From NCBI GenBank assembly GCA_008080735.1, contig SHMW01000004.1, positions 1-64,000 of the forward strand: 64,000 nucleotides of DNA, in the 5' to 3' direction. The translations under genes and the position numbers were made by a program. The notes under the pieces are model-generated. The model made no database searches. It was not told where the DNA came from and was given only the letters and a program-made list of their open reading frames with translations. Source of the DNA: Promethearchaeota archaeon. Lineage in GTDB: Archaea > Asgardarchaeota > Lokiarchaeia > Sigyniarchaeales > SOKP01. Numbering within the stretch: the first letter of the stretch is position 1; each line of letters opens with the position of its first letter. Shown here in pieces: positions 1 to 64,000 of this stretch.

Positions 1-149
1 AAATCATCGAGATTCTCTATCCTTCCCAAGGACAAATGATGTATGGAGTAGCACGGGGCTGGGTGGTGCTCACCTTACAAATGTTAGTCGAAAAAGGGAG
101 GATCAAATACATAATTGAGAAAGAAGGAGTAAAATTTTATCCGACCTAG
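1..149 (+). CDS. C-terminal end of a protein cut by the window edge, possibly metallo-beta-lactamase-fold
   Basis: An open frame runs from base 3 (IIEILYPSQG...) for 49 codons to a TAG at 147-149. The visible tail includes YPSQGQMMYGVARGW, then TLQMLVEKGRI and a terminal GVKFYP. The pattern of a helix, a TLQ-LVEKG-I helix and a short final strand resembles the end of archaeal metallo-beta-lactamase-fold hydrolases, but no catalytic motif lies in the window, so this is a weak guess. The next gene is convergent, and a hairpin followed by a T-run lies between them. Confidence 0.45.
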   Translation, partial: IIEILYPSQGQMMYGVARGWVVLTLQMLVEKGRIKYIIEKEGVKFYPT

Positions 150-288
150 GCTTTATTCCTGGCTGGAAGGATGCTTATCTAATATAAATGTTTCCGAGAC
201 TTTGCTTACAAAATGTAAGCTCAAAATATAAATCAGTAGTGTTCCTTCAATAACTTGGATGCGATATCATATTATCTCAACTCTTTTT

Positions 289-352
289 CCATAACTCGCG
301 TAAAATGTATGAGTCTGTTTCTCATCAACCTTAATTTTACGCGTAGTTATGG
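289..352 (+). terminator. Long imperfect inverted repeat followed by a T-run
   Basis: The left arm ccataactcgcgtaaaat (289-306) and right arm attttacgcgtagttatgg (334-352) are complementary apart from one extra base, with a 27-nt spacer. The plus-strand copy is followed directly by TTTTTT, which fits a terminator for the gene ending at 149. The neighbouring genes converge here. An alternative is a remnant of a small mobile element with terminal inverted repeats. Nothing else was seen between 150 and 421. Confidence 0.4.
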
Positions 353-421
353 TTTTTTCTTAAAAAATAGATATAGGAAAAAATAAAAAAAAAATTAAAG
401 AGCAATAGATTATAATTTGGC

Positions 422-1849
422 TTATTTTTCTAATTTTTTTAAGTATTCTTCTTCTTTTTTTTGATGTATCTCATGTAATTCTTCCTTTTTACTTTTCCAT
501 TCAGAACCAGCAAGAGGATAGAAATACATAATAGCTGCGGAAATTAATATTAATATGGCAGGAATAAGTGTAAAGGCAATCATTATCCCAATTTCCGCAG
601 ATTCGGGTTGACTTGCTTCTGGCTCATTAATGAATCCAAATGCACCAATTATAGTTAAAAATAACCAAGGTGCGATTGAATTAGTAGGTTTCGTAATAAG
701 AGCATTCATACCTGCGTAGCTTGTTTCTCTTCGTTTTCCTGTTAGTATCTCATCATTATCTATAATGTCTGCCATAATCATTTGATTAGTAAGGAAATAT
801 CCGCTAAGACCTGCTCCCATTAAAATCATAGCGACTATAGCAGGTGCAAAATTCCAACCTATAATAAATCCAATTATGAATGCTGCGCTTGTAAACAGTA
901 GACAAAATATAAATGTTTTTTTTAATCCCCAGATTTTCACCATTTTACTATATACAGGAAAAAATAGAAACACCATTAAAAAAAATAAGATTAACGGGAC
1001 CATCGCCATAATTCCTTTTAGATCTAAAACGAAATCAACGTAATAGAGAACTCCATTTGTTAATATAAATTGAGCAGTCAAAAATATAAAATTTGAAATC
1101 TCAAAAATCACAAAAGGCTTATTTTTAAATGTTTCAATTATGCTCTCCTTAAAATTTAATGGTTCTTCCATCATTGCATATTTGTTTTCCTTAATATAGT
1201 AGCTACTAACAAACATGATAATTCCTCCAATAATTCCAAATATAATCATAGTGATTCGAAAAATTGGAATTAAAGGATCAACCTCTAAAGGTTCATCACC
1301 AGTTAGTAATATTGCTGGAATTACAAATGATAATAACATTGAGAACGCACTACCTATAGCTCCAAATACCATAAGATTTGATCTGGATTCTTGAGTAATT
1401 GCCATCTCAGCAGGTAAGGAATATGATATTAATCCTATCATGGTGTATAATGTATCAAATGTATATAACATAAATAAAAGATTGAAAAAAAGTGCCAATT
1501 GACTTCCCACGAAGATAGGAAACCAGCTTAAAATGAATAGAAAAGAATATAATGGCGCACCAAATCTTATATATGGTATTCTTCTTCCATATTTTTCAAG
1601 TTTTGTGCGATCTTGAAAAAATCCTAATAATGGATCGTTTATAGCATTCCAAGCAATGAAAATTAACCACGCAAGTCCTGTAAAAGATTCTGCTAATCCT
1701 AATTTTACATTATAGAAATACGTAAAGGATGTAGCTATAACGAGACTAGAAAAAAACCCGCTAGTGAAAGAAATTCCTCCAAATGCTAATTTTGAACTTG
1801 TTGGAATTTCTTCTTCAAAAATCTTTCCTTTAATTGAATCTTCTGACAT
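422..1849 (-). CDS. GPH-family (MelB-like) cation:sugar symporter
   Basis: This 475-residue protein has about twelve hydrophobic segments and fits the MFS_2 / glycoside-pentoside-hexuronide:cation symporter family. The N-terminal half carries NDPLLGFFQD followed by KYGRRIPYI, the usual loop between helices 2 and 3 in that family. A second typical loop, NQMIMADIIDNDE followed by GKRRE, lies near residues 355-375. The C-terminus is a charged cytoplasmic tail rich in Lys and Glu. Family members import oligosaccharides or uronides with Na+ or H+. The sugar-catabolism genes further along make an oligosaccharide or pentoside a reasonable substrate, but this gene is not in an operon with them. It is divergent from the helicase at 1983. 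Substrate unknown. Confidence 0.8.
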   Translation of the reverse strand: MSEDSIKGKIFEEEIPTSSKLAFGGISFTSGFFSSLVIATSFTYFYNVKLGLAESFTGLAWLIFIAWNAINDPLLGFFQDRTKLEKYGRRIPYIRFGAPLYSFLFILSWFPIFVGSQLALFFNLLFMLYTFDTLYTMIGLISYSLPAEMAITQESRSNLMVFGAIGSAFSMLLSFVIPAILLTGDEPLEVDPLIPIFRITMIIFGIIGGIIMFVSSYYIKENKYAMMEEPLNFKESIIETFKNKPFVIFEISNFIFLTAQFILTNGVLYYVDFVLDLKGIMAMVPLILFFLMVFLFFPVYSKMVKIWGLKKTFIFCLLFTSAAFIIGFIIGWNFAPAIVAMILMGAGLSGYFLTNQMIMADIIDNDEILTGKRRETSYAGMNALITKPTNSIAPWLFLTIIGAFGFINEPEASQPESAEIGIMIAFTLIPAILILISAAIMYFYPLAGSEWKSKKEELHEIHQKKEEEYLKKLEK

Positions 1850-1982
1850 AATATAAAACAGTCTTATAATTTTTTGTTAAGATTTTATTAAAATTGTTTA
1901 ATATGTAGAATTGGCTATAATAAAATAAAAATCTTTCACAGTTGTCCTATTTATAAGAGAACATTCCCTAATTTTTACAAAT

Positions 1983-4148
1983 ATGGTGACAAATATCGAT
2001 GAGTTTTCGGAATATTTCGAAGATGAGTTCATAAAAGACAAGAAGATCCACTTTCGTAAATATCAAAACAATATTGTAAAAAGATGTGGGGACCGGAATT
2101 CTTTAGTGGTTCTCCCCACGGGACTAGGGAAAACTATTATTGGGGTATTGCTTATAGCGCATCGTTTTAAAAAATATCCAAGACACGGAAAAGTTCTCAT
2201 CTTGGCCCCAACGCGACCATTAGTTGCGCAACATCTTGAATCATGTGAGAAATTTATCGATATAGATGAAAATAAAATTAATTCATTTACGGGCAAGATC
2301 CCTCCCGAGAAAAGGCTGCTTTTATTCAATAAATCGCAAATTATTATATCGACACCTCAAGTAATCAAAAATGATGTGATGAGGGGCCGTTATGATTTAG
2401 GAAGTGTCTCATTGATAATCTTTGATGAAGCTCACCGTACTAAGGGAAATTACGCCTATAACTTTCTTTCTAAGGAGTATATGAAATCCTGCTCCGATCC
2501 GTTAATCTTAGGACTCACAGCGTCTCCCGGGAAGAATTACGAGACTATTCAAGAGCTTTGTGACAATTTATTTATCGAGAACGTGATCTTTCGAACGTAT
2601 GAAGATGAGGATGTAAGCGAATATATACATGATATTGATATCTTTCTTAAACAGGTTGATCTCCCAATTAAAGTGTTAGAACTAAGCCAGATCATCGAAA
2701 GTCTCTTTGAGAGATTTTTACGATTCTTCATCGAACGGGACCTAATTCAACCACATAAGAGATATTATTCTAAACTAGATTTTTTAAGGATCGCCCAAGA
2801 TTTAACCATTACTTTAAAATACGGTGATTTAATTGAAGAAAGCAGATATGACGGCAGTTTTGGGCAATTAACTTTCACATCCCCAAAAATTATAGACATT
2901 GTCAGAGAAAAACAATTAAATATTCATTCGATCTTCTCCTACTGCTCCAGTTGTATCTCCTTACTCCATGCAAAAGAACTATTAGAAACTCAAGACATTC
3001 GATTATTTATTAATTTTCTCGAACGATTAAAATACAAATCTGACCAAGATAATTTATCAGCTAAACGCATAACCCATTCGGATCACTTTCAATTGATTGA
3101 TTCCCTAGTTGAGCAAGTTGGTTTAGATGAGTTATCCCATCCAAAAATAGATAAGGTTTTAAGTCTCCTTCATGAGGAGATTGATGAATATGATAATGGG
3201 AAAATACTCATTTTTACTCAATATAGAGAAATGGCGGATTTTTTAAAGGATAAAATCAATTTTGTGTTTAAAGGGAAAATCTCCGCAGAAAAATTCATTG
3301 GACAAACATCTAAAATGGATGATAAAGGTTTTACTCAAATAAAACAGATTAATATTTTGCACCAATTTAGGAGAGGTGAAATTAATGTGTTAACAGCAAC
3401 TAGCGTGGCAGAAGAAGGGTTAGATATTCCTAATGTAGATGCTATAATATTTTATGAGCCCGTTGCATCCGAAATACGTCTAATCCAGAGGAGGGGAAGA
3501 ACAGGACGGCATTCGAGTGGAAGATGTTATATTTTAATCACAAATGATACCTTAGATTCTCCATTTTTTAGAGTTTCTAAACGTAAAGAAGAGACAATGA
3601 ACTCGGTGCTACGTGGAGATGGACAAAATCTCGATTTAGCTGGAAATATCAGTCGTTCAAATATTGATTTTAAATCACACTCAAAAGGTCTGTCAGATTT
3701 TGAAGTTATTAAAAACTTTAGAAATAGACGAGAACGAGAAAAAGAGCTTTTAGCAAATCGATCAATTGAGGAAATTTGCGAGGATTTTGATAAGTTCTCT
3801 CAATCTGAAAAATATCAAGAGTTAAAAAATTGCGGTGTGAGCTTTTTTTCTGATGTCGCCAATATTAATAAAACAAAAATAAAGCAAAGAGTCTTAAAAA
3901 TGAAAGGAAAAACACAAAAAAAAGAATACAAAAAAAGAAAACAATATATTAACAACAATGTCAAAACCTTAATCCGATTGGTTGAGACATATAATGAAAA
4001 TGATCGGATTGCAATAGAAAAATTACAAGAATTAGCAGAATTTGAAGAGATTGAGGGAAAGAAATTTTATATTCATCTCAATAGAGCATGTTATTTAGGG
4101 TATCTTAAAAGGGGAAATGATTTTATTACTCTTCTTAAAGAGCTATAA
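1983..4148 (+). CDS. Hef/FANCM-type SF2 DNA helicase lacking the nuclease domain
   Basis: This 721-residue protein is a superfamily 2 helicase of the archaeal Hef / eukaryotic FANCM-Mph1 group, which acts on stalled forks and branched DNA. Visible motifs are Walker A PTGLGKT (45-51), Ia APTRPL (75-80), DEAH (148-151), LTASPG as motif III, a long helical insert between the two RecA domains, and motif VI QRRGRTGR in the second RecA domain. Euryarchaeal Hef usually continues into an XPF-type nuclease (ERKxxxD) and HhH repeats. Here the protein ends in a basic helical stretch with no such motif. The start ATG sits about 35 bases after a TATA-like stretch. It converges with the next gene, with 9 bases between the stops. 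Confidence 0.88.
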   Translation: MVTNIDEFSEYFEDEFIKDKKIHFRKYQNNIVKRCGDRNSLVVLPTGLGKTIIGVLLIAHRFKKYPRHGKVLILAPTRPLVAQHLESCEKFIDIDENKINSFTGKIPPEKRLLLFNKSQIIISTPQVIKNDVMRGRYDLGSVSLIIFDEAHRTKGNYAYNFLSKEYMKSCSDPLILGLTASPGKNYETIQELCDNLFIENVIFRTYEDEDVSEYIHDIDIFLKQVDLPIKVLELSQIIESLFERFLRFFIERDLIQPHKRYYSKLDFLRIAQDLTITLKYGDLIEESRYDGSFGQLTFTSPKIIDIVREKQLNIHSIFSYCSSCISLLHAKELLETQDIRLFINFLERLKYKSDQDNLSAKRITHSDHFQLIDSLVEQVGLDELSHPKIDKVLSLLHEEIDEYDNGKILIFTQYREMADFLKDKINFVFKGKISAEKFIGQTSKMDDKGFTQIKQINILHQFRRGEINVLTATSVAEEGLDIPNVDAIIFYEPVASEIRLIQRRGRTGRHSSGRCYILITNDTLDSPFFRVSKRKEETMNSVLRGDGQNLDLAGNISRSNIDFKSHSKGLSDFEVIKNFRNRREREKELLANRSIEEICEDFDKFSQSEKYQELKNCGVSFFSDVANINKTKIKQRVLKMKGKTQKKEYKKRKQYINNNVKTLIRLVETYNENDRIAIEKLQELAEFEEIEGKKFYIHLNRACYLGYLKRGNDFITLLKEL

Positions 4149-4157
4149 TTATCCCCA

Positions 4158-7100
4158 TCAAATTTCGATATCTTCTTCTTCTTTTCGTTTTTTAAACAGA
4201 AAATACATCAATCCCAGAATTATAAATGTTGGGATTATCAGGACGAAGAGGTTGAATCCACTTAATAATAGTAGATAATAACTAAGTGTAAGCATGGATG
4301 CAAAAAATGCTATAATGGAGCTATAATGGCTAGTAAAATTCTTTAAACGATTCAAAAATCGATAAAGCTTATAATTCATAGATTTTATGACCTGAAGCTC
4401 CTTTTCATCTATTTTTTCTAGCACATCGGGGTCTTCGTAATAAATACTTATACGCGGATCATACTTTCCTTCCAGCTCACCAGCGCTTATCAAGGTCAGC
4501 ATATGGTCTTGAATATTTTGTTTTTTGATCTTCAATTCTTTATGCAAAAACGAAATTGTCAGAAATCGATTTGAGACAGCTTCAATTGCCATTTCGATGA
4601 AGTTTTTGAGAATTAAACGTTCAAGAGATTTTACTTTTTCGGTTAAAATCGAATCGTAATCATCCAAATATTTATTGAAATCATCTAAAATGTATTTATT
4701 CTTTGTCTCGAAATCATTAGCTTTCCTTCCAAATTCTCTAACCATTCCTATAACATTATTGTTTATTTCATTAACATTTTCTCCGATTTTCTCTGCTCTC
4801 TTATCTATTCTAGAATAGGCCCTTTTGAATTCTTTAATTTCGATGTAGTCTTCCACTCGAGATTGAAGCATACCTAATAATTGACTCAACTTAATTTTGC
4901 AATTGCTGATATATTGCATTAACTGCCCCCGAAAGAGTTCATTTCTTCTAATCAGAATTTTCTGATTAATATTTTTAATAGTTTTATTGTAGTTTTCTAG
5001 AAATTTATTTTTCTTTTTAACGAAATATTCTCGTAATTCTGGGGTTAGTTTTCTCGTTTCTTCTTTTTCTTCCAATTCCTTTTGCAGTTCCTCTTCAATA
5101 TCATTCTGAACATCCAAGATATAATCCTCAAATTCCGCTTTTTTCCGCTCAAAATTTTCCCTTATTCGTTCATAGGATTCCGTTTCTTCTAATAATTCAT
5201 TGAGTTTTGATAATTCTTGTTCAATTTCGACAGCTAAGGAGTTATAATTCTTCTCAATCGTATTCTGGAGTTTTCTGAATAAGTCCAAACTAATTTTTAT
5301 CTTTTTCAGAGCAACTTTGGATTCTTGGATAATATTATTAAAATATTCTTCAGTCTCTTTATAGTCTTTTCTACTATTCAAATCGATATTTAATTCTTTT
5401 ATTTTTTGTTCAAATCGCTCTCGCAGTAAGATCTCAAAATTTTCTAATTCTTCCAAACGATTACTTAATTCTACTATGTTGACACCAAGTGTTCTATTTT
5501 TTATACATGAATCATAGAGACTTAGTGTTTTACTAATGGTTTCATTATTATAGCGAATTATTTTATTGTTGATAAAACTCCTGAGTTCTTTGTTTTTATA
5601 ATAGGAATCGGTATATACTAGAATCTTTTTCTCGTTTTCATGAAGTTCTCCGTTGAACTTCGAGAATTCAATCATTTCTTTGATTCGAGTCTTAATCTCC
5701 TTGCATTTAATATTTAACTTTTTTGAAAGGTTTTTTACATCAATTTGATTGGTACCGGTTTTTTCTGAGAGATATTGAACATTTACAGCAATAATTTTAT
5801 TGGTGTATTCTTCTTTGAGGTTTTTAATCTCATTCCTAAGATATTCATTGAATTTCTCCCATTGCATAATAGTTAATTTCGATTTTTCTTCAAAATCTTC
5901 TATGAGGTCATCGTTCTCCTCGTAAAGATCTGTATAATCTTCATTTAAATCTTCGAAAAATTCTAAAATTTCTTCGAATTTTTCATTCAAATCCTTAATA
6001 CTAAGTTTTTGAAGATATTCCTTCTTATCGAGCTTTTGCTTATAATCGACTAGTTTCTTTCTGCATTCTTGGATATTATCTGATATAAGCGTATCAAATT
6101 TCTCGATTTTTGCCCGATTTCTCTCTTTAATAACTTTCTCTTTTAAATTATGATTTTTTTCAGCAACTATTTCTATGATATTTTCCTCTAATTTATCAAG
6201 CCTCTCTTGAAGATATTGAAATAAAACATATAGTTTCTGTTTTTCTTTTATTTTCCTCTTTACATTTTTATGGAGTTTTTTAATCTCATCAAGTTTTTTA
6301 TCTAAAATAATATCCAATTCATCTTTTATCAAATCAAACGCAGCTTTAAAATCGCTTTCATTTACTTTAAGTTTAGCTTTCTTATCGATGGCGGAAATTT
6401 GCTCTGTTAAATCATTACGCAGCTCCTCTATTTTTCCCATTGTAGCTTTAAAATAGTCCAAACCTTCAGAATAATATAGAAATATTTTCTCTAATTCTTC
6501 CTTGATGCCAACCCAATAAGCGATGAGTTGTTTATGCTTTTTTTTTAGCCTTTCTTCTTTAGATGTTATTTTTTGAGATATGTTATAGACAACCTTATCA
6601 AATTTTTCCATATTAGAAGTTATTTTATTAAATTCTTCGACAATCAAAGTGAAATCTTCATCACTATATCCGTCCTCGAGTGTTTCACCCATAAACTTTC
6701 TAAAGTGATTTATTTCCTTATTAAAATAACTATCTAAATTCTTAAGGCGATTATCAAGCTCCTCTAAAATATTATCGAATTTCCTAATTTCCTCCTTTTC
6801 AGAAATTTTCTCTTTTAGCTGAGAATTAATTTCATTTAATTTCTGACTTAAAATGGAATAAAGATGATTCCATCTGTTAATTTCTGTACCTAATGTGGCT
6901 TTCAAGTTAAGATAATACAAATCTTCATTAAAGGAATTTTCTATGTTTTCGTTCAGAAAATCGGCTTCCATGAGCGCATTTCTAACTATAAAACTCAAGC
7001 GTTCTTTAGCTATTTCTATTTCATTGATATACAAATAACTCTCAATTTCTTCTCTTATCTGTTTAGTGATATTCTTTAATTTTAGTGTCATATTGTAAAT

Positions 7101-8588
7101 ATCGTTTTTAATTTCCCGTAGTATCTTTTTCTCCTCAAAAAGTCGTTCGCTGTTTATTTTTGTGTCAGATACAATAATATTTTCTAAGAAAAAATCCAAG
7201 TAAAAGTAATATTTCGTGAAGAAGAGCATTTTTTTTTTGGTTTTGACCTCTCCATGGAAAAAATGCTGCGCTTTCATATCATCTATTAAATTCTTGAACT
7301 CCCCAATCTTAATTTGACTGTTGGGATATTTTGTATTGAATTTATCCATGATTTCAGATAACGAAATAACACTTTTATTTGAAAGCTGTTCATAAAGCTC
7401 TGAGGCCAAAATCTTTTCGCTGGGAGTTAAATTCCGTAAAAAGTTTTTAAATTCTATATTATTATTCAGAATTTTAAGATTGAATGTATAATTCAAATTA
7501 ATATAAGAGACTATTTCTTCTACCACATTACTAAGTCCAAATAAACTTTTTAATTGTTTTACCTCTATATAACCATTCTTTTCAATTTCTTTGAATAAAG
7601 TTCTTTCAATTTCTTCGATAAATTTGTTCCATATAATGGATAATATGATGATCAATTTGGAAATTTCAATGAGAGAGTTCAATTCCCATGTTGATTCATT
7701 TACAAGTATTTGATTAAGTTTTAAATTAATAAATGAATAAATTCCAGAAGGATTATAATCTAAAAGCCAAGAATAGTTTTCCAAGGTATAACTTACCCAG
7801 AATGTCGTATTAATATTTCCTTTCTTTTCTTTGAAGCTATACCCTCCATCATTTTGTTGATATTCATGTAAAAATTGAATATGTTCCTCTTTTACTCGAA
7901 GTTCTAAATCTAAAATTTTTTGAGATAATAATTTGAACACTATATCGGGTTTTTCTTTCAGATCATCAAGATATGCGTCGAATTTTGATTTATGATTTCT
8001 TACATCAACCCCTAACAATAATAATAATTCCAATACGAAATATAGTGTTCTTGACGGTGAAGTACGTTTACATATTTCACAATTTTTATCCAAACAATGA
8101 ATGAATTCATCATCTTTATCATGAGCGTTAATAAATTCCTTTAATTCTGTTAACACTACGCTCTCTCCCTTTGATTTCAGATAAATGCCAAGAGTTTCCA
8201 TCATCTTCAAACTTGATAATGCATAATAAGTTGACCATATATCTGGTTTGTTTTGCTGAGTATAGGGGGAGCTGAGAAAGCCCAGCATTCCATCTTTTTC
8301 AATTTCACATTGCTCGATGTAATTTATGATATGTTCTTTTAACTCGTCCCTTAGTTCTTCTCTGAGGTATTTATTAAGCAGTAAAAACCAAAAAATGTGT
8401 CTAAGGGACAGATCTTTGAAATCAAATATACTTTTCTTATAGAAATCAAGAAATTGAATCATTTTATCGTATTGGCTGAAGTAAAATGAGCCGATACTTT
8501 GCTTTCCAACTTGAACAAATGATTTGAATGGTTCTTTTTTGAAGACGGTAATGTAAGGATACGCGTTATCCTTGGTCGTGAGGGTCAT
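4158..8588 (-). CDS. Giant membrane-anchored coiled-coil protein with alpha-toroid and winged-helix segments
   Basis: This 1476-residue protein was not recognised as a named family. The N-terminal ~290 residues contain prenyltransferase/squalene-cyclase-like helical repeats: a segment with YTQQNKPDIWSTYYALSSL, then HEYQQNDGGYSF followed by TTFWVSYTLENYSWL. The remaining ~1100 residues are mostly Lys/Glu-rich coiled coil, interrupted by winged-helix-like segments at about 395-455 (ELYEQLSNKSVISLSEIM...), about 950-1010 (VKNLSKKLNIKCKEIKTRI) and about 1330-1380 (FLTISFLHKELKIKKQNIQ, then LISAGELEGKYD). Two hydrophobic helices near the C-terminus (about 1420-1440 and 1444-1466) are followed by KKRKEEE, suggesting a tail anchor with most of the protein in the cytoplasm. 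The WH-plus-coil layout recalls PCI/UFL1-like scaffolds, but that link is inference. No catalytic motif was seen. Confidence 0.8.
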   Translation of the reverse strand: MTLTTKDNAYPYITVFKKEPFKSFVQVGKQSIGSFYFSQYDKMIQFLDFYKKSIFDFKDLSLRHIFWFLLLNKYLREELRDELKEHIINYIEQCEIEKDGMLGFLSSPYTQQNKPDIWSTYYALSSLKMMETLGIYLKSKGESVVLTELKEFINAHDKDDEFIHCLDKNCEICKRTSPSRTLYFVLELLLLLGVDVRNHKSKFDAYLDDLKEKPDIVFKLLSQKILDLELRVKEEHIQFLHEYQQNDGGYSFKEKKGNINTTFWVSYTLENYSWLLDYNPSGIYSFINLKLNQILVNESTWELNSLIEISKLIIILSIIWNKFIEEIERTLFKEIEKNGYIEVKQLKSLFGLSNVVEEIVSYINLNYTFNLKILNNNIEFKNFLRNLTPSEKILASELYEQLSNKSVISLSEIMDKFNTKYPNSQIKIGEFKNLIDDMKAQHFFHGEVKTKKKMLFFTKYYFYLDFFLENIIVSDTKINSERLFEEKKILREIKNDIYNMTLKLKNITKQIREEIESYLYINEIEIAKERLSFIVRNALMEADFLNENIENSFNEDLYYLNLKATLGTEINRWNHLYSILSQKLNEINSQLKEKISEKEEIRKFDNILEELDNRLKNLDSYFNKEINHFRKFMGETLEDGYSDEDFTLIVEEFNKITSNMEKFDKVVYNISQKITSKEERLKKKHKQLIAYWVGIKEELEKIFLYYSEGLDYFKATMGKIEELRNDLTEQISAIDKKAKLKVNESDFKAAFDLIKDELDIILDKKLDEIKKLHKNVKRKIKEKQKLYVLFQYLQERLDKLEENIIEIVAEKNHNLKEKVIKERNRAKIEKFDTLISDNIQECRKKLVDYKQKLDKKEYLQKLSIKDLNEKFEEILEFFEDLNEDYTDLYEENDDLIEDFEEKSKLTIMQWEKFNEYLRNEIKNLKEEYTNKIIAVNVQYLSEKTGTNQIDVKNLSKKLNIKCKEIKTRIKEMIEFSKFNGELHENEKKILVYTDSYYKNKELRSFINNKIIRYNNETISKTLSLYDSCIKNRTLGVNIVELSNRLEELENFEILLRERFEQKIKELNIDLNSRKDYKETEEYFNNIIQESKVALKKIKISLDLFRKLQNTIEKNYNSLAVEIEQELSKLNELLEETESYERIRENFERKKAEFEDYILDVQNDIEEELQKELEEKEETRKLTPELREYFVKKKNKFLENYNKTIKNINQKILIRRNELFRGQLMQYISNCKIKLSQLLGMLQSRVEDYIEIKEFKRAYSRIDKRAEKIGENVNEINNNVIGMVREFGRKANDFETKNKYILDDFNKYLDDYDSILTEKVKSLERLILKNFIEMAIEAVSNRFLTISFLHKELKIKKQNIQDHMLTLISAGELEGKYDPRISIYYEDPDVLEKIDEKELQVIKSMNYKLYRFLNRLKNFTSHYSSIIAFFASMLTLSYYLLLLSGFNLFVLIIPTFIILGLMYFLFKKRKEEEDIEI

Positions 8589-8686
8589 TAGTTTCTCAAT
8601 ATCAATAAGACTTTTGTTATTAATACAAATTCATATTAATATTTTTATTGGAAATATAAATTAACGTAAAAATTCTCAATTTGTAT

Positions 8687-9412
8687 TTAATCTACAGTAA
8701 TAGAAATGTCAACATAGGATTCTTCCTTCTCATGAGAGATATTTATCTTTTCTACATTACAGTTAATATTTCGGTTAAACAAACAAGAGAATTGTTGTTC
8801 TATGATTCCTGCTATGATGTAGAAATGGTATATAAAATCTTCGGAGTCTCTAATAAATTCTGAATTTGTAAATCTGTACACTGCTTTTTTACCTGAATTC
8901 TGAATTATTGGTTCAGATATTTTAATGTTCGGTTGCATTAAATCAAAGGAAGGATAAAACTTCCTGAAAGCTTCAAAATAAAGTTTAATGATGGGATTTC
9001 CGCGTATGCCTTCTAATTGCTTTTTAGATTTTTCGCTTTGATCGAAATCAATATATTTCACACTATCTCTGCCAATTTGCTTTAATTTTTCTTTTTCATC
9101 GGAATAATGGTTTTTTATACCCGCAATTATTGCTTTGTAATAAGAAAGAGCGATACGTTTTGGAAAAAAGGCTTGTTTTTTACTGAAGTATAAATTATAT
9201 GCCCCTACTTTTTTCTTATAAATCTCATCTTTATCTTCTAAGATTGAAATATATTTTGATACGGTGTTTCTTGAGAATCCAGTCCCTTTGGCGATATCGG
9301 TCTTAGTTAAACCGCTGGGGTTATTCATTAAGTACTCAAGTATCTCCTTTTTGTAATCGATGCCGTGCTTTTTTCTATTAATTTTTATTACACCCGAACT
9401 GTTAAAACGCAA
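8687..9412 (-). CDS. Winged-helix transcriptional regulator with C-terminal sensor-like domain
   Basis: This 241-residue protein has an N-terminal helix-turn-helix (about 20-75): EILEYLMNNPSGLTKTDIA, then GFSRNTVSKYISILED, then a wing ending near YNLYFSKK. Residues about 95-240 form a separate alpha/beta domain ending in INISHEKEESYVDISI. This resembles the small-molecule-binding output domains (V4R/heme-NO-like) common in archaeal one-component regulators, but the match is loose. It is transcribed away from the MFS gene at 9645, with 232 bases between the starts, so it could control that transporter. Ligand unknown. Confidence 0.7.
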   Translation of the reverse strand: MRFNSSGVIKINRKKHGIDYKKEILEYLMNNPSGLTKTDIAKGTGFSRNTVSKYISILEDKDEIYKKKVGAYNLYFSKKQAFFPKRIALSYYKAIIAGIKNHYSDEKEKLKQIGRDSVKYIDFDQSEKSKKQLEGIRGNPIIKLYFEAFRKFYPSFDLMQPNIKISEPIIQNSGKKAVYRFTNSEFIRDSEDFIYHFYIIAGIIEQQFSCLFNRNINCNVEKINISHEKEESYVDISITVD

Positions 9413-9613
9413 TAATTTGTTTATATCCGAATTTTGTTAGAATTTAATGATCTCACTTTGTTTGAGATCAGCTATTCTCTATATTATCTTAATTGCCATA
9501 AAGGTTAAAAAACTTTTTTCAATTTTAGACTGAGAAACTACCTGTCTCTTATCAAAGATGGTAAAATCATTTATTTGTAGTTAAATTCCAATTCGACGTA
9601 GAGAAAGAAATAC

Positions 9614-9627
9614 TATTATATACTTTA
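9614..9627 (+). promoter_or_regulatory. TATA-box promoter shared with the GH4 gene
   Basis: The 14-mer tattatatacttta lies 31 bases before the ATG of the MFS gene. The same 14-mer occurs at 13573-13586, 34 bases before the GH4 gene. The spacing fits an archaeal TATA box driving a leaderless or very short-leader transcript. Confidence 0.6.
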
Positions 9628-9644
9628 AGAAATAAGTAAGATAT

Positions 9645-10928
9645 ATGAAGGAAATGAATGGGGAAAGAAGAACAAGATCGAAATCGTATCTTATTTATTT
9701 AATTATAGTGCTAATGTTTTGTGAGATATTGGATACCTATACTACCAATTATCCCAATGTAATACCTTCAAAAGTTATTGCTGAATTTCTTTCTGGATTT
9801 CCCCAAAACGTTGCAGAAAGTATTTTTGCTATTTCTGTAGCGTTCGCATCTTTCGGAATGTATTTCGTGTTTTTTAACCAATTGCTCGCAGACAGATTTG
9901 GAAGAAAGATTTTATTATCTACAACAATGCTCGGAATGGGACTTTGCTCTCTTTTGTTAATCTTTTCGACAGGTATTATTCAATATACGATATATCTTTT
10001 TTTGTTGTATCTATTCTTTAGCTCTGATATTTGGGTTATATACATCAACGAAGAAAGTCCACCAGATAAACGAGGTCGCCTCACTAATTTAGTTCTTATT
10101 GGAGGTGTGACTGGTTCTATATTATTACCCATATTTAGATCTATTTTTATTACAGAAACCTCTCCTGTAGGCGCTTGGAGAGCGATGCCTATATTCTCGG
10201 TGATCTTAGGTATTCCTTTGAGTATTATCATTTTTTTCACCTTAAAAGAAACCTCTAAATATGAGGAATACAAAATTGAAGAAATTACTATTGAAACAAA
10301 TATTTTAAAAAATAATCTTAAAACCATATTTTCGTCAGAAAGAAGAAAGGAATTTGTAGCGCTGATGTTGATTACTTTTCTAGTAGGTTTTAATTACATA
10401 TTTGTATCTATCGGCGAACAATACATCAATAGCAGCCCAAATTTAACAGAAGGAGACATTAACATTATCGTATTGGTAATGAGTCTTGCAGTTATTCTAG
10501 GGTATCTATTTACTGGGATTTTTGCGGATAAAGTAGGGAGGAAACCATTATTTTATATATATTCTATCCTATTTATTATTTCAATTCTCACAGTGATTCT
10601 CGGGAGTCGCTTAGAGAATCTTGCTATAATTCCTGTCGCAATCGGAGCGGCTCTTGCTAATGTTTCTTATTGGGGTATTGGAGTTGCGATTAGGTTAGTT
10701 GTGGTTGAAGTAATACCCACCGATGTTAGAGGAACGGGAAGCGGACTTAAATCTTTAGTAAGTGCATTTGGAATTACCTTTGGTTTAGTGTTAAGTAGTG
10801 TTATAACCTATTTTTTCTCTTTAGAAATTTCGTTCATCGTGCTGAGTTTGCTATTAGTTTTAAATCTTCCCTTAATTTATAAATTCTTGCGAGAAACTAA
10901 GGGCGTCGAATTGAGTGAGATAAAATAA
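9645..10928 (+). CDS. MFS transporter, sugar-porter-like
   Basis: This 427-residue protein has about twelve membrane segments. The loop between helices 2 and 3 carries ADRFGRKILL, and its repeat in the second half is ADKVGRKPLF, the duplicated D-R-x-G-R-K/R motif of MFS proteins. ESPPDKRGR in the first half and PTDVRGTGSG in the second match the motifs that follow helices 4 and 10 in the sugar-porter and metabolite:H+ symporter groups. The regulator at 8687 is divergently transcribed. A TATA box identical over 14 bases to that of the GH4 gene suggests co-expression with glycoside use. The transported compound cannot be read from sequence. Confidence 0.82.
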   Translation: MKEMNGERRTRSKSYLIYLIIVLMFCEILDTYTTNYPNVIPSKVIAEFLSGFPQNVAESIFAISVAFASFGMYFVFFNQLLADRFGRKILLSTTMLGMGLCSLLLIFSTGIIQYTIYLFLLYLFFSSDIWVIYINEESPPDKRGRLTNLVLIGGVTGSILLPIFRSIFITETSPVGAWRAMPIFSVILGIPLSIIIFFTLKETSKYEEYKIEEITIETNILKNNLKTIFSSERRKEFVALMLITFLVGFNYIFVSIGEQYINSSPNLTEGDINIIVLVMSLAVILGYLFTGIFADKVGRKPLFYIYSILFIISILTVILGSRLENLAIIPVAIGAALANVSYWGIGVAIRLVVVEVIPTDVRGTGSGLKSLVSAFGITFGLVLSSVITYFFSLEISFIVLSLLLVLNLPLIYKFLRETKGVELSEIK

Positions 10929-11030
10929 AAAAGCATGCATATGTAAACAGTACAAGGATTATTGAATTTTAATGATATTTAAACAGGATAAATCATTTTG
11001 GTAAAATATTAAAAATTTGAGAAGATGTAT

Positions 11031-11789
11031 ATGTGTCGAATGCTCATTTTTTACTCACTTAAACCAAGTACTATTCCAATCAATTTATTAAAGAAATTCA
11101 TAAAATCATGTCATTGGGGCTACCTTAACAAATATGATTTAATCGGCCATCATAATGCGGGTTGGGGGTATTCCTATCTTCCGCAAAAACATTCTCAAAA
11201 TTTAGTTATCAAAAGAACTTTAACTCCCATTTATCATTCTCAATGGAAAGATCTCGTCAAGCTTAAAACACGATTTTTCATAATCCACGCTCGAAAGACT
11301 CTTCTCGGTGAGAAAAAATTAGAGAATGTACATCCAATAAACATTGGTGGAAAATATTGTATGACTCATAATGGAACGATTAAAATAGATTCGTTTCCTG
11401 TTCTTAAAAATCCATCTCTTCAACATACCCAAGAAAATACTGATTTAGATACGAGAAAGTATTTATGCACTATTTTGGATCATTTGAACCAAGAGAAAAC
11501 TCTTAAAAATGCGATAGAGAGAACCATAAACAAAATTCAAGTGAGCAGTGCTGCAAATGCATTCTTATTTAATGAAAATGAATGTCATATCATTAAATAC
11601 CAAAAAGATACCTATAATGGCCGGCATATTACTTTGTTTATAGAAAAAACACCAAAACAAATACTAATTAGTACAACTCCTTTAAGTTCTACGGCTTTAG
11701 AAATTCCAAACCATGTTTTATTATCTATTCCTAAAATACAGAGTAAGAAATTAACTATTGACTTACACAAACTCACTCTTAATAATTAA
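11031..11789 (+). CDS. Stand-alone class II glutamine amidotransferase domain protein
   Basis: The protein is 252 residues if it starts at 11031. That start is chosen because class II amidotransferases use an N-terminal cysteine freed by Met removal, and 11031 gives Met-Cys-Arg-Met. The ATG two codons upstream (11025) would bury the cysteine. Further family marks are HHNAGWGYS, RFFIIHARKT (the Arg/His-Ala-Arg strand) and YCMTHNGTI (Asn-Gly oxyanion/glutamine-binding loop). The size fits the YafJ/EgtC-like group, which hydrolyses glutamine or related gamma-glutamyl amides. No synthase domain is attached. It lies between the MFS gene and an aminotransferase on the same strand, 86 bases before the latter. 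Confidence 0.8.
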   Translation: MCRMLIFYSLKPSTIPINLLKKFIKSCHWGYLNKYDLIGHHNAGWGYSYLPQKHSQNLVIKRTLTPIYHSQWKDLVKLKTRFFIIHARKTLLGEKKLENVHPINIGGKYCMTHNGTIKIDSFPVLKNPSLQHTQENTDLDTRKYLCTILDHLNQEKTLKNAIERTINKIQVSSAANAFLFNENECHIIKYQKDTYNGRHITLFIEKTPKQILISTTPLSSTALEIPNHVLLSIPKIQSKKLTIDLHKLTLNN

Positions 11790-11874
11790 ATTGAAGTTTA
11801 ATAATAATCTTATTTAGTTTTAGAGTATTTTTCTAAACAATTAGTAATCTTTTTAATTATTTTCGTGAATTCAA

Positions 11875-13059
11875 ATGGTTTCTAGGCGCTTAAAGGATTT
11901 GGAATACGCTATAAGAGATATCGCTGTCGTGGCAAACGAGGTGCAAAAAACTGGTAAGAAGATTTACCATCTTAATATTGGGGATCCGGTTATCTTTGAT
12001 TTCAAGACACCCCAATATATCTCTCAAGCGTTAGCCGATGCCACATTCGCGGGACAAAATTTCTATGTTGATTCTTTAGGAGTCCCAGAGTTAAGAAAGG
12101 AAGTATGTCGTTATGAAAAAGCGAAAAATTCGATTGAAATTACCCCAAATGATATATTGATTACCAGTGGTGTCACAGAAGGTATTTTTTTCCTTTTAGC
12201 AGGATTATTAGAAGACAATAATGAAATCCTTGTACCAGGTCCCACATATCCTATATATATAAACTATGCAAAATTTTTTGATGGAAATCCAATCGAATAT
12301 GAATTAGATGAGGAAAATGAGTGGGAACCCGACGTAGATGATTTAAGGAGTAAAATAACCGAAAAAACTACTGCGATTCTCATCAGTTCCCCTAACAACC
12401 CTACCGGTGTTTTGTATGATACAAAAAAGATAAGACAGATAATTGATTTAGCCGGAGAGTATGATTTACCAATTATTTCTGATGAAATTTATGATCAGAT
12501 CGTGTTTGAGAAAGAATATACTTGTCCTGCAACTCTAAGTAAGGATGTGCCAATTATAGGACTAAATGGCTTTTCTAAGGCGCATTTAGCTACTGGTTGG
12601 CGATTAGGATATATGTATTTTAATGATCCTACGGGGAAATTGAAACCTCTAAAGGAGGGTATAGAAAAGATGGCGAGAGCGAGACTCTGTGCGAATTCTA
12701 TAGCTCAATTTGCAGCAATAGAAGCGCTTAAGAACCCAGGACCTCATACCGATAGTATGGTGGAAAAGTTAAGAGAAAGAAGAGACTATTCCTATAAACG
12801 TCTTCGACAGATTGAAGGATTGGAGTGTAAGAATGCGGATGGAACTTTTTATTTGTTTCCTAAAATTCTTTTAAATGAATTTCCAAAATGGAATACGGAT
12901 AAAGAATTTGTAATTGAACTGTTGAAAGGAACCGGCATTTGTACGGTTTATGGTTCTGGTTTTGGGTCCTATGGAAAAAACCACTTTAGATTAACGTTTC
13001 TTCCGGAATTAGAAGTATTAGAAACGGTTTATAATCTTCTGGAAAATTTTATTCAATAA
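11875..13059 (+). CDS. PLP-dependent class I aminotransferase (alanine/aspartate type)
   Basis: This 394-residue protein is a fold-type I aminotransferase. PLP-binding marks are SGVTEG (98-103), SSPNNPTG (171-178), SDEIYD (202-207, the Asp that pairs with the pyridine nitrogen), the Schiff-base lysine K235 in NGFSKAH, and R243 in GWRLGY. A substrate-carboxylate arginine lies in NHFRLTF near the C-terminus. The N-terminal HLNIGDP with YVDSLGVPELRKEV is typical of archaeal alanine-type aminotransferases, which exchange amino groups between alanine or aspartate and 2-oxoglutarate. The exact donor is not decidable here. It follows the amidotransferase on the same strand. Confidence 0.88.
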   Translation: MVSRRLKDLEYAIRDIAVVANEVQKTGKKIYHLNIGDPVIFDFKTPQYISQALADATFAGQNFYVDSLGVPELRKEVCRYEKAKNSIEITPNDILITSGVTEGIFFLLAGLLEDNNEILVPGPTYPIYINYAKFFDGNPIEYELDEENEWEPDVDDLRSKITEKTTAILISSPNNPTGVLYDTKKIRQIIDLAGEYDLPIISDEIYDQIVFEKEYTCPATLSKDVPIIGLNGFSKAHLATGWRLGYMYFNDPTGKLKPLKEGIEKMARARLCANSIAQFAAIEALKNPGPHTDSMVEKLRERRDYSYKRLRQIEGLECKNADGTFYLFPKILLNEFPKWNTDKEFVIELLKGTGICTVYGSGFGSYGKNHFRLTFLPELEVLETVYNLLENFIQ

Positions 13060-13129
13060 ACTTCGCACTTACCTTTAGGAAACTGAAAACTCTAAAATTT
13101 GTGGAAATTCCATTCATAATCTTCAAAAA

Positions 13130-13258
13130 TTAATAGAGCTCTTGATATTCTTCTACTTTTTTATTGTATTTTTCTCGATATGGAGCTTTTTTAAATTCTC
13201 TCAGCTGATCCCATATGCGACGATCAATTTTAAGAGGTTCTTCTTTATTGCGAAACAT
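13130..13258 (-). CDS. Very small basic ORF, hypothetical
   Basis: A 42-codon frame reads MFRNKEEPLKIDRRIW, then DQLREFKKAPYREKYNK, ending QELY. It is rich in Lys, Arg and Glu and helical in character. Its composition looks more protein-like than chance, but there is no match to a family I know and no clear ribosome binding site. It starts 6 bases after the stop of the 93-codon frame at 13265-13546 on the same strand. Confidence 0.3.
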   Translation of the reverse strand: MFRNKEEPLKIDRRIWDQLREFKKAPYREKYNKKVEEYQELY

Positions 13259-13264
13259 TTTAAA

Positions 13265-13546
13265 TTACTCTTTTTTGTAGTTTTTTTTCTTACTTCTTTG
13301 GTGGATAGTATTAAATAAAATAATTAAGGAGCCCAATTTTTGAAAATACGGTTTTTTTAATGGTCTTTGCCAATCACAACTATTATGAATATCGCATTTA
13401 TATGCCCATTTTGATGGATTTAAATCAATATTGTATAAAATTCTGTCCAGAGGGTTTTTGCTTAGAGATACTTCAATCCTTAATGATATCTGGAGATTTC
13501 TGGTGAATTTCCCCTGAATGTCTTCATTTTTTTTAATTGTTTTCAA
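13265..13546 (-). CDS. Hypothetical 93-residue ORF
   Basis: The frame encodes a basic protein with two cysteines close together (KCDIHNSC) and a lysine-rich tail (RSKKKNYKKE). The codon pattern is not clearly coding and no family is recognised. It lies in the gap between the aminotransferase and the GH4 gene, divergent from the latter. Its 5' end is 61 bases from the GH4 start, so part of it would be transcribed from the same divergent promoter region. It could be a relic rather than a working gene. Confidence 0.3.
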   Translation of the reverse strand: MKTIKKNEDIQGKFTRNLQISLRIEVSLSKNPLDRILYNIDLNPSKWAYKCDIHNSCDWQRPLKKPYFQKLGSLIILFNTIHQRSKKKNYKKE

Positions 13547-13572
13547 ATCTTTTAGAATCTTACAAAGAATGA

Positions 13573-13586
13573 TATTATATACTTTA
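13573..13586 (+). promoter_or_regulatory. TATA-box promoter of the GH4 gene
   Basis: The same 14-mer as at 9614-9627 (tattatatacttta) sits 34 bases before the ATG at 13607. Both copies belong to sugar-related plus-strand genes and both imply a nearly leaderless message. Confidence 0.6.
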
Positions 13587-13606
13587 GAATTTTTAGTTAT
13601 ACTATA

Positions 13607-14980
13607 ATGGTTAAAATTGCGTTTATTGGAGCGGGTTCTTTGGTTTTTGGAAAAAATTTACTCACAGATCTCTTTTTGTTTCCTAGGTTAAGGAAGAATT
13701 TGGTTTTATGTTTGGAAGATATCCATCCTGAACGATTAGATTTAATATTTCGCTATGTTAAAAAGTTCAAAGAAGATTTTTTTGATGATCAGAACATATC
13801 TATTGAAAAAACCACCAATCAGAAGAAAGCTATTACAGATGCTAAATACATAATCAACGCAATCCATGTGGGTGGACTTGATGCTTTTAAACTTGATGTG
13901 GAGATACCATTTAAATATGGTGTTTCGCAAGCAGTAGGAGATACTATAGGTCCTGGTGGGGTGTTCCGTTTTTTACGTGCGACAAATGCTCTTAAATCCA
14001 TTTTGCAAGACCTCGAGGAAGTAGGACTTAATGCGACAAATAAGGGCTTAAAATCCATCCTTTTAAATTATGCTAATCCTATGGCAATGAACACATGGTA
14101 TTGCAATACACTCCTTCCCGATTCAACAATAGGGTTATGTCATGGCATCCAAAGCACGGCGAACTTACTTCGTAAATGGGCAAAATTACACCCCGAAAAT
14201 TTTAGTTTTTTTTGCGCTGGCATTAATCATATGGCATGGTTCCTTGAAGTTAGATATAGAGATCCATCAAATCCTTCCGGAATTTGGAAAGACGCATATC
14301 CATTAATTTATCAAACACTTGAAACAGAACCCAGTAAAGGAGAAGCCGAAAAGATTCGAATTGATATGATGAAATCCACGGGAGGGTATTTTATGACAGA
14401 ATCATCTAGGCATTTGAGTGAATATGTTCCATATTACCGAAAATTGCCAAATTTTAAGGAGAAGTTCCAAGGAAAACTCACTGGAGTCTTAGGACAAGCA
14501 GATGACTATTCAATGCAACTAAGACGTCAAGGGAGATTTGAAAAAAAATTAGAAAAAGCATTAAAACGACCGAAACTTTCAGCAAAAAATAGTCCATCAG
14601 ATGAATATGCGCCTCATATAATTAATGCTATGGAAGGAAATATTCCTTTTCGATTCAATGGAAATATTATGAATACAGAACAAAGCTTAATCACCAATCT
14701 TCCCAGAGATTGTTGCGTTGAAGTGCCAATCTTTGCGGATAAGCACGGGATCCACCCTCAAGGAGGGATATCCCTACCAACTGTATGCCAAGCATTGTGT
14801 ATCTCAAATATTATGGTTCAAAAAGCAGCGGTCGAAGGTGCACTTGAGTTTAATAAGGAAAAAATTTATCATGCGATATTACTAGATCCAAACAGCGCCA
14901 GTGTTTGTTCGACGACTGAGATTTATGAAATGGTGGAAGAAATGTTTGAAGCTCAAGCAAAGTGGATACCTCAATTCTAG
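13607..14980 (+). CDS. Glycoside hydrolase family 4 (alpha-galactosidase/alpha-glucosidase-like)
   Basis: This 457-residue protein belongs to GH4, the NAD+- and Mn2+-dependent glycosidases that work by oxidation at C3 followed by elimination. It has the N-terminal Rossmann motif GAGSLVFGK (8-16), the GPGG...RATN region (115-127), NYANPM (154-159), the metal ligands C178 and H208 in GLCHGI and GINHMAW, and ESSRHLSEYVPYYRK near residues 268-282. The GINHMA motif is found in MelA/AglA-like members acting on alpha-linked sugars rather than 6-phospho-beta-glucosides. Substrate could be an alpha-galactoside, alpha-glucoside or alpha-glucuronide. There is no signal peptide, so it acts on imported sugar. 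Its TATA box is shared with the MFS gene at 9645. Confidence 0.88.
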   Translation: MVKIAFIGAGSLVFGKNLLTDLFLFPRLRKNLVLCLEDIHPERLDLIFRYVKKFKEDFFDDQNISIEKTTNQKKAITDAKYIINAIHVGGLDAFKLDVEIPFKYGVSQAVGDTIGPGGVFRFLRATNALKSILQDLEEVGLNATNKGLKSILLNYANPMAMNTWYCNTLLPDSTIGLCHGIQSTANLLRKWAKLHPENFSFFCAGINHMAWFLEVRYRDPSNPSGIWKDAYPLIYQTLETEPSKGEAEKIRIDMMKSTGGYFMTESSRHLSEYVPYYRKLPNFKEKFQGKLTGVLGQADDYSMQLRRQGRFEKKLEKALKRPKLSAKNSPSDEYAPHIINAMEGNIPFRFNGNIMNTEQSLITNLPRDCCVEVPIFADKHGIHPQGGISLPTVCQALCISNIMVQKAAVEGALEFNKEKIYHAILLDPNSASVCSTTEIYEMVEEMFEAQAKWIPQF

Positions 14981-15102
14981 GAACAAAAAAAAACTCTTTT
15001 TCTCTACTTAATAATGATCATTTTTATAGGCAAAATATTAAAAAATTAAATGAATAGAAATTCCATTTTTTTAAGCTTTCAAAGTTAAATAATAAGGTTT
15101 AG

Positions 15103-16716
15103 TTAGACTGACTTTACTTTAACGATCTTGTTCAACCCCTTTAAAAGAGCTAAGACTGAGCTCATTACGATATCCTCGTGAGTAGCGCTGGAACGGACAA
15201 TGTTATTGGTTTCCACATCCATAAGTTCAATGGATACATGGCCAAGAGCTTCTGTTCCGCCCGTGACCGCATCGATGTTATAGTCGAGTAGTTGGATTTT
15301 GTTCATCGGTTCGAAACATTTTACTATCGCTTTAACGGACGCATCAACAGGACCAACCCCGACAGAAGATGCCGTACGGGAAGCAAAATCTCCATTATTT
15401 CTAATTTTCAATCGTACCGTCGAAGTAGGAGTGACAGAGCCTGTTAATACCGTTAACTCATCTAGGATAACGAATTGTTCTTCTTTAGGCAACTCACCCA
15501 TTACATCTTTTACGATGGCGAGGAAGTCTTCTTCACTAACTTCGTGTCCTTTATCTCCGAAACTCTTCACATGTTCAAAAATGTTCTTAAATTGATCTTC
15601 GGTTGTATATATCCCCAAATCTTCTAACTTTGCTTTCAAAGCGTGACCTCCAGAGTGCTTGCCTAATTTAATCGAGCTCCGTACAATCTGCTCAACATCA
15701 TCTGACCTTTTAATCCCGATCAATTCGGGGGTAATTGGTTCGTATGAACGAGCATTTTTAATCATAGCATGGGCATGGATTCCCGATTCATGAGCAAACG
15801 CATTTTGACCAATTAGGGGTTGAAGTCTCCCAATTTTTATTTTTCCACCACAATAGCTTTCCACTAATTTGGCAGTAGGAAAAATCAGTCGTGTATTAAT
15901 ATTCATTGGAACTTGATAGAGCGCGTAAAGGGACATAGCAGTTTCCTCAAATGAAGCATTTCCCGCGCGCTCTCCTAGTCCCATGATTGTAGTTTGTGCT
16001 TCTGAAGCGCCATTCTCGAACCCTGCGATAGTATTTGCTACAGCTAATCCAAAATCATTATGACAATGGACTGCGATTCGGATATCTTTTGGCAGGGTTT
16101 CATAATTCTTTCTTACAATATAACCAAATGCGTGTGGACTGATAGTTCCAACTGTGTCCGGAATGTTTACCCGAGTTGCGCCATGGTCTACTGCGGTTTG
16201 GTTTGCTTGTATTAAGAAATCCAAATCAGATCGAGTTGCGTCTTCGGCTGAAAATAAAACTTGATCATAATGCTCGTTTGCATACGAAACATTTTCCCGA
16301 ATGCTCTCAATTACTTCTTCTTTGCTCATGCGTAGTTTTTCTTTCATATGGAGGTCGGATGTTGCGATAAATACATGGATACTGTCCATATCAGCCTCTA
16401 TCACTTTATCGATATCTAATTTTTTCATACGGGCTAATCCCATTACTTCAGAATCTAATCCTAATTGTGCAATATCTTTACAAGCCGCAAAATCTCCTTC
16501 AGAAATGACGGGAAAACCCGCTTCAATAATGTCGATACCCAATTTATCAAGGGCTTGTGCTATTGAAAGCTTTTCTTCATGCGTAAAACTGATTCCCGGT
16601 GTCTGCTCCCCGTCCCGCAAGGTCGTATCGAAGAAATATGCCTTATCTGGAAGGTGAAGAGACTTCCGTAGCTTTCCCATCATCGTCGAAACACTTATTT
16701 CCTTTTTTTCTATCAT
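15103..16716 (-). CDS. leuA: 2-isopropylmalate synthase family (LeuA/CimA)
   Basis: This 537-residue protein condenses acetyl-CoA with a 2-oxo acid. The TIM-barrel domain shows DTTLRDGEQTPG (about 30-41), EAGFP, NIPDTVG, the metal ligands in HCHNDFG, and GLGERAGNAS. A linker region with HESGIHAHAM and KLGKHSGGHAL follows. The C-terminal LeuA dimer/allosteric domain begins near 400 and includes SVGVGPVDASV and YNIDAVTGGTEALGHV, so feedback control by leucine or isoleucine is likely. Family members make isopropylmalate (leucine) or citramalate (isoleucine). Sequence alone does not separate these here. The gene stands alone with non-coding DNA on both sides, and its codons are less AT-biased than its neighbours, as in well-expressed genes. 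Confidence 0.85.
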   Translation of the reverse strand: MIEKKEISVSTMMGKLRKSLHLPDKAYFFDTTLRDGEQTPGISFTHEEKLSIAQALDKLGIDIIEAGFPVISEGDFAACKDIAQLGLDSEVMGLARMKKLDIDKVIEADMDSIHVFIATSDLHMKEKLRMSKEEVIESIRENVSYANEHYDQVLFSAEDATRSDLDFLIQANQTAVDHGATRVNIPDTVGTISPHAFGYIVRKNYETLPKDIRIAVHCHNDFGLAVANTIAGFENGASEAQTTIMGLGERAGNASFEETAMSLYALYQVPMNINTRLIFPTAKLVESYCGGKIKIGRLQPLIGQNAFAHESGIHAHAMIKNARSYEPITPELIGIKRSDDVEQIVRSSIKLGKHSGGHALKAKLEDLGIYTTEDQFKNIFEHVKSFGDKGHEVSEEDFLAIVKDVMGELPKEEQFVILDELTVLTGSVTPTSTVRLKIRNNGDFASRTASSVGVGPVDASVKAIVKCFEPMNKIQLLDYNIDAVTGGTEALGHVSIELMDVETNNIVRSSATHEDIVMSSVLALLKGLNKIVKVKSV

Positions 16717-17035
16717 ACTAATTTACCTATTTGTGATTGTTTTATTTTATACCCCCATTATTCATAAGAGTTAAAGCCTCAGATTCTTATAGAACAATTG
16801 AGGGTTTTTATAATAATAAAAGTAAGCCTAACACACATAACAATAAACTTAAGGATTCTAAATGCTCCAAATTAGAATAGAGAAAACCTTTCTTTGTTAT
16901 ATTTTGAAGCATTTTCATGATAAAATTCCTTTCCGTTTATAGTATATTAAATAAGAAGTCAGAATATCTTAAAAAATTTCCCGATTTTTTTTAGAAGATA
17001 TAAGATTAGCTCGGGGTTATAAATCCAATATTGAT
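16717..17035. other. 319-base non-coding gap upstream of the LeuA-family gene
   Basis: This gap holds the upstream region of the minus-strand gene at 16716. A TATA-like stretch (tttattattataaaaacc on the minus strand) lies near 16812-16830. No leucine-rich leader peptide, hairpin or recognisable riboswitch was seen, and no gene. Confidence 0.4.
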
Positions 17036-17812
17036 TCATAGTGGAACAACTTCAATATTAATGCCCATATTTTTGAGTTTTTCAATAAAATCAGTGGGCG
17101 CAGCCTCATCGGTAATTAGAAAATCAATTTCATCTATCTTAAAAAAGGTGGTGAGTGAATGTTTGCCAAATTTATTTGAATCAATGAGCACTATTACCCT
17201 TTTTGCTTTTTCACACATTATTCGTTTCACATTCATGTCAAGAGGGTTTGGATCCATTAATCCGTTATCTAAGGAGATTCCAAACGCACTTACAAAAGCC
17301 GTATCAACTTGATATTTTTGTATATATTCCTCTGCATCAGGGCCTACAAAGGTAAAGGAGGGTTTTCTTAATATCCCTCCAAAAGATATTACATTTAATT
17401 TAGGGATATGATTCGAAGCTCTATTCAATGTGTATAATCCATTTGTGAGAATGGTAATATTTTCGTATTTTTTCAGATATGGGATCATTTCTAAAACAGT
17501 AGTCCCGCCATCTAAGAAGAGAATCTCATTATCATTTACATAATTATTTGCGGCATAATGAGCTATTGCTTCTTTTTCCTTTGAGGATGCCTTGCTTCTT
17601 AATTTAAATTCCTTCTCTTCAGGATTTAGTTTATCGAGTCGCATTGCACCGCCATGTACTCTGGCAAGAAATCCTTTTTCCTCGAGGAGTTTCAAATCTT
17701 TCCAGATTGTAATTCTTGAGACATCAAACATATTTGTCAGTTCTTCGATTGTTACACTTCCCTGCTTTTTGACTAAGTTAGCGATTCGATTTCTTCTCTC
17801 TCTTGCCAACAT
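17036..17812 (-). CDS. DeoR-family transcriptional regulator of sugar catabolism
   Basis: This 258-residue protein has the standard two-domain DeoR layout. The HTH (1-60) reads RERRNRIANLVKKQGSVTIE, then MFDVSRITIWKDLKLLEEKG and the wing LARVHGGAM. The DeoRC sensor domain follows, with LDGGTTVLEM (about 99-108), TNGLYTLN and LMDPNPLDMNVKR. Family members bind phosphorylated sugars and usually repress adjacent catabolic operons. It lies 281 bases downstream of the glycyl-radical activase on the same strand, so it probably has its own promoter. The kinase and glycyl radical genes nearby are its likeliest targets. DeoR proteins are commoner in bacteria, so transfer is possible. Confidence 0.85.
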   Translation of the reverse strand: MLARERRNRIANLVKKQGSVTIEELTNMFDVSRITIWKDLKLLEEKGFLARVHGGAMRLDKLNPEEKEFKLRSKASSKEKEAIAHYAANNYVNDNEILFLDGGTTVLEMIPYLKKYENITILTNGLYTLNRASNHIPKLNVISFGGILRKPSFTFVGPDAEEYIQKYQVDTAFVSAFGISLDNGLMDPNPLDMNVKRIMCEKAKRVIVLIDSNKFGKHSLTTFFKIDEIDFLITDEAAPTDFIEKLKNMGINIEVVPL

Positions 17813-18093
17813 AGATTATACAACCACCTTTTTCTTAGAAATTATTAATTTTCTGATTTTACCCGAATTTTTTAACATACCAAATTTTTGGTTAATATGG
17901 GTTGAATGTATCTTTTTTAGCACTTAGATATTCGCTTTCTTACAGAAAATTATTCAATTCCTATCTAATCATTATTTCACATCAATTTTAATATTTCCTA
18001 AAAAGACAAAGATTTACTCTCTTCACATCAACCAAACGTGATTTAGTGTAGAATTTTTTATGGTTTCTTTTCAAGAATCAAACTCAAATATCA

Positions 18094-19002
18094 TTACTCG
18101 TTCACAATAACATCAAATGATTGGCTTTTCAGCTGTTCCACGATCTTTTCTATTTTATCTTCTCTTAATTCACCCATATCATGATATTCATCTTTCTTCC
18201 CAATTTTCTCATATTTTGTCTTAGCCATACGATTATAGGGCATCAAATGAACTGAACCAGTAAATCTTATCTCTTTCAAGAAGTCAATTATTCCTTGAAT
18301 CGTTTTTTGATCGGTGTTGAAACCGGGGATTAAGGGAATTCGACATATGATTCTCTCAGGACCCACTAGTTTATATATCCGATGAAAGTTATATAAAATG
18401 TTCTCATTACTAACCCCAGTATAATGTTCGTGTAAATCGGCTTCTATGTGCTTAATATCGAATAGAAATAAATCAGCGACAGAAACCAATTTATCCACCA
18501 TTTCTGAATTGAAATATCCGCATGTTTCGATAGCGGTATGAATTCCCTCCTTTTTTACATTCTTAAGTAAATTCATAAGAAATTCTTTTTGCATCGTAGG
18601 CTCTCCTCCCGAAACAGTTATTCCTCCACCAGAATTATCATAAAAAGGCTTATCTCGGAGAATAATCTCAATTATATCTTGAATACTCTTTTCTTCCCCA
18701 ATAATCTCCATTACATTATTAGGGCAAATTTTAACGCAAGCTCCACATTTTTTACATAGCTTTTTTTCTCTAATTATTCGATTATCTGAAAGTATTAACG
18801 CATTTTCCGGGCAGATTTCGACACATTTACCACATAATCCACATTTTTCTTGAAAATAAGCCAATTGAGGTTCTAATTGTTGGGACTCAGGATTCTGACA
18901 CCAAATACAACTAAGAGGACACCCTTTCATGAACACTATAGTTCGAATTCCGGGACCATCATATATGGCATATTGCTGTATATCAAAAATAATACCATTC
19001 AT
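18094..19002 (-). CDS. Glycyl-radical-enzyme activating enzyme (radical SAM)
   Basis: This 302-residue protein starts at ATG 19002, four bases after the stop of the glycyl radical enzyme. A longer frame to 19092 would overlap that gene by 86 bases and adds nothing conserved. It begins FDIQQYAIYDGPGIRT, the usual PflA-family start, followed by the radical SAM cluster cysteines C28, C32 and C35 (GCPLSCIWC). A two-cluster ferredoxin insert follows (CGLCGKCVEICP and CKKCGACVKICP), as in activases of dehydratase and decarboxylase-type enzymes but not PflA itself. The SAM-binding SGGEP is visible, then DIKH. It installs the glycyl radical on the upstream enzyme using S-adenosylmethionine and is oxygen-sensitive. 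Confidence 0.92.
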   Translation of the reverse strand: MNGIIFDIQQYAIYDGPGIRTIVFMKGCPLSCIWCQNPESQQLEPQLAYFQEKCGLCGKCVEICPENALILSDNRIIREKKLCKKCGACVKICPNNVMEIIGEEKSIQDIIEIILRDKPFYDNSGGGITVSGGEPTMQKEFLMNLLKNVKKEGIHTAIETCGYFNSEMVDKLVSVADLFLFDIKHIEADLHEHYTGVSNENILYNFHRIYKLVGPERIICRIPLIPGFNTDQKTIQGIIDFLKEIRFTGSVHLMPYNRMAKTKYEKIGKKDEYHDMGELREDKIEKIVEQLKSQSFDVIVNE

Positions 19003-19006
19003 ATTT

Positions 19007-21646
19007 CTAAGTTTTTGAATGTTCAGTTCTGGAGATAATCTCTTCTTGTACTTCTCTTCCAAGATCAACAAAATATGCAGAATATCCCCCAACCTTCACG
19101 ATAATATTTCGAAATTTATCCGGATTATCTTGGGCTGCCCTTAATACCTCGGTAGAAACTACTGTCGGTTGTAACTGTTCCCCACCTAAATCAAAATAGG
19201 TTTTTACTAAGGAAATCCATTTTCTTCTGGCTTCTTCAGTTTTTCCGATACTCGAAGGGTGGAGACGAATATTCACCGCACATCCCATTACATGTTGAAA
19301 ATCAAGAGCCGAAACCGATCGGAGGACTCCCGTTGGACCGTTTACTTCCACATTATAAGGATTACAGCTTGCCGCAAAGGGTTTTCCTCCCAGTCGACCA
19401 TCTGCAGTCGCAATAGAAATCCGACCGTCGTATGTATGTGTGGTCATACTATTTATAAAAGGAGCATAAAACCCATCTTTATACGTTCTATATTTATACG
19501 TCTCTTCGAATATATGGGAGGTCACTTTTCTGGCCAATTCATCGCATTCGGGGTTTCCATTACCCCATTTCCCCTCAATATTCATAATCATCTCATGGAT
19601 GTGTTTATATTGGCCACTGTAGTTATGATCAATCGCGTCAAGTAATTCTTTGAATGTGAGAATTTTTCTCTCAAAAATCAATTTTTTGATAACATATAAA
19701 GAATCAACCGTATTCGCGATACTGGTCATAAAGAGGATACCTTCGCAATCATATATGGCCCCACCTTGAGTGATATCCTTCTTACTTTCAAGACACCCTT
19801 GCATAAAAGCTGAAATAAATGGAGCCGGCAAATATTCGGCATATAATTTATCTCTTATTTTTGAAGCTTGCACGATTTTTTTAATCATATAATCGGCTTG
19901 AGCGAAAAACGCTTCTAAAAATTCATCAAAACGGTAAAATTCATCAGGTTCTCCCGTTTTTAGTCCTGCATTTTTTATTGTACCTACTAAAGTTTTCGCA
20001 TTTCCATTTCGGAGTGCCAAATCAAGCGTTCTGCATAATAATATGGAAGAAAAACCCTCCCCTCCAGTTTTTCCGGGTGCGCACATATCTACACATCCTG
20101 TTATGGCATAGTTTCGGGCATCTTCTTGGGTAAATCCTCTATTTAGTAACGCTTGCATGGCGATTTTGTCATTCATCAATGAAATACTTGAAACACCATG
20201 ATAATATAAATCTGCGACTTTCATCAATAACTTTTCTGGGGTTTTATCGTGGATTCTTACCACAAAATTAAGCGATGCTTTTGACTTATCGGCGGCATCT
20301 AACATGATATAAGTTAAATCATTCGTCGCATCGTCTCCCTCCTTATCCAAACCCCCCATTGTGACGGGTTCTGACCCTTCATAACGCTGGCTGAAATCGC
20401 TGGATGCATTGGAATAAGGTCTCATATTATGACTCATTATTTTTAAAAAGAGCTCCTCAAGCAACTCGCAGGCATCTTCCTCTGTGATTTCATTATCTTG
20501 TAAATCTTTTTTGTAATAGGGATATAAGATTTGGTCTAAACGACCGGGAGCATGGACATTAAATGGCATTGCTAATTCTACAGCCGTTTTTACTGTCCAG
20601 TATGATTGAATTGCCTCTCGAAAGGATTCCGCGGGATATAACGGGACTTTTTTGCAAACAATAAACATATCTTTCAAAATTTCTTTTCTTTCGATATCAT
20701 CAGTAGTGTTAAGTTCCTGTTCAATCCAATCTGCTAGTCTTTCAGAATAAATTATAACTCCGTCAAGAGAAATCTTTATAGATTCGAAAAAACTTTTCTC
20801 TTCTTGAGTAAGATTTCCCTTTTCTAATATATCCACGACCTCATTTTTCATTTGTAGCAACCCTTTCTTTATAGGACTTTCATGATCCAAAATCAAATGG
20901 CCCTGCCAGACACCTAAAGCGGCTCCTATTGCGGTCACCATATCATTTTTTGCAGTTCCTCTAGGAAGCGACCTAATAAAATCTCCGAAATCTCCATCAT
21001 ATATTTGCTCTTCAAGAAATTTTTGTTCAAGTTTCTCGGCTATTGTCTTTCCGTCCCAATAGGGAAGCAATTCTTTTAAAAGTTCTTTTTTATCGTCCTC
21101 GTTTATTTGATATGGATTAATATACCTTTTATCTAAAGTCTCAGTCCCTAACGATGGCATCGCAACCCCAATTTCCTTACTCTCCTTAAGACTATTCAAT
21201 AAACCTGAAATACCTTCTTTTTTAATCTTTTTTATCGCGAATTTTAAATTTCCTTTTATACCAAAAAACCACATAGATCGTTTTTTAAGTTCAATTTCGA
21301 ATACCTTATTGAAGAGACCACGTTCTATATCAATTGGGATACCTAAAAAGTTTTCTGTCCATGTACCCGCAATTCTGTCGTCTGGGTCGATATTAAAACG
21401 CATATTTTCAAATACATTATTCATCGCCAAGGCGACTCTAACATTTCTAGGCAGATCTTGATTTTCAGTTTCTTGCCATTTTTCAGTATAATACTTGGCT
21501 CTTTCGATTGATATAAAGGGAGTATCATCAAGAAATCTTTTCCGTATTCTTTTAATTCGTTCACTAGCAAGATCTTCCATATTAAAGTTTTTAATCTCAC
21601 AGGCATTTGAGATTATTCGCGGAGATTTCTCTTCTGTATCACTCAT
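19007..21646 (-). CDS. Glycyl radical enzyme (PFL/diol-dehydratase superfamily)
   Basis: This 879-residue protein is a full-length glycyl radical enzyme. The radical site is Gly854 in KVGGYSAYF near the C-terminus, followed by REVQEEIISR. The thiyl-radical cysteine is C518 in TGCVDMCAPGK. Other family marks are HAPGRLDQILYPYY (365-378) and RPYSNAS (409-415). In dehydratases such as glycerol, propanediol, hydroxyproline and choline enzymes the cysteine is followed by V-E, and that Glu is a general base. Here it is V-D. The N-terminal region (80-180) is also unlike those enzymes. It may belong to the archaeal PflD-like group rather than true pyruvate formate-lyase. A sugar- or polyol-derived substrate is suggested by the upstream kinase and downstream DeoR gene, not proven. 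Confidence 0.9.
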   Translation of the reverse strand: MSDTEEKSPRIISNACEIKNFNMEDLASERIKRIRKRFLDDTPFISIERAKYYTEKWQETENQDLPRNVRVALAMNNVFENMRFNIDPDDRIAGTWTENFLGIPIDIERGLFNKVFEIELKKRSMWFFGIKGNLKFAIKKIKKEGISGLLNSLKESKEIGVAMPSLGTETLDKRYINPYQINEDDKKELLKELLPYWDGKTIAEKLEQKFLEEQIYDGDFGDFIRSLPRGTAKNDMVTAIGAALGVWQGHLILDHESPIKKGLLQMKNEVVDILEKGNLTQEEKSFFESIKISLDGVIIYSERLADWIEQELNTTDDIERKEILKDMFIVCKKVPLYPAESFREAIQSYWTVKTAVELAMPFNVHAPGRLDQILYPYYKKDLQDNEITEEDACELLEELFLKIMSHNMRPYSNASSDFSQRYEGSEPVTMGGLDKEGDDATNDLTYIMLDAADKSKASLNFVVRIHDKTPEKLLMKVADLYYHGVSSISLMNDKIAMQALLNRGFTQEDARNYAITGCVDMCAPGKTGGEGFSSILLCRTLDLALRNGNAKTLVGTIKNAGLKTGEPDEFYRFDEFLEAFFAQADYMIKKIVQASKIRDKLYAEYLPAPFISAFMQGCLESKKDITQGGAIYDCEGILFMTSIANTVDSLYVIKKLIFERKILTFKELLDAIDHNYSGQYKHIHEMIMNIEGKWGNGNPECDELARKVTSHIFEETYKYRTYKDGFYAPFINSMTTHTYDGRISIATADGRLGGKPFAASCNPYNVEVNGPTGVLRSVSALDFQHVMGCAVNIRLHPSSIGKTEEARRKWISLVKTYFDLGGEQLQPTVVSTEVLRAAQDNPDKFRNIIVKVGGYSAYFVDLGREVQEEIISRTEHSKT

Positions 21647-21782
21647 CTTAGCAACTCATCTCTCTCTTCTTTTTCATTTCTCTTAATTCATATAATTTGT
21701 ATTTTGAATTGATTTAAACCTAATTCTTTTAAGAGATAATTCTGAAATCTCGGAATAGTATACATCTAATTTCTCATCCTCC

Positions 21783-23261
21783 TCAGATTTTCCAATACCC
21801 TAAGAGATGGTTATACATTTTCATAAAGTCATTTTGGAGAACTCTATACTTTTTTACCGCGGTTTCATTAGGAAAGATTACCTCTTTCTTAGAATCTTCT
21901 ATTTTAGCTGTCTTTTCAATATCATCAATTATTTTTAAACCATATGCAGCCAAAAGAGCATTTCCTCTTAGACTGGCTTCTGGCTCATTAATAATAATCT
22001 GGGGTATATTCATTACATTAGCTTTAATATTATACAAGAGCTTATTATTAGTACCTCCTCCAACACAAAACACCTCATCGATATCTACACCCGCTTCTTT
22101 AAAAAGCTGCGCATCTTTTCCAATAGCAAATGACACCCCTTCCATTATGGAGCGCGCGAAATGAGCCGCCTGATGATTTAAAGTTATACCAAAAAACGAC
22201 CCTCGCGCAAGCACGTTTTCGGGACGACGCTCTCCTAATAAATAGGGATAAAAGAGCAATCCCTCGCTTCCTATATCTATCTTACTTGCCATCTTAATCA
22301 TTTCTTCATAGGGGAACTCCTCTTCCTTTACGGAATTTAAAAAATCTCGACACCAAGTCATACTAAGACCCCCACAATCAAGCATAGTAAATGGAGTCCA
22401 TCCGTTAATCACATGTCTAAGATTTTGAATTCCAGGATTAAGTATGGGTTCTTTTCTTTTTACAACAAAAAGGGTGCTTGTACCAGTCATATCAACAGCA
22501 GAATCAGATCTAATAAGACCTAATCCCAACAGAGATACAATGAAATCCCCCCCTCCGGTGAGAACGGGCACATTATTTGGCAGCCCTAACTCTTTGGCAA
22601 CCTCAGATTTGATTTCCCCAATAATTTCATAAGAATCCGTTATTTTGGCAAATTTGGTGATATCGATACCAAGAATTTTCCCCATCTCGTTGGAATAATC
22701 ATTCGTGCTTGTATCGTAGAGATACGTGCCGGAAGCTTCTGAAGGGTCAGTATAAAACTTGCCAGTTAATTTGAAATTGATAAAATCTTTTGGAACGAGA
22801 AACCATTTTGATTTATCGTATATCTTAGGTTGATTCTGTTTTATCCAGCTTACTTTTACACCAGGCCAGCCAGTGGTTATGGGATTTCCTGTAATTTTCG
22901 CAAGTTCTTGCTCATTATATTTTTTTCTTATTTCCTTGCACACTTCTTCAGATCGTTTATCTGACCATATTTGTGTCCATTCTGTGGTAATCATACCGTT
23001 TTTATCGAGACCGACTGGTCCGTGCATTTGACCACATACGCAAATTCCTTTAATTTCCGGTAGCGTGTTGAATTGTTTGATTAATATTTGGATACTTTCT
23101 TTAATTCGCTGCCACCATAATTTTGGCTGCTGTTGTGCCCAACCTGGATGAGGACTATCAACTTTTTGAGCCTTTTTAGCTAATCCTAACACTTTTCCGT
23201 CTGGCTCTAACAAAGCTGCCTTTATTGTTTGAGTTCCAAGATCAATTCCTAATATAGCCAT
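21783..23261 (-). CDS. xylB: FGGY-family carbohydrate kinase, xylulokinase-like
   Basis: This 492-residue protein is a two-domain FGGY kinase. Domain I has the phosphate motif GIDLGTQTIKAAL (4-16) and the sugar-binding GQMHGPVGLD (about 107-116). Xylulokinases usually have GQMHG with a similar tail. TGGGDFIVSLLG carries the likely catalytic aspartate. The adenosine motif GGGTNNKLLYN and LRGNALLAAYG lie near the C-terminus. It phosphorylates a ketopentose or similar sugar with ATP, and D-xylulose is the best guess. It is the first gene of a minus-strand run (kinase, glycyl radical enzyme, activase, DeoR), 136 bases before the enzyme gene. A tandem repeat lies upstream in the divergent promoter region. 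Confidence 0.85.
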   Translation of the reverse strand: MAILGIDLGTQTIKAALLEPDGKVLGLAKKAQKVDSPHPGWAQQQPKLWWQRIKESIQILIKQFNTLPEIKGICVCGQMHGPVGLDKNGMITTEWTQIWSDKRSEEVCKEIRKKYNEQELAKITGNPITTGWPGVKVSWIKQNQPKIYDKSKWFLVPKDFINFKLTGKFYTDPSEASGTYLYDTSTNDYSNEMGKILGIDITKFAKITDSYEIIGEIKSEVAKELGLPNNVPVLTGGGDFIVSLLGLGLIRSDSAVDMTGTSTLFVVKRKEPILNPGIQNLRHVINGWTPFTMLDCGGLSMTWCRDFLNSVKEEEFPYEEMIKMASKIDIGSEGLLFYPYLLGERRPENVLARGSFFGITLNHQAAHFARSIMEGVSFAIGKDAQLFKEAGVDIDEVFCVGGGTNNKLLYNIKANVMNIPQIIINEPEASLRGNALLAAYGLKIIDDIEKTAKIEDSKKEVIFPNETAVKKYRVLQNDFMKMYNHLLGYWKI

Positions 23262-23372
23262 TCTAAAATATTTATTCGAGTTTTTATAAGTTGACTCATC
23301 TATAATAATTCTAGGTTTTATAGAATATTTGAATTATTCCGTATTTAGTAAATGCAGACATCATTTTAAAGC

Positions 23373-23392
23373 TTATTAACATTTATTAACAA
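23373..23392. repeat. Two tandem ttattaacaW 10-mers, possible operator
   Basis: TTATTAACAT and TTATTAACAA lie head to tail in the 212-base region between the divergent kinase (minus) and Cys-rich protein (plus) genes. A tandem 10-base repeat puts both copies on the same helix face, as at some operators. There is no direct evidence of binding. Confidence 0.35.
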
Positions 23393-23473
23393 ATCCAAAC
23401 TATTTCTTATTTTTGCAATCAGCTATTCCTAACCTCGAGAAATTATAAATTTTAGTATTCATTTTATAGGAAT

Positions 23474-23731
23474 ATGTCCCGAGATGATATTCAATGCTTT
23501 TCTTGCTCCCATTATATAAAAAACTCGTCTTGCGGTGCTTGTGGGGATTCTACGGAGGATCTGATCAAGAGTATTACTTATGTTTTAGAAAATGACATCA
23601 GCGAACCTCAAAATCATGAAATACACGCAAAATATTCTTGTAAAATTGTTCAAAAATATCCGGAAGAGTTTGAGAAATTAAATCCTCTAAAATGCAAATA
23701 TTACATGCCCTCATTTTATAAAATGTTTTGA
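23474..23731 (+). CDS. Small Cys-rich protein, putative metal binding
   Basis: This 85-residue protein has six cysteines. Four are near the N-terminus in CFSCSHYIKNSSCGACGD, a CxxC...CxxC arrangement suited to a zinc or iron-sulfur site. Two more are at YSCKIV and LKCKYY. There are no membrane segments. A TATA-like attataaattttag ends about 20 bases upstream of the ATG. It sits between the kinase gene (divergent) and the five-gene catabolic operon (118 bases downstream, same strand). I do not recognise the family. Confidence 0.6.
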   Translation: MSRDDIQCFSCSHYIKNSSCGACGDSTEDLIKSITYVLENDISEPQNHEIHAKYSCKIVQKYPEEFEKLNPLKCKYYMPSFYKMF

Positions 23732-23849
23732 TATAAAGAATTTACAAATATTTACGATCATTTACGAATGTTAATTAATCTTTTAGCATTACTAGGAATA
23801 ATTAATTAAAACCTATTGATTAACGTTAGTTTAATTTTATTTTGGTATA

Positions 23850-24803
23850 ATGGACCAGTTTGACTTTAGACTAAGGAAAAAGCGTACTTTCTACTATATT
23901 GGTGTATCAACTCGCCAGTCCTCGATTATGAGAGTCTTTCCCCGCTGGGCTGAATATCTCAATCTGGATGATCCCGATTTTGTGGGTATTAATTGTAAAA
24001 TTCATGCAGACAAACAGAAATACAGAAAGATTGTAAAGTTTATTAAGGATGATGATAATTCACTAGGCGCGTTAGTGACTTCTCATAAAATAGATCTTTA
24101 TGAAGCGGCTCAAGATTTATTTGATGAAGTGGGAAATTTTGCGCAATTATTGGGAGAAGTTAGCTGTATTTCAAAATCCGATAAAATGCTGATTGGCCAC
24201 GCGAAGGATCCAATAACCAGTGGTCTAGCGTTTGATTCATTCATTCCAAAAAACCATTGGAAAGACACGGGAGCGGAAATATTCATAATTGGCGCAGGAG
24301 GGGCATCTTTAGCATTGACGACCTATATCATGCGAGAGTTAGATCCTGATAATAGACCTTCCAAGATATATATCTCTAATAGAAGCATTCCCCGACTCGA
24401 AAAGATGGAAGAGATACATAAAATAATTAATCCCGGAATAGAGATAGAATACTTTCATCATCCTAATCCTGAACAGAACGATGAAATTGTTAACAATCTA
24501 ATAGAAGGCTCACTTGTGATTAATGGGACGGGACTTGGAAAGGATGCTCCCGGCTCTCCCATCACTGATGATGCCGAGTTCCCACAAAATGGGTTTGCTT
24601 GGGATTATAATTATAGAGGAGATTTAGTCTTTTTAGATCAAGCACGCGCACAAGCAGAAGAAAAAGACCTCCATTTTGAGGATGGATGGATTTACTTTTT
24701 ACACGGATGGACGAGAGTGATTGCTGAAGTATTTCATATTGATATTCCCATAGAAGGTCCGAAATTTGAAGAAATATCGCAAATTGCCGTAAAAGCAAAA
24801 TAA
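23850..24803 (+). CDS. Shikimate/quinate-dehydrogenase-like oxidoreductase
   Basis: This 317-residue protein resembles AroE. The N-terminal substrate domain has GALVTSHKIDLY, whose Lys corresponds to the catalytic lysine of AroE, and GHAKDPITSGLAF carries the partner aspartate. The NAD(P) domain follows with IIGAGGASLAL. The usual SxS substrate motif near the N-terminus is altered (GVSTRQSSIMRVF), and the protein is longer than the ~275-residue AroE norm. Its position as first gene of a sugar-catabolic operon argues for a polyol- or sugar-acid dehydrogenase rather than aromatic biosynthesis. It ends 12 bases before the next ATG, so translation is probably coupled. Confidence 0.75.
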   Translation: MDQFDFRLRKKRTFYYIGVSTRQSSIMRVFPRWAEYLNLDDPDFVGINCKIHADKQKYRKIVKFIKDDDNSLGALVTSHKIDLYEAAQDLFDEVGNFAQLLGEVSCISKSDKMLIGHAKDPITSGLAFDSFIPKNHWKDTGAEIFIIGAGGASLALTTYIMRELDPDNRPSKIYISNRSIPRLEKMEEIHKIINPGIEIEYFHHPNPEQNDEIVNNLIEGSLVINGTGLGKDAPGSPITDDAEFPQNGFAWDYNYRGDLVFLDQARAQAEEKDLHFEDGWIYFLHGWTRVIAEVFHIDIPIEGPKFEEISQIAVKAK

Positions 24804-24815
24804 AAGAGGGCATAT

Positions 24816-25418
24816 ATGGTGCAAAAAATAAATAATAAAAAGTCTTTTTCATTAAAATTTGATTTATTAACCGGGCTATCGCCAGGTGCGATATCCAAGA
24901 AACGACTTCTTTCCGATATGAAAGGTATGTATTACGATAAGGATGCCTATGAAAAAATAGTTGTAGAGAAGGATGCCGTAGTCTACGAATTTTATGATTT
25001 AAATATTAATCCAAATCCCGAAAATTTATCGTTTGGTACCACTATCTTATATCCCGGTAAAGTTGGAGATGAATATTATATGACGAAAGGTCATTTCCAC
25101 GATGAGCTCAACACAGCCGAAATTTATTATTGTCTCCGAGGATTTGGATATCTTTTAATGGAGGATCAACAAGGTAGAACGGAAATTCAAGAATTCAAAC
25201 CAAGTATCTCTGTTTATGTTCCACCTGGATTTGCCCATAGAAGTATTAACACTTCTAATGATGAACCTTTAATTACATTCTTTGTATATCGCGCCGATGC
25301 GGGTCATGATTATAAAACGATAGAGGAAAAGGGATTCAGAAAACTAATTATTGAAAAAGGCGGGCAGCCCACCATTATAGACAATCCAAAATGGAATATT
25401 CAAAAAACCAGAAGGTAA
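24816..25418 (+). CDS. pgiA: Archaeal cupin-type glucose-6-phosphate isomerase
   Basis: This 200-residue protein is a cupin phosphoglucose isomerase. The metal ligands H93, H95, E102 and H141 lie in EYYMTKGHFH, NTAEIYY and PPGFAHRS. The same four residues occur in Pyrococcus-type PGI with a constant offset. A strong Shine-Dalgarno-like aaaagaggg precedes the ATG. The family interconverts glucose-6-phosphate and fructose-6-phosphate using Fe2+ or Mn2+. Placement between AroE-like and hydroxyacid dehydrogenases suggests either a role in feeding hexose phosphate or an altered aldose/ketose phosphate substrate. Four bases separate it from the next gene. Confidence 0.85.
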   Translation: MVQKINNKKSFSLKFDLLTGLSPGAISKKRLLSDMKGMYYDKDAYEKIVVEKDAVVYEFYDLNINPNPENLSFGTTILYPGKVGDEYYMTKGHFHDELNTAEIYYCLRGFGYLLMEDQQGRTEIQEFKPSISVYVPPGFAHRSINTSNDEPLITFFVYRADAGHDYKTIEEKGFRKLIIEKGGQPTIIDNPKWNIQKTRR

Positions 25419-25422
25419 TCGT

Positions 25423-26346
25423 ATGAAAACGGTATATGTCACTCCCCGTTCAATCACCAAAAATCGCCATCCCTCCCTTAAAAGATTAGAAGATTCGGGT
25501 TTTAAGATTATATTGGCAACCCCAGGTAAACAGCCCACAAGAGAGCAGCAATTAGAAATATTACCGGAATGCGAAGCGTATTTGGCGGGAATTGAACCAA
25601 TTGACGGAGAAATATTAGAAAAAGCTTCCAAGCTAAAAATAATCAGCAGAAATGGAGTTGGAATAGATAATATTGATCTCAAAGTTGCCAAAAGATTAGG
25701 AATTCCCGTGAAAATCGCTTCCGGAGCCAATTCTCAAGGAGTTGCCGAATTATCAATCGGTTTAATTTTTAGTGCTATAAGATCAATACCACTTTCAGAC
25801 AAGAGAATGAAAAACGGTTTGTGGGAAAGAGAAAAAGGGATGGAAGTTTTTGGAAAGACGTTAGGAATCATAGGTACGGGGAATATAGGGGAGAAAGTTG
25901 CGAAAATGGCCCTCGCGTTAGGTATGAACGTACTGGGCTATGATTTATATCCAGATATAGATTTTAATCCGTCAGACAAATTTAGTTATTCCGAATTTAA
26001 TGAGCTTTTAAGTAATTCTGATATAATAACACTCCATTGCCCTCCGAGTGATACCCCACTTATAAATAGAAAGACTCTTGAAAAAACAAAGGAAGGTGTG
26101 ATTATAATCAATACAGCAAGAGCGGGAGTGGTCGATGATGAGGCGATATTGGATGGGCTCAATTCAAGAATGATAAAGGTATATGCAACAGATGTATATG
26201 ATGAAGAGCCCCCTAAAATGAATGATTTGATAAAACATAAAAATACAATTACCACTCCTCATATAGGGGGGTATACGGATGAAAGTATTGATCGCGCAGC
26301 TGAGGTTGCAGTTGATAATATAATCGACTTCTTTAGAGAGAGGTGA
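25423..26346 (+). CDS. D-2-hydroxyacid dehydrogenase (phosphoglycerate dehydrogenase-like)
   Basis: This 307-residue protein is an NAD-dependent D-isomer-specific 2-hydroxyacid dehydrogenase. It has SRNGVGIDNID with the substrate Arg region, the Rossmann motif GIIGTGNIGEKVAK (about 148-161), NTARAGVVDD with the catalytic Arg, VYDEEPP, and the catalytic His in TPHIGGYTDES. It lacks the C-terminal ACT regulatory domain of many serine-pathway SerA enzymes. Membership in this catabolic operon argues for oxidation or reduction of a sugar-derived hydroxyacid rather than serine synthesis. It has a good ribosome site (agaagg), and its TGA stop is followed after 3 bases by the next ATG. Confidence 0.82.
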   Translation: MKTVYVTPRSITKNRHPSLKRLEDSGFKIILATPGKQPTREQQLEILPECEAYLAGIEPIDGEILEKASKLKIISRNGVGIDNIDLKVAKRLGIPVKIASGANSQGVAELSIGLIFSAIRSIPLSDKRMKNGLWEREKGMEVFGKTLGIIGTGNIGEKVAKMALALGMNVLGYDLYPDIDFNPSDKFSYSEFNELLSNSDIITLHCPPSDTPLINRKTLEKTKEGVIIINTARAGVVDDEAILDGLNSRMIKVYATDVYDEEPPKMNDLIKHKNTITTPHIGGYTDESIDRAAEVAVDNIIDFFRER

Positions 26347-26349
26347 AAT

Positions 26350-27207
26350 ATGATCGAAAAGGAAGAGGTAGCTTCAATAGTGGACTTTATGAATAATTCT
26401 AATGATTTATCAGAAAAAAAAATTCAATTAGTTTGGTTAGGACAAGCTGGTTTTGCCATGAGATACGGCAATAGCTTAATACTAATAGATCCCTATCTTT
26501 CTGATTATTTATCAAAGAAATATAAAGGGAAGATTTTTCCACATATTCGATTAATGGAACCTCCCATCAAATCAGAAGAGTTAAAATATGTTGATTATGT
26601 TTGTTGTTCTCATCCCCATTCGGATCACATGGATCCAGAAACGGTTACACCCATTTCACATAATAATCCACATTGTAGATTTATAGTACCAGGTCCAGAA
26701 ATAGAGGAAGCTGCTAAACGAGGCATTAATACAGATCAAATTATTCCCGCTTACGTACGACAAACAATTAATTTAAACGAACATATTAAAATTACTCCCA
26801 TACCGGCAAAACATGAAGAATTTAAAACAAATCAGGCAAACGAACATTCTTACTTAGGTTATATTTTTCACATTAATGACAAGATTTTATACCACTCAGG
26901 AGATTCAATCCCATATGATGAATTGTCTCAGCTGTTAGATGATTATAATGTAACTATTGCCCTAATGCCCATAAATGGAAGAGATGAATATCGATTGGAC
27001 AATGGGATTTCGGGAAATTTCAAAATTCCTGAGGTTTTAGACTTATGTCGAAAAACCAAAATTAAGACACTTATAGTCCATCATTTTGGGATGTTTGCTT
27101 ATAATACCGCAACAAAAGAAGAATTAGAATATTTGGAAAATTTCCATGATTTAAACCTTGAAATTATAATACCCAAAATAAATTATATTTATACAATTAA
27201 GACCTAG
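26350..27207 (+). CDS. UlaG-like metallo-beta-lactamase-fold hydrolase (lactonase-like)
   Basis: This 285-residue protein has the metallo-beta-lactamase fold. IDPYLSDY is followed by the metal motif SHPHSDHMD (HxHxDH). Further ligands lie in PAKHEE and YHSGDSIPYDEL, with VHHFGMFAYN near the end. UlaG-type proteins open the lactone ring of L-ascorbate-6-phosphate. Homologues in other catabolic clusters act on phosphorylated sugar lactones or similar esters. In this operon a lactonase step before the aldolase would make sense. The ribosome site gagaggtg overlaps the end of the preceding gene. There is no signal peptide. Confidence 0.82.
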   Translation: MIEKEEVASIVDFMNNSNDLSEKKIQLVWLGQAGFAMRYGNSLILIDPYLSDYLSKKYKGKIFPHIRLMEPPIKSEELKYVDYVCCSHPHSDHMDPETVTPISHNNPHCRFIVPGPEIEEAAKRGINTDQIIPAYVRQTINLNEHIKITPIPAKHEEFKTNQANEHSYLGYIFHINDKILYHSGDSIPYDELSQLLDDYNVTIALMPINGRDEYRLDNGISGNFKIPEVLDLCRKTKIKTLIVHHFGMFAYNTATKEELEYLENFHDLNLEIIIPKINYIYTIKT

Positions 27208-27241
27208 AAAATAACAAATCACTAATTCAGAATTGATTAAA

Positions 27242-27877
27242 ATGGATATATATAAAAAAATAGAAGAATTAAAAATAGTTCCCGTTGCAGTTATAGGGGA
27301 TGTGGAAAATGCGATTCCACTGGGAAAAACCCTAATAGACGCGGGACTTCCAATTATCGAAATAACTTTTAGAACAGAAGCAGCGGCTGAATCGATATCG
27401 CGCCTGAGAGAAAGATTTCCTAAGTTGTTAGTTGGAGCCGGAACTGTTCTTACGATCCAACACGTTAAAGATGCGGTCGATGCGGGAGTGGAGTTCATCG
27501 TCACTCCGGGATTTAATCCCACTGTGGTGGATTATTGTGTCGAAAATGATATTGGTATTTGTCCTGGATTGAATGCTCCATCCTTTATCGAATGGGGTCT
27601 GGAACGGGGCTTAGATCATTTTAAATTTTATCCCGCTGATTTATCCGGGGGTCCAAAAATGCTTAAAACACTCTCCGGCCCATATCCATCGGTTAAATTT
27701 ATGCCCACGGGTGGAATTGGCAATGAAACTCTCATCGAATATTTAAACCTTGATAATGTATTTTCATGCGGTGGAAGTTGGTTAGTAAAAAAAGACTTAA
27801 TATCCTCGAAAAATTTCGATGAGATAAAAAAAAGGGTGGAGATTGCGGTTTCTTTAGTTAAGTCAGAAATAAAGTGA
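27242..27877 (+). CDS. eda: KDPG/KHG aldolase
   Basis: The protein is 211 residues from ATG 27242. A TTG at 27233 would add three residues and is less likely. It is a class I aldolase that cleaves 2-keto-3-deoxy-6-phosphogluconate to pyruvate and glyceraldehyde-3-phosphate, or acts on 4-hydroxy-2-oxoglutarate. The Schiff-base lysine is in HFKFYPA (K128 from this start). The base-catalytic Glu lies in IEITFRTEAA. VGAGTVL, SPGF-like TPGFNP, CPGLNAPS and PTGGI form the phosphate/substrate loops. It is the last gene of the five-gene operon and defines its output as pyruvate plus an aldehyde phosphate. Confidence 0.9.
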   Translation: MDIYKKIEELKIVPVAVIGDVENAIPLGKTLIDAGLPIIEITFRTEAAAESISRLRERFPKLLVGAGTVLTIQHVKDAVDAGVEFIVTPGFNPTVVDYCVENDIGICPGLNAPSFIEWGLERGLDHFKFYPADLSGGPKMLKTLSGPYPSVKFMPTGGIGNETLIEYLNLDNVFSCGGSWLVKKDLISSKNFDEIKKRVEIAVSLVKSEIK

Positions 27878-28058
27878 TCGTATTATACTCCAAAATAATC
27901 TTGAACGAATTTATTTATAATTTTGTTATCTTTTTCGTCGAACATACATATTCTCCAGATTGAAATCTACACTTTAGGTTATTATGGTGTCAAGTTCTGT
28001 GAAACTCAGAAATATTTTTGAAACAATTTTTAAATATTTGATTTGATTAGATGAGTTT

Positions 28059-29615
28059 ATGGTCGAGATAAAAAATGCAATTACTATTAATGTAAATTCG
28101 AAATCTAAACCAATAGATCCGAGAATTTATGGTAATTTTATCGAACATATCGGAGATTGTATTCATAATGGATTATGGACCTATGATCCTGTTAACGTCC
28201 CTTTAGTTGATGAGAATCCATTTTTATCGAGAGTACGAAAAGATGTTTTGAAAGCTGTCAAAGACCTAAAACCTACGATATTACGGGCTTTTGGTGGATG
28301 TTATTCCGATGTTTACCATTGGAAAGATGCTATTGGGCCCAGAGATAAGAGAAAAATCGTTAAAAACCTACATTGGGGAGCGGGTGATTTTGAGACTATT
28401 GAAGGATTAGGACCACTAATTAAAAACCAGTTTGGAACTGACGAATTTTTAACCTTCTGTGAGGAAATTGGTGCTGAGCCCTATTTAAATGTGAACTATG
28501 GAAGTGGCACACCCCAAGAAGCAGCAGAGTGGGTAGAATACTGCAATGGTTCAACGGATTATGAATATGGAGCGTTACGAGCAGAATATGGCAGATCAGA
28601 TCCTTATGAAGTGAAAATATGGGGAGTCGCGAATGAAATTTACGCAAACTGGGAAATGGGCTATGAAAGTTCACCCAAGGACTATGCATTAAAATATCTT
28701 GAGTTTGCGAAAGAAATGAGAAAGAAAGACCCTTCTATTGAATTAGTTGCTGTAGGATGCGATAATTCTGAATGGAATCAAACACTTCTAAGAAATCTTG
28801 GAGAAGATTGGGTCAACTATGTGAGCATTCACAGATATCTCCCCAATACTGCTGGTGCTTCTGCGGGGAGAAAACGGAGAGATAATGAAAAAAGTTATCA
28901 CGCGTTAATGGCCTCAACACCTCTTATTGAAAATTACATAAAGGATACTTGGAGGGATATAACCGCAGCTCTGGGAGAAGATACCAATGTAAGAATCGCT
29001 TTAGATGAATGGGGATTATGGTATCTAATTACAGACGTGATAAGGACGAATTATAATTTACAAGATGGGTTATGGACTGCATTGACATTAATGATATTTC
29101 AAAGGATGTCAGACATATGCCCTATTGCCAATTGGGCTCAATTAATCAATTGTCTTGGGACTATTCAGACGGATCCTGATGGATTAATACTCACCCCTGT
29201 CTATTTAGTATTTAAATTATTTGTAGATCATATGGAACGCAATCTTTTAGAGCAAATTACTGTTAGTTGCCCTACCTTTTCGAGTAAAACTTTCAAAAGT
29301 ATCCCTAGTAGAGGAGACGTTCCCTATATTGAATGCAATGCCACTATTGATGATTCCCGAGAACACCTTTCCATCGTATTTGTGAATAAACACTATTTAG
29401 ATTCACTAACAACAATTTTGAAGCTTGAAGGATTTACTCCTCAAAAGGAAGCAGTATTATTGGAATTGACCAGTGAATCTCCTTTCGATTATAATACCAT
29501 CGAAAATAGAAATAAAGTTAAAATTAACGGCAGAACAATCAAAGATGTTGATTCTAAAATTACAATGCAATTGTCAGCACACTCTATTTCGATTTTAAAG
29601 TTAAAAAAGGCATAA
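28059..29615 (+). CDS. GH51 alpha-L-arabinofuranosidase
   Basis: This 518-residue protein is a family 51 glycosidase releasing terminal L-arabinofuranose from arabinan or arabinoxylan fragments. The acid/base is E193 in WGVANEIYANWEMG. The nucleophile is E317 in ALDEWGLWY. The N-terminal YGNFIEHIG and FGGCYSDVYHWKD are characteristic GH51 stretches. A C-terminal jelly-roll-like beta domain completes the usual length. No signal peptide was seen, so it acts inside the cell on imported oligosaccharides. A TATA-like tttttaaatattt lies about 30 bases upstream. It follows the catabolic operon with a 181-base gap, so it is probably a separate transcript. Confidence 0.92.
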   Translation: MVEIKNAITINVNSKSKPIDPRIYGNFIEHIGDCIHNGLWTYDPVNVPLVDENPFLSRVRKDVLKAVKDLKPTILRAFGGCYSDVYHWKDAIGPRDKRKIVKNLHWGAGDFETIEGLGPLIKNQFGTDEFLTFCEEIGAEPYLNVNYGSGTPQEAAEWVEYCNGSTDYEYGALRAEYGRSDPYEVKIWGVANEIYANWEMGYESSPKDYALKYLEFAKEMRKKDPSIELVAVGCDNSEWNQTLLRNLGEDWVNYVSIHRYLPNTAGASAGRKRRDNEKSYHALMASTPLIENYIKDTWRDITAALGEDTNVRIALDEWGLWYLITDVIRTNYNLQDGLWTALTLMIFQRMSDICPIANWAQLINCLGTIQTDPDGLILTPVYLVFKLFVDHMERNLLEQITVSCPTFSSKTFKSIPSRGDVPYIECNATIDDSREHLSIVFVNKHYLDSLTTILKLEGFTPQKEAVLLELTSESPFDYNTIENRNKVKINGRTIKDVDSKITMQLSAHSISILKLKKA

Positions 29616-29688
29616 CATTCTCAAGAAAATCAAATTATTATCGTAGGTTCAGGTTAATAACAAGAAATAAAGAGTGGAGAAAATTTAC

Positions 29689-30876
29689 TCATAACCTATT
29701 TTTTAAAATTTTGCGAATATCATCCGAGCTTAAATGAACCGGATTATTCTTTAAGCTTGCCTTTTCGATTATTTTGTCAAAATCATCTTCTGCAATCCCG
29801 TAGGCACTTAACTTTTCAATTTCCAAATTATTCGTCCATTTTTCAAGCGTTTCTATTAGTAGGTCTAAATACTTATACAACTCGCCTTTCTTAAAATCTT
29901 CTTCACCTGCCATTAAAGCTCCAATTTCCGAATGTTTCATGAGCGCGGGTCTTCCCTCTATACCTTTTTCTTTTAGCTTTAATATGTTCATCTTAGTAGC
30001 TTCTGCCAAGAGTGTTCCACAAACCACACCATGAGGGATCTCAAAATATCCTCCAATTGGAGAAGCTAGCCCATGTACTATTCCTAATCCCGCATTAGCC
30101 AGAGTGATCCCAGACATCAGAGATCCATAAGCCATCGCCGTACGCACTCCAATATCATCCGATCCAGAAGTGCATGCTGGGACGATATTATCCTTCATAT
30201 ATTTGAGACCACTATAAGCTAAGGCATTGGTCATAGGGTTCCCTTTGGCAGATACATAGGCTTCTAATAACTGAGTAAATGCATCCATTCCACACGCTCC
30301 GGTAATTGATGGTGGACATGTAAGCATTAGTTCTGGATCAACAATAGCGATATTGGGGATATAATTATCATGACGTAAAGACTTTTTAAATCCATCTTCC
30401 CCTACCTTACTAATGACCGCATTTTTAGTTGCTTCACTTCCCGTCCCAGAAGTCGTGGGGATCGCTATATATGGTACTTTTTTACCATCTGGTTTTTTTG
30501 TTCCCACTCCTTCCAAATAATTCACTATTGAATCTTGATAAGGGATCATCGCTGAGATTGCTTTTCCCGCGTCTGTGACGCTCCCCCCTCCTATCCCTAC
30601 GATTACATCTATATTCATAGTCCGATATTTTGCTGCAATTTCATCAATCCTATTTGGGGAGGGCTCTTCCGTAATAAACGCATGCGAGAAGTCAAAACCC
30701 TTCTGTGTTAAGTTTGAGCTAATTATATCCCAATTTCCAGACTTTTCTAAAGAGGTTCCACCTGTAACGATTAAGACATTATTGCCAAACTCAGGGATTA
30801 GTTCATACAATTCAGAAAGCTTGCCCGCTCCAAAAATTATTCGTGGAATACTTGCGAATTCAAATGGTATAATCAT
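29689..30876 (-). CDS. Iron-containing alcohol dehydrogenase
   Basis: This 395-residue protein is a group III alcohol dehydrogenase. It has GGGSVTDAGKA (96-106) and TTSGTGSEAT (141-150) for NAD(P) binding. Expected metal ligands are D198, H268 and H282 (GMDAFTQ, GIVHGL, EIPHGV). The fourth ligand, His in FucO-type enzymes (THxIE), is Gln at 202 here. Other subfamilies also show Gln at this site, so activity is not excluded. It probably reduces or oxidises an aldehyde/alcohol produced in sugar breakdown, for example after the glycyl radical enzyme. It ends 73 bases from the convergent arabinofuranosidase. Confidence 0.85.
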   Translation of the reverse strand: MIIPFEFASIPRIIFGAGKLSELYELIPEFGNNVLIVTGGTSLEKSGNWDIISSNLTQKGFDFSHAFITEEPSPNRIDEIAAKYRTMNIDVIVGIGGGSVTDAGKAISAMIPYQDSIVNYLEGVGTKKPDGKKVPYIAIPTTSGTGSEATKNAVISKVGEDGFKKSLRHDNYIPNIAIVDPELMLTCPPSITGACGMDAFTQLLEAYVSAKGNPMTNALAYSGLKYMKDNIVPACTSGSDDIGVRTAMAYGSLMSGITLANAGLGIVHGLASPIGGYFEIPHGVVCGTLLAEATKMNILKLKEKGIEGRPALMKHSEIGALMAGEEDFKKGELYKYLDLLIETLEKWTNNLEIEKLSAYGIAEDDFDKIIEKASLKNNPVHLSSDDIRKILKNRL

Positions 30877-30986
30877 ATTTTTTCACATCAAATTATTTAT
30901 AAATGTTAATATTTGTTTCGAGAACTTTTATTATTCTACAAAAACAATCAAAATTATTTATTTTTTATCTTAAAAAAATAGATTCT

Positions 30987-31748
30987 CTATTTACTAATGT
31001 TATGTAATAATCCTTGTAACTGATGCAAATCTTCATTCATATTCTCTTTAAAATATTCGAAAATGATTGGCCCATTAAAATCTCTATGAATGATAAGTTC
31101 GCTTAAAATCTCCTTTATATTGATTATTCCTTTCTTATCTGTAGTACTAAGATGATTATCGTGAACTCCATCGTTAGTGTGGAGATGGCATTCAAAAATC
31201 GGATTTTTTAGTTTCTTAAGATATGCTAAAGGATCTTTTACTTCTGTTTTTGAGTTGAGTTGGGCTAATTGAGCGTGTCCGATATCAAATGTTATTCCAA
31301 CGTTAGGATATTCCCTGAGGGCCATCATTAGATTATTGAATTTTTCACAAGAAGTATAAGGGGTATTTTCAATACCAATTCTCAATTTAGGGTATGTCTT
31401 CGAGCATAGCTTTAAAAATGGTTGAACTTTTGAGACTAAACGATCCATTTTAGGCTCTGCATGAACCGTGAGAAATTTTGCCTTTATTTTTTGAGCGAAA
31501 TTTAAGGAGTTTTTCATTTCATCACTCCAATTCGAATCTTGTATATCAATTATCGGGGAATGAACCGTGTAAAGTAATTCTTCCCTGATTCTATAATCAT
31601 TTAAAGTGTCAATAAAAGATGGAATGATATCGCGAGGCAAGAATCCATCAAAAAAAATTTCAAAAGCCGACAACTTCATTTCTAATGTATATTCGAGAGA
31701 AAACTTAATTGAATGATGTTTTACGGTTTGAAGACCTATTGGAATCAT
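30987..31748 (-). CDS. Xylose-isomerase-like TIM-barrel sugar isomerase/epimerase
   Basis: This 253-residue protein belongs to the AP-endonuclease-2 / sugar-phosphate isomerase TIM barrel family. Metal ligands are visible at strand ends: Glu in IGIENTPYTS, Asp and His in TFDIGHAQLA, His in ECHLHTND, and Glu in IIFEYFKEN. YTVHSPIID and LTVHAEPKM are typical of the family. Members epimerise or isomerise free or phosphorylated sugars. Some have other roles, such as DNA-repair endonuclease IV, but the length and motif spacing favour a sugar enzyme. It is upstream of the Fe-ADH on the same strand, with 110 bases between them. Confidence 0.75.
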   Translation of the reverse strand: MIPIGLQTVKHHSIKFSLEYTLEMKLSAFEIFFDGFLPRDIIPSFIDTLNDYRIREELLYTVHSPIIDIQDSNWSDEMKNSLNFAQKIKAKFLTVHAEPKMDRLVSKVQPFLKLCSKTYPKLRIGIENTPYTSCEKFNNLMMALREYPNVGITFDIGHAQLAQLNSKTEVKDPLAYLKKLKNPIFECHLHTNDGVHDNHLSTTDKKGIINIKEILSELIIHRDFNGPIIFEYFKENMNEDLHQLQGLLHNISK

Positions 31749-31863
31749 AATTATTAATCATAGTATCAATTAAAGGAAAATTAAATCCTATTAAAATATG
31801 GTTTAAAACATAGCTAAGATTTCTCTCTTTCCTTGTATCGGATTTACTTTATATATAAAACTT

Positions 31864-32550
31864 TTATTTTTCTCGTAGCATTACAATTAACCCATACCCT
31901 AGCAAAATATATCCAATTAAGGCTATAGGATGACCAAATATTCTGGACGTGGTTGTATCTAATAATCCGATGGTTTCAAATAAGAATAATCCAAATGAGC
32001 TAAAAGAAATAATGATAATTCCAACTACGATTAATAACGCATTTTTCCTAACCCACCCTGAACCCCGAATTGCGATAATTAAATGTATTATCAAAGGAAA
32101 TATTATCATGAGGAATGTACCGATATTGAGGAGGATTGAGGCCATGCTTTTATTGAAAATAGCGATATATAATATACTAATAATAAGACTTATGATGGTA
32201 AAAATATATTTTGTCTTTTTATACACGTATTTTTCGAGCAGGAAATTTAAAAGTGTCAATCCAGTTAACAAAATAATGTTTCCAATTCTCCACAGGATAT
32301 CAGAGATATCATCAGGGGCGAAAAAGTCGTGGTAGAAGAAAAAGAATCTGTATATACCCAGTATTGAGAATAATAACACAATCCCAACGATATAAGTTTT
32401 TGTTTGTTCATTTTCAAAGAATCCTTCTTTTCTATAATACATAAACGCAAAAAGTGCAATTAGAAATAATCCTATTCCATTAGTAATCTGTGAAATCATC
32501 ATTATTGTCCGAATTGGCTCGGGATAGTCATAAGCAGAAACCAAAATCAT
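31864..32550 (-). CDS. Seven-helix membrane protein, unknown
   Basis: This 228-residue protein is mostly hydrophobic, with about seven membrane segments. These start at residues ~15-40 (TMMISQITNGIGLFLIALF) and end with IGYILLGYGLIVMLREK. A short charged loop with FFYHDFFAPDD lies between segments 2 and 3. The overall pattern resembles the 7TM sensor-type membrane domains found in archaea, but no soluble output domain is attached. I do not recognise the family. It is divergent from the GGR-family gene at 32785. Confidence 0.65.
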   Translation of the reverse strand: MILVSAYDYPEPIRTIMMISQITNGIGLFLIALFAFMYYRKEGFFENEQTKTYIVGIVLLFSILGIYRFFFFYHDFFAPDDISDILWRIGNIILLTGLTLLNFLLEKYVYKKTKYIFTIISLIISILYIAIFNKSMASILLNIGTFLMIIFPLIIHLIIAIRGSGWVRKNALLIVVGIIIISFSSFGLFLFETIGLLDTTTSRIFGHPIALIGYILLGYGLIVMLREK

Positions 32551-32784
32551 CTATTATATTCTCTGTTTGGTAATTTTGTTCTCAGTATAAATAATCAATT
32601 TTTTCATATATTTTTTTCTATAAGCAATTCTACAACAAAGGCAAAAATTAAATAGTGGCTAAAAAATGAACTCTTCCTATGAATTCTCTTCTTAGACCAA
32701 ACTTTTTTAGGAAATTAAGATATATAGAAAATCTATAGCAAAACTATAAATCTCTTTACCAATATTACTTTAAAGGAGTCAAAT

Positions 32785-34041
32785 ATGATTAATCATGATG
32801 TAATAATCATCGGGGCGGGATTAGCGGGCTTAACTGCTGCATATAATTTAGCAAAAGAAGAAGTTGATGTAAAAGTGTTTGATCGTTTACCAAAAAGTGG
32901 GATCCTTGACCATCCGTGCGGCTGTATGGTGTCTCCGGTTCCGAATTCTATCACTTTTAAGAACTCGTCCGAAGGTATCCTCTATAAAGAAGTGGATTTC
33001 TTATTTACCGAGGATATGATTTTAGAATATCCTGGAAAGATGGAATTTATCATGCCTAACGGATGTAAGTTTGGAATGGCTATTGAAAATCCGCAAGACG
33101 AGCAAATATTTCAAATCGATAAGGAGAAAGTTTTAATTGAGTTGGCAGAACGCGCAGAAAGGGAGGGTGCACAATTGGAATACGGAACCAATGTATCAAA
33201 GTTATTGATCGAAAAAGGCCAAGTGAAAGGGATCCTCGCGAGCGGTCAGCAGGTTAGAAGCCACCTAGTACTATCGGGAGAAGGCTTATCTCGACGGTTT
33301 TCATATCAAGCGGGTCTGTTTGATTCTGATCCAGAAGCCTATATTTTTTCGTATGCAGTTCACCTGCTAGACTTGCATCTCAAAAAAGAAGAAATCGGAC
33401 AAATAGGTTATTTTGGAGAAAATCTCGTACAAATCCCTAAATCATCGGTCATTTTCCATTCTTATGGTGATGATAAAGCATTAATTTTGATTTCTGTCTT
33501 ATTAGATGAGTATAAATGGTTCTTTGATAAGTCCGTAGAAGAATATTTACTCAATGCAATCTCCAAAGTACCCTTTTTGGAAGAAATATACAAAAGAGGA
33601 AAAGCTTATGAAAAAAATGCTTGCTGGATGAAAATTGCTAAACCTAAAAAATTAGTAGACCACGGGTTTATTGGAATGGGAGATAGCGTGGCTCCTTTAG
33701 GGCATTCATCCAATAGTATCGCAATGTTAATGGGAAAAGAAGCCGCAAATACCGCAATAGAAGCATTGCAAACTCAAGATTATTCTTATTCTGCCCTTAA
33801 ATCTTATAACAAATGGTTAGAGAGTGATTTGTTTGGTGGAGTAGAATTTGAAGCAAAGTTAATTATGACTCTCCTAAATTTTTCAGACTCGGACTTAAAT
33901 AAAATCTGCAACGCTTTTGAAGGGATCAATCTCGAACCGTTTTTCATAGGAAGTAGATGGGATATTATTAAGGCGTCACTCAAATTGTTGTTTAAGAAAC
34001 GAATTCTAAAAAATTGGAAATTAATACGGCAATTATTTTAA
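32785..34041 (+). CDS. Geranylgeranyl-reductase-family FAD oxidoreductase
   Basis: This 418-residue protein has an N-terminal FAD motif VIIIGAGLAGLTAAYNLA (5-22) and the geranylgeranyl reductase layout. A cysteine-containing HPCGCMVSP follows the first strand. GFIGMGDSVAPLGHSSN (about 292-308) is the second FAD motif and SIAMLMGKEAANTA the following helix. Archaeal members saturate the isoprenoid chains of membrane lipids, and others act on isoprenoid quinones or chlorophyll precursors. The C-terminal ~90 residues are helical and basic, possibly membrane-associating. A strong aaaggag ribosome site lies 7 bases before the ATG. Substrate is inferred from family only. Confidence 0.8.
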   Translation: MINHDVIIIGAGLAGLTAAYNLAKEEVDVKVFDRLPKSGILDHPCGCMVSPVPNSITFKNSSEGILYKEVDFLFTEDMILEYPGKMEFIMPNGCKFGMAIENPQDEQIFQIDKEKVLIELAERAEREGAQLEYGTNVSKLLIEKGQVKGILASGQQVRSHLVLSGEGLSRRFSYQAGLFDSDPEAYIFSYAVHLLDLHLKKEEIGQIGYFGENLVQIPKSSVIFHSYGDDKALILISVLLDEYKWFFDKSVEEYLLNAISKVPFLEEIYKRGKAYEKNACWMKIAKPKKLVDHGFIGMGDSVAPLGHSSNSIAMLMGKEAANTAIEALQTQDYSYSALKSYNKWLESDLFGGVEFEAKLIMTLLNFSDSDLNKICNAFEGINLEPFFIGSRWDIIKASLKLLFKKRILKNWKLIRQLF

Positions 34042-34097
34042 GTTAATGCAAATAGAATCGGAAAATAAAAAGAAAAGTAGGTTCCCCTATGATACTC

Positions 34098-35252
34098 CTA
34101 TATATTTAGAGGGTATTTCCCATATTTGAGAGCAGTTTCAATCATCCATTCAAGCCGTTGTACCGAAATCTCTGGATGGAAGTTAGCAGGTGATACCATT
34201 CCTCCTCCTCCCGGACCCAATGCTCTTATCACATCTTTTGTGGCCTCTTCTACTTCTGTCTTATCAGCTTTCGTTAGGATATGTCGCGTATCTATATTTC
34301 CCGACAAGCATATCTTATCTCCTACTTTTTCTTTCGCTAAATATGGATCAACTAAAGGAGGCTCTAAACATTGTAGACCGTCAAAACGACATTCAACAAT
34401 AAAATCTAAAAGACTGGTGACATCACCGTCCGTATGGAGGATGTATTTGCACCCCCATTCGTGGAGTTGATCGGCTACTTCTTGGTATCTGGGTAATAAA
34501 TATTTATTAAAATATTTTGGATTAATCATAGGACCGTGACTATGAGCGATATCGCCTCCTTCAAGGAATATTTTTGCCCCACAATCTTTATATGCTCTGA
34601 AAGTCGTGAGAGTATAATCTGTGGTAAATCTAAATCGCTCCTCGATTAATTTCGGATCGTTTTTCAAAGCGCGTGCAAAATTGGCCATCCCCATCCCCTG
34701 CCACACAGGAGGAAAAATTGAGGTTAAAGCATTTTGAGCCACAATACAGATATCATCTTTAATATCTCTGCATTTTCGCTGGACTCCTTTAAAAAACTTT
34801 TTGGCTTTTTTATATTCCTCCTTCAAGTCTGGTTTGGGGTATGCTTCCCAATCGTCTCGATCTTTGATATACCCCCCATAATAATCGGGATAGGGGTTTC
34901 CATCAATATTCCTAACTTTATGCCGTTTTCCAAAAATATCGGTCATTTCCTCCTTACTTTCTAAAATAAATGGAATATATTGTACTCCCACACCATCAAA
35001 TCCTAATTTATGTCCCGCTCGCACCGTTTTTGCGAAAAACGAGATCTGGATATCGTTGAGAATTGCGTTTATTTTGTCAGCCCATGTATCTGGAAACTTT
35101 TCTTCCATCTCATCAAAGACATCGAATGCACTGCTCTCTGGAGCGCCCAATATCTTATCTGCGACATTCCCATCTAAATTTATTGTATGAATTGGCATAC
35201 GGTCAGCTTTGTCTAAATTTAGTGCCGTCCACATTCTTTCAAAACTATTCAT
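34098..35252 (-). CDS. Uroporphyrinogen decarboxylase / corrinoid methyltransferase-family protein
   Basis: This 384-residue protein has the URO-D TIM-barrel fold shared with MtaA/CmuA-type methyltransferases. It begins NSFERMWTALNLDKADRMP, a typical start. Later motifs are FLEGGDIAHSHGPMINPKYF, YILHTDGDVTSLLDFI, LEPPLVDPYLAKEKVG and CLSGNIDTR. True corrinoid methyltransferases usually have H-x-C-G at the zinc site, and here it reads HTDGD, so methyl transfer to cobalamin or a thiol is doubtful. A role in heme synthesis is also unsupported by neighbours. The substrate is unknown. A second family member with the HxCG motif lies at 63161. Confidence 0.75.
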   Translation of the reverse strand: MNSFERMWTALNLDKADRMPIHTINLDGNVADKILGAPESSAFDVFDEMEEKFPDTWADKINAILNDIQISFFAKTVRAGHKLGFDGVGVQYIPFILESKEEMTDIFGKRHKVRNIDGNPYPDYYGGYIKDRDDWEAYPKPDLKEEYKKAKKFFKGVQRKCRDIKDDICIVAQNALTSIFPPVWQGMGMANFARALKNDPKLIEERFRFTTDYTLTTFRAYKDCGAKIFLEGGDIAHSHGPMINPKYFNKYLLPRYQEVADQLHEWGCKYILHTDGDVTSLLDFIVECRFDGLQCLEPPLVDPYLAKEKVGDKICLSGNIDTRHILTKADKTEVEEATKDVIRALGPGGGGMVSPANFHPEISVQRLEWMIETALKYGKYPLNI

Positions 35253-35489
35253 AATTAAAGGTTTGACGTAATCAAATAAAACTTTTGCTTCTTACAAAAA
35301 AGAAATCGACAGAAGGTCGATCGCTTTGTATTCAAAATTCATTAAGGAACATGGGAATAAATTATGGAAATTAATAGGTAAGGATGCATTTTCTTCAAAA
35401 ACAGAAAAGAAAATAACCCTTGTTTAATTGGTTCAAACGAGAAGGAAAGATTTTTCTCAAAATCACTCAGAAATTATGAGGTGTGGAAA

Positions 35490-36887
35490 ATGTCAAAAAA
35501 AATAAATATGGATACAAATGAAATAGGTTACTATTCTAAACTTCTATTGTCATATTCTCCTAAAAGGGTCGTAAAATATCCGACATCTAAGACAGAGGAG
35601 ATCAGAGTTTTGAGGGTTATATGTCAGCGTCCTTATTATACGGGTTCAGGAATCAATCATGTAAACTTACTTCAAAAAGGGAAAGAAAAAGGCATTAAAC
35701 AAGCCTCAGTTTTTGGTCACCCCGTCGAGGAACCATATCCGCTCAATAATATCTTAGATTCCGAATACACTTATCCAATCACTTTTTTTAACCCAAAAAG
35801 ATCTGATAATGCTTCCGATGTTCCTTTCCCCGTCCCGGGGATGTCGGATGAAATGCCTTATGAATCCACCACCTTCTCCAGATTTGATGAAGAAATGCTG
35901 GAGATCTATTTAGAACAATTTGCGAACCAATTACAAGCAGCAGTCAGTACATTCCAACCAAATATCATCCATTCCCATCACCTCTGGTTGGTCACCTCTT
36001 TATGTAGGGTACTCTTTCCTGAGATTCCTCTAGTCGCAACGTGCCATAATACCGCGCTCCGTCAGATGGAATTAGCTCCTCAGTTACGGGATTTTGTCAA
36101 ATCAACAACTTGGGGGATAGATGCAATCGCAGTAATCGACGAGATACAGCAAAAACGAGTTGAAGAAGTATATGACTTTAATGAAGTAATTCAAGAGAGA
36201 GACCAATTTTTTCATATTGGACAAGGGATAAATACCACTATCTTCTCTCCTCCAAAAAAACCTAAGACAAGAGATTCTGACGAACCAATCAACCTCATTT
36301 ATGTGGGGAAACTAAATTATTCTAAAGGAGTACCTCAGCTCATCAGAGCATTCAAAGAGGTTGCGAAGGAAAGTACCATTCCTCTTCGATTGAATATTAT
36401 TGGCTCAGGGCAAGGACCACAAAAAGAGGAGATAACCTCTATAGGAAAAGAATGCGGTGAGGACGTGTGCTTTTTAGGACAACTGGATCAAGAAACACTT
36501 GCCAAATACTTTCGAAAAAGTGATCTGTTCGTGTTGCCAAGTTTTTATGATGGGCTACCAAAAGTATTACTTGAGGCGCTCTCTTCAGGATGCAGAGCCA
36601 TTATTACCGATCTCCCCGGAATACAAACAACCTTAATAAATAAATGCGGCCCGAATCAGACCGTCCAATTTATTTCAATGCCGGAAATGAAATCTATTGA
36701 CGAACCTCTTTCCGAAGAAATTCCGGAGTTTGTTGAGAATCTAAAAGGTTTGATTAAAAAACAGATTTCTGCTATTCGAGAACAAGAATATAGCTTTGAA
36801 TATGCCCAAGAAGTAAGACGCGCGTTTGGGTGGGACGCTCTATTTCAAACCTATATAGAAAAATATAGACAATTGCTTAATCTTTAA
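35490..36887 (+). CDS. Glycosyltransferase family 4
   Basis: The protein is 465 residues from ATG 35490. A GTG at 35481 is possible, but gaggtg at 35478-35483 sits correctly as a ribosome site for the ATG. It has the GT-B fold. The N-terminal domain includes YYTGSGINHVNLL and HSHHLWLVTSL. The C-terminal nucleotide-sugar domain includes NLIYVGKLNYSKGVPQLI, NIIGSGQGP, and the family signature VLPSFYDGLPKVLLEALSSG with the E-x7-E pair. It makes glycosidic bonds from NDP-sugars. Acceptor unknown. It is a single gene facing the TPR-SUFU gene. No membrane segment was seen. Confidence 0.85.
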   Translation: MSKKINMDTNEIGYYSKLLLSYSPKRVVKYPTSKTEEIRVLRVICQRPYYTGSGINHVNLLQKGKEKGIKQASVFGHPVEEPYPLNNILDSEYTYPITFFNPKRSDNASDVPFPVPGMSDEMPYESTTFSRFDEEMLEIYLEQFANQLQAAVSTFQPNIIHSHHLWLVTSLCRVLFPEIPLVATCHNTALRQMELAPQLRDFVKSTTWGIDAIAVIDEIQQKRVEEVYDFNEVIQERDQFFHIGQGINTTIFSPPKKPKTRDSDEPINLIYVGKLNYSKGVPQLIRAFKEVAKESTIPLRLNIIGSGQGPQKEEITSIGKECGEDVCFLGQLDQETLAKYFRKSDLFVLPSFYDGLPKVLLEALSSGCRAIITDLPGIQTTLINKCGPNQTVQFISMPEMKSIDEPLSEEIPEFVENLKGLIKKQISAIREQEYSFEYAQEVRRAFGWDALFQTYIEKYRQLLNL

Positions 36888-36971
36888 TTTTAATTTTTTC
36901 CAAAAATTTTGAGGATGCGTTTGCTTATCATCTAACGAAAAATAAAAAAAGTGAATAGATCTCAAAACCAC

Positions 36972-38819
36972 TTATTTGCAAACATTTTTTCGCTTAATAT
37001 CTACATAATCGGGCATTCGATATTCCCTAAATATATTGATTAATGCTTCTGTTCCGTGATCCATCGCATATTGTATCTCTTCATAATATAAGGGTACTAA
37101 TTGGAGAAAATATATCGCTTTATGTTTATTTATCTTTAAAGTATTGAACTCTTGCGGAATATCACCCATCGGAAAGGTGAATAACCATCCAGTTAACTCT
37201 GTATTCTCAGAGAATGCATCATTTCTCTGCCCTCGCATTGTATGATTTACCCAAAACCATTCTTTATTTTTATGAACATATTCAATAAGATGTAAAAGTT
37301 CTTCGAATGGCCAAGAATAATTGTTTTTCTCAATTTTCCCCTCGGGCATTGGCCAATCTGGAGGTAATTTAATCATCAGTTCCGCAAACCTTAATTCAAA
37401 AATCGCGCGATCCTTTTCTGCTACGTTCATCCTCTCGAAATCGAGCCCCCACCATTTCCAAGAATCTGGAGGGGCATGCATCGGCTTTTCACTCATTCCC
37501 GAGGTAATCAATAGATAATTATTTCTTTCTTTTGTAGGTGGGACAATAAAAATATCTATATGAACCTCAAAATCGCTTCTATCGTGGAGGACATTACCTA
37601 TCTTACCTATATATCTTTCAATATGCTCTTCAATTAATCTAAAGTTTGAATGCAAATGTGATGAATGGTCCTCACTCATTTCTTTTGATAATTTCATTTC
37701 TTCCATTTGACCAGAAACCCACATATGAGACTCTGGATTATCTGTGTTATCAATCCGATGATAAAATGCTTCTCTGATAGAATTCAAGGGCGTTAATGAG
37801 AGCGGATCTGTTCCCAATAACTTTATCCATGCTTTCTTTCTTAATTCTGGATTATAATAATTTTGCGAATTTAAAAAATGCGATTTATTCAAGGCTTTAG
37901 GTGTCCATCCTAAAGTTTCCGTAATTGCTTCTGCAATCTTCTCATTAGGTTTAATAGAGTGTTCAGAAACACTTAAGATTTCACTTGTCAAAGACGCTAT
38001 AATTGCAATCCATACCAAATATCCCTCTAAGATATCTTCGATTGTCTGAATTACATTCAATTTTGGGAATTTAGATTTTTTCCCTTCAAATTTTTTCCCG
38101 ATTTCTTGAATCAATTTATATAATTGCCCTAAAATACCCTCAACTTCGGGGAACATCTTGTTGTATTTATTATATTTTATTCTAATGGAGTTTTGCACTT
38201 CTCGGAAAAGGCGTTTGGACTCACGAATGATCCAATCGGCACTCGATTTTTGAGCGATCTCTTGCTTTAGCTCAGATAAGATGCTCTTAAATCTTTTTTT
38301 TGTCTTTTTCGCTTTTTTTGATTTTCCAGAAAGTTGATATGCTTTGATTAAATTTTGCCAAATAACAAATTGTCTGGGATAGATTTGCAAACCGAGTTGA
38401 AAAGTTTCAATTGCCTTCTCATAATTCTTCTTGTCAAGATAATTCATCCCGATCCCAAATTGCGGAAATGAATATGAGAATTTACGCGTGTCCTCTAAAT
38501 GCCAGCCCGATAACTCAGCAGCATTTCGTTTAGTTTCCTCCAATGGTTTCCCAGTGAGGCATCCTAAGACTCCATAATAAAAAAATTCGAAATCGATCTC
38601 CATTATCGGAAGCTCGAAACGATAGGTGCTTTTGAAATGTTTCACGAGCTCTTGCTTTGAGATTAAGGTTTCATTTCCCAGGAAATGATTTTTAATCTCG
38701 GTTAGAAGGATCCCTTGTTCAGAAAGCTTTTTCATATCTGGTTGCTTTTGAATTTTTCTCTCCTCATCTACTCTTTGGTTTAATTGATGTGATTTAAAAC
38801 ATTTGAAATAACACATCAT
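36972..38819 (-). CDS. TPR protein with C-terminal SUFU (suppressor-of-fused) domain
   Basis: This 615-residue protein has a helical middle with a TPR-like hairpin (about 125-165: GIGMNYLDKKNYEKAIETFQ, LIKAYQLSGKSKKAK). The C-terminal ~200 residues match the SUFU fold: VHIDIFIVPPTKERN, YLLITSGMSEKPMH, RFAELMIKLPPDWPMP, then GWLFTFPMG. SUFU is best known as an animal Hedgehog regulator. Prokaryotic SUFU proteins are often immunity proteins of polymorphic toxins or unassigned. No toxin gene is adjacent. The N-terminal ~120 residues were not recognised. A TATA-like cttatata lies about 35 bases upstream. Confidence 0.75.
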   Translation of the reverse strand: MMCYFKCFKSHQLNQRVDEERKIQKQPDMKKLSEQGILLTEIKNHFLGNETLISKQELVKHFKSTYRFELPIMEIDFEFFYYGVLGCLTGKPLEETKRNAAELSGWHLEDTRKFSYSFPQFGIGMNYLDKKNYEKAIETFQLGLQIYPRQFVIWQNLIKAYQLSGKSKKAKKTKKRFKSILSELKQEIAQKSSADWIIRESKRLFREVQNSIRIKYNKYNKMFPEVEGILGQLYKLIQEIGKKFEGKKSKFPKLNVIQTIEDILEGYLVWIAIIASLTSEILSVSEHSIKPNEKIAEAITETLGWTPKALNKSHFLNSQNYYNPELRKKAWIKLLGTDPLSLTPLNSIREAFYHRIDNTDNPESHMWVSGQMEEMKLSKEMSEDHSSHLHSNFRLIEEHIERYIGKIGNVLHDRSDFEVHIDIFIVPPTKERNNYLLITSGMSEKPMHAPPDSWKWWGLDFERMNVAEKDRAIFELRFAELMIKLPPDWPMPEGKIEKNNYSWPFEELLHLIEYVHKNKEWFWVNHTMRGQRNDAFSENTELTGWLFTFPMGDIPQEFNTLKINKHKAIYFLQLVPLYYEEIQYAMDHGTEALINIFREYRMPDYVDIKRKNVCK

Positions 38820-39182
38820 ATTTTGTCTTGTGTCTTCTTCTCTCTTAATCTATATAAGCTTAACTGATAATTCATCGATTATTATTTCTGAGATTCTACA
38901 TGCTAAGTATGTGAAAAACATTTCTCTCATGATTTCAATAGTCTTTTTGCTTCTCTCGAAAAAGACCATAATAACTATAGAGTGGATGCTCTATTTATAA
39001 ATTTCAATTCAGTTTTTCTTTAGAGTCAGTAAGACTTTTTAGACCTGAATGTCAGAATTTTATAGAAAAGGTTCTTAAGATTTGGTTCATGATTCCGGTC
39101 AATAGCGAAAATCTTTCTTGTATACAAATGGATATACAATTCTAAAAATAAAAAATAGGAAAATAAAAAATAAAGTGAAGAT
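38820..39182. other. 363-base gap without a gene
   Basis: This gap holds the minus-strand TATA-like element (about 38851-38862) of the TPR-SUFU gene and, at its far end, an A-rich stretch just past the stop of the Fe-S gene. That stretch reads as T-runs on the minus strand and probably acts as its terminator. No open frame, tRNA or repeat was found. Confidence 0.4.
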
Positions 39183-40592
39183 TTACTCTTCTTCTGGCTC
39201 AAAGCGGGTAAGCTCTAAGATGTAGTCCTCTGAGGGTTTCTCTTGGACATCAAGAAGATCGTATTTATCGATCATCTCGAGAATACCCAACACTTCCATG
39301 CCATGCTCGTACAATTCATTCGCATCTGACAGATTTCTCCAGCAGAACGGACATTCCGTTGTCAAGATATCTGCACCCACGGCATTCGCTTCGTCACATC
39401 GTAAGCTCGCAGTTCTGAGTGAGAAATCAGGATAACCTGCTCGGACTCCACCGCCCGCACCGCAGCACATCGAATTCATCTTAATACGATACATCTCTTG
39501 GAATTCAATACCCACGTCTTCTTCCAATTGCCTTAAGATGGTTCTGGGTTTATCAAACCATTCCTCGAGCTTCTGATCAAGCTTTCGAATATCGAACATT
39601 AAGTTCTTGCTCTGATCAATTAATTCTTGCTCGAAATCCACTCCAAAGTGTCTCCCAGTGTGGCAAGGGTCGTGGTATGTGACCTTTTTGCCTTTTAATT
39701 CTTTGTTCGCTTTGAATTTGATCTTTCCATCCTTAATCAGTTTGGCAATCAGTTCGAACGCGTGAAGAGTCTCAAATGGGAGATCCTCATCTTCGCTCAT
39801 CCATTTCGGATAATCGATGGTAAAGGTTCTGTAGCATCCCGCACATGAGAAAAAGACCTTCTTTAAGTTCTTGAAGCTTTCAAGGTTCTTGTTCATAAGT
39901 TCTTGGGCAGTATCTACAGCGCCTACTCTGAAGAACGGACTTCCACAGCACACTTCATCGGAAATTAAGGTGAAATTGATTCCAAGCTTCTCGAAGATCT
40001 TACATGTTGCCTCGGCAATGTTTTTCTGACGATAGCTCGCGGTACAACCTACATAATAACCGATCGTTGCGTCCTTGTTGTCAATGTATTTTTCTAATCC
40101 CGCATCTTTGGCCCATTGGAATCTCTCGCCCGCCTTACCACCGTATGGGTTGTTTAATTCCTTTACTAATCTATCGACTAATTGATGTTTGTCGATCATC
40201 GGTACTCCTGCTTCTACACACGCAGCTCGGAGAGATTCGATAATATCGACGGTTGGAACCTTGTTTTCGCATTGCGCAGAACACATACCGCATGTAATAC
40301 ATGGCATGATGACATCTCGAACCGACTCGGAAAATTCCAAATCACCGCTCAAAATTGAACGCGCAATCCAGATTTTTCCGGCATTCCAAAATGCTTCCCA
40401 TCCGTATTCTATCCCTGCTGGACAAGAGTCCACCATACCTTCATACAGAACGGTTTTTTGTTTCCCTTCATATTCACCAATACCCTTTTGGCTTGGTTTA
40501 CCAGAATATGCGAATCGGCATGCTTTACAATGGATACATCGGAAGACATCATTTTTGAGTTCTTGTAATCTTTCCATTCCAGTTTTTGACAT
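39183..40592 (-). CDS. Fe-S oxidoreductase with two CCG domains (GlpC/HdrD-like)
   Basis: This 469-residue protein carries an N-terminal 2x[4Fe-4S] segment (CIHCKACRFAYS ... DSCPAGIEYG and CITCGMCSAQCE) followed by two cysteine-rich CCG domains. The first has VGCTASYRQ ... DEVCCGSPF and SCAGCYRT. The second has YHDPCHTGRH ... MCCGAGGG. This layout passes electrons between a flavoprotein dehydrogenase and a membrane or soluble carrier, as in GlpC, GlcF or HdrD. It lies 26 bases after the flavoprotein gene on the same strand, so the two probably form one enzyme. Codons end in C or G more often than in neighbours, as in highly expressed genes. Confidence 0.88.
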   Translation of the reverse strand: MSKTGMERLQELKNDVFRCIHCKACRFAYSGKPSQKGIGEYEGKQKTVLYEGMVDSCPAGIEYGWEAFWNAGKIWIARSILSGDLEFSESVRDVIMPCITCGMCSAQCENKVPTVDIIESLRAACVEAGVPMIDKHQLVDRLVKELNNPYGGKAGERFQWAKDAGLEKYIDNKDATIGYYVGCTASYRQKNIAEATCKIFEKLGINFTLISDEVCCGSPFFRVGAVDTAQELMNKNLESFKNLKKVFFSCAGCYRTFTIDYPKWMSEDEDLPFETLHAFELIAKLIKDGKIKFKANKELKGKKVTYHDPCHTGRHFGVDFEQELIDQSKNLMFDIRKLDQKLEEWFDKPRTILRQLEEDVGIEFQEMYRIKMNSMCCGAGGGVRAGYPDFSLRTASLRCDEANAVGADILTTECPFCWRNLSDANELYEHGMEVLGILEMIDKYDLLDVQEKPSEDYILELTRFEPEEE

Positions 40593-40618
40593 ATTATTTT
40601 TAACCTCTTTGGTTTAAA

Positions 40619-42133
40619 TTATGGTAGAGCTAATCTACCTGGATGCATTATCATATTAGGATCAACAAGCTTTTTGAAAGCCCTCAAATATTTCCAGTAC
40701 ATTGCTGCATCATAGTACGCTTGAATATGGATATATGGATCTGGTCTGTAATTTAACCAGCCTTGCTTTAATCCGTATTCTGTGGTTTCTCTGTTCAGAT
40801 CTTGGACTTTTTCGAACTCCTTCGGGTCTGTGCTGTCGAAACAGATGATTGGCATACAAATCGCTTGGCGACATCGCTCGATAGACGCAATCCACATTTC
40901 CAGGTGCATCTTGAGGTAAGATGCGATAACTGGTGGAAAGTCGTATTTCTCCATCGCGGCATTATACATCTCGGCGAAGTGAGCACATTCATTCCATGGT
41001 GTGTACCACGTAATAAATAGGAAGCCCGCTTCCCAGAAGCTATACGGAATCGCTATTTTATTCGGTTTCTTCATTCTGCTCTCGATCTGCTTCGGATGTA
41101 ATTCCCACGGTCGCATCGCATCACCGTCTTTCGCTCGATTGGCAGCATAATCCTTACAATGGTTATTAATAGTATCAACAACATGCTCTAACTCTTTCTC
41201 TGATTGTGCCCAGCATTCCCAGTTCATCCACCACTCCGGAATACCAATCTTCTCAAAGAAAGCATATTCGTGAGGAATCTTATCTTTCGGCCATCGAGTC
41301 ATGACTAAGGGATAATTTCCCCCTTGTACCATAACGGTATTGTGAGCAACGCCAAATTCTTTCATACCTAATTCGAGCGTGACATCCTGCATATCATATG
41401 GGTTTGACATACCCCATGCGACCACAGTTTTTGCGTCTGGATGAGGATAAATCTTGACAGCAGCTTTCGTGACAACTCCTAATGCTCCTTGGGAGCCCAT
41501 CAAAAAGGACCACATGTCAGGCCCCAAACCATATTTATAGAACGGTTTTGCGCCTGGAAGAGCCCAAGAGCCAGTTTTTACGACATCACCATTTGGGAAC
41601 ACAATCTCGGCGCACATGAAATTGTCGCCTTGAGGTCCGACCGATGATGTATATAAGGAAAACCCTCTGTCAATCGCATCGCCCATAACGGTCGCCGCGG
41701 GAGGAGCTCCATCCGCGATTGGAGGTGCCCAATCAGGGTGGTTCTTATGCATATATGCCCAGAGCTGCCCGTTCGTGACGCCTGGTTCAATGATCGCATA
41801 ACGATTATCTTCATCGATTTCCAGAATTCTGTCCATCCGTCCTAAATCGAGCATAACGCCCGCTGGTTTAATAGTCGGGCATGCAAACCCTCCGGAGAGT
41901 CCCGCTGAAATGGGAGAGACGGCGATCTTCTCATCAGAACAGTATAAGAGAATCTTTCTGATTTCTTCGACGTATTTGGGTCGCAGTACGACATCAGGAA
42001 TCTGACTTTCCAAGCCCATGACGGATTTTGCGAGGTAGGACGCGGTGATGGCTTCATCCATCGTGGCGTATTCCTTCCCGACGATACCCTCGAAGGCTTG
42101 GAGGTCTTTTTCGGTTGGTGCTTTATAACTCAT
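40619..42133 (-). CDS. FAD-linked oxidase (VAO/PCMH-GlcD superfamily)
   Basis: This 504-residue protein binds FAD through a PCMH-type domain: SPISAGLSGGFACPT (about 75-89), AIIEPGVTNGQLWAYM, VGPQGDNFMCAEIVFPNGDV, then DMWSFLMGSQGALGVVTKAAV. The last segments resemble 4-cresol dehydrogenase / vanillyl-alcohol oxidase-like enzymes as well as GlcD. The C-terminal half is the cap domain. Partnership with a CCG Fe-S protein points to a dehydrogenase for a hydroxyacid or an alcohol rather than an O2-using oxidase. Codon use is notably C-ending (ATC, GTC, TAC), unlike the AT-rich genes around it. Confidence 0.85.
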   Translation of the reverse strand: MSYKAPTEKDLQAFEGIVGKEYATMDEAITASYLAKSVMGLESQIPDVVLRPKYVEEIRKILLYCSDEKIAVSPISAGLSGGFACPTIKPAGVMLDLGRMDRILEIDEDNRYAIIEPGVTNGQLWAYMHKNHPDWAPPIADGAPPAATVMGDAIDRGFSLYTSSVGPQGDNFMCAEIVFPNGDVVKTGSWALPGAKPFYKYGLGPDMWSFLMGSQGALGVVTKAAVKIYPHPDAKTVVAWGMSNPYDMQDVTLELGMKEFGVAHNTVMVQGGNYPLVMTRWPKDKIPHEYAFFEKIGIPEWWMNWECWAQSEKELEHVVDTINNHCKDYAANRAKDGDAMRPWELHPKQIESRMKKPNKIAIPYSFWEAGFLFITWYTPWNECAHFAEMYNAAMEKYDFPPVIASYLKMHLEMWIASIERCRQAICMPIICFDSTDPKEFEKVQDLNRETTEYGLKQGWLNYRPDPYIHIQAYYDAAMYWKYLRAFKKLVDPNMIMHPGRLALP

Positions 42134-42366
42134 ATTATTCAGCTTTTTCTTTTTTTTATATAGTTAATTTTATAAACTATTAATGTTGTTTTTGAAAATT
42201 AATCGTCCTAATTAAAAATTTCTTATATGTTTTGCATAAAAAGAGTAATGGTTTCTTATAATTTCAATGATGAAGTTTTAAAAGGCGATCATTTGATTTG
42301 CTTATAAAAACTCGGAAAGGTATTTTTGAAGTTTAATACCTTTTTATGAAATTCTTTCCTAATTTC

Positions 42367-42648
42367 TCAGAAGAAAATAGATATGTGTTTATCTTTATTG
42401 ATTAAGTCCTTTTCAACAGTCATTTCTAGGGGTTCTTGATCTCTTCTTAAGGAAATATAATGTGTTTGGGCATCGACAATCTCGAGTTCCTTTCCCTCAA
42501 ATAACTGGACTAATTCCTCTAATTTATCTGCGTAAGTATCCAATTCTTTAGCTCAACCGAACAACGCGAGTTTAGCATTATCATCCGTATAACGGAGATG
42601 ATTCGCTAAATGATCACCTTGTTTCAGATGTAAAGATAAAGTATATTT
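42367..42648 (-). pseudogene. Decayed paralogue of the 106-residue protein at 43477, with in-frame TGA
   Basis: Starting just after the stop of the 159-residue gene and in the same frame, the minus strand reads KYTLSLHLKQGDHLANHL, continues to ALFG, meets a TGA (42553-42555), then AKELDTYADKLEELVQLFEG and on to a TGA at 42367. This aligns without gaps to the protein at 43477-43797 (YSLFVHWKQGEHLAYYL ... KIRKLLGLFKDKNLKI). The in-frame TGA falls opposite Trp (LDWDNN), so a single TGG-to-TGA change explains it. No start codon is left. It looks like a dead copy. Confidence 0.6.
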
Positions 42649-43128
42649 TTATTCAACAAATAAATCCTCTCTCTCATCCTTATCCAAGTAATTTTGTAAT
42701 TGTAAATGGATTAAGGCAGATGTTTTATCATAATCCTGTTCCTTAACAATTTTTCTGATTCTTTCGACTAAAAAAGGTTCGGTATATGCTCCAAATTTCC
42801 CTCTCATCATTAAACCAAACTCAGAGTCTATTATTGCATTTCTTTTACCTTTGTTCATTTTTGATAATTCGTTTATGAGGAATTTAATCATACTATATTT
42901 TTTAATAAGTGAAATCGAATCCTGTGTATCTAGGAAATCAATGAAAGAGATAGAATGTAAATCGAAAATAGTATCTAAATCTCTGTTTACAATTGCTAAT
43001 CCCAATCTTCTTAAATATTCAGACGATAATGACTCTCCAATACATCCAACAAACTCCGACTCCCAAAAACCATCTATAGGATCGTTATTTAGTGCTAAAA
43101 TGATATCAAAGAGTTTTCTATTAATCAT
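42649..43128 (-). CDS. Hypothetical 159-residue helical protein
   Basis: The protein is mostly helical and acidic, beginning MINRKLFDIILALNND. It contains GLMMRGKFGAYTEPFLVERI near the C-terminus and ends DEREDLFVE. I do not recognise the family. Its ATG overlaps the end of the upstream gene (43121-43471) by 8 bases, so the two are translationally coupled. The decayed paralogue at 42367-42648 follows in the same frame directly after its TAA. It belongs to a four-gene set in a decaying accessory island, with a function unknown. Confidence 0.55.
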   Translation of the reverse strand: MINRKLFDIILALNNDPIDGFWESEFVGCIGESLSSEYLRRLGLAIVNRDLDTIFDLHSISFIDFLDTQDSISLIKKYSMIKFLINELSKMNKGKRNAIIDSEFGLMMRGKFGAYTEPFLVERIRKIVKEQDYDKTSALIHLQLQNYLDKDEREDLFVE

Positions 43129-43471
43129 CTTGAAAATATCTTTTCATTTTTCGTTCACCTAAATTTCTAATTATAGTTTCAAGAAGAATTTTATATTCAA
43201 AAGAATACCAGGAATGTAATTTATTTTCAAATTTATCTAAAAAGTTTTCTCTTAAATCATTAGTTTCAAAAATAGTCTCGATTGTGAGAATTAATATTTC
43301 ATTTTTAAGAGACTTATCCCTAATCTTATATCTACGAGAATATCCTTCTTTGTATTCTTCAAACGGTCATAGAGTTTCCCTAATCTCAAATAAAAAATCT
43401 ATTAATTCATCATTTTTTTCAATAGAATCCAATCTTTCTTGTAAAGCCTTTATACACAATTTAAAATTCAT
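43121..43471 (-). pseudogene. 116-codon small gene interrupted by an in-frame TGA
   Basis: The frame opens at ATG 43471 (MNFKLCIKALQERLDSIE), reaches TGA at 43367-43369 after EIRETL, then stays open for 81 more codons (PFEEYKEGYSRRYKIRD, later WYSFEYKILLETIIRNLG) to TAA at 43121. The parts on both sides are protein-like, and the gene sits 5 bases after the stop of the 106-residue gene and overlaps the next. Trp would fit the TGA site. It is probably a recent nonsense mutation, and recoding is the alternative. Family not recognised. Confidence 0.5.
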
Positions 43472-43476
43472 TCATT

Positions 43477-43797
43477 TCAATCCTTTTCATACTTTTTGAT
43501 GACTAAATTTTGTTTAGCGGCATCTTCTAAGGCTTTTTCATCCCCCGCTAGTATTATGGAATGATCACTGCATAGGGATATTTTTAAGTTCTTATCCTTG
43601 AATAGTCCTAACAATTTTCTGATTTTATTTGCGCTTTTTCGGAAATTATTGTCCCAATCTAGTATTGCCTTTTTGGTATCATAATCGCGTTTTTCTAAAT
43701 AGTAGGCTAGGTGCTCTCCTTGTTTCCAGTGAACAAATAATGAATATTCTTCATTTTTGGAAGTTTCTTTGTTTTCCATATTTATCTTTTTTGACAT
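43477..43797 (-). CDS. Hypothetical 106-residue protein of a small paralogous family
   Basis: The protein begins with a polar Lys/Glu segment, then SLFVHWKQGEHLAYYLEK and a helical body ending NLVIKKYEKD. It has a degraded paralogue at 42367-42648 on the same strand, which shows the family is duplicated around the genes between. It heads a minus-strand set 43797 to 42367 with gaps of 5 bases or overlaps. No known domain was recognised. HWKQGEHLAYYL is the most conserved block between the copies and a good query motif. Confidence 0.55.
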   Translation of the reverse strand: MSKKINMENKETSKNEEYSLFVHWKQGEHLAYYLEKRDYDTKKAILDWDNNFRKSANKIRKLLGLFKDKNLKISLCSDHSIILAGDEKALEDAAKQNLVIKKYEKD

Positions 43798-43892
43798 TTA
43801 TTGAATTTTGTGTTATTAAATAATAAATTAACCCTAAATATTTGTTCCATTATTTAGAACCTTCATGATTATGTGAGAACCCTTTAAAAAAA

Positions 43893-44864
43893 TTATGTCT
43901 CGTTATTGTCAAAATAATCGGTAATTTTTCTCTGAGTGAATAAGAATATGATTTCATTTTTAATATCACTTATCCTTCCGGTAATTGTCTCCGTATTCCT
44001 TAGAATAATTCTAAAATGATTTATTCCTAATTTTCTTATAATTTCTGGAATTTCAATCTTTTCATGAATTTCTTCAGCTAAAAAGTGCAGGAACATTCGA
44101 ACTTTCGATCTTAGTGCTTCTTTTTCTTGTCTCCCAATATTAATTTCTCTACAATTATGTCTTAAAATATAATTAATAAATTCCATAACTCTAAAGTCTG
44201 TATCTTTTTCTTTTATCTTCCTTGAAATTATGAACTGTAAAAAGGAGTTAGTCAAAATAATGCCCGCATTTCTCTCAATATTTATTTTCCCATCCTTAGT
44301 TCCTGAAATGTCTAATATATCATCTAAAAGAAACGGAATGTAAACTTTTTCCCAAATATCATTCTGATTTGATATTTCCATCAAATTGTTTATATATTTA
44401 TGGTTTAAGGTTCCCTCTTTTACATTTAGCTCAAAAAACTTTTTGTTTTTTAAATCTATACAATATACATTTACTGGTTTTAAAATTGGAACAGTATCTA
44501 TTATTTTTAAAATAATATCTTCAGGTGAGTTATAAAATACATAATCTATGAAGACTTCTGCTTTAGAATTTACTGGAATTAGAGTGCTATCAAAATTCTT
44601 TACTTGAATTTGCAAATAGTTCTTATATTGAGGTTTTATGCTATTATTTATATCATTTTTTGAAAAAATGGTTCTTTTTTTAAATTCAAAAATTAAATAG
44701 AAATTAATCCCTTCGAGTTCATAATAACCTATAAAATCAGGTTTTACAGTACTTTCGTTACTTAATTCAATATCTAATTCAAAAACGCCCTTGATTAACC
44801 CTCCTACGGATTTCATCGCCGCTATAAGGAAATTGATGACTTTAGTTTGGTCCGACAATCTCAT
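43893..44864 (-). CDS. Putative PD-(D/E)XK-type nuclease of a two-gene module
   Basis: This 323-residue protein has, near residues 35-85, VKPDFIGYYELEGINFYLIF followed by EFKKRT and then KPQYKNYLQIQ. An Asp after a Pro, an E-x-K on the next strand, and a following helix with Q-x-K-N-Y is the order seen in PD-(D/E)XK nucleases. The rest is alpha/beta to helical and was not recognised, ending FLFTQRKITDYFDN. It starts one base after the 358-residue gene, so the two form an operon. The setting, among broken small genes and a dead antitoxin, suits a defence or mobile element cargo. Catalytic activity is inference. Confidence 0.5.
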   Translation of the reverse strand: MRLSDQTKVINFLIAAMKSVGGLIKGVFELDIELSNESTVKPDFIGYYELEGINFYLIFEFKKRTIFSKNDINNSIKPQYKNYLQIQVKNFDSTLIPVNSKAEVFIDYVFYNSPEDIILKIIDTVPILKPVNVYCIDLKNKKFFELNVKEGTLNHKYINNLMEISNQNDIWEKVYIPFLLDDILDISGTKDGKINIERNAGIILTNSFLQFIISRKIKEKDTDFRVMEFINYILRHNCREINIGRQEKEALRSKVRMFLHFLAEEIHEKIEIPEIIRKLGINHFRIILRNTETITGRISDIKNEIIFLFTQRKITDYFDNNET

Positions 44865-44865
44865 A

Positions 44866-45942
44866 TTAATTCGCTAGGTTAATGTTTTCATTATCAACTT
44901 CTAATTCAATATTCGGGTCTAGGTGTGTTTGGAGATTAGAAAATAAACGCAATATGATGTTTCCACATGAATCACTATTTAAATTGATAAAAAGTTTATC
45001 CATGAAAATTTGTAATGTGAATCTTCCACCTGTATGTTCATCGATACAATTATATAATATAAAATCTTTCTCCCGAACTTGCTCAAAAATGATAATCTTA
45101 AATATTTTACGATTTTTCATTAATATCTTATAAATTTTTTGGGGATCTATTGCTGTCTTCAGTTGAATCCTATATAATTGACCTTTTAATTCACGCCAAT
45201 CCGTACGATAATTTTCTATTAATTCGATCTTTGAGTTATAATCATCTCTTATTAGTTCAATAAAGTCTAGATGTTTGTGAAAATCATATCCCTTATTGAT
45301 CGTGAACCTTCCATTTCTATAAAAATCTTCTTTTATAATTATTTCTTTATCGATATCTTCAAAAACGTAATTTAATGAATTAAAATTTATGGGTAAATTG
45401 ATATTGTCTATGAAATATTGCATACTATTAGCTTGCTTTGGCCATAACCTCATTGTGTAATTCAAAAGCTTTTCTTTTATGGGATCTCCCTCATCAAAGA
45501 AAAGTTGTTTAAATTTTATACTTACCCCCATTGAATCAGAACTATATATTTTCCAATATTTTGTAAGCATCTGATTTGTTAAATATATTCTATCTTGAAG
45601 ATAACTATTCCAAAATAAATCTTCAATTTTTGATTTTATTATTTTTTGAGATTCGATATTATGTAAAATCCAAAATCTATGGTTTGTAGTATCAGCATAT
45701 ATAAAATAATCTTCATTATTTGGTGATTTTATTAACACATTGAAAAAGTTTTCCTCTTTGGAAGGAATAATTGTAATCTTATCATACCTATTTCCAAATT
45801 CCTCAATAGAATCAAAATTCGACTCAATAATATTTCCTTTAATTTGATTTTGAATTCGTTCTTCATCTGAATATTCATTTTTTAGCACAGATTCAAAATA
45901 TTGGTACCAATCCGATTTGTATTCAAAAATCTTATCCATCAT
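44866..45942 (-). CDS. Hypothetical 358-residue partner of the putative nuclease
   Basis: This is an alpha/beta protein with many aromatic residues and no membrane segment. It begins MDKIFEYKSDWYQYFESVL and later has DYFIYADTTNHRFWILHN and RLWPKQANSMQYFIDNINL. The C-terminal third (about 250-350) looks like a separate beta-rich domain (DFILYNCIDEHTGGRFTLQ). I do not recognise the family. One base separates its stop from the start of the nuclease-like gene, so the pair is co-translated. It could be a recognition or regulatory subunit, which is speculation. Confidence 0.5.
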   Translation of the reverse strand: MMDKIFEYKSDWYQYFESVLKNEYSDEERIQNQIKGNIIESNFDSIEEFGNRYDKITIIPSKEENFFNVLIKSPNNEDYFIYADTTNHRFWILHNIESQKIIKSKIEDLFWNSYLQDRIYLTNQMLTKYWKIYSSDSMGVSIKFKQLFFDEGDPIKEKLLNYTMRLWPKQANSMQYFIDNINLPINFNSLNYVFEDIDKEIIIKEDFYRNGRFTINKGYDFHKHLDFIELIRDDYNSKIELIENYRTDWRELKGQLYRIQLKTAIDPQKIYKILMKNRKIFKIIIFEQVREKDFILYNCIDEHTGGRFTLQIFMDKLFINLNSDSCGNIILRLFSNLQTHLDPNIELEVDNENINLAN

Positions 45943-46089
45943 AAATTTTAAATTTTGTTATTTTTGATCATTTAAAAGGATCTTTTCTATTTAGATATTG
46001 AGGGTGTAATAAGATATGAATTTATTATTAGAAAAGAAGATTTTTATTATAAATATATATGAAAATTCAGAGGTATGTATAGTTATTTT

Positions 46090-46324
46090 TTAATTTTTCC
46101 CAAGGAAAACGAATTTTTCCTCCGCATCGATTAATTCATGTTCCATTCTTCCTTAGTGAAACTGGGCTGTTGCATTTTTCGCGCTCAACCTATTCCATCA
46201 TCTTGTACAAGGAAACGCCCGGCATGGTAGCTGCTTCAGCCAAGCTCACAAGACCTTTCTGATATAACATAACCGCTTCATTCATTTTACATTCTGAAAT
46301 TTGTTTAAGCAAGAATTTACGCAT
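46090..46324 (-). pseudogene. Broken UPF0175-like antitoxin
   Basis: From ATG 46324 the frame gives MRKFLLKQISEC, then LYQKGLVSLAEAATMPGVS and LYKMME, then TAG at codon 45 (46190-46192), followed by VEREKC. After that a frameshift is needed to reach HELIDAEEKFVFLG, ending at TAA 46090. The Y-x-x-G-x-VSLAEAA-x-x-GVS pattern is the small helix-turn-helix of UPF0175 antitoxins, usually paired with a PIN-like DUF3368 toxin. No toxin remnant was seen in the surrounding bases. A nonsense codon plus a frameshift show it is dead. Confidence 0.6.
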
Positions 46325-46447
46325 CTCTTTTATTTTTTATTCCTAATCTAAATTATACAATTTTTAAAACACAAAATCCAATTTATCTCTACGTATTAAC
46401 ATAATGTAATATTTTGTCTAATCTCTTGAAATAAAAAATCGGATAAA

Positions 46448-46630
46448 TTAAAGTATTTGACGTTTCATCAGATAATAGAGTAAGAAGTTAAGAATTCCCC
46501 CAATAATCCCCGCATAAAAGCCCGTATCGAACCACCAATCGGTAGCATCAATTCCAATTTTTCTCATATTTTCGAATATAATCGTCGAAATATATTGATA
46601 ATTATGAAATCTCAGCAAAAAATACCCCAT
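46448..46630 (-). CDS. Small single-span membrane protein, hypothetical
   Basis: The 60-residue frame has a clear hydrophobic stretch near the C-terminus (GFYAGIIGGILNFLLYYLMK), preceded by a short polar region with DATDWWFDTG. It starts 70 bases from the histidine kinase start in the divergent direction. The hydrophobic helix with a Gly-rich first half is protein-like, but there is no homologue I know. It may belong with the accessory island or be a small stress-type membrane peptide. Confidence 0.4.
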   Translation of the reverse strand: MGYFLLRFHNYQYISTIIFENMRKIGIDATDWWFDTGFYAGIIGGILNFLLYYLMKRQIL

Positions 46631-46709
46631 ATTCTTTTATTATCACTATCTTTATATAGGTTTGAGAGTTTTATCATAATAAGACGTTCCACGCTAGGGG
46701 TTGGATTGT

Positions 46710-48440
46710 ATGGTATTTCGGGAAAAACAATATGAAATGATTTTATCGCAGATCATCGATAAGTTCTCCAAAATTAATGGAGAAGCGGAAGAGAGACCTG
46801 AGAACAAAAAAATTTCCAAGAAATTAAACGAATTAAAACTGATTTTAAAATCCCTAAGAAATAATCCCGGGAAAAATCCATTAGAGGTAATTCAAACCAT
46901 TAAAAATAGAATAAACAACGACTCAATAATTCCACAATTATCCGGAAACGACTATTTTCAGTGGATCATAAATAATATGGATGATATCGTCTCAATTTTT
47001 GACAGTAATTTAAATTTAGAATTTATAAATAATGCTCAAGAGCGCTATTCTGGATTTACTAAAGAAGAAATTGTTGGAAAAAACACTGCTAGATATATTC
47101 ATCCCGATGACCAATTTAAAGTGCTTTCCGTGCTCAAAAATTCGTATAAGAAGGGTTATGGAGAAGCGGAATATCGTATGAGAACTAAGGAGGGGAAATA
47201 TGTGTGGTTACACGGTAAGGGACATTTGGTTAAAAAAGGTGGAAAAACCAAAATAATCATCATAGGAAGAGACATCACGCAGAGAAAGAAGTTGGAAAAC
47301 CAGTTAACGCATTGGAATAAGAAACTTGAAGAAAGGGTCGAAAGACGCACGAGGAGACTGAAAGAATCGCAAGAAAAATACAAGATCCTCACTGAAAACG
47401 TAAGTGATTTGATTATGAGTATTGATTCAAATCTTAATATAGACTACTTCAACCATCAAATTCATAAAGAAATATTAGGATATAAAGAAGACGAGTTAAT
47501 GAATGAACCAGTATCCAATATTCTACATCCAGAAGAATATCAAAAAGCTTTAGATACAGTTAAACAAACTTTTGAAAATGGTAGTGGTAAACTCGAATTT
47601 CGAGTCAAGCATAAGAATGGCAACTTTTTGTGGTTTGAGTCAAAAGCAAGGAGATATACTAATGAGGAGGGGGAGAGAAAAGTTATAGTCATATCTCGAG
47701 ATATAACCAAAAGAAGAGAGTTTGAGCACCAATTAAAAGAACTGAATAAACTGAAGTCAGATCTCCTCAGACGGGCTTCTCATGAATTAAAAACCCCTTT
47801 AGTCGCAATCAAAGGATATACGAATTTCCTATTGGAAAATTATAGCCAGTTTACGCATGATGATATAATTGATGTCTTGACTCAAATTCGCTCTGGTGCA
47901 GAGAGATTACAAGATCTCATCAATGAGATTTTAAAAGCATCTAAACTTGAATTAAAGGCAGATTCATTCCACCCAGAATATGAGGACCTTACATTTTTGA
48001 TACAGTTTGTTATTGATGAATTACAAGGATATATCCGCACTCGTCAGCATCAATTAGAGGTTAATCTTCACGAGGATTTAAGAGTAAAATGTGAAAAAGA
48101 AAAGATCTATGAGGTTTTTACAAATCTCTTATCAAATGCGATAAAATATACCCCGAAAAGGGGAAAAATCACGGTCAAATCACAAAAACTTGAAGATAAA
48201 ATTATTATAAGTGTCAAGGATACGGGTATTGGATTTACTCAAAACGAAAAGAAGCAAATATTTAAGAAATTTGGTAAGATTGAAAGATATGGGAATGGTT
48301 ATGATATAGAAATTGATGGTCATGGATTAGGCTTATATAATTCTAAGAAATTAATTGAATTACATGGCGGAGAATTATGGATGAAATCTCCTGGTAGAAA
48401 TAGAGGATCAACATTCTACTTTTCTCTACCGAGGAGCTGA
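46710..48440 (+). CDS. PAS-PAS sensor histidine kinase
   Basis: The protein is 576 residues from ATG 46710. A TTG at 46701 lies only 2 bases after the GGGG ribosome-site-like stretch and is less likely. Two PAS domains are visible (about 82-190 and 222-337), each ending in an I-x-x-GRDIT/SRDIT-type PAC strand and linked by a charged helix. The dimerisation helix carries the phospho-acceptor H358 in RASHELKTP. The ATPase domain has NLLSNAIKY (N box), DTGIGF (G1) and GHGLGLYNSK (G2). There are no membrane spans, so it senses a cytoplasmic signal. No response regulator is adjacent. Confidence 0.9.
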   Translation: MVFREKQYEMILSQIIDKFSKINGEAEERPENKKISKKLNELKLILKSLRNNPGKNPLEVIQTIKNRINNDSIIPQLSGNDYFQWIINNMDDIVSIFDSNLNLEFINNAQERYSGFTKEEIVGKNTARYIHPDDQFKVLSVLKNSYKKGYGEAEYRMRTKEGKYVWLHGKGHLVKKGGKTKIIIIGRDITQRKKLENQLTHWNKKLEERVERRTRRLKESQEKYKILTENVSDLIMSIDSNLNIDYFNHQIHKEILGYKEDELMNEPVSNILHPEEYQKALDTVKQTFENGSGKLEFRVKHKNGNFLWFESKARRYTNEEGERKVIVISRDITKRREFEHQLKELNKLKSDLLRRASHELKTPLVAIKGYTNFLLENYSQFTHDDIIDVLTQIRSGAERLQDLINEILKASKLELKADSFHPEYEDLTFLIQFVIDELQGYIRTRQHQLEVNLHEDLRVKCEKEKIYEVFTNLLSNAIKYTPKRGKITVKSQKLEDKIIISVKDTGIGFTQNEKKQIFKKFGKIERYGNGYDIEIDGHGLGLYNSKKLIELHGGELWMKSPGRNRGSTFYFSLPRS

Positions 48441-48496
48441 AATCTGTTTAATTTCAATTTTTTCTGTTTTCAGCCTTTTATAATATTCAATTTAGG

Positions 48497-48507
48497 TTTA
48501 TATATTT
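48497..48507 (+). promoter_or_regulatory. TATA-box for glpAB
   Basis: tttatatattt lies 51-61 bases before the glpA ATG and would give a leader of roughly 25-30 bases. No other promoter-like element was seen in the 117-base gap. Confidence 0.45.
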
Positions 48508-48557
48508 TCATTCCTTACCTAAAAAGGTGAAAATACTAAATTTTTCCTAAGAAGAAA

Positions 48558-50180
48558 ATGACCAAATCACAGTTTGATTGTATAATTATTGGGGGTGGTG
48601 CCACCGGAGCTGGTATAGCAAGGGATCTTAGCTTGAGAGGATTGAAAGTGTGTTTAGTGGAGAAGAAAGATCTAAGTGAAGGTACCACTGGTCGTTGTCA
48701 TGCGATGCTTCATTCTGGTGGGAGATATGTGTATAAGGATAAGGTTGCTGCCACCGAATGTGCCGAAGAAAGTGAAATTCTATTGAAAATTGCGCCCCAT
48801 ATCACTGAATTATGCGGAGGATATTTTGTTGCGGTAGATGACGAAGATGTAGAATATGGGAATATCTTTCGAGAAAGTTGTAAAAAGGCAAAGGTTTGGT
48901 GCGAGGAAATGTCTCCCCAAGAGTTTTTACAAGAGGAGCCGAAATGTAATGAAAATATAAAACGAGTATTTAAAGTTAAAGATGGATATATAGACCCATT
49001 CTTACTTACAATTTATAATGCCTATGACGCTAAACTTAACGGCGCGGAAATCCGTACATATTCAAAGGCAACTGACTTAATTTTCGAAAATGACAGAATA
49101 ATTGGAATAAAGGTTTTGGATAAGCTTCATAATACAACTTACGAACTTTATGGAAAAATCACGATTAATGCGACTGGGCCTTGGGCAGCATATTTAGAAA
49201 AAGACTTACAATTGGAAAAGAATTTAGAAATCGCGCCCACGATGGGCACTCTTTTAGTAATTAAGAATCGATTAGTTTCACACCTTATTAATCGTCTGCG
49301 AGAACCAGGCGACGGAGATATAATAGTTCCGAGTCATCAGTCCGTTATTTTAGGTACCACATCTAAACTTGTAGCTTTAGAAGAATTAGACAACTTACTC
49401 CCCGATAAAGAAGAGATAAAATATCTTTTGAATCTTGGAGAGTATTTAATCCCCTCTATTAAAGATCATCGAATAATTCGCTTCTATTCTGGTGCGCGAC
49501 CTCTCATAGCAAGCGGTGGTCCATTGCGAGAGGCTTCAAGAAAATTTGACATTATTGATTATAGCGATGAAGGATATGAAGGGTTGCTAACGATTTTTGG
49601 CGGAAAATTGACAACATATCGTCTCATGGCAGAAAAAACAGCTGATCTCATCTGCGAAAAACTCAATTATGAAGCGGAGTGTCAAACGGCTCAGAAACCA
49701 TTACCAGGAGGAGAGCAAAAGATAACTCAAAAAGTCTTCGAAAAGGAACTTAAAGTAGATGAGAAAACCGCATTTGATATGCAATATAAATGGGGTACAT
49801 ACTACAGCGATATTCTTTCTTTGTGTGAAACTTGTATGGATTCTTATACATCTCTTAATAAACCAAGAACCATCTGTGAATGTGAAAACGTGACAGAACC
49901 GGAGCTATCGTGGACAAATAAGAATTTAATGGTAAAAGTTATGGATGATTATCGTAGAAGAACTCGACAAGGAATGGGGCCTTGTCAAGGTCAATTTTGT
50001 TATTATAAATTGGCAAACTTGGAAGCAAAATGGACCGAAAAAAGTCACTCTCAAATCATGGAAGAATTAAAGACCGCACTCCAGAAAAGATGGAAAATAG
50101 AACCTTCCGCAAATGAATACCAACTTAGACAGATTAAACTAGCGAAATACGTGTATCTCTTAGGAGGGAATTTAAAATGA
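48558..50180 (+). CDS. glpA: Anaerobic glycerol-3-phosphate dehydrogenase subunit A
   Basis: This 540-residue flavoprotein oxidises sn-glycerol-3-phosphate to dihydroxyacetone phosphate. The FAD motif IIGGGATGAGIARDLSLRG (10-28) and GTTGRCHAMLHSGGRYV (about 41-57) are typical of GlpA/GlpD. ITINATGPWA and LTIFGGKLTTYRLMAEK are further family stretches. The C-terminal ~100 residues carry a BFD-like [2Fe-2S] site with cysteines in ICECENV and GPCQGQFCYYK, found in GlpA but not in aerobic GlpD. Its stop overlaps the glpB start (ATGA). In archaea the enzyme may work in lipid-backbone turnover or glycerol use. Confidence 0.93.
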   Translation: MTKSQFDCIIIGGGATGAGIARDLSLRGLKVCLVEKKDLSEGTTGRCHAMLHSGGRYVYKDKVAATECAEESEILLKIAPHITELCGGYFVAVDDEDVEYGNIFRESCKKAKVWCEEMSPQEFLQEEPKCNENIKRVFKVKDGYIDPFLLTIYNAYDAKLNGAEIRTYSKATDLIFENDRIIGIKVLDKLHNTTYELYGKITINATGPWAAYLEKDLQLEKNLEIAPTMGTLLVIKNRLVSHLINRLREPGDGDIIVPSHQSVILGTTSKLVALEELDNLLPDKEEIKYLLNLGEYLIPSIKDHRIIRFYSGARPLIASGGPLREASRKFDIIDYSDEGYEGLLTIFGGKLTTYRLMAEKTADLICEKLNYEAECQTAQKPLPGGEQKITQKVFEKELKVDEKTAFDMQYKWGTYYSDILSLCETCMDSYTSLNKPRTICECENVTEPELSWTNKNLMVKVMDDYRRRTRQGMGPCQGQFCYYKLANLEAKWTEKSHSQIMEELKTALQKRWKIEPSANEYQLRQIKLAKYVYLLGGNLK

Positions 50181-51481
50181 ATAATGATGAAAACAGAAAG
50201 ATATTGGATGTATGTATTGTTGGAGATGGCTTTGCCGGACTCAATTGCGCCCGCCTATTAGCCAAAAAGAGTATAAAGTGTGAAATTTTTTCAAAAGGCT
50301 ATGGGGCTTCACAATTATGGGTTGGAACCTTCGATTTCTTAAATTATGAAGGAGGATCTCTTCAAAATGCTTATAGTAGATTTATTAATGATTTTCCTGA
50401 CCACCCTTATAAGTATTTATCTTATGATGAGGTAAAACAATCATTTAATGAATTTTTTCAAGAATTTCCGGGATTCAACTATTTTCTCGAGCATGACAAT
50501 TTTGTAAATAAACAGGTACTTACTCTAATTGGTAATTTAAAACCATGTATAGGAATATGGCATTCGATTTTCAATGAGTTTGATGAGTTATCTCCAGACA
50601 CTACAATTCTTTTAATAGATTTTCACGAGTTTAATAATAGTGCAATGTACTTGGTTAAAAAAGGATTGGAAAGTAAATATGAATCCATTTTTAGCATCGT
50701 CAAACTATCTTTCACGGAAGTATTGACATGTTGGGGAATTGGCAAAGATGATAAAGAGTTAGACAACTTAAGCGATTTTAGGATTGGGAATTTTTTTGAT
50801 TCTAATTATGAAAATCTTCGTCCTTTTTGTGAGTATCTTCAAGACCAAGTGAAAAAATCTTATCCTGACTTAGAACAAGGAAGGGTCAAATATATCCTAT
50901 TTCCTCCTATTCTTGGAATTGATAAAAACTCTCAGATCATAAAATCATTAGGGAAGCTTCTTGGGATTCCATGTCGAGAAGTCGTGGCATTTTCTCCATC
51001 TTTAATGTCTAAAAGGCTGATGAAAATATTTGATTCCAAAATAGATTCATATTCCATTACCCGTAATAAAAGATTGGAGCTAGTAGATTTAAAAATAGCA
51101 AAAAATGAGGGAAAAAGAGTGTGGCAGCTCATTTTTAAAAACTCTAAAGGTGATGAGAAGATAATTTTCTCAAACTATGTTATATTTGCAATAGGATCTG
51201 TTTTTAAGACGGGATTGTTTGAATCTAAGCATAATCTTGAGCTAAAGTTGAAAAATTTAGATATTCAAATTCCTAATAACTTTTCTTCGAATTTCGAGAT
51301 TCAATTCTCGAATGGAACAACAGAATCAGGACTTTTTGCTTGCGGTGCTGCTTCCTATGTATTGTGTGAGAATTTGGACGATGATCTTGAAATTAAATAC
51401 GGAGCGGGCTTGGGTCTCGCAATTTCTACTTCATTTAGAATTTCCAATTATATAAGCGATAAAGTACAAAAAGAATTTTAA
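50177..51481 (+). CDS. glpB: Anaerobic glycerol-3-phosphate dehydrogenase subunit B
   Basis: This 434-residue flavoprotein has an N-terminal FMN/FAD motif VCIVGDGFAGLNCARLLA and a C-terminal GLFACGAAS followed by GAGLGLAIS. It matches GlpB in size and position directly after glpA, which it overlaps by four bases. The central region is divergent from bacterial GlpB. In the bacterial complex GlpC links GlpAB to the quinone pool. No glpC follows here. The CCG protein at 39183 has GlpC-like domains but sits with another flavoprotein. It is convergent with the ABC locus. Confidence 0.82.
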   Translation: MNNDENRKILDVCIVGDGFAGLNCARLLAKKSIKCEIFSKGYGASQLWVGTFDFLNYEGGSLQNAYSRFINDFPDHPYKYLSYDEVKQSFNEFFQEFPGFNYFLEHDNFVNKQVLTLIGNLKPCIGIWHSIFNEFDELSPDTTILLIDFHEFNNSAMYLVKKGLESKYESIFSIVKLSFTEVLTCWGIGKDDKELDNLSDFRIGNFFDSNYENLRPFCEYLQDQVKKSYPDLEQGRVKYILFPPILGIDKNSQIIKSLGKLLGIPCREVVAFSPSLMSKRLMKIFDSKIDSYSITRNKRLELVDLKIAKNEGKRVWQLIFKNSKGDEKIIFSNYVIFAIGSVFKTGLFESKHNLELKLKNLDIQIPNNFSSNFEIQFSNGTTESGLFACGAASYVLCENLDDDLEIKYGAGLGLAISTSFRISNYISDKVQKEF

Positions 51482-51497
51482 AACGTATCTTTTTATC

Positions 51498-52298
51498 CTA
51501 TTTTACAATCCTTCTTTTGATCGCTATCTTATGCCCGATGTATGCTCCTCCAAGAGATGCGATGATAATAAAAGGCAAAAATGCTAAAATGATATAGATA
51601 AGCACCGGTTGCACAGACAAAAAGTACGTTATTATAATTATTATAAAATATATCAAGGCATTTATAAAGGATACTTTAAGATTCAGCGATAACAATCCTG
51701 AAATAAAATTTGCTATACCAAATACGATCACCAACTCCGCAAAAGAAAATAGGACTATCTGTGGTATCAAACGTGTTAAAATCTGCTCTATTGTAAAGAA
51801 GTTTGGATTTGGTGATAAAACTAAGTACTCTGTAGCAAAAATATTTAAAAGTGTAAACAAGATTGATAGTGGAGTTAATATAATCCAAGTCAATGCAAAG
51901 CGCACGGGAAGTGAATACGTGGTATAACGCTTCAGATTGGTTTGCAGTATCTCCTCGATATTACTCCTGTCTATCACTTCTAATTCATAATCAGGTGAAA
52001 ACTCATCAATAAAATCTTGTAATAAATCTTTTAAAAAGTTGCTAACCAATTCATTATTATCTTTTGAACTCACAATTGCCGCTCCGAAAATTTTTTCCTC
52101 TGGTTTTGGCTCGAGAATTAATTTATTATCCTCTCCAAGATCGACGAATTTAACCACGCTTTCAAGCGCTTCTCTGCTAAAATTCGCAACAGAGGCAAAA
52201 AAACCTATTAAAATATTATCATCATATGGTTGGTCCATAAAATTCTTCGAATATAAGAGAATGCCATTTCTTTTGAGTATATATACACTTTTTATCAT
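51498..52298 (-). CDS. Longin/roadblock-like domain fused to a four-helix membrane segment
   Basis: In this 266-residue protein the N-terminal ~120 residues read IKSVYILKRNGILLYSKNF, then NILIGFFASVANFSREAL and KIFGAAIVSSKDN. This is the beta-hairpin, helix, beta pattern of longin/roadblock-type domains, which in eukaryotes sit in trafficking adaptors and SNAREs. Four membrane helices follow (about 128-151, 171-200, 203-222, 224-252) and the protein ends in basic residues. It is the last gene of the ABC locus, 33 bases after the pseudo-ABC gene. The domain assignment is by pattern only. A cytoplasmic sensing or docking role is inference. Confidence 0.6.
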   Translation of the reverse strand: MIKSVYILKRNGILLYSKNFMDQPYDDNILIGFFASVANFSREALESVVKFVDLGEDNKLILEPKPEEKIFGAAIVSSKDNNELVSNFLKDLLQDFIDEFSPDYELEVIDRSNIEEILQTNLKRYTTYSLPVRFALTWIILTPLSILFTLLNIFATEYLVLSPNPNFFTIEQILTRLIPQIVLFSFAELVIVFGIANFISGLLSLNLKVSFINALIYFIIIIITYFLSVQPVLIYIILAFLPFIIIASLGGAYIGHKIAIKRRIVK

Positions 52299-52331
52299 TT
52301 TAATCCTCTTGAATATTTTTTAATGTTATTT

Positions 52332-54047
52332 TTAATATGTTAATTCTAAAAATTGAGCGACTTCTGTCAAGGATGCTCTATAACGTTTAAAACTATAAAG
52401 ATCTGGTCCAAATATATGGATTAATTTTTTTATTATCTCATTAGGCGCTTCTTTAGGAAATAGTTTGTATTTTTCGTATTTTCTTTCTTCAATTACTATT
52501 GCTGATTTCAGCTCAAATAATTTGTTAATTGCTTCAGTATTTGGATAATTCAGTTCCACGGTAATCAATTCCCCAGATTGAGGTATTTTTTCTATGAGTT
52601 CTTCTTTGGTTCCACATTCTAAACCTTTTTCTGTAATAGTTAGTACCTTATCACAATCAGAAATAATGGTTTCTGGACCGTGAACTATTAATGCTACATG
52701 AAACTCTCTTTTTACATCTTCTAAATATTTCTTAAATTTCTCGTATTGGAGCCGATTTAAAATACCCTTTGGAAGTGAGAACATAATGATATCAGGAGAT
52801 TGTATAAGAGCCCGAGCAATACAAAATAGAAAATAATCTAACGCTTTTAAATCAGATACTGTATTTTTTCTTTTATTATACACTCCCGTAATTTGAAGTG
52901 CCCTCTTCCTAAGTTGTCGTCTTTCGCGATAATCCTGTAGAAATGATACGCTTTTCCAAAAAGGTCCTTTCGTCATCCATTCATCAAACAGAGTTGTAAG
53001 CTCAGACTCTCGTAAAATATTCATAAATTCTTCTTTGCTCCGTTGTCCCTTTATCTTTGTTTCCACATTATATTTAATCGCCTTTTTCAGCTTCATGCCC
53101 GCCATTTTAGAATCAATTGCTTCAGGAACAATGAATATCTTTTCTAAATCCTCTTCAGTGGTTAACTGAATAAATTTACCGAATATTTTTATAGTACCCG
53201 AAAACTGATGGCTTTTTCCTGCGATCGTAGAAAAAAATCTCATTATATTAATCTGTTCTCTACTTGATTCTGAGGAACCTTCATATAAAATTCCTAATGA
53301 TTGTCCTCTCGTAAGCCTAAAACTTATATCTTCCAATTCATCGCTGATTGAGACATCTTCTAATAAAAGATGTTGATAATTTTTGTAAAAATTCCGAATC
53401 TCTAAAATAGATAGAATAATATCTATTAATTCCTCAATTAAATCGATAATATGAGGTGGATTTAACTCATCCCAATTTCTAATAATATCTAATTGGGAAA
53501 ACTCTTCTAGTTTTATTATTCGGGACAGAAAACGTGAGAAATTTATATTTGGTTGAAGCGGGTAATTTTCAAAATTGATATCCAATTGTACATAAAACCC
53601 TGGAAAATAAATTCTTACTCTTCGATGATAAGGTATCTGGTCGAGTTGATAATTCTCAAAATTATCATTGAGAAGTTCTAATTCTCTATCTACTTCTTTT
53701 AAATGGTGTTGAAATTCCCTCTCGATTAATTTATCAATTCTCTGAATGATTTTTCTTGGACTTATTAAACCATCCTCGTCAAAATCCGGTTCGACCAAGA
53801 TTTCATTAAAATCTACTGTCGTTTCTATTGGGGTATTGATTTTTAATAGTGGAACACCTTTTTCTAATACATCCGTGTTAGTAAAGAATAAAACCTCGAT
53901 AAAACTTTTTTTATATTCTAAATCTAAAACGGTCGCTAATCCAAAGGTCCCTTGCCGAAAGATTAACCAATATTTTTCTGAAAACCGAATTGCATCAGTT
54001 ATTTTTTTTCTGAGAATTTCTAATTCTTCTTTCCTTGTTCTACTCAA
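52332..54047 (-). CDS. Degenerate ABC ATPase with RWD/UBC-like N-terminal region
   Basis: The protein is about 571 residues from TTG 54047, which overlaps the end of the upstream gene by 8 bases. A GTG at 54095 gives 587 and a 56-base overlap, and numbering here uses the 587-residue form. Residues ~245-510 align to an ABC ATPase but lack its motifs. Walker A is YEGSSESSREQ with no GKS/T. The signature is VSDLKALDYFL instead of LSGGQ. Walker B ends MFSLPKG instead of LDEPT. An H-loop His remains in VHGPE. The N-terminal ~235 residues hold RVRIYFPGFYVQ, NYPLQPNINFSRFL and RNWDELNPPHIIDLIEELI, a pattern like the UBC/RWD fold without a catalytic Cys. It is probably a structural pseudo-ATPase partner of the upstream ABC protein. 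Confidence 0.6.
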   Translation of the reverse strand: MSRTRKEELEILRKKITDAIRFSEKYWLIFRQGTFGLATVLDLEYKKSFIEVLFFTNTDVLEKGVPLLKINTPIETTVDFNEILVEPDFDEDGLISPRKIIQRIDKLIEREFQHHLKEVDRELELLNDNFENYQLDQIPYHRRVRIYFPGFYVQLDINFENYPLQPNINFSRFLSRIIKLEEFSQLDIIRNWDELNPPHIIDLIEELIDIILSILEIRNFYKNYQHLLLEDVSISDELEDISFRLTRGQSLGILYEGSSESSREQINIMRFFSTIAGKSHQFSGTIKIFGKFIQLTTEEDLEKIFIVPEAIDSKMAGMKLKKAIKYNVETKIKGQRSKEEFMNILRESELTTLFDEWMTKGPFWKSVSFLQDYRERRQLRKRALQITGVYNKRKNTVSDLKALDYFLFCIARALIQSPDIIMFSLPKGILNRLQYEKFKKYLEDVKREFHVALIVHGPETIISDCDKVLTITEKGLECGTKEELIEKIPQSGELITVELNYPNTEAINKLFELKSAIVIEERKYEKYKLFPKEAPNEIIKKLIHIFGPDLYSFKRYRASLTEVAQFLELTY

Positions 54048-57000
54048 TTTCTGGCACCTCCATTGCTCTAAATCTAAAGTATTGTTCCATAACACTGTCC
54101 GATTGCTTTAATCCAAGTATACTGTTTTCTCCAAACGTTTTTTCTAGCTCCTCGCGAACTTCATTCAAATTAAGGTTCGTGAGCAATGCAAAATCCGTCC
54201 CTACCTTATTTTCCAATGCCTTGTCTATTCCTTCAATTTTCTCTAATCTCTCAACAGCATCTTCTTGAATATCGTAGAAGAAAAGCTCAATAGTTCTCCC
54301 ATCACCGGGTAATTGAGACAATAGTTGTCTAGGCGTGCCAAAATCGATCATACCCCTTCCTCTTCCAAATACAACTACTTTATTACAGAATCGTGATTCT
54401 TCAGGATAATGACTGATTACTATTAAGGTGGTATTATATTTCTCATTAATTTGAGTAAGTGCGAGCCATAAATTCTCACGCACAACTGGGTCTAAGCCCG
54501 AAGTAGGCTCGTCCAGTATGCAAAAGATTGGATTATGAATCAGACCCATAGCAATACTCACCCGACGCTTCTGCCCACCCGATAGATTTTTTACAAGCTC
54601 ATTCATCTTATCTTCAATTTCGAGACTTCGAAGAAGTCGTTTGGACTTGCTTACTATTTCTTTTTCGGTTAGACCATATTGCTTTCCAAAATAGATAAGG
54701 TTTTGCAGAGTAGTAAAATCAGTATAGATCTTGCCTAAATCTTGAGGAACATAACCATAAATAGGTCTAATTTTCCGTTTATTTTTTTTTACATCCATTC
54801 CATAAATTTCACATATTCCCGTATATTTGCGCATTCCTAATAAAGCTTTTACGAAGGTGGACTTACCCGCTCCACTTTCTCCTAAAACGCCCAATATCTC
54901 ACCGTGTTCTAATTCAAGCGAAACACCATCCACAATTAGTTTCTTTCCGATATAAATATCTAAATTTTCACAATAAACCGCTGAAAAACGTTTAAGATAA
55001 TTTATATTTAAATCTCCTTCTAGTCCGATCATTGACTTTAAAATTTTCATCACGCGTTCATTAAGATAAGACAATATACTGATGACGATGAAAGCTACTA
55101 TGAGCAGTGCTTCTGATATCATTAACCATATTAATAAATTACTCCACGGCAATGGATCAAATGCCTGGTCATATCGAATTTCATCTATGATCACTAAACC
55201 ATATGGCGTGTTTCTTAAATCGCCCCCAAATGATGGAATATCGCCAACCCCTCCCGTATTTAGACTAATGCATCGTCTATACCATTCGGTAAGAGTTTTG
55301 ATATCTTCGGGTTGTGAACGATATCGATATAAAGCAATCGAACCTAAATAGGTAGATATGAATGAGGAGGGTAATTCAGTTAATTGGGAAAGAAACGGGA
55401 TAATATTAAAGCTCCCCTCCTCTTTTTGGGCGCCTTTTAAAAATTCTATTGCAGCAATTTTAGAAAGAGGTTCTAAATTCAATATTTTATGAATTTCCAA
55501 TCCATAATATGTAGAGATTACATCCGAATGAAATCCGTGAATAATGGAAAATCCTCCATCGGGATTCTGTCCAGAAGAGATCCAGTGAGTAAGAGTATTT
55601 TGATCTATTAGATTAAGAGCATTTAGATCATTCAAACTTTTAATTGCCCAATAGGTACTTTCTGTGGTGGAAATATTCGTGTCAATCAGATCTTTAAGAA
55701 GTAACTCATAAGCAGGTCCGAAATATGATAAAAGTAACTCAAAATCCTCCCCAAGTTTGAATCCTCCATCCGGATTCTGTAAATTAGCTAAATAATTGAC
55801 TGTTGCGGTCACATTTGGGAGATTTTGAAGCGTATACGGTTTAAATAACTGGTATAGAAATACAGCGCAGTAAGTGGAAAATATTGATGAATTAGCTAAA
55901 GGTTGGGAGCCGAATCCCCCATCCTCGGGATTATAACACGAATTTACAAAATTTATTATGCTATTTATATCTATGTATGTTATATATTTTTCTGAATTCC
56001 AATTATAAAGAGCCAAAACGCCGAGATAATTGATTTGAAGATTCGTCTCACCGATGAGACCATTGAAGGCTTGATATTCATACAACCAATTATAATAGTT
56101 TATTTTAAAAGAATCATCAATTACTAAACTACCATTTTTTTCTAATAAAAAGATTGAATTCATTCCACCCCATCCCGATGTGAAATCGGAAACGTTTATC
56201 GCCCAATGAGGACCAAATCCGCCGTCCAAATTAGTACAATTTGTTACAAATTCTTTAGTTTGTGTTTGATTAATAAAAAAACTATTATTAAAATGATAAA
56301 TATTCCATAATGAATAATAAGTTGCCGATATGTCTGAAATCGCGGCTTGAGTAGATGATCTGAACCCCCCATCCAATGGATTATACAATAGATTATAATA
56401 TCCGAAAATTGCTAATTCTTCTGAAGAATTATATGTATACCCCATTTCTAAATACGCTCGAACGCCATAATATGTGGTTTCAGCGGTCACTGTCGTATAG
56501 GAACGATTAGAATACCTATAACTCCCAGAAAATCCTATTGAGTAGTTCCCTAACAATTTAATATAAGCGGTAATAGACGCATTATTCGTTTCGAGAATAG
56601 AGTTAGCGTTGAGTCTTTTTACGAGCTTAATTGCATAGTATGTAGAGATGATATCTGCCTCGGGGACTTCCTCATTATATTTAAATCCCATCCCCCCTTC
56701 ATCTAATGAATTATTGATGTAATCGATTGTCCGATTTATTCTATCTTGATGCTCGGGTGCATCTAAATAACTCCCGTTGAGCAAATCGATCGTTTCAATA
56801 ACCTTATATGTAGAATACATATCGCCAAGACCTCCTATATCAGAATAAGACCCATCGGGATTTTGTTTTTCAAATAAATAATCTAAGAAAAATTCCCGCT
56901 TACTCTCGCTTAGGTTGGGATTATTCACAGGATGGACAAAATGAGATGTGTTAAATAATGGACTGGAAAAATTAATGGAATCGATAGCTCGATAATTCGA

Positions 57001-57168
57001 ATCTATTGTTGGTTCTACGAACAAGTTGTCGGGATTTTGATGAGTGCCAGAAAAATACGCCATATTGTTTTTATAGCTTTTCACTTGAGCTTCACTAAAA
57101 TATTCAATAAACGGAATATTGATTAATCCTAATACAATTAATTCTCCGATGAACAACCCGATAATCAA
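54040..57168 (-). CDS. Fusion of extracytoplasmic prenyltransferase-like alpha-toroid with an ABC ATPase
   Basis: This 1042-residue protein has a membrane helix at 1-22, then about 650 residues outside the cell rich in Asn/Ser/Thr. At least nine motifs of the prenyltransferase/squalene-cyclase repeat occur there (QNPDGS, NPLDGGF, NLDGGFG, NPEDGGFG, QNPDGGF twice, QKEEGSF and others), each followed by a helix like STYYAIK. The second membrane helix is about 676-702. An intact ABC ATPase follows: Walker A GESGAGKS (763-770), LSGGQ (862-866), Walker B LDEPTSGLD (885-893) and H-loop His920. The start is TTG 57168. Basic residues (RKKKRRIKY) lie in frame upstream without an ATG, so the true start is uncertain. 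I know no described transporter with this layout. Confidence 0.75.
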   Translation of the reverse strand: MIIGLFIGELIVLGLINIPFIEYFSEAQVKSYKNNMAYFSGTHQNPDNLFVEPTIDSNYRAIDSINFSSPLFNTSHFVHPVNNPNLSESKREFFLDYLFEKQNPDGSYSDIGGLGDMYSTYKVIETIDLLNGSYLDAPEHQDRINRTIDYINNSLDEGGMGFKYNEEVPEADIISTYYAIKLVKRLNANSILETNNASITAYIKLLGNYSIGFSGSYRYSNRSYTTVTAETTYYGVRAYLEMGYTYNSSEELAIFGYYNLLYNPLDGGFRSSTQAAISDISATYYSLWNIYHFNNSFFINQTQTKEFVTNCTNLDGGFGPHWAINVSDFTSGWGGMNSIFLLEKNGSLVIDDSFKINYYNWLYEYQAFNGLIGETNLQINYLGVLALYNWNSEKYITYIDINSIINFVNSCYNPEDGGFGSQPLANSSIFSTYCAVFLYQLFKPYTLQNLPNVTATVNYLANLQNPDGGFKLGEDFELLLSYFGPAYELLLKDLIDTNISTTESTYWAIKSLNDLNALNLIDQNTLTHWISSGQNPDGGFSIIHGFHSDVISTYYGLEIHKILNLEPLSKIAAIEFLKGAQKEEGSFNIIPFLSQLTELPSSFISTYLGSIALYRYRSQPEDIKTLTEWYRRCISLNTGGVGDIPSFGGDLRNTPYGLVIIDEIRYDQAFDPLPWSNLLIWLMISEALLIVAFIVISILSYLNERVMKILKSMIGLEGDLNINYLKRFSAVYCENLDIYIGKKLIVDGVSLELEHGEILGVLGESGAGKSTFVKALLGMRKYTGICEIYGMDVKKNKRKIRPIYGYVPQDLGKIYTDFTTLQNLIYFGKQYGLTEKEIVSKSKRLLRSLEIEDKMNELVKNLSGGQKRRVSIAMGLIHNPIFCILDEPTSGLDPVVRENLWLALTQINEKYNTTLIVISHYPEESRFCNKVVVFGRGRGMIDFGTPRQLLSQLPGDGRTIELFFYDIQEDAVERLEKIEGIDKALENKVGTDFALLTNLNLNEVREELEKTFGENSILGLKQSDSVMEQYFRFRAMEVPEIE

Positions 57169-57238
57169 TAATAAATACTTGATTCGGCGTTTTTTCTTTC
57201 TGTCTATTATTATTCACCTGGTTTATGTATTGCTTTTT

Positions 57239-58269
57239 CTACTTTTCTAATAATTCTAATCTATCTTTCTCTTCCTCTCTTTTGATTCGTAATTGGAAAT
57301 AACGTCTAAAATTTGCAACATCTCTGCTCATTGCCATTATCTTGACTTCTCTTTCCAGTAAATAGTCGATAAGAGGGAGTAAATTTTCCTCGAAATCTTC
57401 TAAAAATACCTCGACTACATCATTACCTACTCGAGATACTTCTTCACAATGCTCAAAATCCGCTATTATATCAATGATCTCTCCTGTGAGGTTTTCAATC
57501 GATAATCTCGCTAGTAATCCATTGCTTGGTAGAGAGGAAATTAAATTATGGGGGGTATCGAAATCAAGTAATTTTCCTTTCCTTAAGATTGCGGTCTTAT
57601 CACAGACAAGTGCCGCCTCTAAATCATGTGTGATGATAAACATTGTAGTCCCTAGTTTTCGGTTTAATTTCTTAAGATAATTAAGGATATCATAACGCTT
57701 ATTGGCGTCTACACCTTTTATCCAAATTAATTGAGATAATTAATTTGTGTGGTAGGTTCATCTAAAAATAAGACGCCTGGATTATGAATAAGCCCTATAG
57801 CCATTGAGACTCTCTTTTTTTCTCCTCCACTAAGACTTTTTAGTGGGTTTTTCCATGTATCTTCGGGAATATCAAGTATAGAAAATAACTCTCTAGCACG
57901 TTTTCTTGCGTCCTTTTTTGTCATCCCGTAATTTGATCCGAATATTTCTACATTAACTAGCGGGGAAAGTTCATAATAGAGATTTAGTAATTCTAACTGT
58001 GGAACATAACCAATATTACTTAATATCTCAGAGTGATTTCTTTTCTTAGCAGGATTCAGACCAGTGACCATTATATCACCTGACCAATTGTTTTTCTTGA
58101 TTTGACAAGTTAGAACTCTAATTATAGTTGTCTTTCCAGCTCCAGATATTCCAAATAATCCAATTAATTCCTTTTTTTTAACATTGAAAGATACATTATG
58201 AATAATTTGAGAATCACCAAAAAACACATTAAGATTCTCAACATCAACAGATACTTGATTTAAAATCAA
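57239..58269 (-). pseudogene. ABC transporter ATPase interrupted by a 32-base insertion
   Basis: The 5' part (58269 to about 57728, TTG start) encodes a normal ABC ATPase: GISGAGKT (40-47), YVPQLELLN, LSGGEKKR and LFLDEPTT. It then runs into inserted DNA and a TAA. The 3' part resumes at about 57715 in another frame with GVDANKRYDILNYLKKL, MFIITHDLEAAL and a ~120-residue C-terminal domain ending LELLEK at 57239. Removing 57716-57747 restores DEPTT-GVDA, the normal Walker B/D-loop. Both halves are otherwise intact, so the disruption is recent or an assembly error. It would be the ATPase for the two upstream permeases. Confidence 0.7.
57716..57747. repeat. 32-base insertion carrying a perfect hairpin
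   Basis: The insert contains caaattaatt and its exact reverse complement aattaatttg (57723-57732 and 57738-57747) with a 5-base loop, plus 7 extra bases on one side. It sits exactly between codons for DEPTT and GVDA of the ATPase. Its length is not a multiple of three. No flanking target duplication is visible. Confidence 0.6.
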
Positions 58270-58476
58270 ACACCACCACTAAGTAGGAAGTTTTTCTCAT
58301 TTTCATTACAATAAATTATACCTAAATTAGTAAACATTACTTTAATTAATGATTTAATGATATTTACAATTTTTAAAATTATGTTAATAAGAAAATTGTT
58401 TAAATTATTTTATTTTTTGTGGGATTTTGACTACTCTTAAAACTCTAAATAACCCGAGAGAATTTTTAAATGAAAT

Positions 58477-59678
58477 TTACTTATTATATCGTTTTAATAT
58501 CAAATGAATCCAATTAATAGTATTAATAAAAATATTGGGAGTGGTATCTGAGTCTTGTGGTGTGGAATGCGAACCATAATTTGATAAAATTCCAAAAGTT
58601 TTATAAACTGAAGATCTTTCAATATGAGTGTCTTGTTTATTTTCAGGAGTTTCTTTTAGGATTTTATGTTTTTCCAGCGTTTCTAGATTTTTCATCATAT
58701 TTTTTGGCTTTTTCCCGAAGCTTTTGATAATTTCTTTCACCACCCCTCAAGAACATTTTTAATCAATGATAAGGGTGCTTTACGTTTGGAGTCAAACAAT
58801 TCCTGCGCTTCATTAAAATCTCGAAGAGCAGTTTTAAAATTGTATTTAATTAATAGCTGATTAATTTCTTTTATTTCTCTTTTAAATTGATCCACAATTT
58901 TTTGTTTTAATATGTCATTCTGTGTTTTGCATTTCTCAGTGTTAAAGTCTTCAATATTTTCTGTAGCTCTTTGGCATACCTTTGTTCCGTTTTCTTTAAT
59001 TTCTATTAATTCATTTAATCTAGGTTCAAAAGTACTATTTTCGAGGATTTTATTTATTTTATCTAATATTTTAGGTAATTCTTGAAAATTCTCTTTATAT
59101 TTTCCCCTTAATTCTTTCTTTGATAATTTATCTAAAATATTTCTAAATATAGTTAGAGCTTCGGCATAATTTCTATAACTTTGAAGGTATTTATCTAATT
59201 TATAATAAATTTCTCCTAAAATTAAGAAATTTTTGACTTTAAGTTTAATATCCCCTATTTCCTTACTAATATCAATTGATTTCTTAGCAAAATTAATAGC
59301 TTTATTATTTTCTCCTTTACTTTTATAAATCACTGCTAAATCGTAATATGTTGCACAGATTTCTCGTCTAATATTACTTTCTTGAGCAATCTTTAAGGCA
59401 TTTAGAGTAGATTGCTCAGATCTCTCGTAATTCCCTTTTCTGAGATAAATCTTCCCTAAATCTAATAAAACTATGATCTTGCAGCCCTTTAAATTATTCC
59501 CTTCACTATATTCTAACATATAATACAATATCTCCTCTTCATTATCGAACTCTTCAAGAGTTCCTAAAGTTGAAAGAATATTTATAAAAAATGTAAGAAT
59601 TCTATCAGAATCTTGAATATTTTCATAAGAATTTAATGCTAGATTTATATAATTGTTAAATTGATCTATATCTCTCAA
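58477..59678 (-). pseudogene. TPR protein with HEPN/Abi-C-like C-terminus, 5'-truncated and frameshifted
   Basis: The first frame (TTG 59678 to TGA 58737) has several TPR hairpins, for example IIVLLDLGKIYLRKGNYERS, AVIYKSKGENNKAINFAKK and LILGEIYYKLDKYLQSYRNY. It ends PLSLIKNVLEGW. Moving one base at the GGGG run near 58745 continues it as LEGVVKEIIKSFGKKPKNMM ... YKTFGILSNYGSHSTPQDSD to 58477. That tail resembles HEPN/abortive-infection C-terminal domains. Upstream of the TTG the frame stays open for a few TPR-like codons (YLSDIYLELRD) and then enters the truncated ABC gene, so the gene has lost its own beginning. It is a fragment lodged in the ABC operon. Confidence 0.6.
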
Positions 59679-59691
59679 TTCGAGATAAATA

Positions 59692-59823
59692 TCAGATAAA
59701 TAATCCTATCAATTCTCCTTCATTAACTTCAAATGATACATCATGGATAATATGGGCATCTCCAAAAGAGACATTTAGTTTATCCACCTCTACGACTGGA
59801 ATAACATTATTTATAGCATTCAT
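59692..59823 (-). pseudogene. N-terminal stub of an ABC ATPase cut just before Walker A
   Basis: ATG 59823 follows two bases after the permease stop and reads VVEVDKLNVSFGDAHIIH, then DVSFEVNEGELIGLF, then Ile and TGA at 59692. The match to the start of the ATPase at 58269 (VENLNVFFGDSQIIHNVSF, KKELIGLF) is close, and the break falls exactly where GISGAGKT should begin. From there the DNA belongs to the TPR gene. This was the original third gene of the operon. Confidence 0.7.
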
Positions 59824-59825
59824 AT

Positions 59826-61064
59826 TTACACTTCATACCTCCGTTTGTAGAATAGAATGAATGTGACTATATTCAATACGATGCTTATCCCAAGAAGGAA
59901 AAAGAAATGAAATCCAAATACAGTCTTTCCTTTTGCCAAAATAGCTTCCACCATCGGACTTCCATGTGTTAATGGCAATATATTCGCAAAGACTCGTAAA
60001 TAGATGGGCATCGATCCTAATGGAACAAAAATACCACTGAGCAAAATAATAACAATGAAAAATGCAAAGAATAACTGATTTGCCTCCGTTTTACTCTTAC
60101 TGAGAGAACTAATGAAAAGACCGAGACTAATTCCAGTGTATCCTAGGATATATATCGCTAGGAACAGCTCAGATAAGGACCCCTTCAAATAAAGACCGCC
60201 AAATATAGAAGCTAAAAGTATGAGAAGAGTTTGTAGAAATAATACTAACGAGTAAGTGATATATTTCGAGATGAGTACTTCTGCTCGTTTTACGGGGGTG
60301 AGTAATAATCGTGCTATGGGTTTTTCTTTCACGATCACTAGAATCGTCAATACATTTGCGATTCCGAAAATCATCAAAGGCAAAATCATAATCAAATTCG
60401 AGTTCAAGCTGGCATTATAATCTGCTGGAATTGAAAACTCTTCATTCGGCTCTAATACAATTTGAGGAGTCAAATTATTCGCTGAGATAAAAAGATTCAC
60501 AGAATCATATATCGCATTCAATATTTTTTGAATATCTGCGATTCGTGAAGAATCTGGTATACACTCGATCGAGGCGGGGAGCTCATATTCAAGCATCTCA
60601 CTAAATTCTAAAGGAACAACAATAATGCATTTTATTTCTCCATGTAATAACATATTTCTAGCAGTTTCCATCGAATATCTTTGTTCGGGGTTTGTGGTAT
60701 TATAAAATGCTATTAGATTCAAAGAGTCTGTCTCATTGACCGCGTTTATGTATGGAATGGTATAATTATCCCATGTGGTTTCTGTATAATTATTATTGGG
60801 ATTAATAAAGGTGTTTGAATCATTTGAGACGATTACTACGGGAAATGCACTTCCATTACCCGCTTCTTGATTCATAAAAGAAAATAACATAATGATTCCA
60901 GGAGGTAATAGTAGCGCGATGACTAAATTCCACGGATCAGTCCGTAATAGTCTAAATTCTTTTTTAATTTGTTTAAAAAGGCGAAATAAGCTGTTCTTCA
61001 AATTTATTATTGTTCTTTTGAAAGAACTCTTTTGATTTTTATCTGTTTTCTGTTCTTTCACCAT
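59826..61064 (-). CDS. ABC-2 type permease
   Basis: This 412-residue protein starts at ATG 61064, which overlaps the stop of the upstream permease (TGATG). A TTG at 61067 is an alternative. It has one membrane helix near residues 50-68 (LVIALLLPPGIIMLFSF) and a ~160-residue extracytoplasmic domain with YNTTNPEQRYSMETARNML and IIVVPLEFSEMLEYEL. Five further helices follow, with the conserved GYTGISLGLFISSLSKSKTEANQ segment. This is the ABC2_membrane export permease layout (DrrB/YhgE-like). It pairs with the adjacent permease, and the matching ATPase genes downstream are damaged. Confidence 0.88.
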   Translation of the reverse strand: MVKEQKTDKNQKSSFKRTIINLKNSLFRLFKQIKKEFRLLRTDPWNLVIALLLPPGIIMLFSFMNQEAGNGSAFPVVIVSNDSNTFINPNNNYTETTWDNYTIPYINAVNETDSLNLIAFYNTTNPEQRYSMETARNMLLHGEIKCIIVVPLEFSEMLEYELPASIECIPDSSRIADIQKILNAIYDSVNLFISANNLTPQIVLEPNEEFSIPADYNASLNSNLIMILPLMIFGIANVLTILVIVKEKPIARLLLTPVKRAEVLISKYITYSLVLFLQTLLILLASIFGGLYLKGSLSELFLAIYILGYTGISLGLFISSLSKSKTEANQLFFAFFIVIILLSGIFVPLGSMPIYLRVFANILPLTHGSPMVEAILAKGKTVFGFHFFFLLGISIVLNIVTFILFYKRRYEV

Positions 61065-62203
61065 CAAACCTCCACCTTTTTAAACATATATACTATATAA
61101 GCTAATGCATCATATATAAGCGCAATAATTACTACAATCAACAATGAATAGATATCTACGGGCAATCCTTTCAACGTGATTTCCAATACCAATGGTATTG
61201 AATGATACAATGGGAACGAATAAATTATTGCTTGCATAAATACGGGCAAATTATCGGCACTAATAAACTGCCCTGAAAATATTAATATGACAATAAAAAA
61301 CATAATATATAACTGATTTGCTTGTTGATCGGTGCCACTTAGAGACGAAATAAATAGACCTATTGACACCCCAGAAAATCCAATGGCAAGCAGAACTAGA
61401 AATAATTCAAAGAGAGATCCAAGACTATAAAGCCCAAAGAGAGCTGTCGCAACAAAGATTTCCGCTACTTGTATGCTCATTATTGCTGAATTTGCGATAA
61501 GTTTACTTAATATAATTGACCTTTTTGAGGTTGGAGTAATCAGCATTCGAGGTAATGGTCCTTCAGAAACAATTGATAAGCAAGATAAATTCATCGTGGT
61601 TCCAATAATAATTAACGGAATAGTCAGCGCAAATGCGTAGTTCACGACCTGAGCCTCCCAGAATGGTACTTCAAATTCTAAATATGGTATGAAATATGTG
61701 AAATTGGCGGTTTTTCCAATTTTTATTCTAAATTGAGCGATTGGCTCGAACATGGTCACGTTTATAGCACTTACTGCATCTGAATCTGAGCCGTCTATAT
61801 AAAAAATTATTGGAATATCAGTATTATTCTCAACTGTTTCCGAAAAATTTTCGGGAAGGACTAAGAACACATCAATGACTTCATCTTTTAACCATTGGGT
61901 ATAAAATGATTTTGCTTCTTCATATTCTTCTGGATTAGTAACATTACGATAGCCCTTGAATCCAAAAGATGATAAATTACCTTCAAACACATTAATAAAA
62001 TCGTCCGCATATTGGGACGAATTTTCGGGGAAATTCTCATATGTGGGAATACTATCTTTTGAAATAATAGATACATTGAAGAATTCAGTAGGACCCCCTC
62101 CTGAGGTTAACCCGAATACTATAATTAAGATCAGTGGGATTGCAAATAAGAGAATTAGAGTACGCTTATCACTTCGTATTCTCCCAAACTCCTTTCTTAT
62201 CAA
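61064..62203 (-). CDS. ABC-2 type permease
   Basis: This 379-residue protein has the same layout as its downstream neighbour. A first helix (TLILLFAIPLILIIVFGLTS) is followed by a ~170-residue extracytoplasmic domain with VFLVLPENFSETVENN. Five helices follow, with IGFSGVSIGLFISSLSGTDQQANQ. It starts at TTG 62203. The frame stays open upstream with KIKLSG, so a few more residues are possible. The two permeases probably heterodimerise to export a compound or lipid. It is the first gene of the ABC locus, divergent from the corrinoid gene. Confidence 0.88.
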   Translation of the reverse strand: MIRKEFGRIRSDKRTLILLFAIPLILIIVFGLTSGGGPTEFFNVSIISKDSIPTYENFPENSSQYADDFINVFEGNLSSFGFKGYRNVTNPEEYEEAKSFYTQWLKDEVIDVFLVLPENFSETVENNTDIPIIFYIDGSDSDAVSAINVTMFEPIAQFRIKIGKTANFTYFIPYLEFEVPFWEAQVVNYAFALTIPLIIIGTTMNLSCLSIVSEGPLPRMLITPTSKRSIILSKLIANSAIMSIQVAEIFVATALFGLYSLGSLFELFLVLLAIGFSGVSIGLFISSLSGTDQQANQLYIMFFIVILIFSGQFISADNLPVFMQAIIYSFPLYHSIPLVLEITLKGLPVDIYSLLIVVIIALIYDALAYIVYMFKKVEV

Positions 62204-62333
62204 TCCACTTAATTTAATTTTAAATACCTCTGATTTCGTTCTGCTGAAATTTTAAACTTATTCTGATAACAATTATAAAATAAACATAAAAATTTGTTTT
62301 AAAAAATCTATTTTTTTCGAAATTATTCAATTA

Positions 62334-62351
62334 GATTAGATAGATTAGATA
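62334..62351. repeat. Two tandem 9-mers gattagata
   Basis: Two exact copies of gattagata lie side by side, preceded by a partial third (attag). They sit about 100 bases upstream of the corrinoid promoter and 130 bases from the permease start. This is possibly a regulator site or simple-sequence slippage. Confidence 0.35.
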
Positions 62352-62444
62352 GTCTTGTAATAAAAAGTTGATTCAGACATTACGATAAGATGAATATCTA
62401 ATTACAAAATTACTTGGGATGTTTAGATATTTATGAAGATTGAA

Positions 62445-62461
62445 GAAACCTATAAATATAA
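62445..62461 (+). promoter_or_regulatory. BRE and TATA box of the corrinoid methyltransferase operon
   Basis: gaaacc followed by tataaatataa is a good archaeal BRE/TATA pair, ending about 60 bases before the ATG at 62522. This leaves a leader of roughly 30-35 bases. Confidence 0.5.
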
Positions 62462-62521
62462 GTTAATCTGAATTAAAACCTAAAAGAGCGACTATTTGGA
62501 AGAAGAATTTTACTTAAGAAT

Positions 62522-63157
62522 ATGAGTTTATTAGAAGAATTAAAAAATAGTGTAATTGAGGGAGAACCTACAAAATCTGCCGAAATTGCAGATCAGATCG
62601 TAAAAAATAAGGGAAATATTCAGGAAGCGATAATCAAGGGACTGAATGCTGCTATGCTTGAAGTTAGCAGATTATATAAATCAAAGGAATATTATTTACC
62701 CGAAATAATAATTGCATCTGATGCATTGTATAGTGCGTTAGAGGTGTTTAAACCACATCTCGAAAAGGTTACATTAAAGAAGAAAGCTGTAGTGGTAATT
62801 GGTGTGGTGCGCGGAGATATTCATGATATTGGAAAAAACCTTACCAAGTTATTTTTGGAAGCCATGGGGTATGAAGTTATTGATTGTGGAAGAAATGTGA
62901 AAGCAGAGACCTTTATTGAGAAAATTCGCGAACATGATGCGGATATTCTCGCTCTTTCAACTCTTATGAATCCAACTCTAGAAAGCATCAGTGAACTTAT
63001 TGAAATTCTTAAAAAAGAGGGTATATACAGCAAATTAACGATATTGATTGGTGGTGCGGCTACGAACGAAGAATTTTCAAAAAAAATCGGGGTAACCTAT
63101 TGTAGAGAGGCTTTTGAAGCTATTGAGGTGTTAGATAGAAAATATGGGGGGAAATAA
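62522..63157 (+). CDS. Corrinoid protein of a methyltransferase system
   Basis: This 211-residue protein has the helical cap domain (1-85, with SRLYKSKEYYLPEIIIASDAL) and a Rossmann cobalamin domain. The cobalt-ligand motif D-x-H-x-x-G is GDIHDIGKN with H101. LSTLMNPTLE gives the Ser/Thr loop and IGGAATNEEF the nucleotide-tail glycine loop. It carries a methyl group on cobalamin between a substrate-specific methyltransferase and a second methyltransferase. The next gene, 3 bases downstream, is the likely partner. Methoxylated aromatics, methylamines and methanol are all possible methyl donors. Confidence 0.9.
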   Translation: MSLLEELKNSVIEGEPTKSAEIADQIVKNKGNIQEAIIKGLNAAMLEVSRLYKSKEYYLPEIIIASDALYSALEVFKPHLEKVTLKKKAVVVIGVVRGDIHDIGKNLTKLFLEAMGYEVIDCGRNVKAETFIEKIREHDADILALSTLMNPTLESISELIEILKKEGIYSKLTILIGGAATNEEFSKKIGVTYCREAFEAIEVLDRKYGGK

Positions 63158-63160
63158 GAC

Positions 63161-64000
63161 ATGGAATCAATAACAGAAAAGTTAAATACGAACTTTTTTA
63201 AGGGTGTATTGGCGCAGGAGGGCTTTTCGGTTCCGGCTGTACCGATTATACTTGGCTATTCAATTTGGGCTTATTCCCATTATAAAAAAATTCCCGCAGA
63301 AAGAATTATGAGAAATGGAGAATTCCACGCCGCAGCACAATTATATGTTGCAAAAAAATATGAACTCCCGTTTGTGGTTACCTTCACAGATCTCAATCTT
63401 ATTGGAGAAGCATTGGGAGCCCAATTAACTTACTTGCCCGATGTGATTCCTGTTCATGAATCTCCTGCAATTCAAAATTTAGATGAGATAAATAACCTTT
63501 CTCCCGCTAATCCTGAAAAAGATGGAAGATTGCCCGTAATCGTGAAGACCGCCGAAATTTTCAGTGAAAAATTTAAAGCTGATGAACATATTTTAATGGC
63601 TGGATGTGAAGGTCCCGTCACTGCAAGTGGCTCGATTGTAGGGATGGAAAACTTAATGAGAAATATGATTAATCGACCCGAAAAAGTTCACAAGGTGTTA
63701 GATATCGCCTCTCAGAGTATAATCCGCTTTTTAAATGCCCAATTAAAACGAGGAATGGAATTTGTAACACTCGCGGATCCAAGTGCCTCTTGTACTTGTA
63801 TCTCTCCGGAATTCTTTAAGGAATTTGCGCGTCCGTATTATAAAAAGATTGTAAAACAGGTTAATTCCCCTATTTTTATGATTCATATCTGTGGAGAAGT
63901 CCTACCAATCTTAAAAGATCTAATAAGAATTCCAAAGATGATGATTATTAGCGTTGATGATGTCGATATGGCACAGGCTAAAAAAATAATTGGAAATAAA
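63161..64000 (+). CDS. MtaA/URO-D-family corrinoid methyltransferase, cut by the window edge
   Basis: 280 codons are visible from ATG 63161, with no stop before 64000. The URO-D-type barrel begins EGFSVPAVPIILGYS and contains MAGCEGPVTASGSIVGMENL, VTLADPSASC and FMIHICGEVLPIL. The HxCG is the zinc motif of MtaA/MtbA/CmuA methyltransferases. These take the methyl group from the corrinoid protein to coenzyme M or another acceptor, or load it from substrate. A strong ggggggaaa ribosome site precedes the start. It is coupled to the corrinoid gene. Confidence 0.85.
   Translation, partial: MESITEKLNTNFFKGVLAQEGFSVPAVPIILGYSIWAYSHYKKIPAERIMRNGEFHAAAQLYVAKKYELPFVVTFTDLNLIGEALGAQLTYLPDVIPVHESPAIQNLDEINNLSPANPEKDGRLPVIVKTAEIFSEKFKADEHILMAGCEGPVTASGSIVGMENLMRNMINRPEKVHKVLDIASQSIIRFLNAQLKRGMEFVTLADPSASCTCISPEFFKEFARPYYKKIVKQVNSPIFMIHICGEVLPILKDLIRIPKMMIISVDDVDMAQAKKIIGNK

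What the first reader, a model, noticed from the sequence alone, without database searches (positions are those of the whole stretch)
54040..57168. An ABC ATPase carrying a 650-residue extracytoplasmic prenyltransferase-like toroid in the same chain
The sequence shows a membrane helix, nine or more DGG-type toroid repeats, a second membrane helix and a complete ABC ATPase with Walker A, LSGGQ, Walker B and H-loop. Toroid repeats of this kind are known in terpene cyclases, protein prenyltransferases and thioester proteins, and ABC domains normally pair with separate permeases. I know no described family with both in one chain. It may be an ATP-driven surface receptor, lipid handler or motor that couples ATP use inside to a binding toroid outside.
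Basis: partly seen in the sequence, partly recalled or inferred. Interest (0 to 1): 0.85.

Follow-up and report, generated by a model that had tools for sequence, protein, structure and literature searches.

The report
Lokiarchaeal ABC transporter with fused toroid
In one class of Asgard archaea, the engine protein of a membrane pump carries a large ring-like repeat domain on the outside of the cell in the same chain, as part of a conserved six-gene set; this combination appears undescribed, and its cargo is unknown.

Summary
Window 54040-57168(-) is one intact frame (open to 57213): basic N-terminus, TM helix, ~640-residue prenyltransferase/squalene-cyclase-type alpha-alpha repeat domain, second TM helix, complete ABC ATPase. 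It is not an assembly join: the same full-length chain occurs in at least 40 independent Lokiarchaeia genomes (incl. Sigyn- and Helarchaea) and in no other genome I found. AlphaFold (mean pLDDT 88.5) gives ~24 helices (about 12 hairpins), twice a single alpha6/alpha6 barrel; ring closure was not verified. Prenyltransferase zinc ligands, cyclase DxDD and TED thioester motifs are absent, so it is probably a binding module. It sits in a conserved operon: two ABC-2 permeases, a partner ABC ATPase, toroid-ABC, a catalytically dead ABC with tandem RWD/UBC-like domains, and a longin-like membrane protein. The NBD tree shows one origin, from a widespread Asgard heterodimeric ABC pair that elsewhere accompanies an extracellular S8 subtilase. 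Best reading: heteromeric type V (ABCA-like) exporter whose extracytoplasmic toroid captures or guides cargo; the mechanism is inferred. Separately, the partner ATPase gene carries a canonical bulge-helix-bulge intron in seven genomes, including this one. New variant of a known kind.

The parts
54040..57207 (-). Toroid-ABC protein, whole gene (ORF 54040-57168 with TTG; likely true start AUA at ~57205-57207)
   Evidence: full-length homologues
57109..57207 (-). Basic N-terminus (DRKKKRRIK) and first membrane helix (positive-inside, N-in)
55180..57093 (-). Extracytoplasmic alpha-alpha repeat (toroid) domain, residues 26-663, about 12 helical hairpins
   Evidence: Pfam; PDB profile; AlphaFold; repeat period
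55027..55155 (-). Second membrane helix inside one long helix, residues 672-714; flexible linker 707-719
54304..54981 (-). ABC ATPase domain, residues 730-955; Walker A 54859-54882, LSGGQ 54571-54585, Walker B/Glu 54505-54519, H-loop 54409-54411
54043..54303 (-). C-terminal regulatory-type domain of the ABC protein, shared with the dead ABC paralogue
52332..54095 (-). Catalytically dead ABC paralogue; ORF start overlaps the toroid-ABC gene (likely start near 54047)
   Evidence: hhalign prob 99.7, E 2.5e-25 to toroid-ABC; Walker A/B lost in all 25 members; PDB profile hits to NBDs
53403..54035 (-). Tandem RWD/UBC-like domains at the N-terminus of the dead ABC protein
   Evidence: AlphaFold pLDDT 88.6; Foldseek KMN/FANCL/Knl1/E2; RWD Pfam hit in 1 of 25
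51498..52298 (-). Longin-like domain (residues 1-125) followed by membrane helices
   Evidence: searches (weak Sybindin, Clat_adaptor_s; about 10 paralogous domains in the genome; Fuz_longin_1 weak, in a paralogue), hydropathy
57239..58269 (-). Partner ABC ATPase, split into two ORFs (57727-58269, 57239-57643) by a predicted intron
57716..57747 (-). Predicted 32-nt bulge-helix-bulge intron in the partner ABC gene (register ambiguous by 1 nt)
59826..61067 (-). ABC-2 permease 1 (PF12698)
61064..62203 (-). ABC-2 permease 2 (PF12698)

Best explanation
This is one ATPase subunit of a heteromeric ABC-2 (type V, ABCA-like fold) transporter of Lokiarchaeia. Shown: two ABC-2 permeases, two catalytically complete ATPases (one carrying the ectodomain), one dead ATPase with tandem RWD-like domains and one longin-like membrane protein are encoded together in fixed order. 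Inferred: the permeases form a heterodimer driven by the NBDs of the partner ABC and toroid-ABC; the toroid, held outside the membrane by two helices of the ATPase chain, binds a hydrophobic or peptide cargo at the outer face of the permeases and receives it from, or presents it to, the translocation path, while the dead RWD-ABC and longin-like subunits regulate or dock the cytoplasmic side. Export rather than import is inferred from the permease and NBD families.
For: Six-gene order perm2-perm1-ABC-toroidABC-deadABC-longinTM complete in 29 of 43 loci; 11 more are cut by contig or locus ends, two (L083, L118) lack permeases beside the ATPases, one (L116) is rearranged. Toroid-ABC and dead-ABC frames overlap by 4-29 nt in most, i.e. 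probably translationally coupled. All catalytic NBD motifs conserved. NBD closest to ABCA3/ABCA1/NosF/TM1403. Permeases PF12698 at E 1e-26 to 1e-29. NBD tree: toroid-ABC one clade (96/98), grouped with Asgard NBDs found beside S8 subtilases; partner ABCs likewise group with that system's second NBD, so the two ATPases are an old heterodimer. Toroid without enzyme motifs (zinc ligands D/C/H aligned to T/E/S).
Against: No substrate, expression or complex data. No conserved biosynthetic neighbour outside the cassette. Low-confidence linker between TM2 and NBD leaves coupling open. N-glycosylation sequons are denser in the toroid but exceed expectation in the NBD too, so they do not prove topology. 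In two loci the permeases are not adjacent.
Confidence: 0.55

Rival explanations
1. Mechanotransmission complex (FtsEX/MacB-like): the ATPases and ABC-2 membrane proteins do not carry a substrate through the membrane but move the extracytoplasmic toroid, which acts on cell-surface polymers, proteins or partner enzymes.
For: Sister Asgard systems with the same NBD pair accompany a large extracytoplasmic S8 subtilase instead of a toroid, as FtsEX controls extracellular hydrolases (general knowledge).
Against: Flexible TM2-NBD linker; permease type is that of exporters, not the FtsX/MacB type.
Confidence: 0.2
2. Importer or receptor: the toroid is a high-affinity extracellular binding domain like that fused to bacterial ECF S-components, delivering a vitamin-like or lipid ligand inward.
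For: A Solirubrobacterales locus has a toroid fused to an ECF S-component beside a double-ABC ATPase (L143); transcobalamin-type toroids bind cobalamin (general knowledge); a B12-binding gene flanks the cassette at 62522-63157.
Against: Cassette permeases are ABC-2, not ECF; the B12-binding neighbour did not recur next to the cassette in relatives (it was a query and gave no hit).
Confidence: 0.12
3. The toroid is an enzyme (terpene cyclase or prenyltransferase) attached to a transporter.
For: Sequence relation to RabGGTase beta, FTase beta and SHC.
Against: DxDD absent in 26 of 28 including the window, no DCTAE, no QW motif, D-x-C pair absent in 24 of 28, zinc-ligand positions T/E/S.
Confidence: 0.05
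4. Assembly or annotation artefact joining two genes.
For: None found.
Against: Same chain in at least 40 independently assembled genomes, about 1020-1100 codons each without stops.
Confidence: 0.01

Closest known systems
ABCA / ABC-2 (type V) exporters, NosDFY, GldA, DrrA
   Same: NBD sequence and fold, C-terminal extension after the NBD, ABC-2 permeases
   Different: Known members place the ectodomain on the permease or on a separate protein such as NosD (general knowledge); here it is on the ATPase chain behind its own membrane helix, and the domain is an alpha-alpha toroid
Bacterial ECF S-component fused to a prenyltransferase/SQHop toroid (L143)
   Same: Extracytoplasmic toroid joined to an ABC-type transporter
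   Different: Toroid sits on the substrate-binding membrane protein, not on the ATPase; ECF, not ABC-2
Asgard S8-subtilase-associated ABC system (L062-L076)
   Same: Closest NBD pair in the tree; ABC-2 permease; large extracytoplasmic component
   Different: ATPase has a cytoplasmic N-terminal domain; the extracytoplasmic part is a separate S8 protease; no dead RWD-ABC or longin-like subunit recognised
Protein prenyltransferase beta subunits (RabGGTase, FTase) and squalene-hopene cyclase
   Same: alpha-alpha hairpin repeats with DGG turns
   Different: No catalytic residues; about twice the number of repeats of a prenyltransferase; membrane-tethered
Archaeal cbf5 introns (PMC2738675), for the partner gene
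   Different: Different gene and lineage; splicing not shown here

Membership tests
ABC transporter ATPases | Walker A, LSGGQ signature, Walker B + catalytic Glu, H-loop | tested here: met
   conserved in 28 homologues; Pfam over cut-off
ABC-2 (type V) exporter system | Two PF12698-type permeases and two competent NBDs encoded together | tested here: met
ABC-2 (type V) exporter system | ATP-driven export of a substrate | not testable with these tools
   no biochemical data
Prenyltransferase/SQHop toroid superfamily | alpha-alpha hairpin repeats with profile similarity | tested here: met
   Pfam 4.6e-36, PDB profile 9e-26, AlphaFold
Prenyltransferase/SQHop toroid superfamily | Closed alpha/alpha barrel | tested here: inconclusive
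   fold search returned only NBD matches among the best 50; coordinates not readable
Protein prenyltransferase beta subunit | Zinc ligands Asp, Cys, His | tested here: not met
   aligned residues T, E, S; D-x-C in only 4 of 28
Squalene-hopene / terpene cyclase | DxDD or DCTAE acid motif, QW repeats | tested here: not met
TED (thioester) domain | CGEQ thioester | tested here: not met
   0 of 28
ECF transporter | S component and T component | tested here: not met
   cassette permeases are ABC-2 by Pfam
S8-associated Asgard ABC system | S8 subtilase next to the ATPase pair | tested here: not met
   no such large ORF in the cassette
BHB archaeal intron (partner gene) | 3-nt bulge, 4-bp helix, 3-nt bulge at exon-intron joints | tested here: met
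   93.9% of cells paired, covariation 0.469 versus at most 0.184 when slid
BHB archaeal intron (partner gene) | Removal from mRNA by splicing endonuclease | not testable with these tools
   needs RNA data

The most novel reading that the evidence does not exclude
A new transporter type in which an ATPase chain itself spans the membrane and holds a double alpha-alpha toroid outside, assembled with a dead RWD-ABC and a longin-like membrane protein (eukaryote-type adaptor folds used as transporter subunits), serving a Lokiarchaeia-specific cell-surface lipid or lipoprotein; and whose partner ATPase is made only after intron removal from its mRNA in some genomes.
Probability: 0.3. Interest if true: 0.8.

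Novelty: new variant of a known kind. Interest (0 to 1): 0.64.

Why it matters
It is a single-origin, class-wide cell-surface machine of archaea near the root of eukaryotes. It shows an ABC ATPase that is itself a transmembrane protein with an ectodomain, and RWD/UBC-like and longin-like folds recruited as likely transporter subunits. It gives a defined six-gene target for structural work in cultured Lokiarchaeia. The predicted intron in the partner gene would add another gene to the very short list of archaeal protein genes with BHB introns.

Tried and rejected
Assembly artefact: rejected. Pseudogene reading of the split partner ABC gene: rejected in favour of an intron, because seven genomes have a 31-34 nt insert at the same codon joint with a covarying BHB structure. 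Translational bypassing of the same insert: disfavoured, no matching landing codon. Sequon enrichment as a topology test: not decisive, the NBD is enriched too. Fold search of the whole model: only NBD matches in the listed best 50, so it could not test ring closure. Longin assignment with Sybindin/clathrin-adaptor models over the whole genome: below cut-off and the cassette gene itself not hit; only indirect support. A general scan of the window for other BHB introns recovered the known site but gave about 100 mostly low-quality candidates, so nothing further is claimed. Literature searches for a described toroid-ABC protein found none; subscription journals and preprints were not covered.

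Full report
What is there. The frame 54040-57168 on the minus strand is intact and stays open to 57213. The 1042-residue product has Pfam Prenyltrans (4.6e-36), SQHop_cyclase_C and ABC_tran (1.4e-25) domains. Homologues begin with a basic stretch (MDRRKKR...) that the window encodes upstream of the TTG, after ATA codons and an AGGTGA box, so the true start is probably AUA near 57207. Hydropathy shows helices around the TTG start and at 673-707. With the basic N-terminus and an NBD that must meet cytoplasmic ATP, the repeat domain is outside (inference).

Is it real. The same chain was found full length in about 25 of 58 relatives, in about 46 genomes of the phylum set, all in the same class as the window, and in 43 named loci: Lokiarchaeota, Sigynarchaeum and Helarchaeota. 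After these, toroid similarity drops from about 1e-68 to 1e-18, and none of the further toroid proteins carries this ABC domain in its chain. Because that scan uses two short peptide patterns, distant fusions elsewhere could be missed.

Fold. AlphaFold with 28 homologues gives mean pLDDT 88.5; residues 26-663 are helices in hairpins with short DGG-type turns. The conserved-glycine signal repeats at 51-54 and 101 residues, and I count 11-12 repeats, about twice those of a protein prenyltransferase. The profile matches RabGGTase beta (9e-26), FTase beta and SQHop-type proteins. Ring closure is untested: the fold search of the whole model listed only NBD matches in the best 50. Enzyme motifs are missing: zinc-ligand positions read T/E/S against RabGGTase D/C/H in the printed alignment, no DxDD in the window, no CGEQ. 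Cys411 and Cys633 are invariant, reason unknown.

Surroundings. The order perm2, perm1, partner ABC, toroid-ABC, dead ABC, longin-like membrane protein is complete in 29 of 43 loci; 11 more are cut by contig or locus ends, L083 and L118 lack permeases beside the ATPases, and L116 (Helarchaeota) is rearranged. The permeases are PF12698 ABC-2 proteins. The dead ABC protein aligns with toroid-ABC over the whole NBD and C-terminal domain (hhalign 99.7%, 2.5e-25) but has lost Walker A and Walker B in all 25 members. Its first 242 residues fold confidently (88.6) as two alpha-beta domains whose best structural matches are RWD/UBC proteins: KMN, FANCL, Knl1 and E2 enzymes, E about 0.006-0.05, with probabilities up to 1.0; the assignment is likely, not certain. 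The 266-residue protein has a domain repeated in about 10 proteins of this genome with weak longin-family hits, then membrane helices.

Origin. In a tree of 57 NBDs, toroid-ABC domains form one clade (96/98), grouped with NBDs from a different Asgard system; partner ABCs group with that system's second NBD. That system has an ATPase with a cytoplasmic N-terminal domain, ABC-2 permease(s) and in most loci a 1200-1670 residue extracellular S8 subtilase with a C-terminal membrane helix (S8 identity and topology read from the sequences, not by a Pfam run). So the toroid module was apparently joined once to one half of an old heterodimeric ATPase pair. The tree is unrooted and contains only these ABC groups.

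Mechanism. The parts list is that of a complete heteromeric ABC-2 transporter. I favour an exporter in which the tethered toroid binds cargo at the outer face (0.55), over mechanical action through the toroid on surface polymers (0.2) or ligand uptake (0.12). A bacterial precedent for toroids on ABC-type transporters exists: an ECF S-component fused to a toroid beside its ATPase. No step of transport is shown here.

Intron in the partner gene. The partner ABC gene is split in this window. Comparing 34 copies, seven carry a 31-34 nt insert at exactly the same codon joint (DEPTT/GVDA), with stops or a frame shift. Each insert is a hairpin; exon and insert ends pair as a 3-bp exon helix and a 4-bp helix flanked by two 3-nt bulges, the canonical bulge-helix-bulge. 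Pairing is 93.9% with covariation 0.469 against 0.184 or less for slid partners. The structure was derived from these sequences, so the slid control favours it, but the 4-bp helix (AACU/AGUU, GACU/AGUU, UACC/GGUA) and exon helix (GCC/GGC, ACC/GGU) co-vary. The window has one C-A mismatch. Cutting in the bulges restores the protein. Documented archaeal pre-mRNA introns are those of cbf5 (PMC2738675); I found no report from Asgard archaea in the open library.

Verdict. Observation confirmed, interpretation partly supported, new variant of a known kind.

Noticed in passing
57716-57747 (-); also L035, L039, L044, L049, L094, L118: A 31-34 nt insert at one codon joint of the partner ABC ATPase gene forms a canonical, covarying bulge-helix-bulge: a predicted pre-mRNA intron in an Asgard protein-coding gene, patchy across genera.
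   Followed up: yes
52332-54095 (-) and relatives: A family of dead ABC ATPases with tandem RWD/UBC-like N-terminal domains in Lokiarchaeia.
   Followed up: yes
51498-52298 (-); G000 C19, C1, C90, C67, C17, C14: The longin-like N-terminal domain of this protein occurs in about ten proteins of the genome; at least two of them continue into a second, roadblock-like domain by eye (L161, L162).
   Followed up: partly
L062-L076: Conserved Asgard cassette of ABC ATPase pair, ABC-2 permease and a very large extracellular S8 subtilase with C-terminal membrane helix; the ATPase has variable cytoplasmic N-terminal domains (winged-helix-like repeats by eye in L066, L072).
   Followed up: partly
L120:1526-4381: Archaeoglobales protein with a prenyltransferase-type toroid inside an OLD-like ATPase/TOPRIM chain (AAA_15, AAA_21, OLD-like_TOPRIM by Pfam).
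   Followed up: no
L143:3450-7663: Solirubrobacterales ECF S-component fused to a squalene-cyclase-type toroid, overlapping a double-ABC ATPase gene.
   Followed up: partly
L125, L127, L128: Heimdallarchaeota and another archaeon have pairs of adjacent large toroid proteins (380-1431 aa).
   Followed up: no
18094-19092 and 19007-21646 (-): Two long overlapping reading frames in different frames; possible frameshift or second split gene, not compared with relatives.
   Followed up: no
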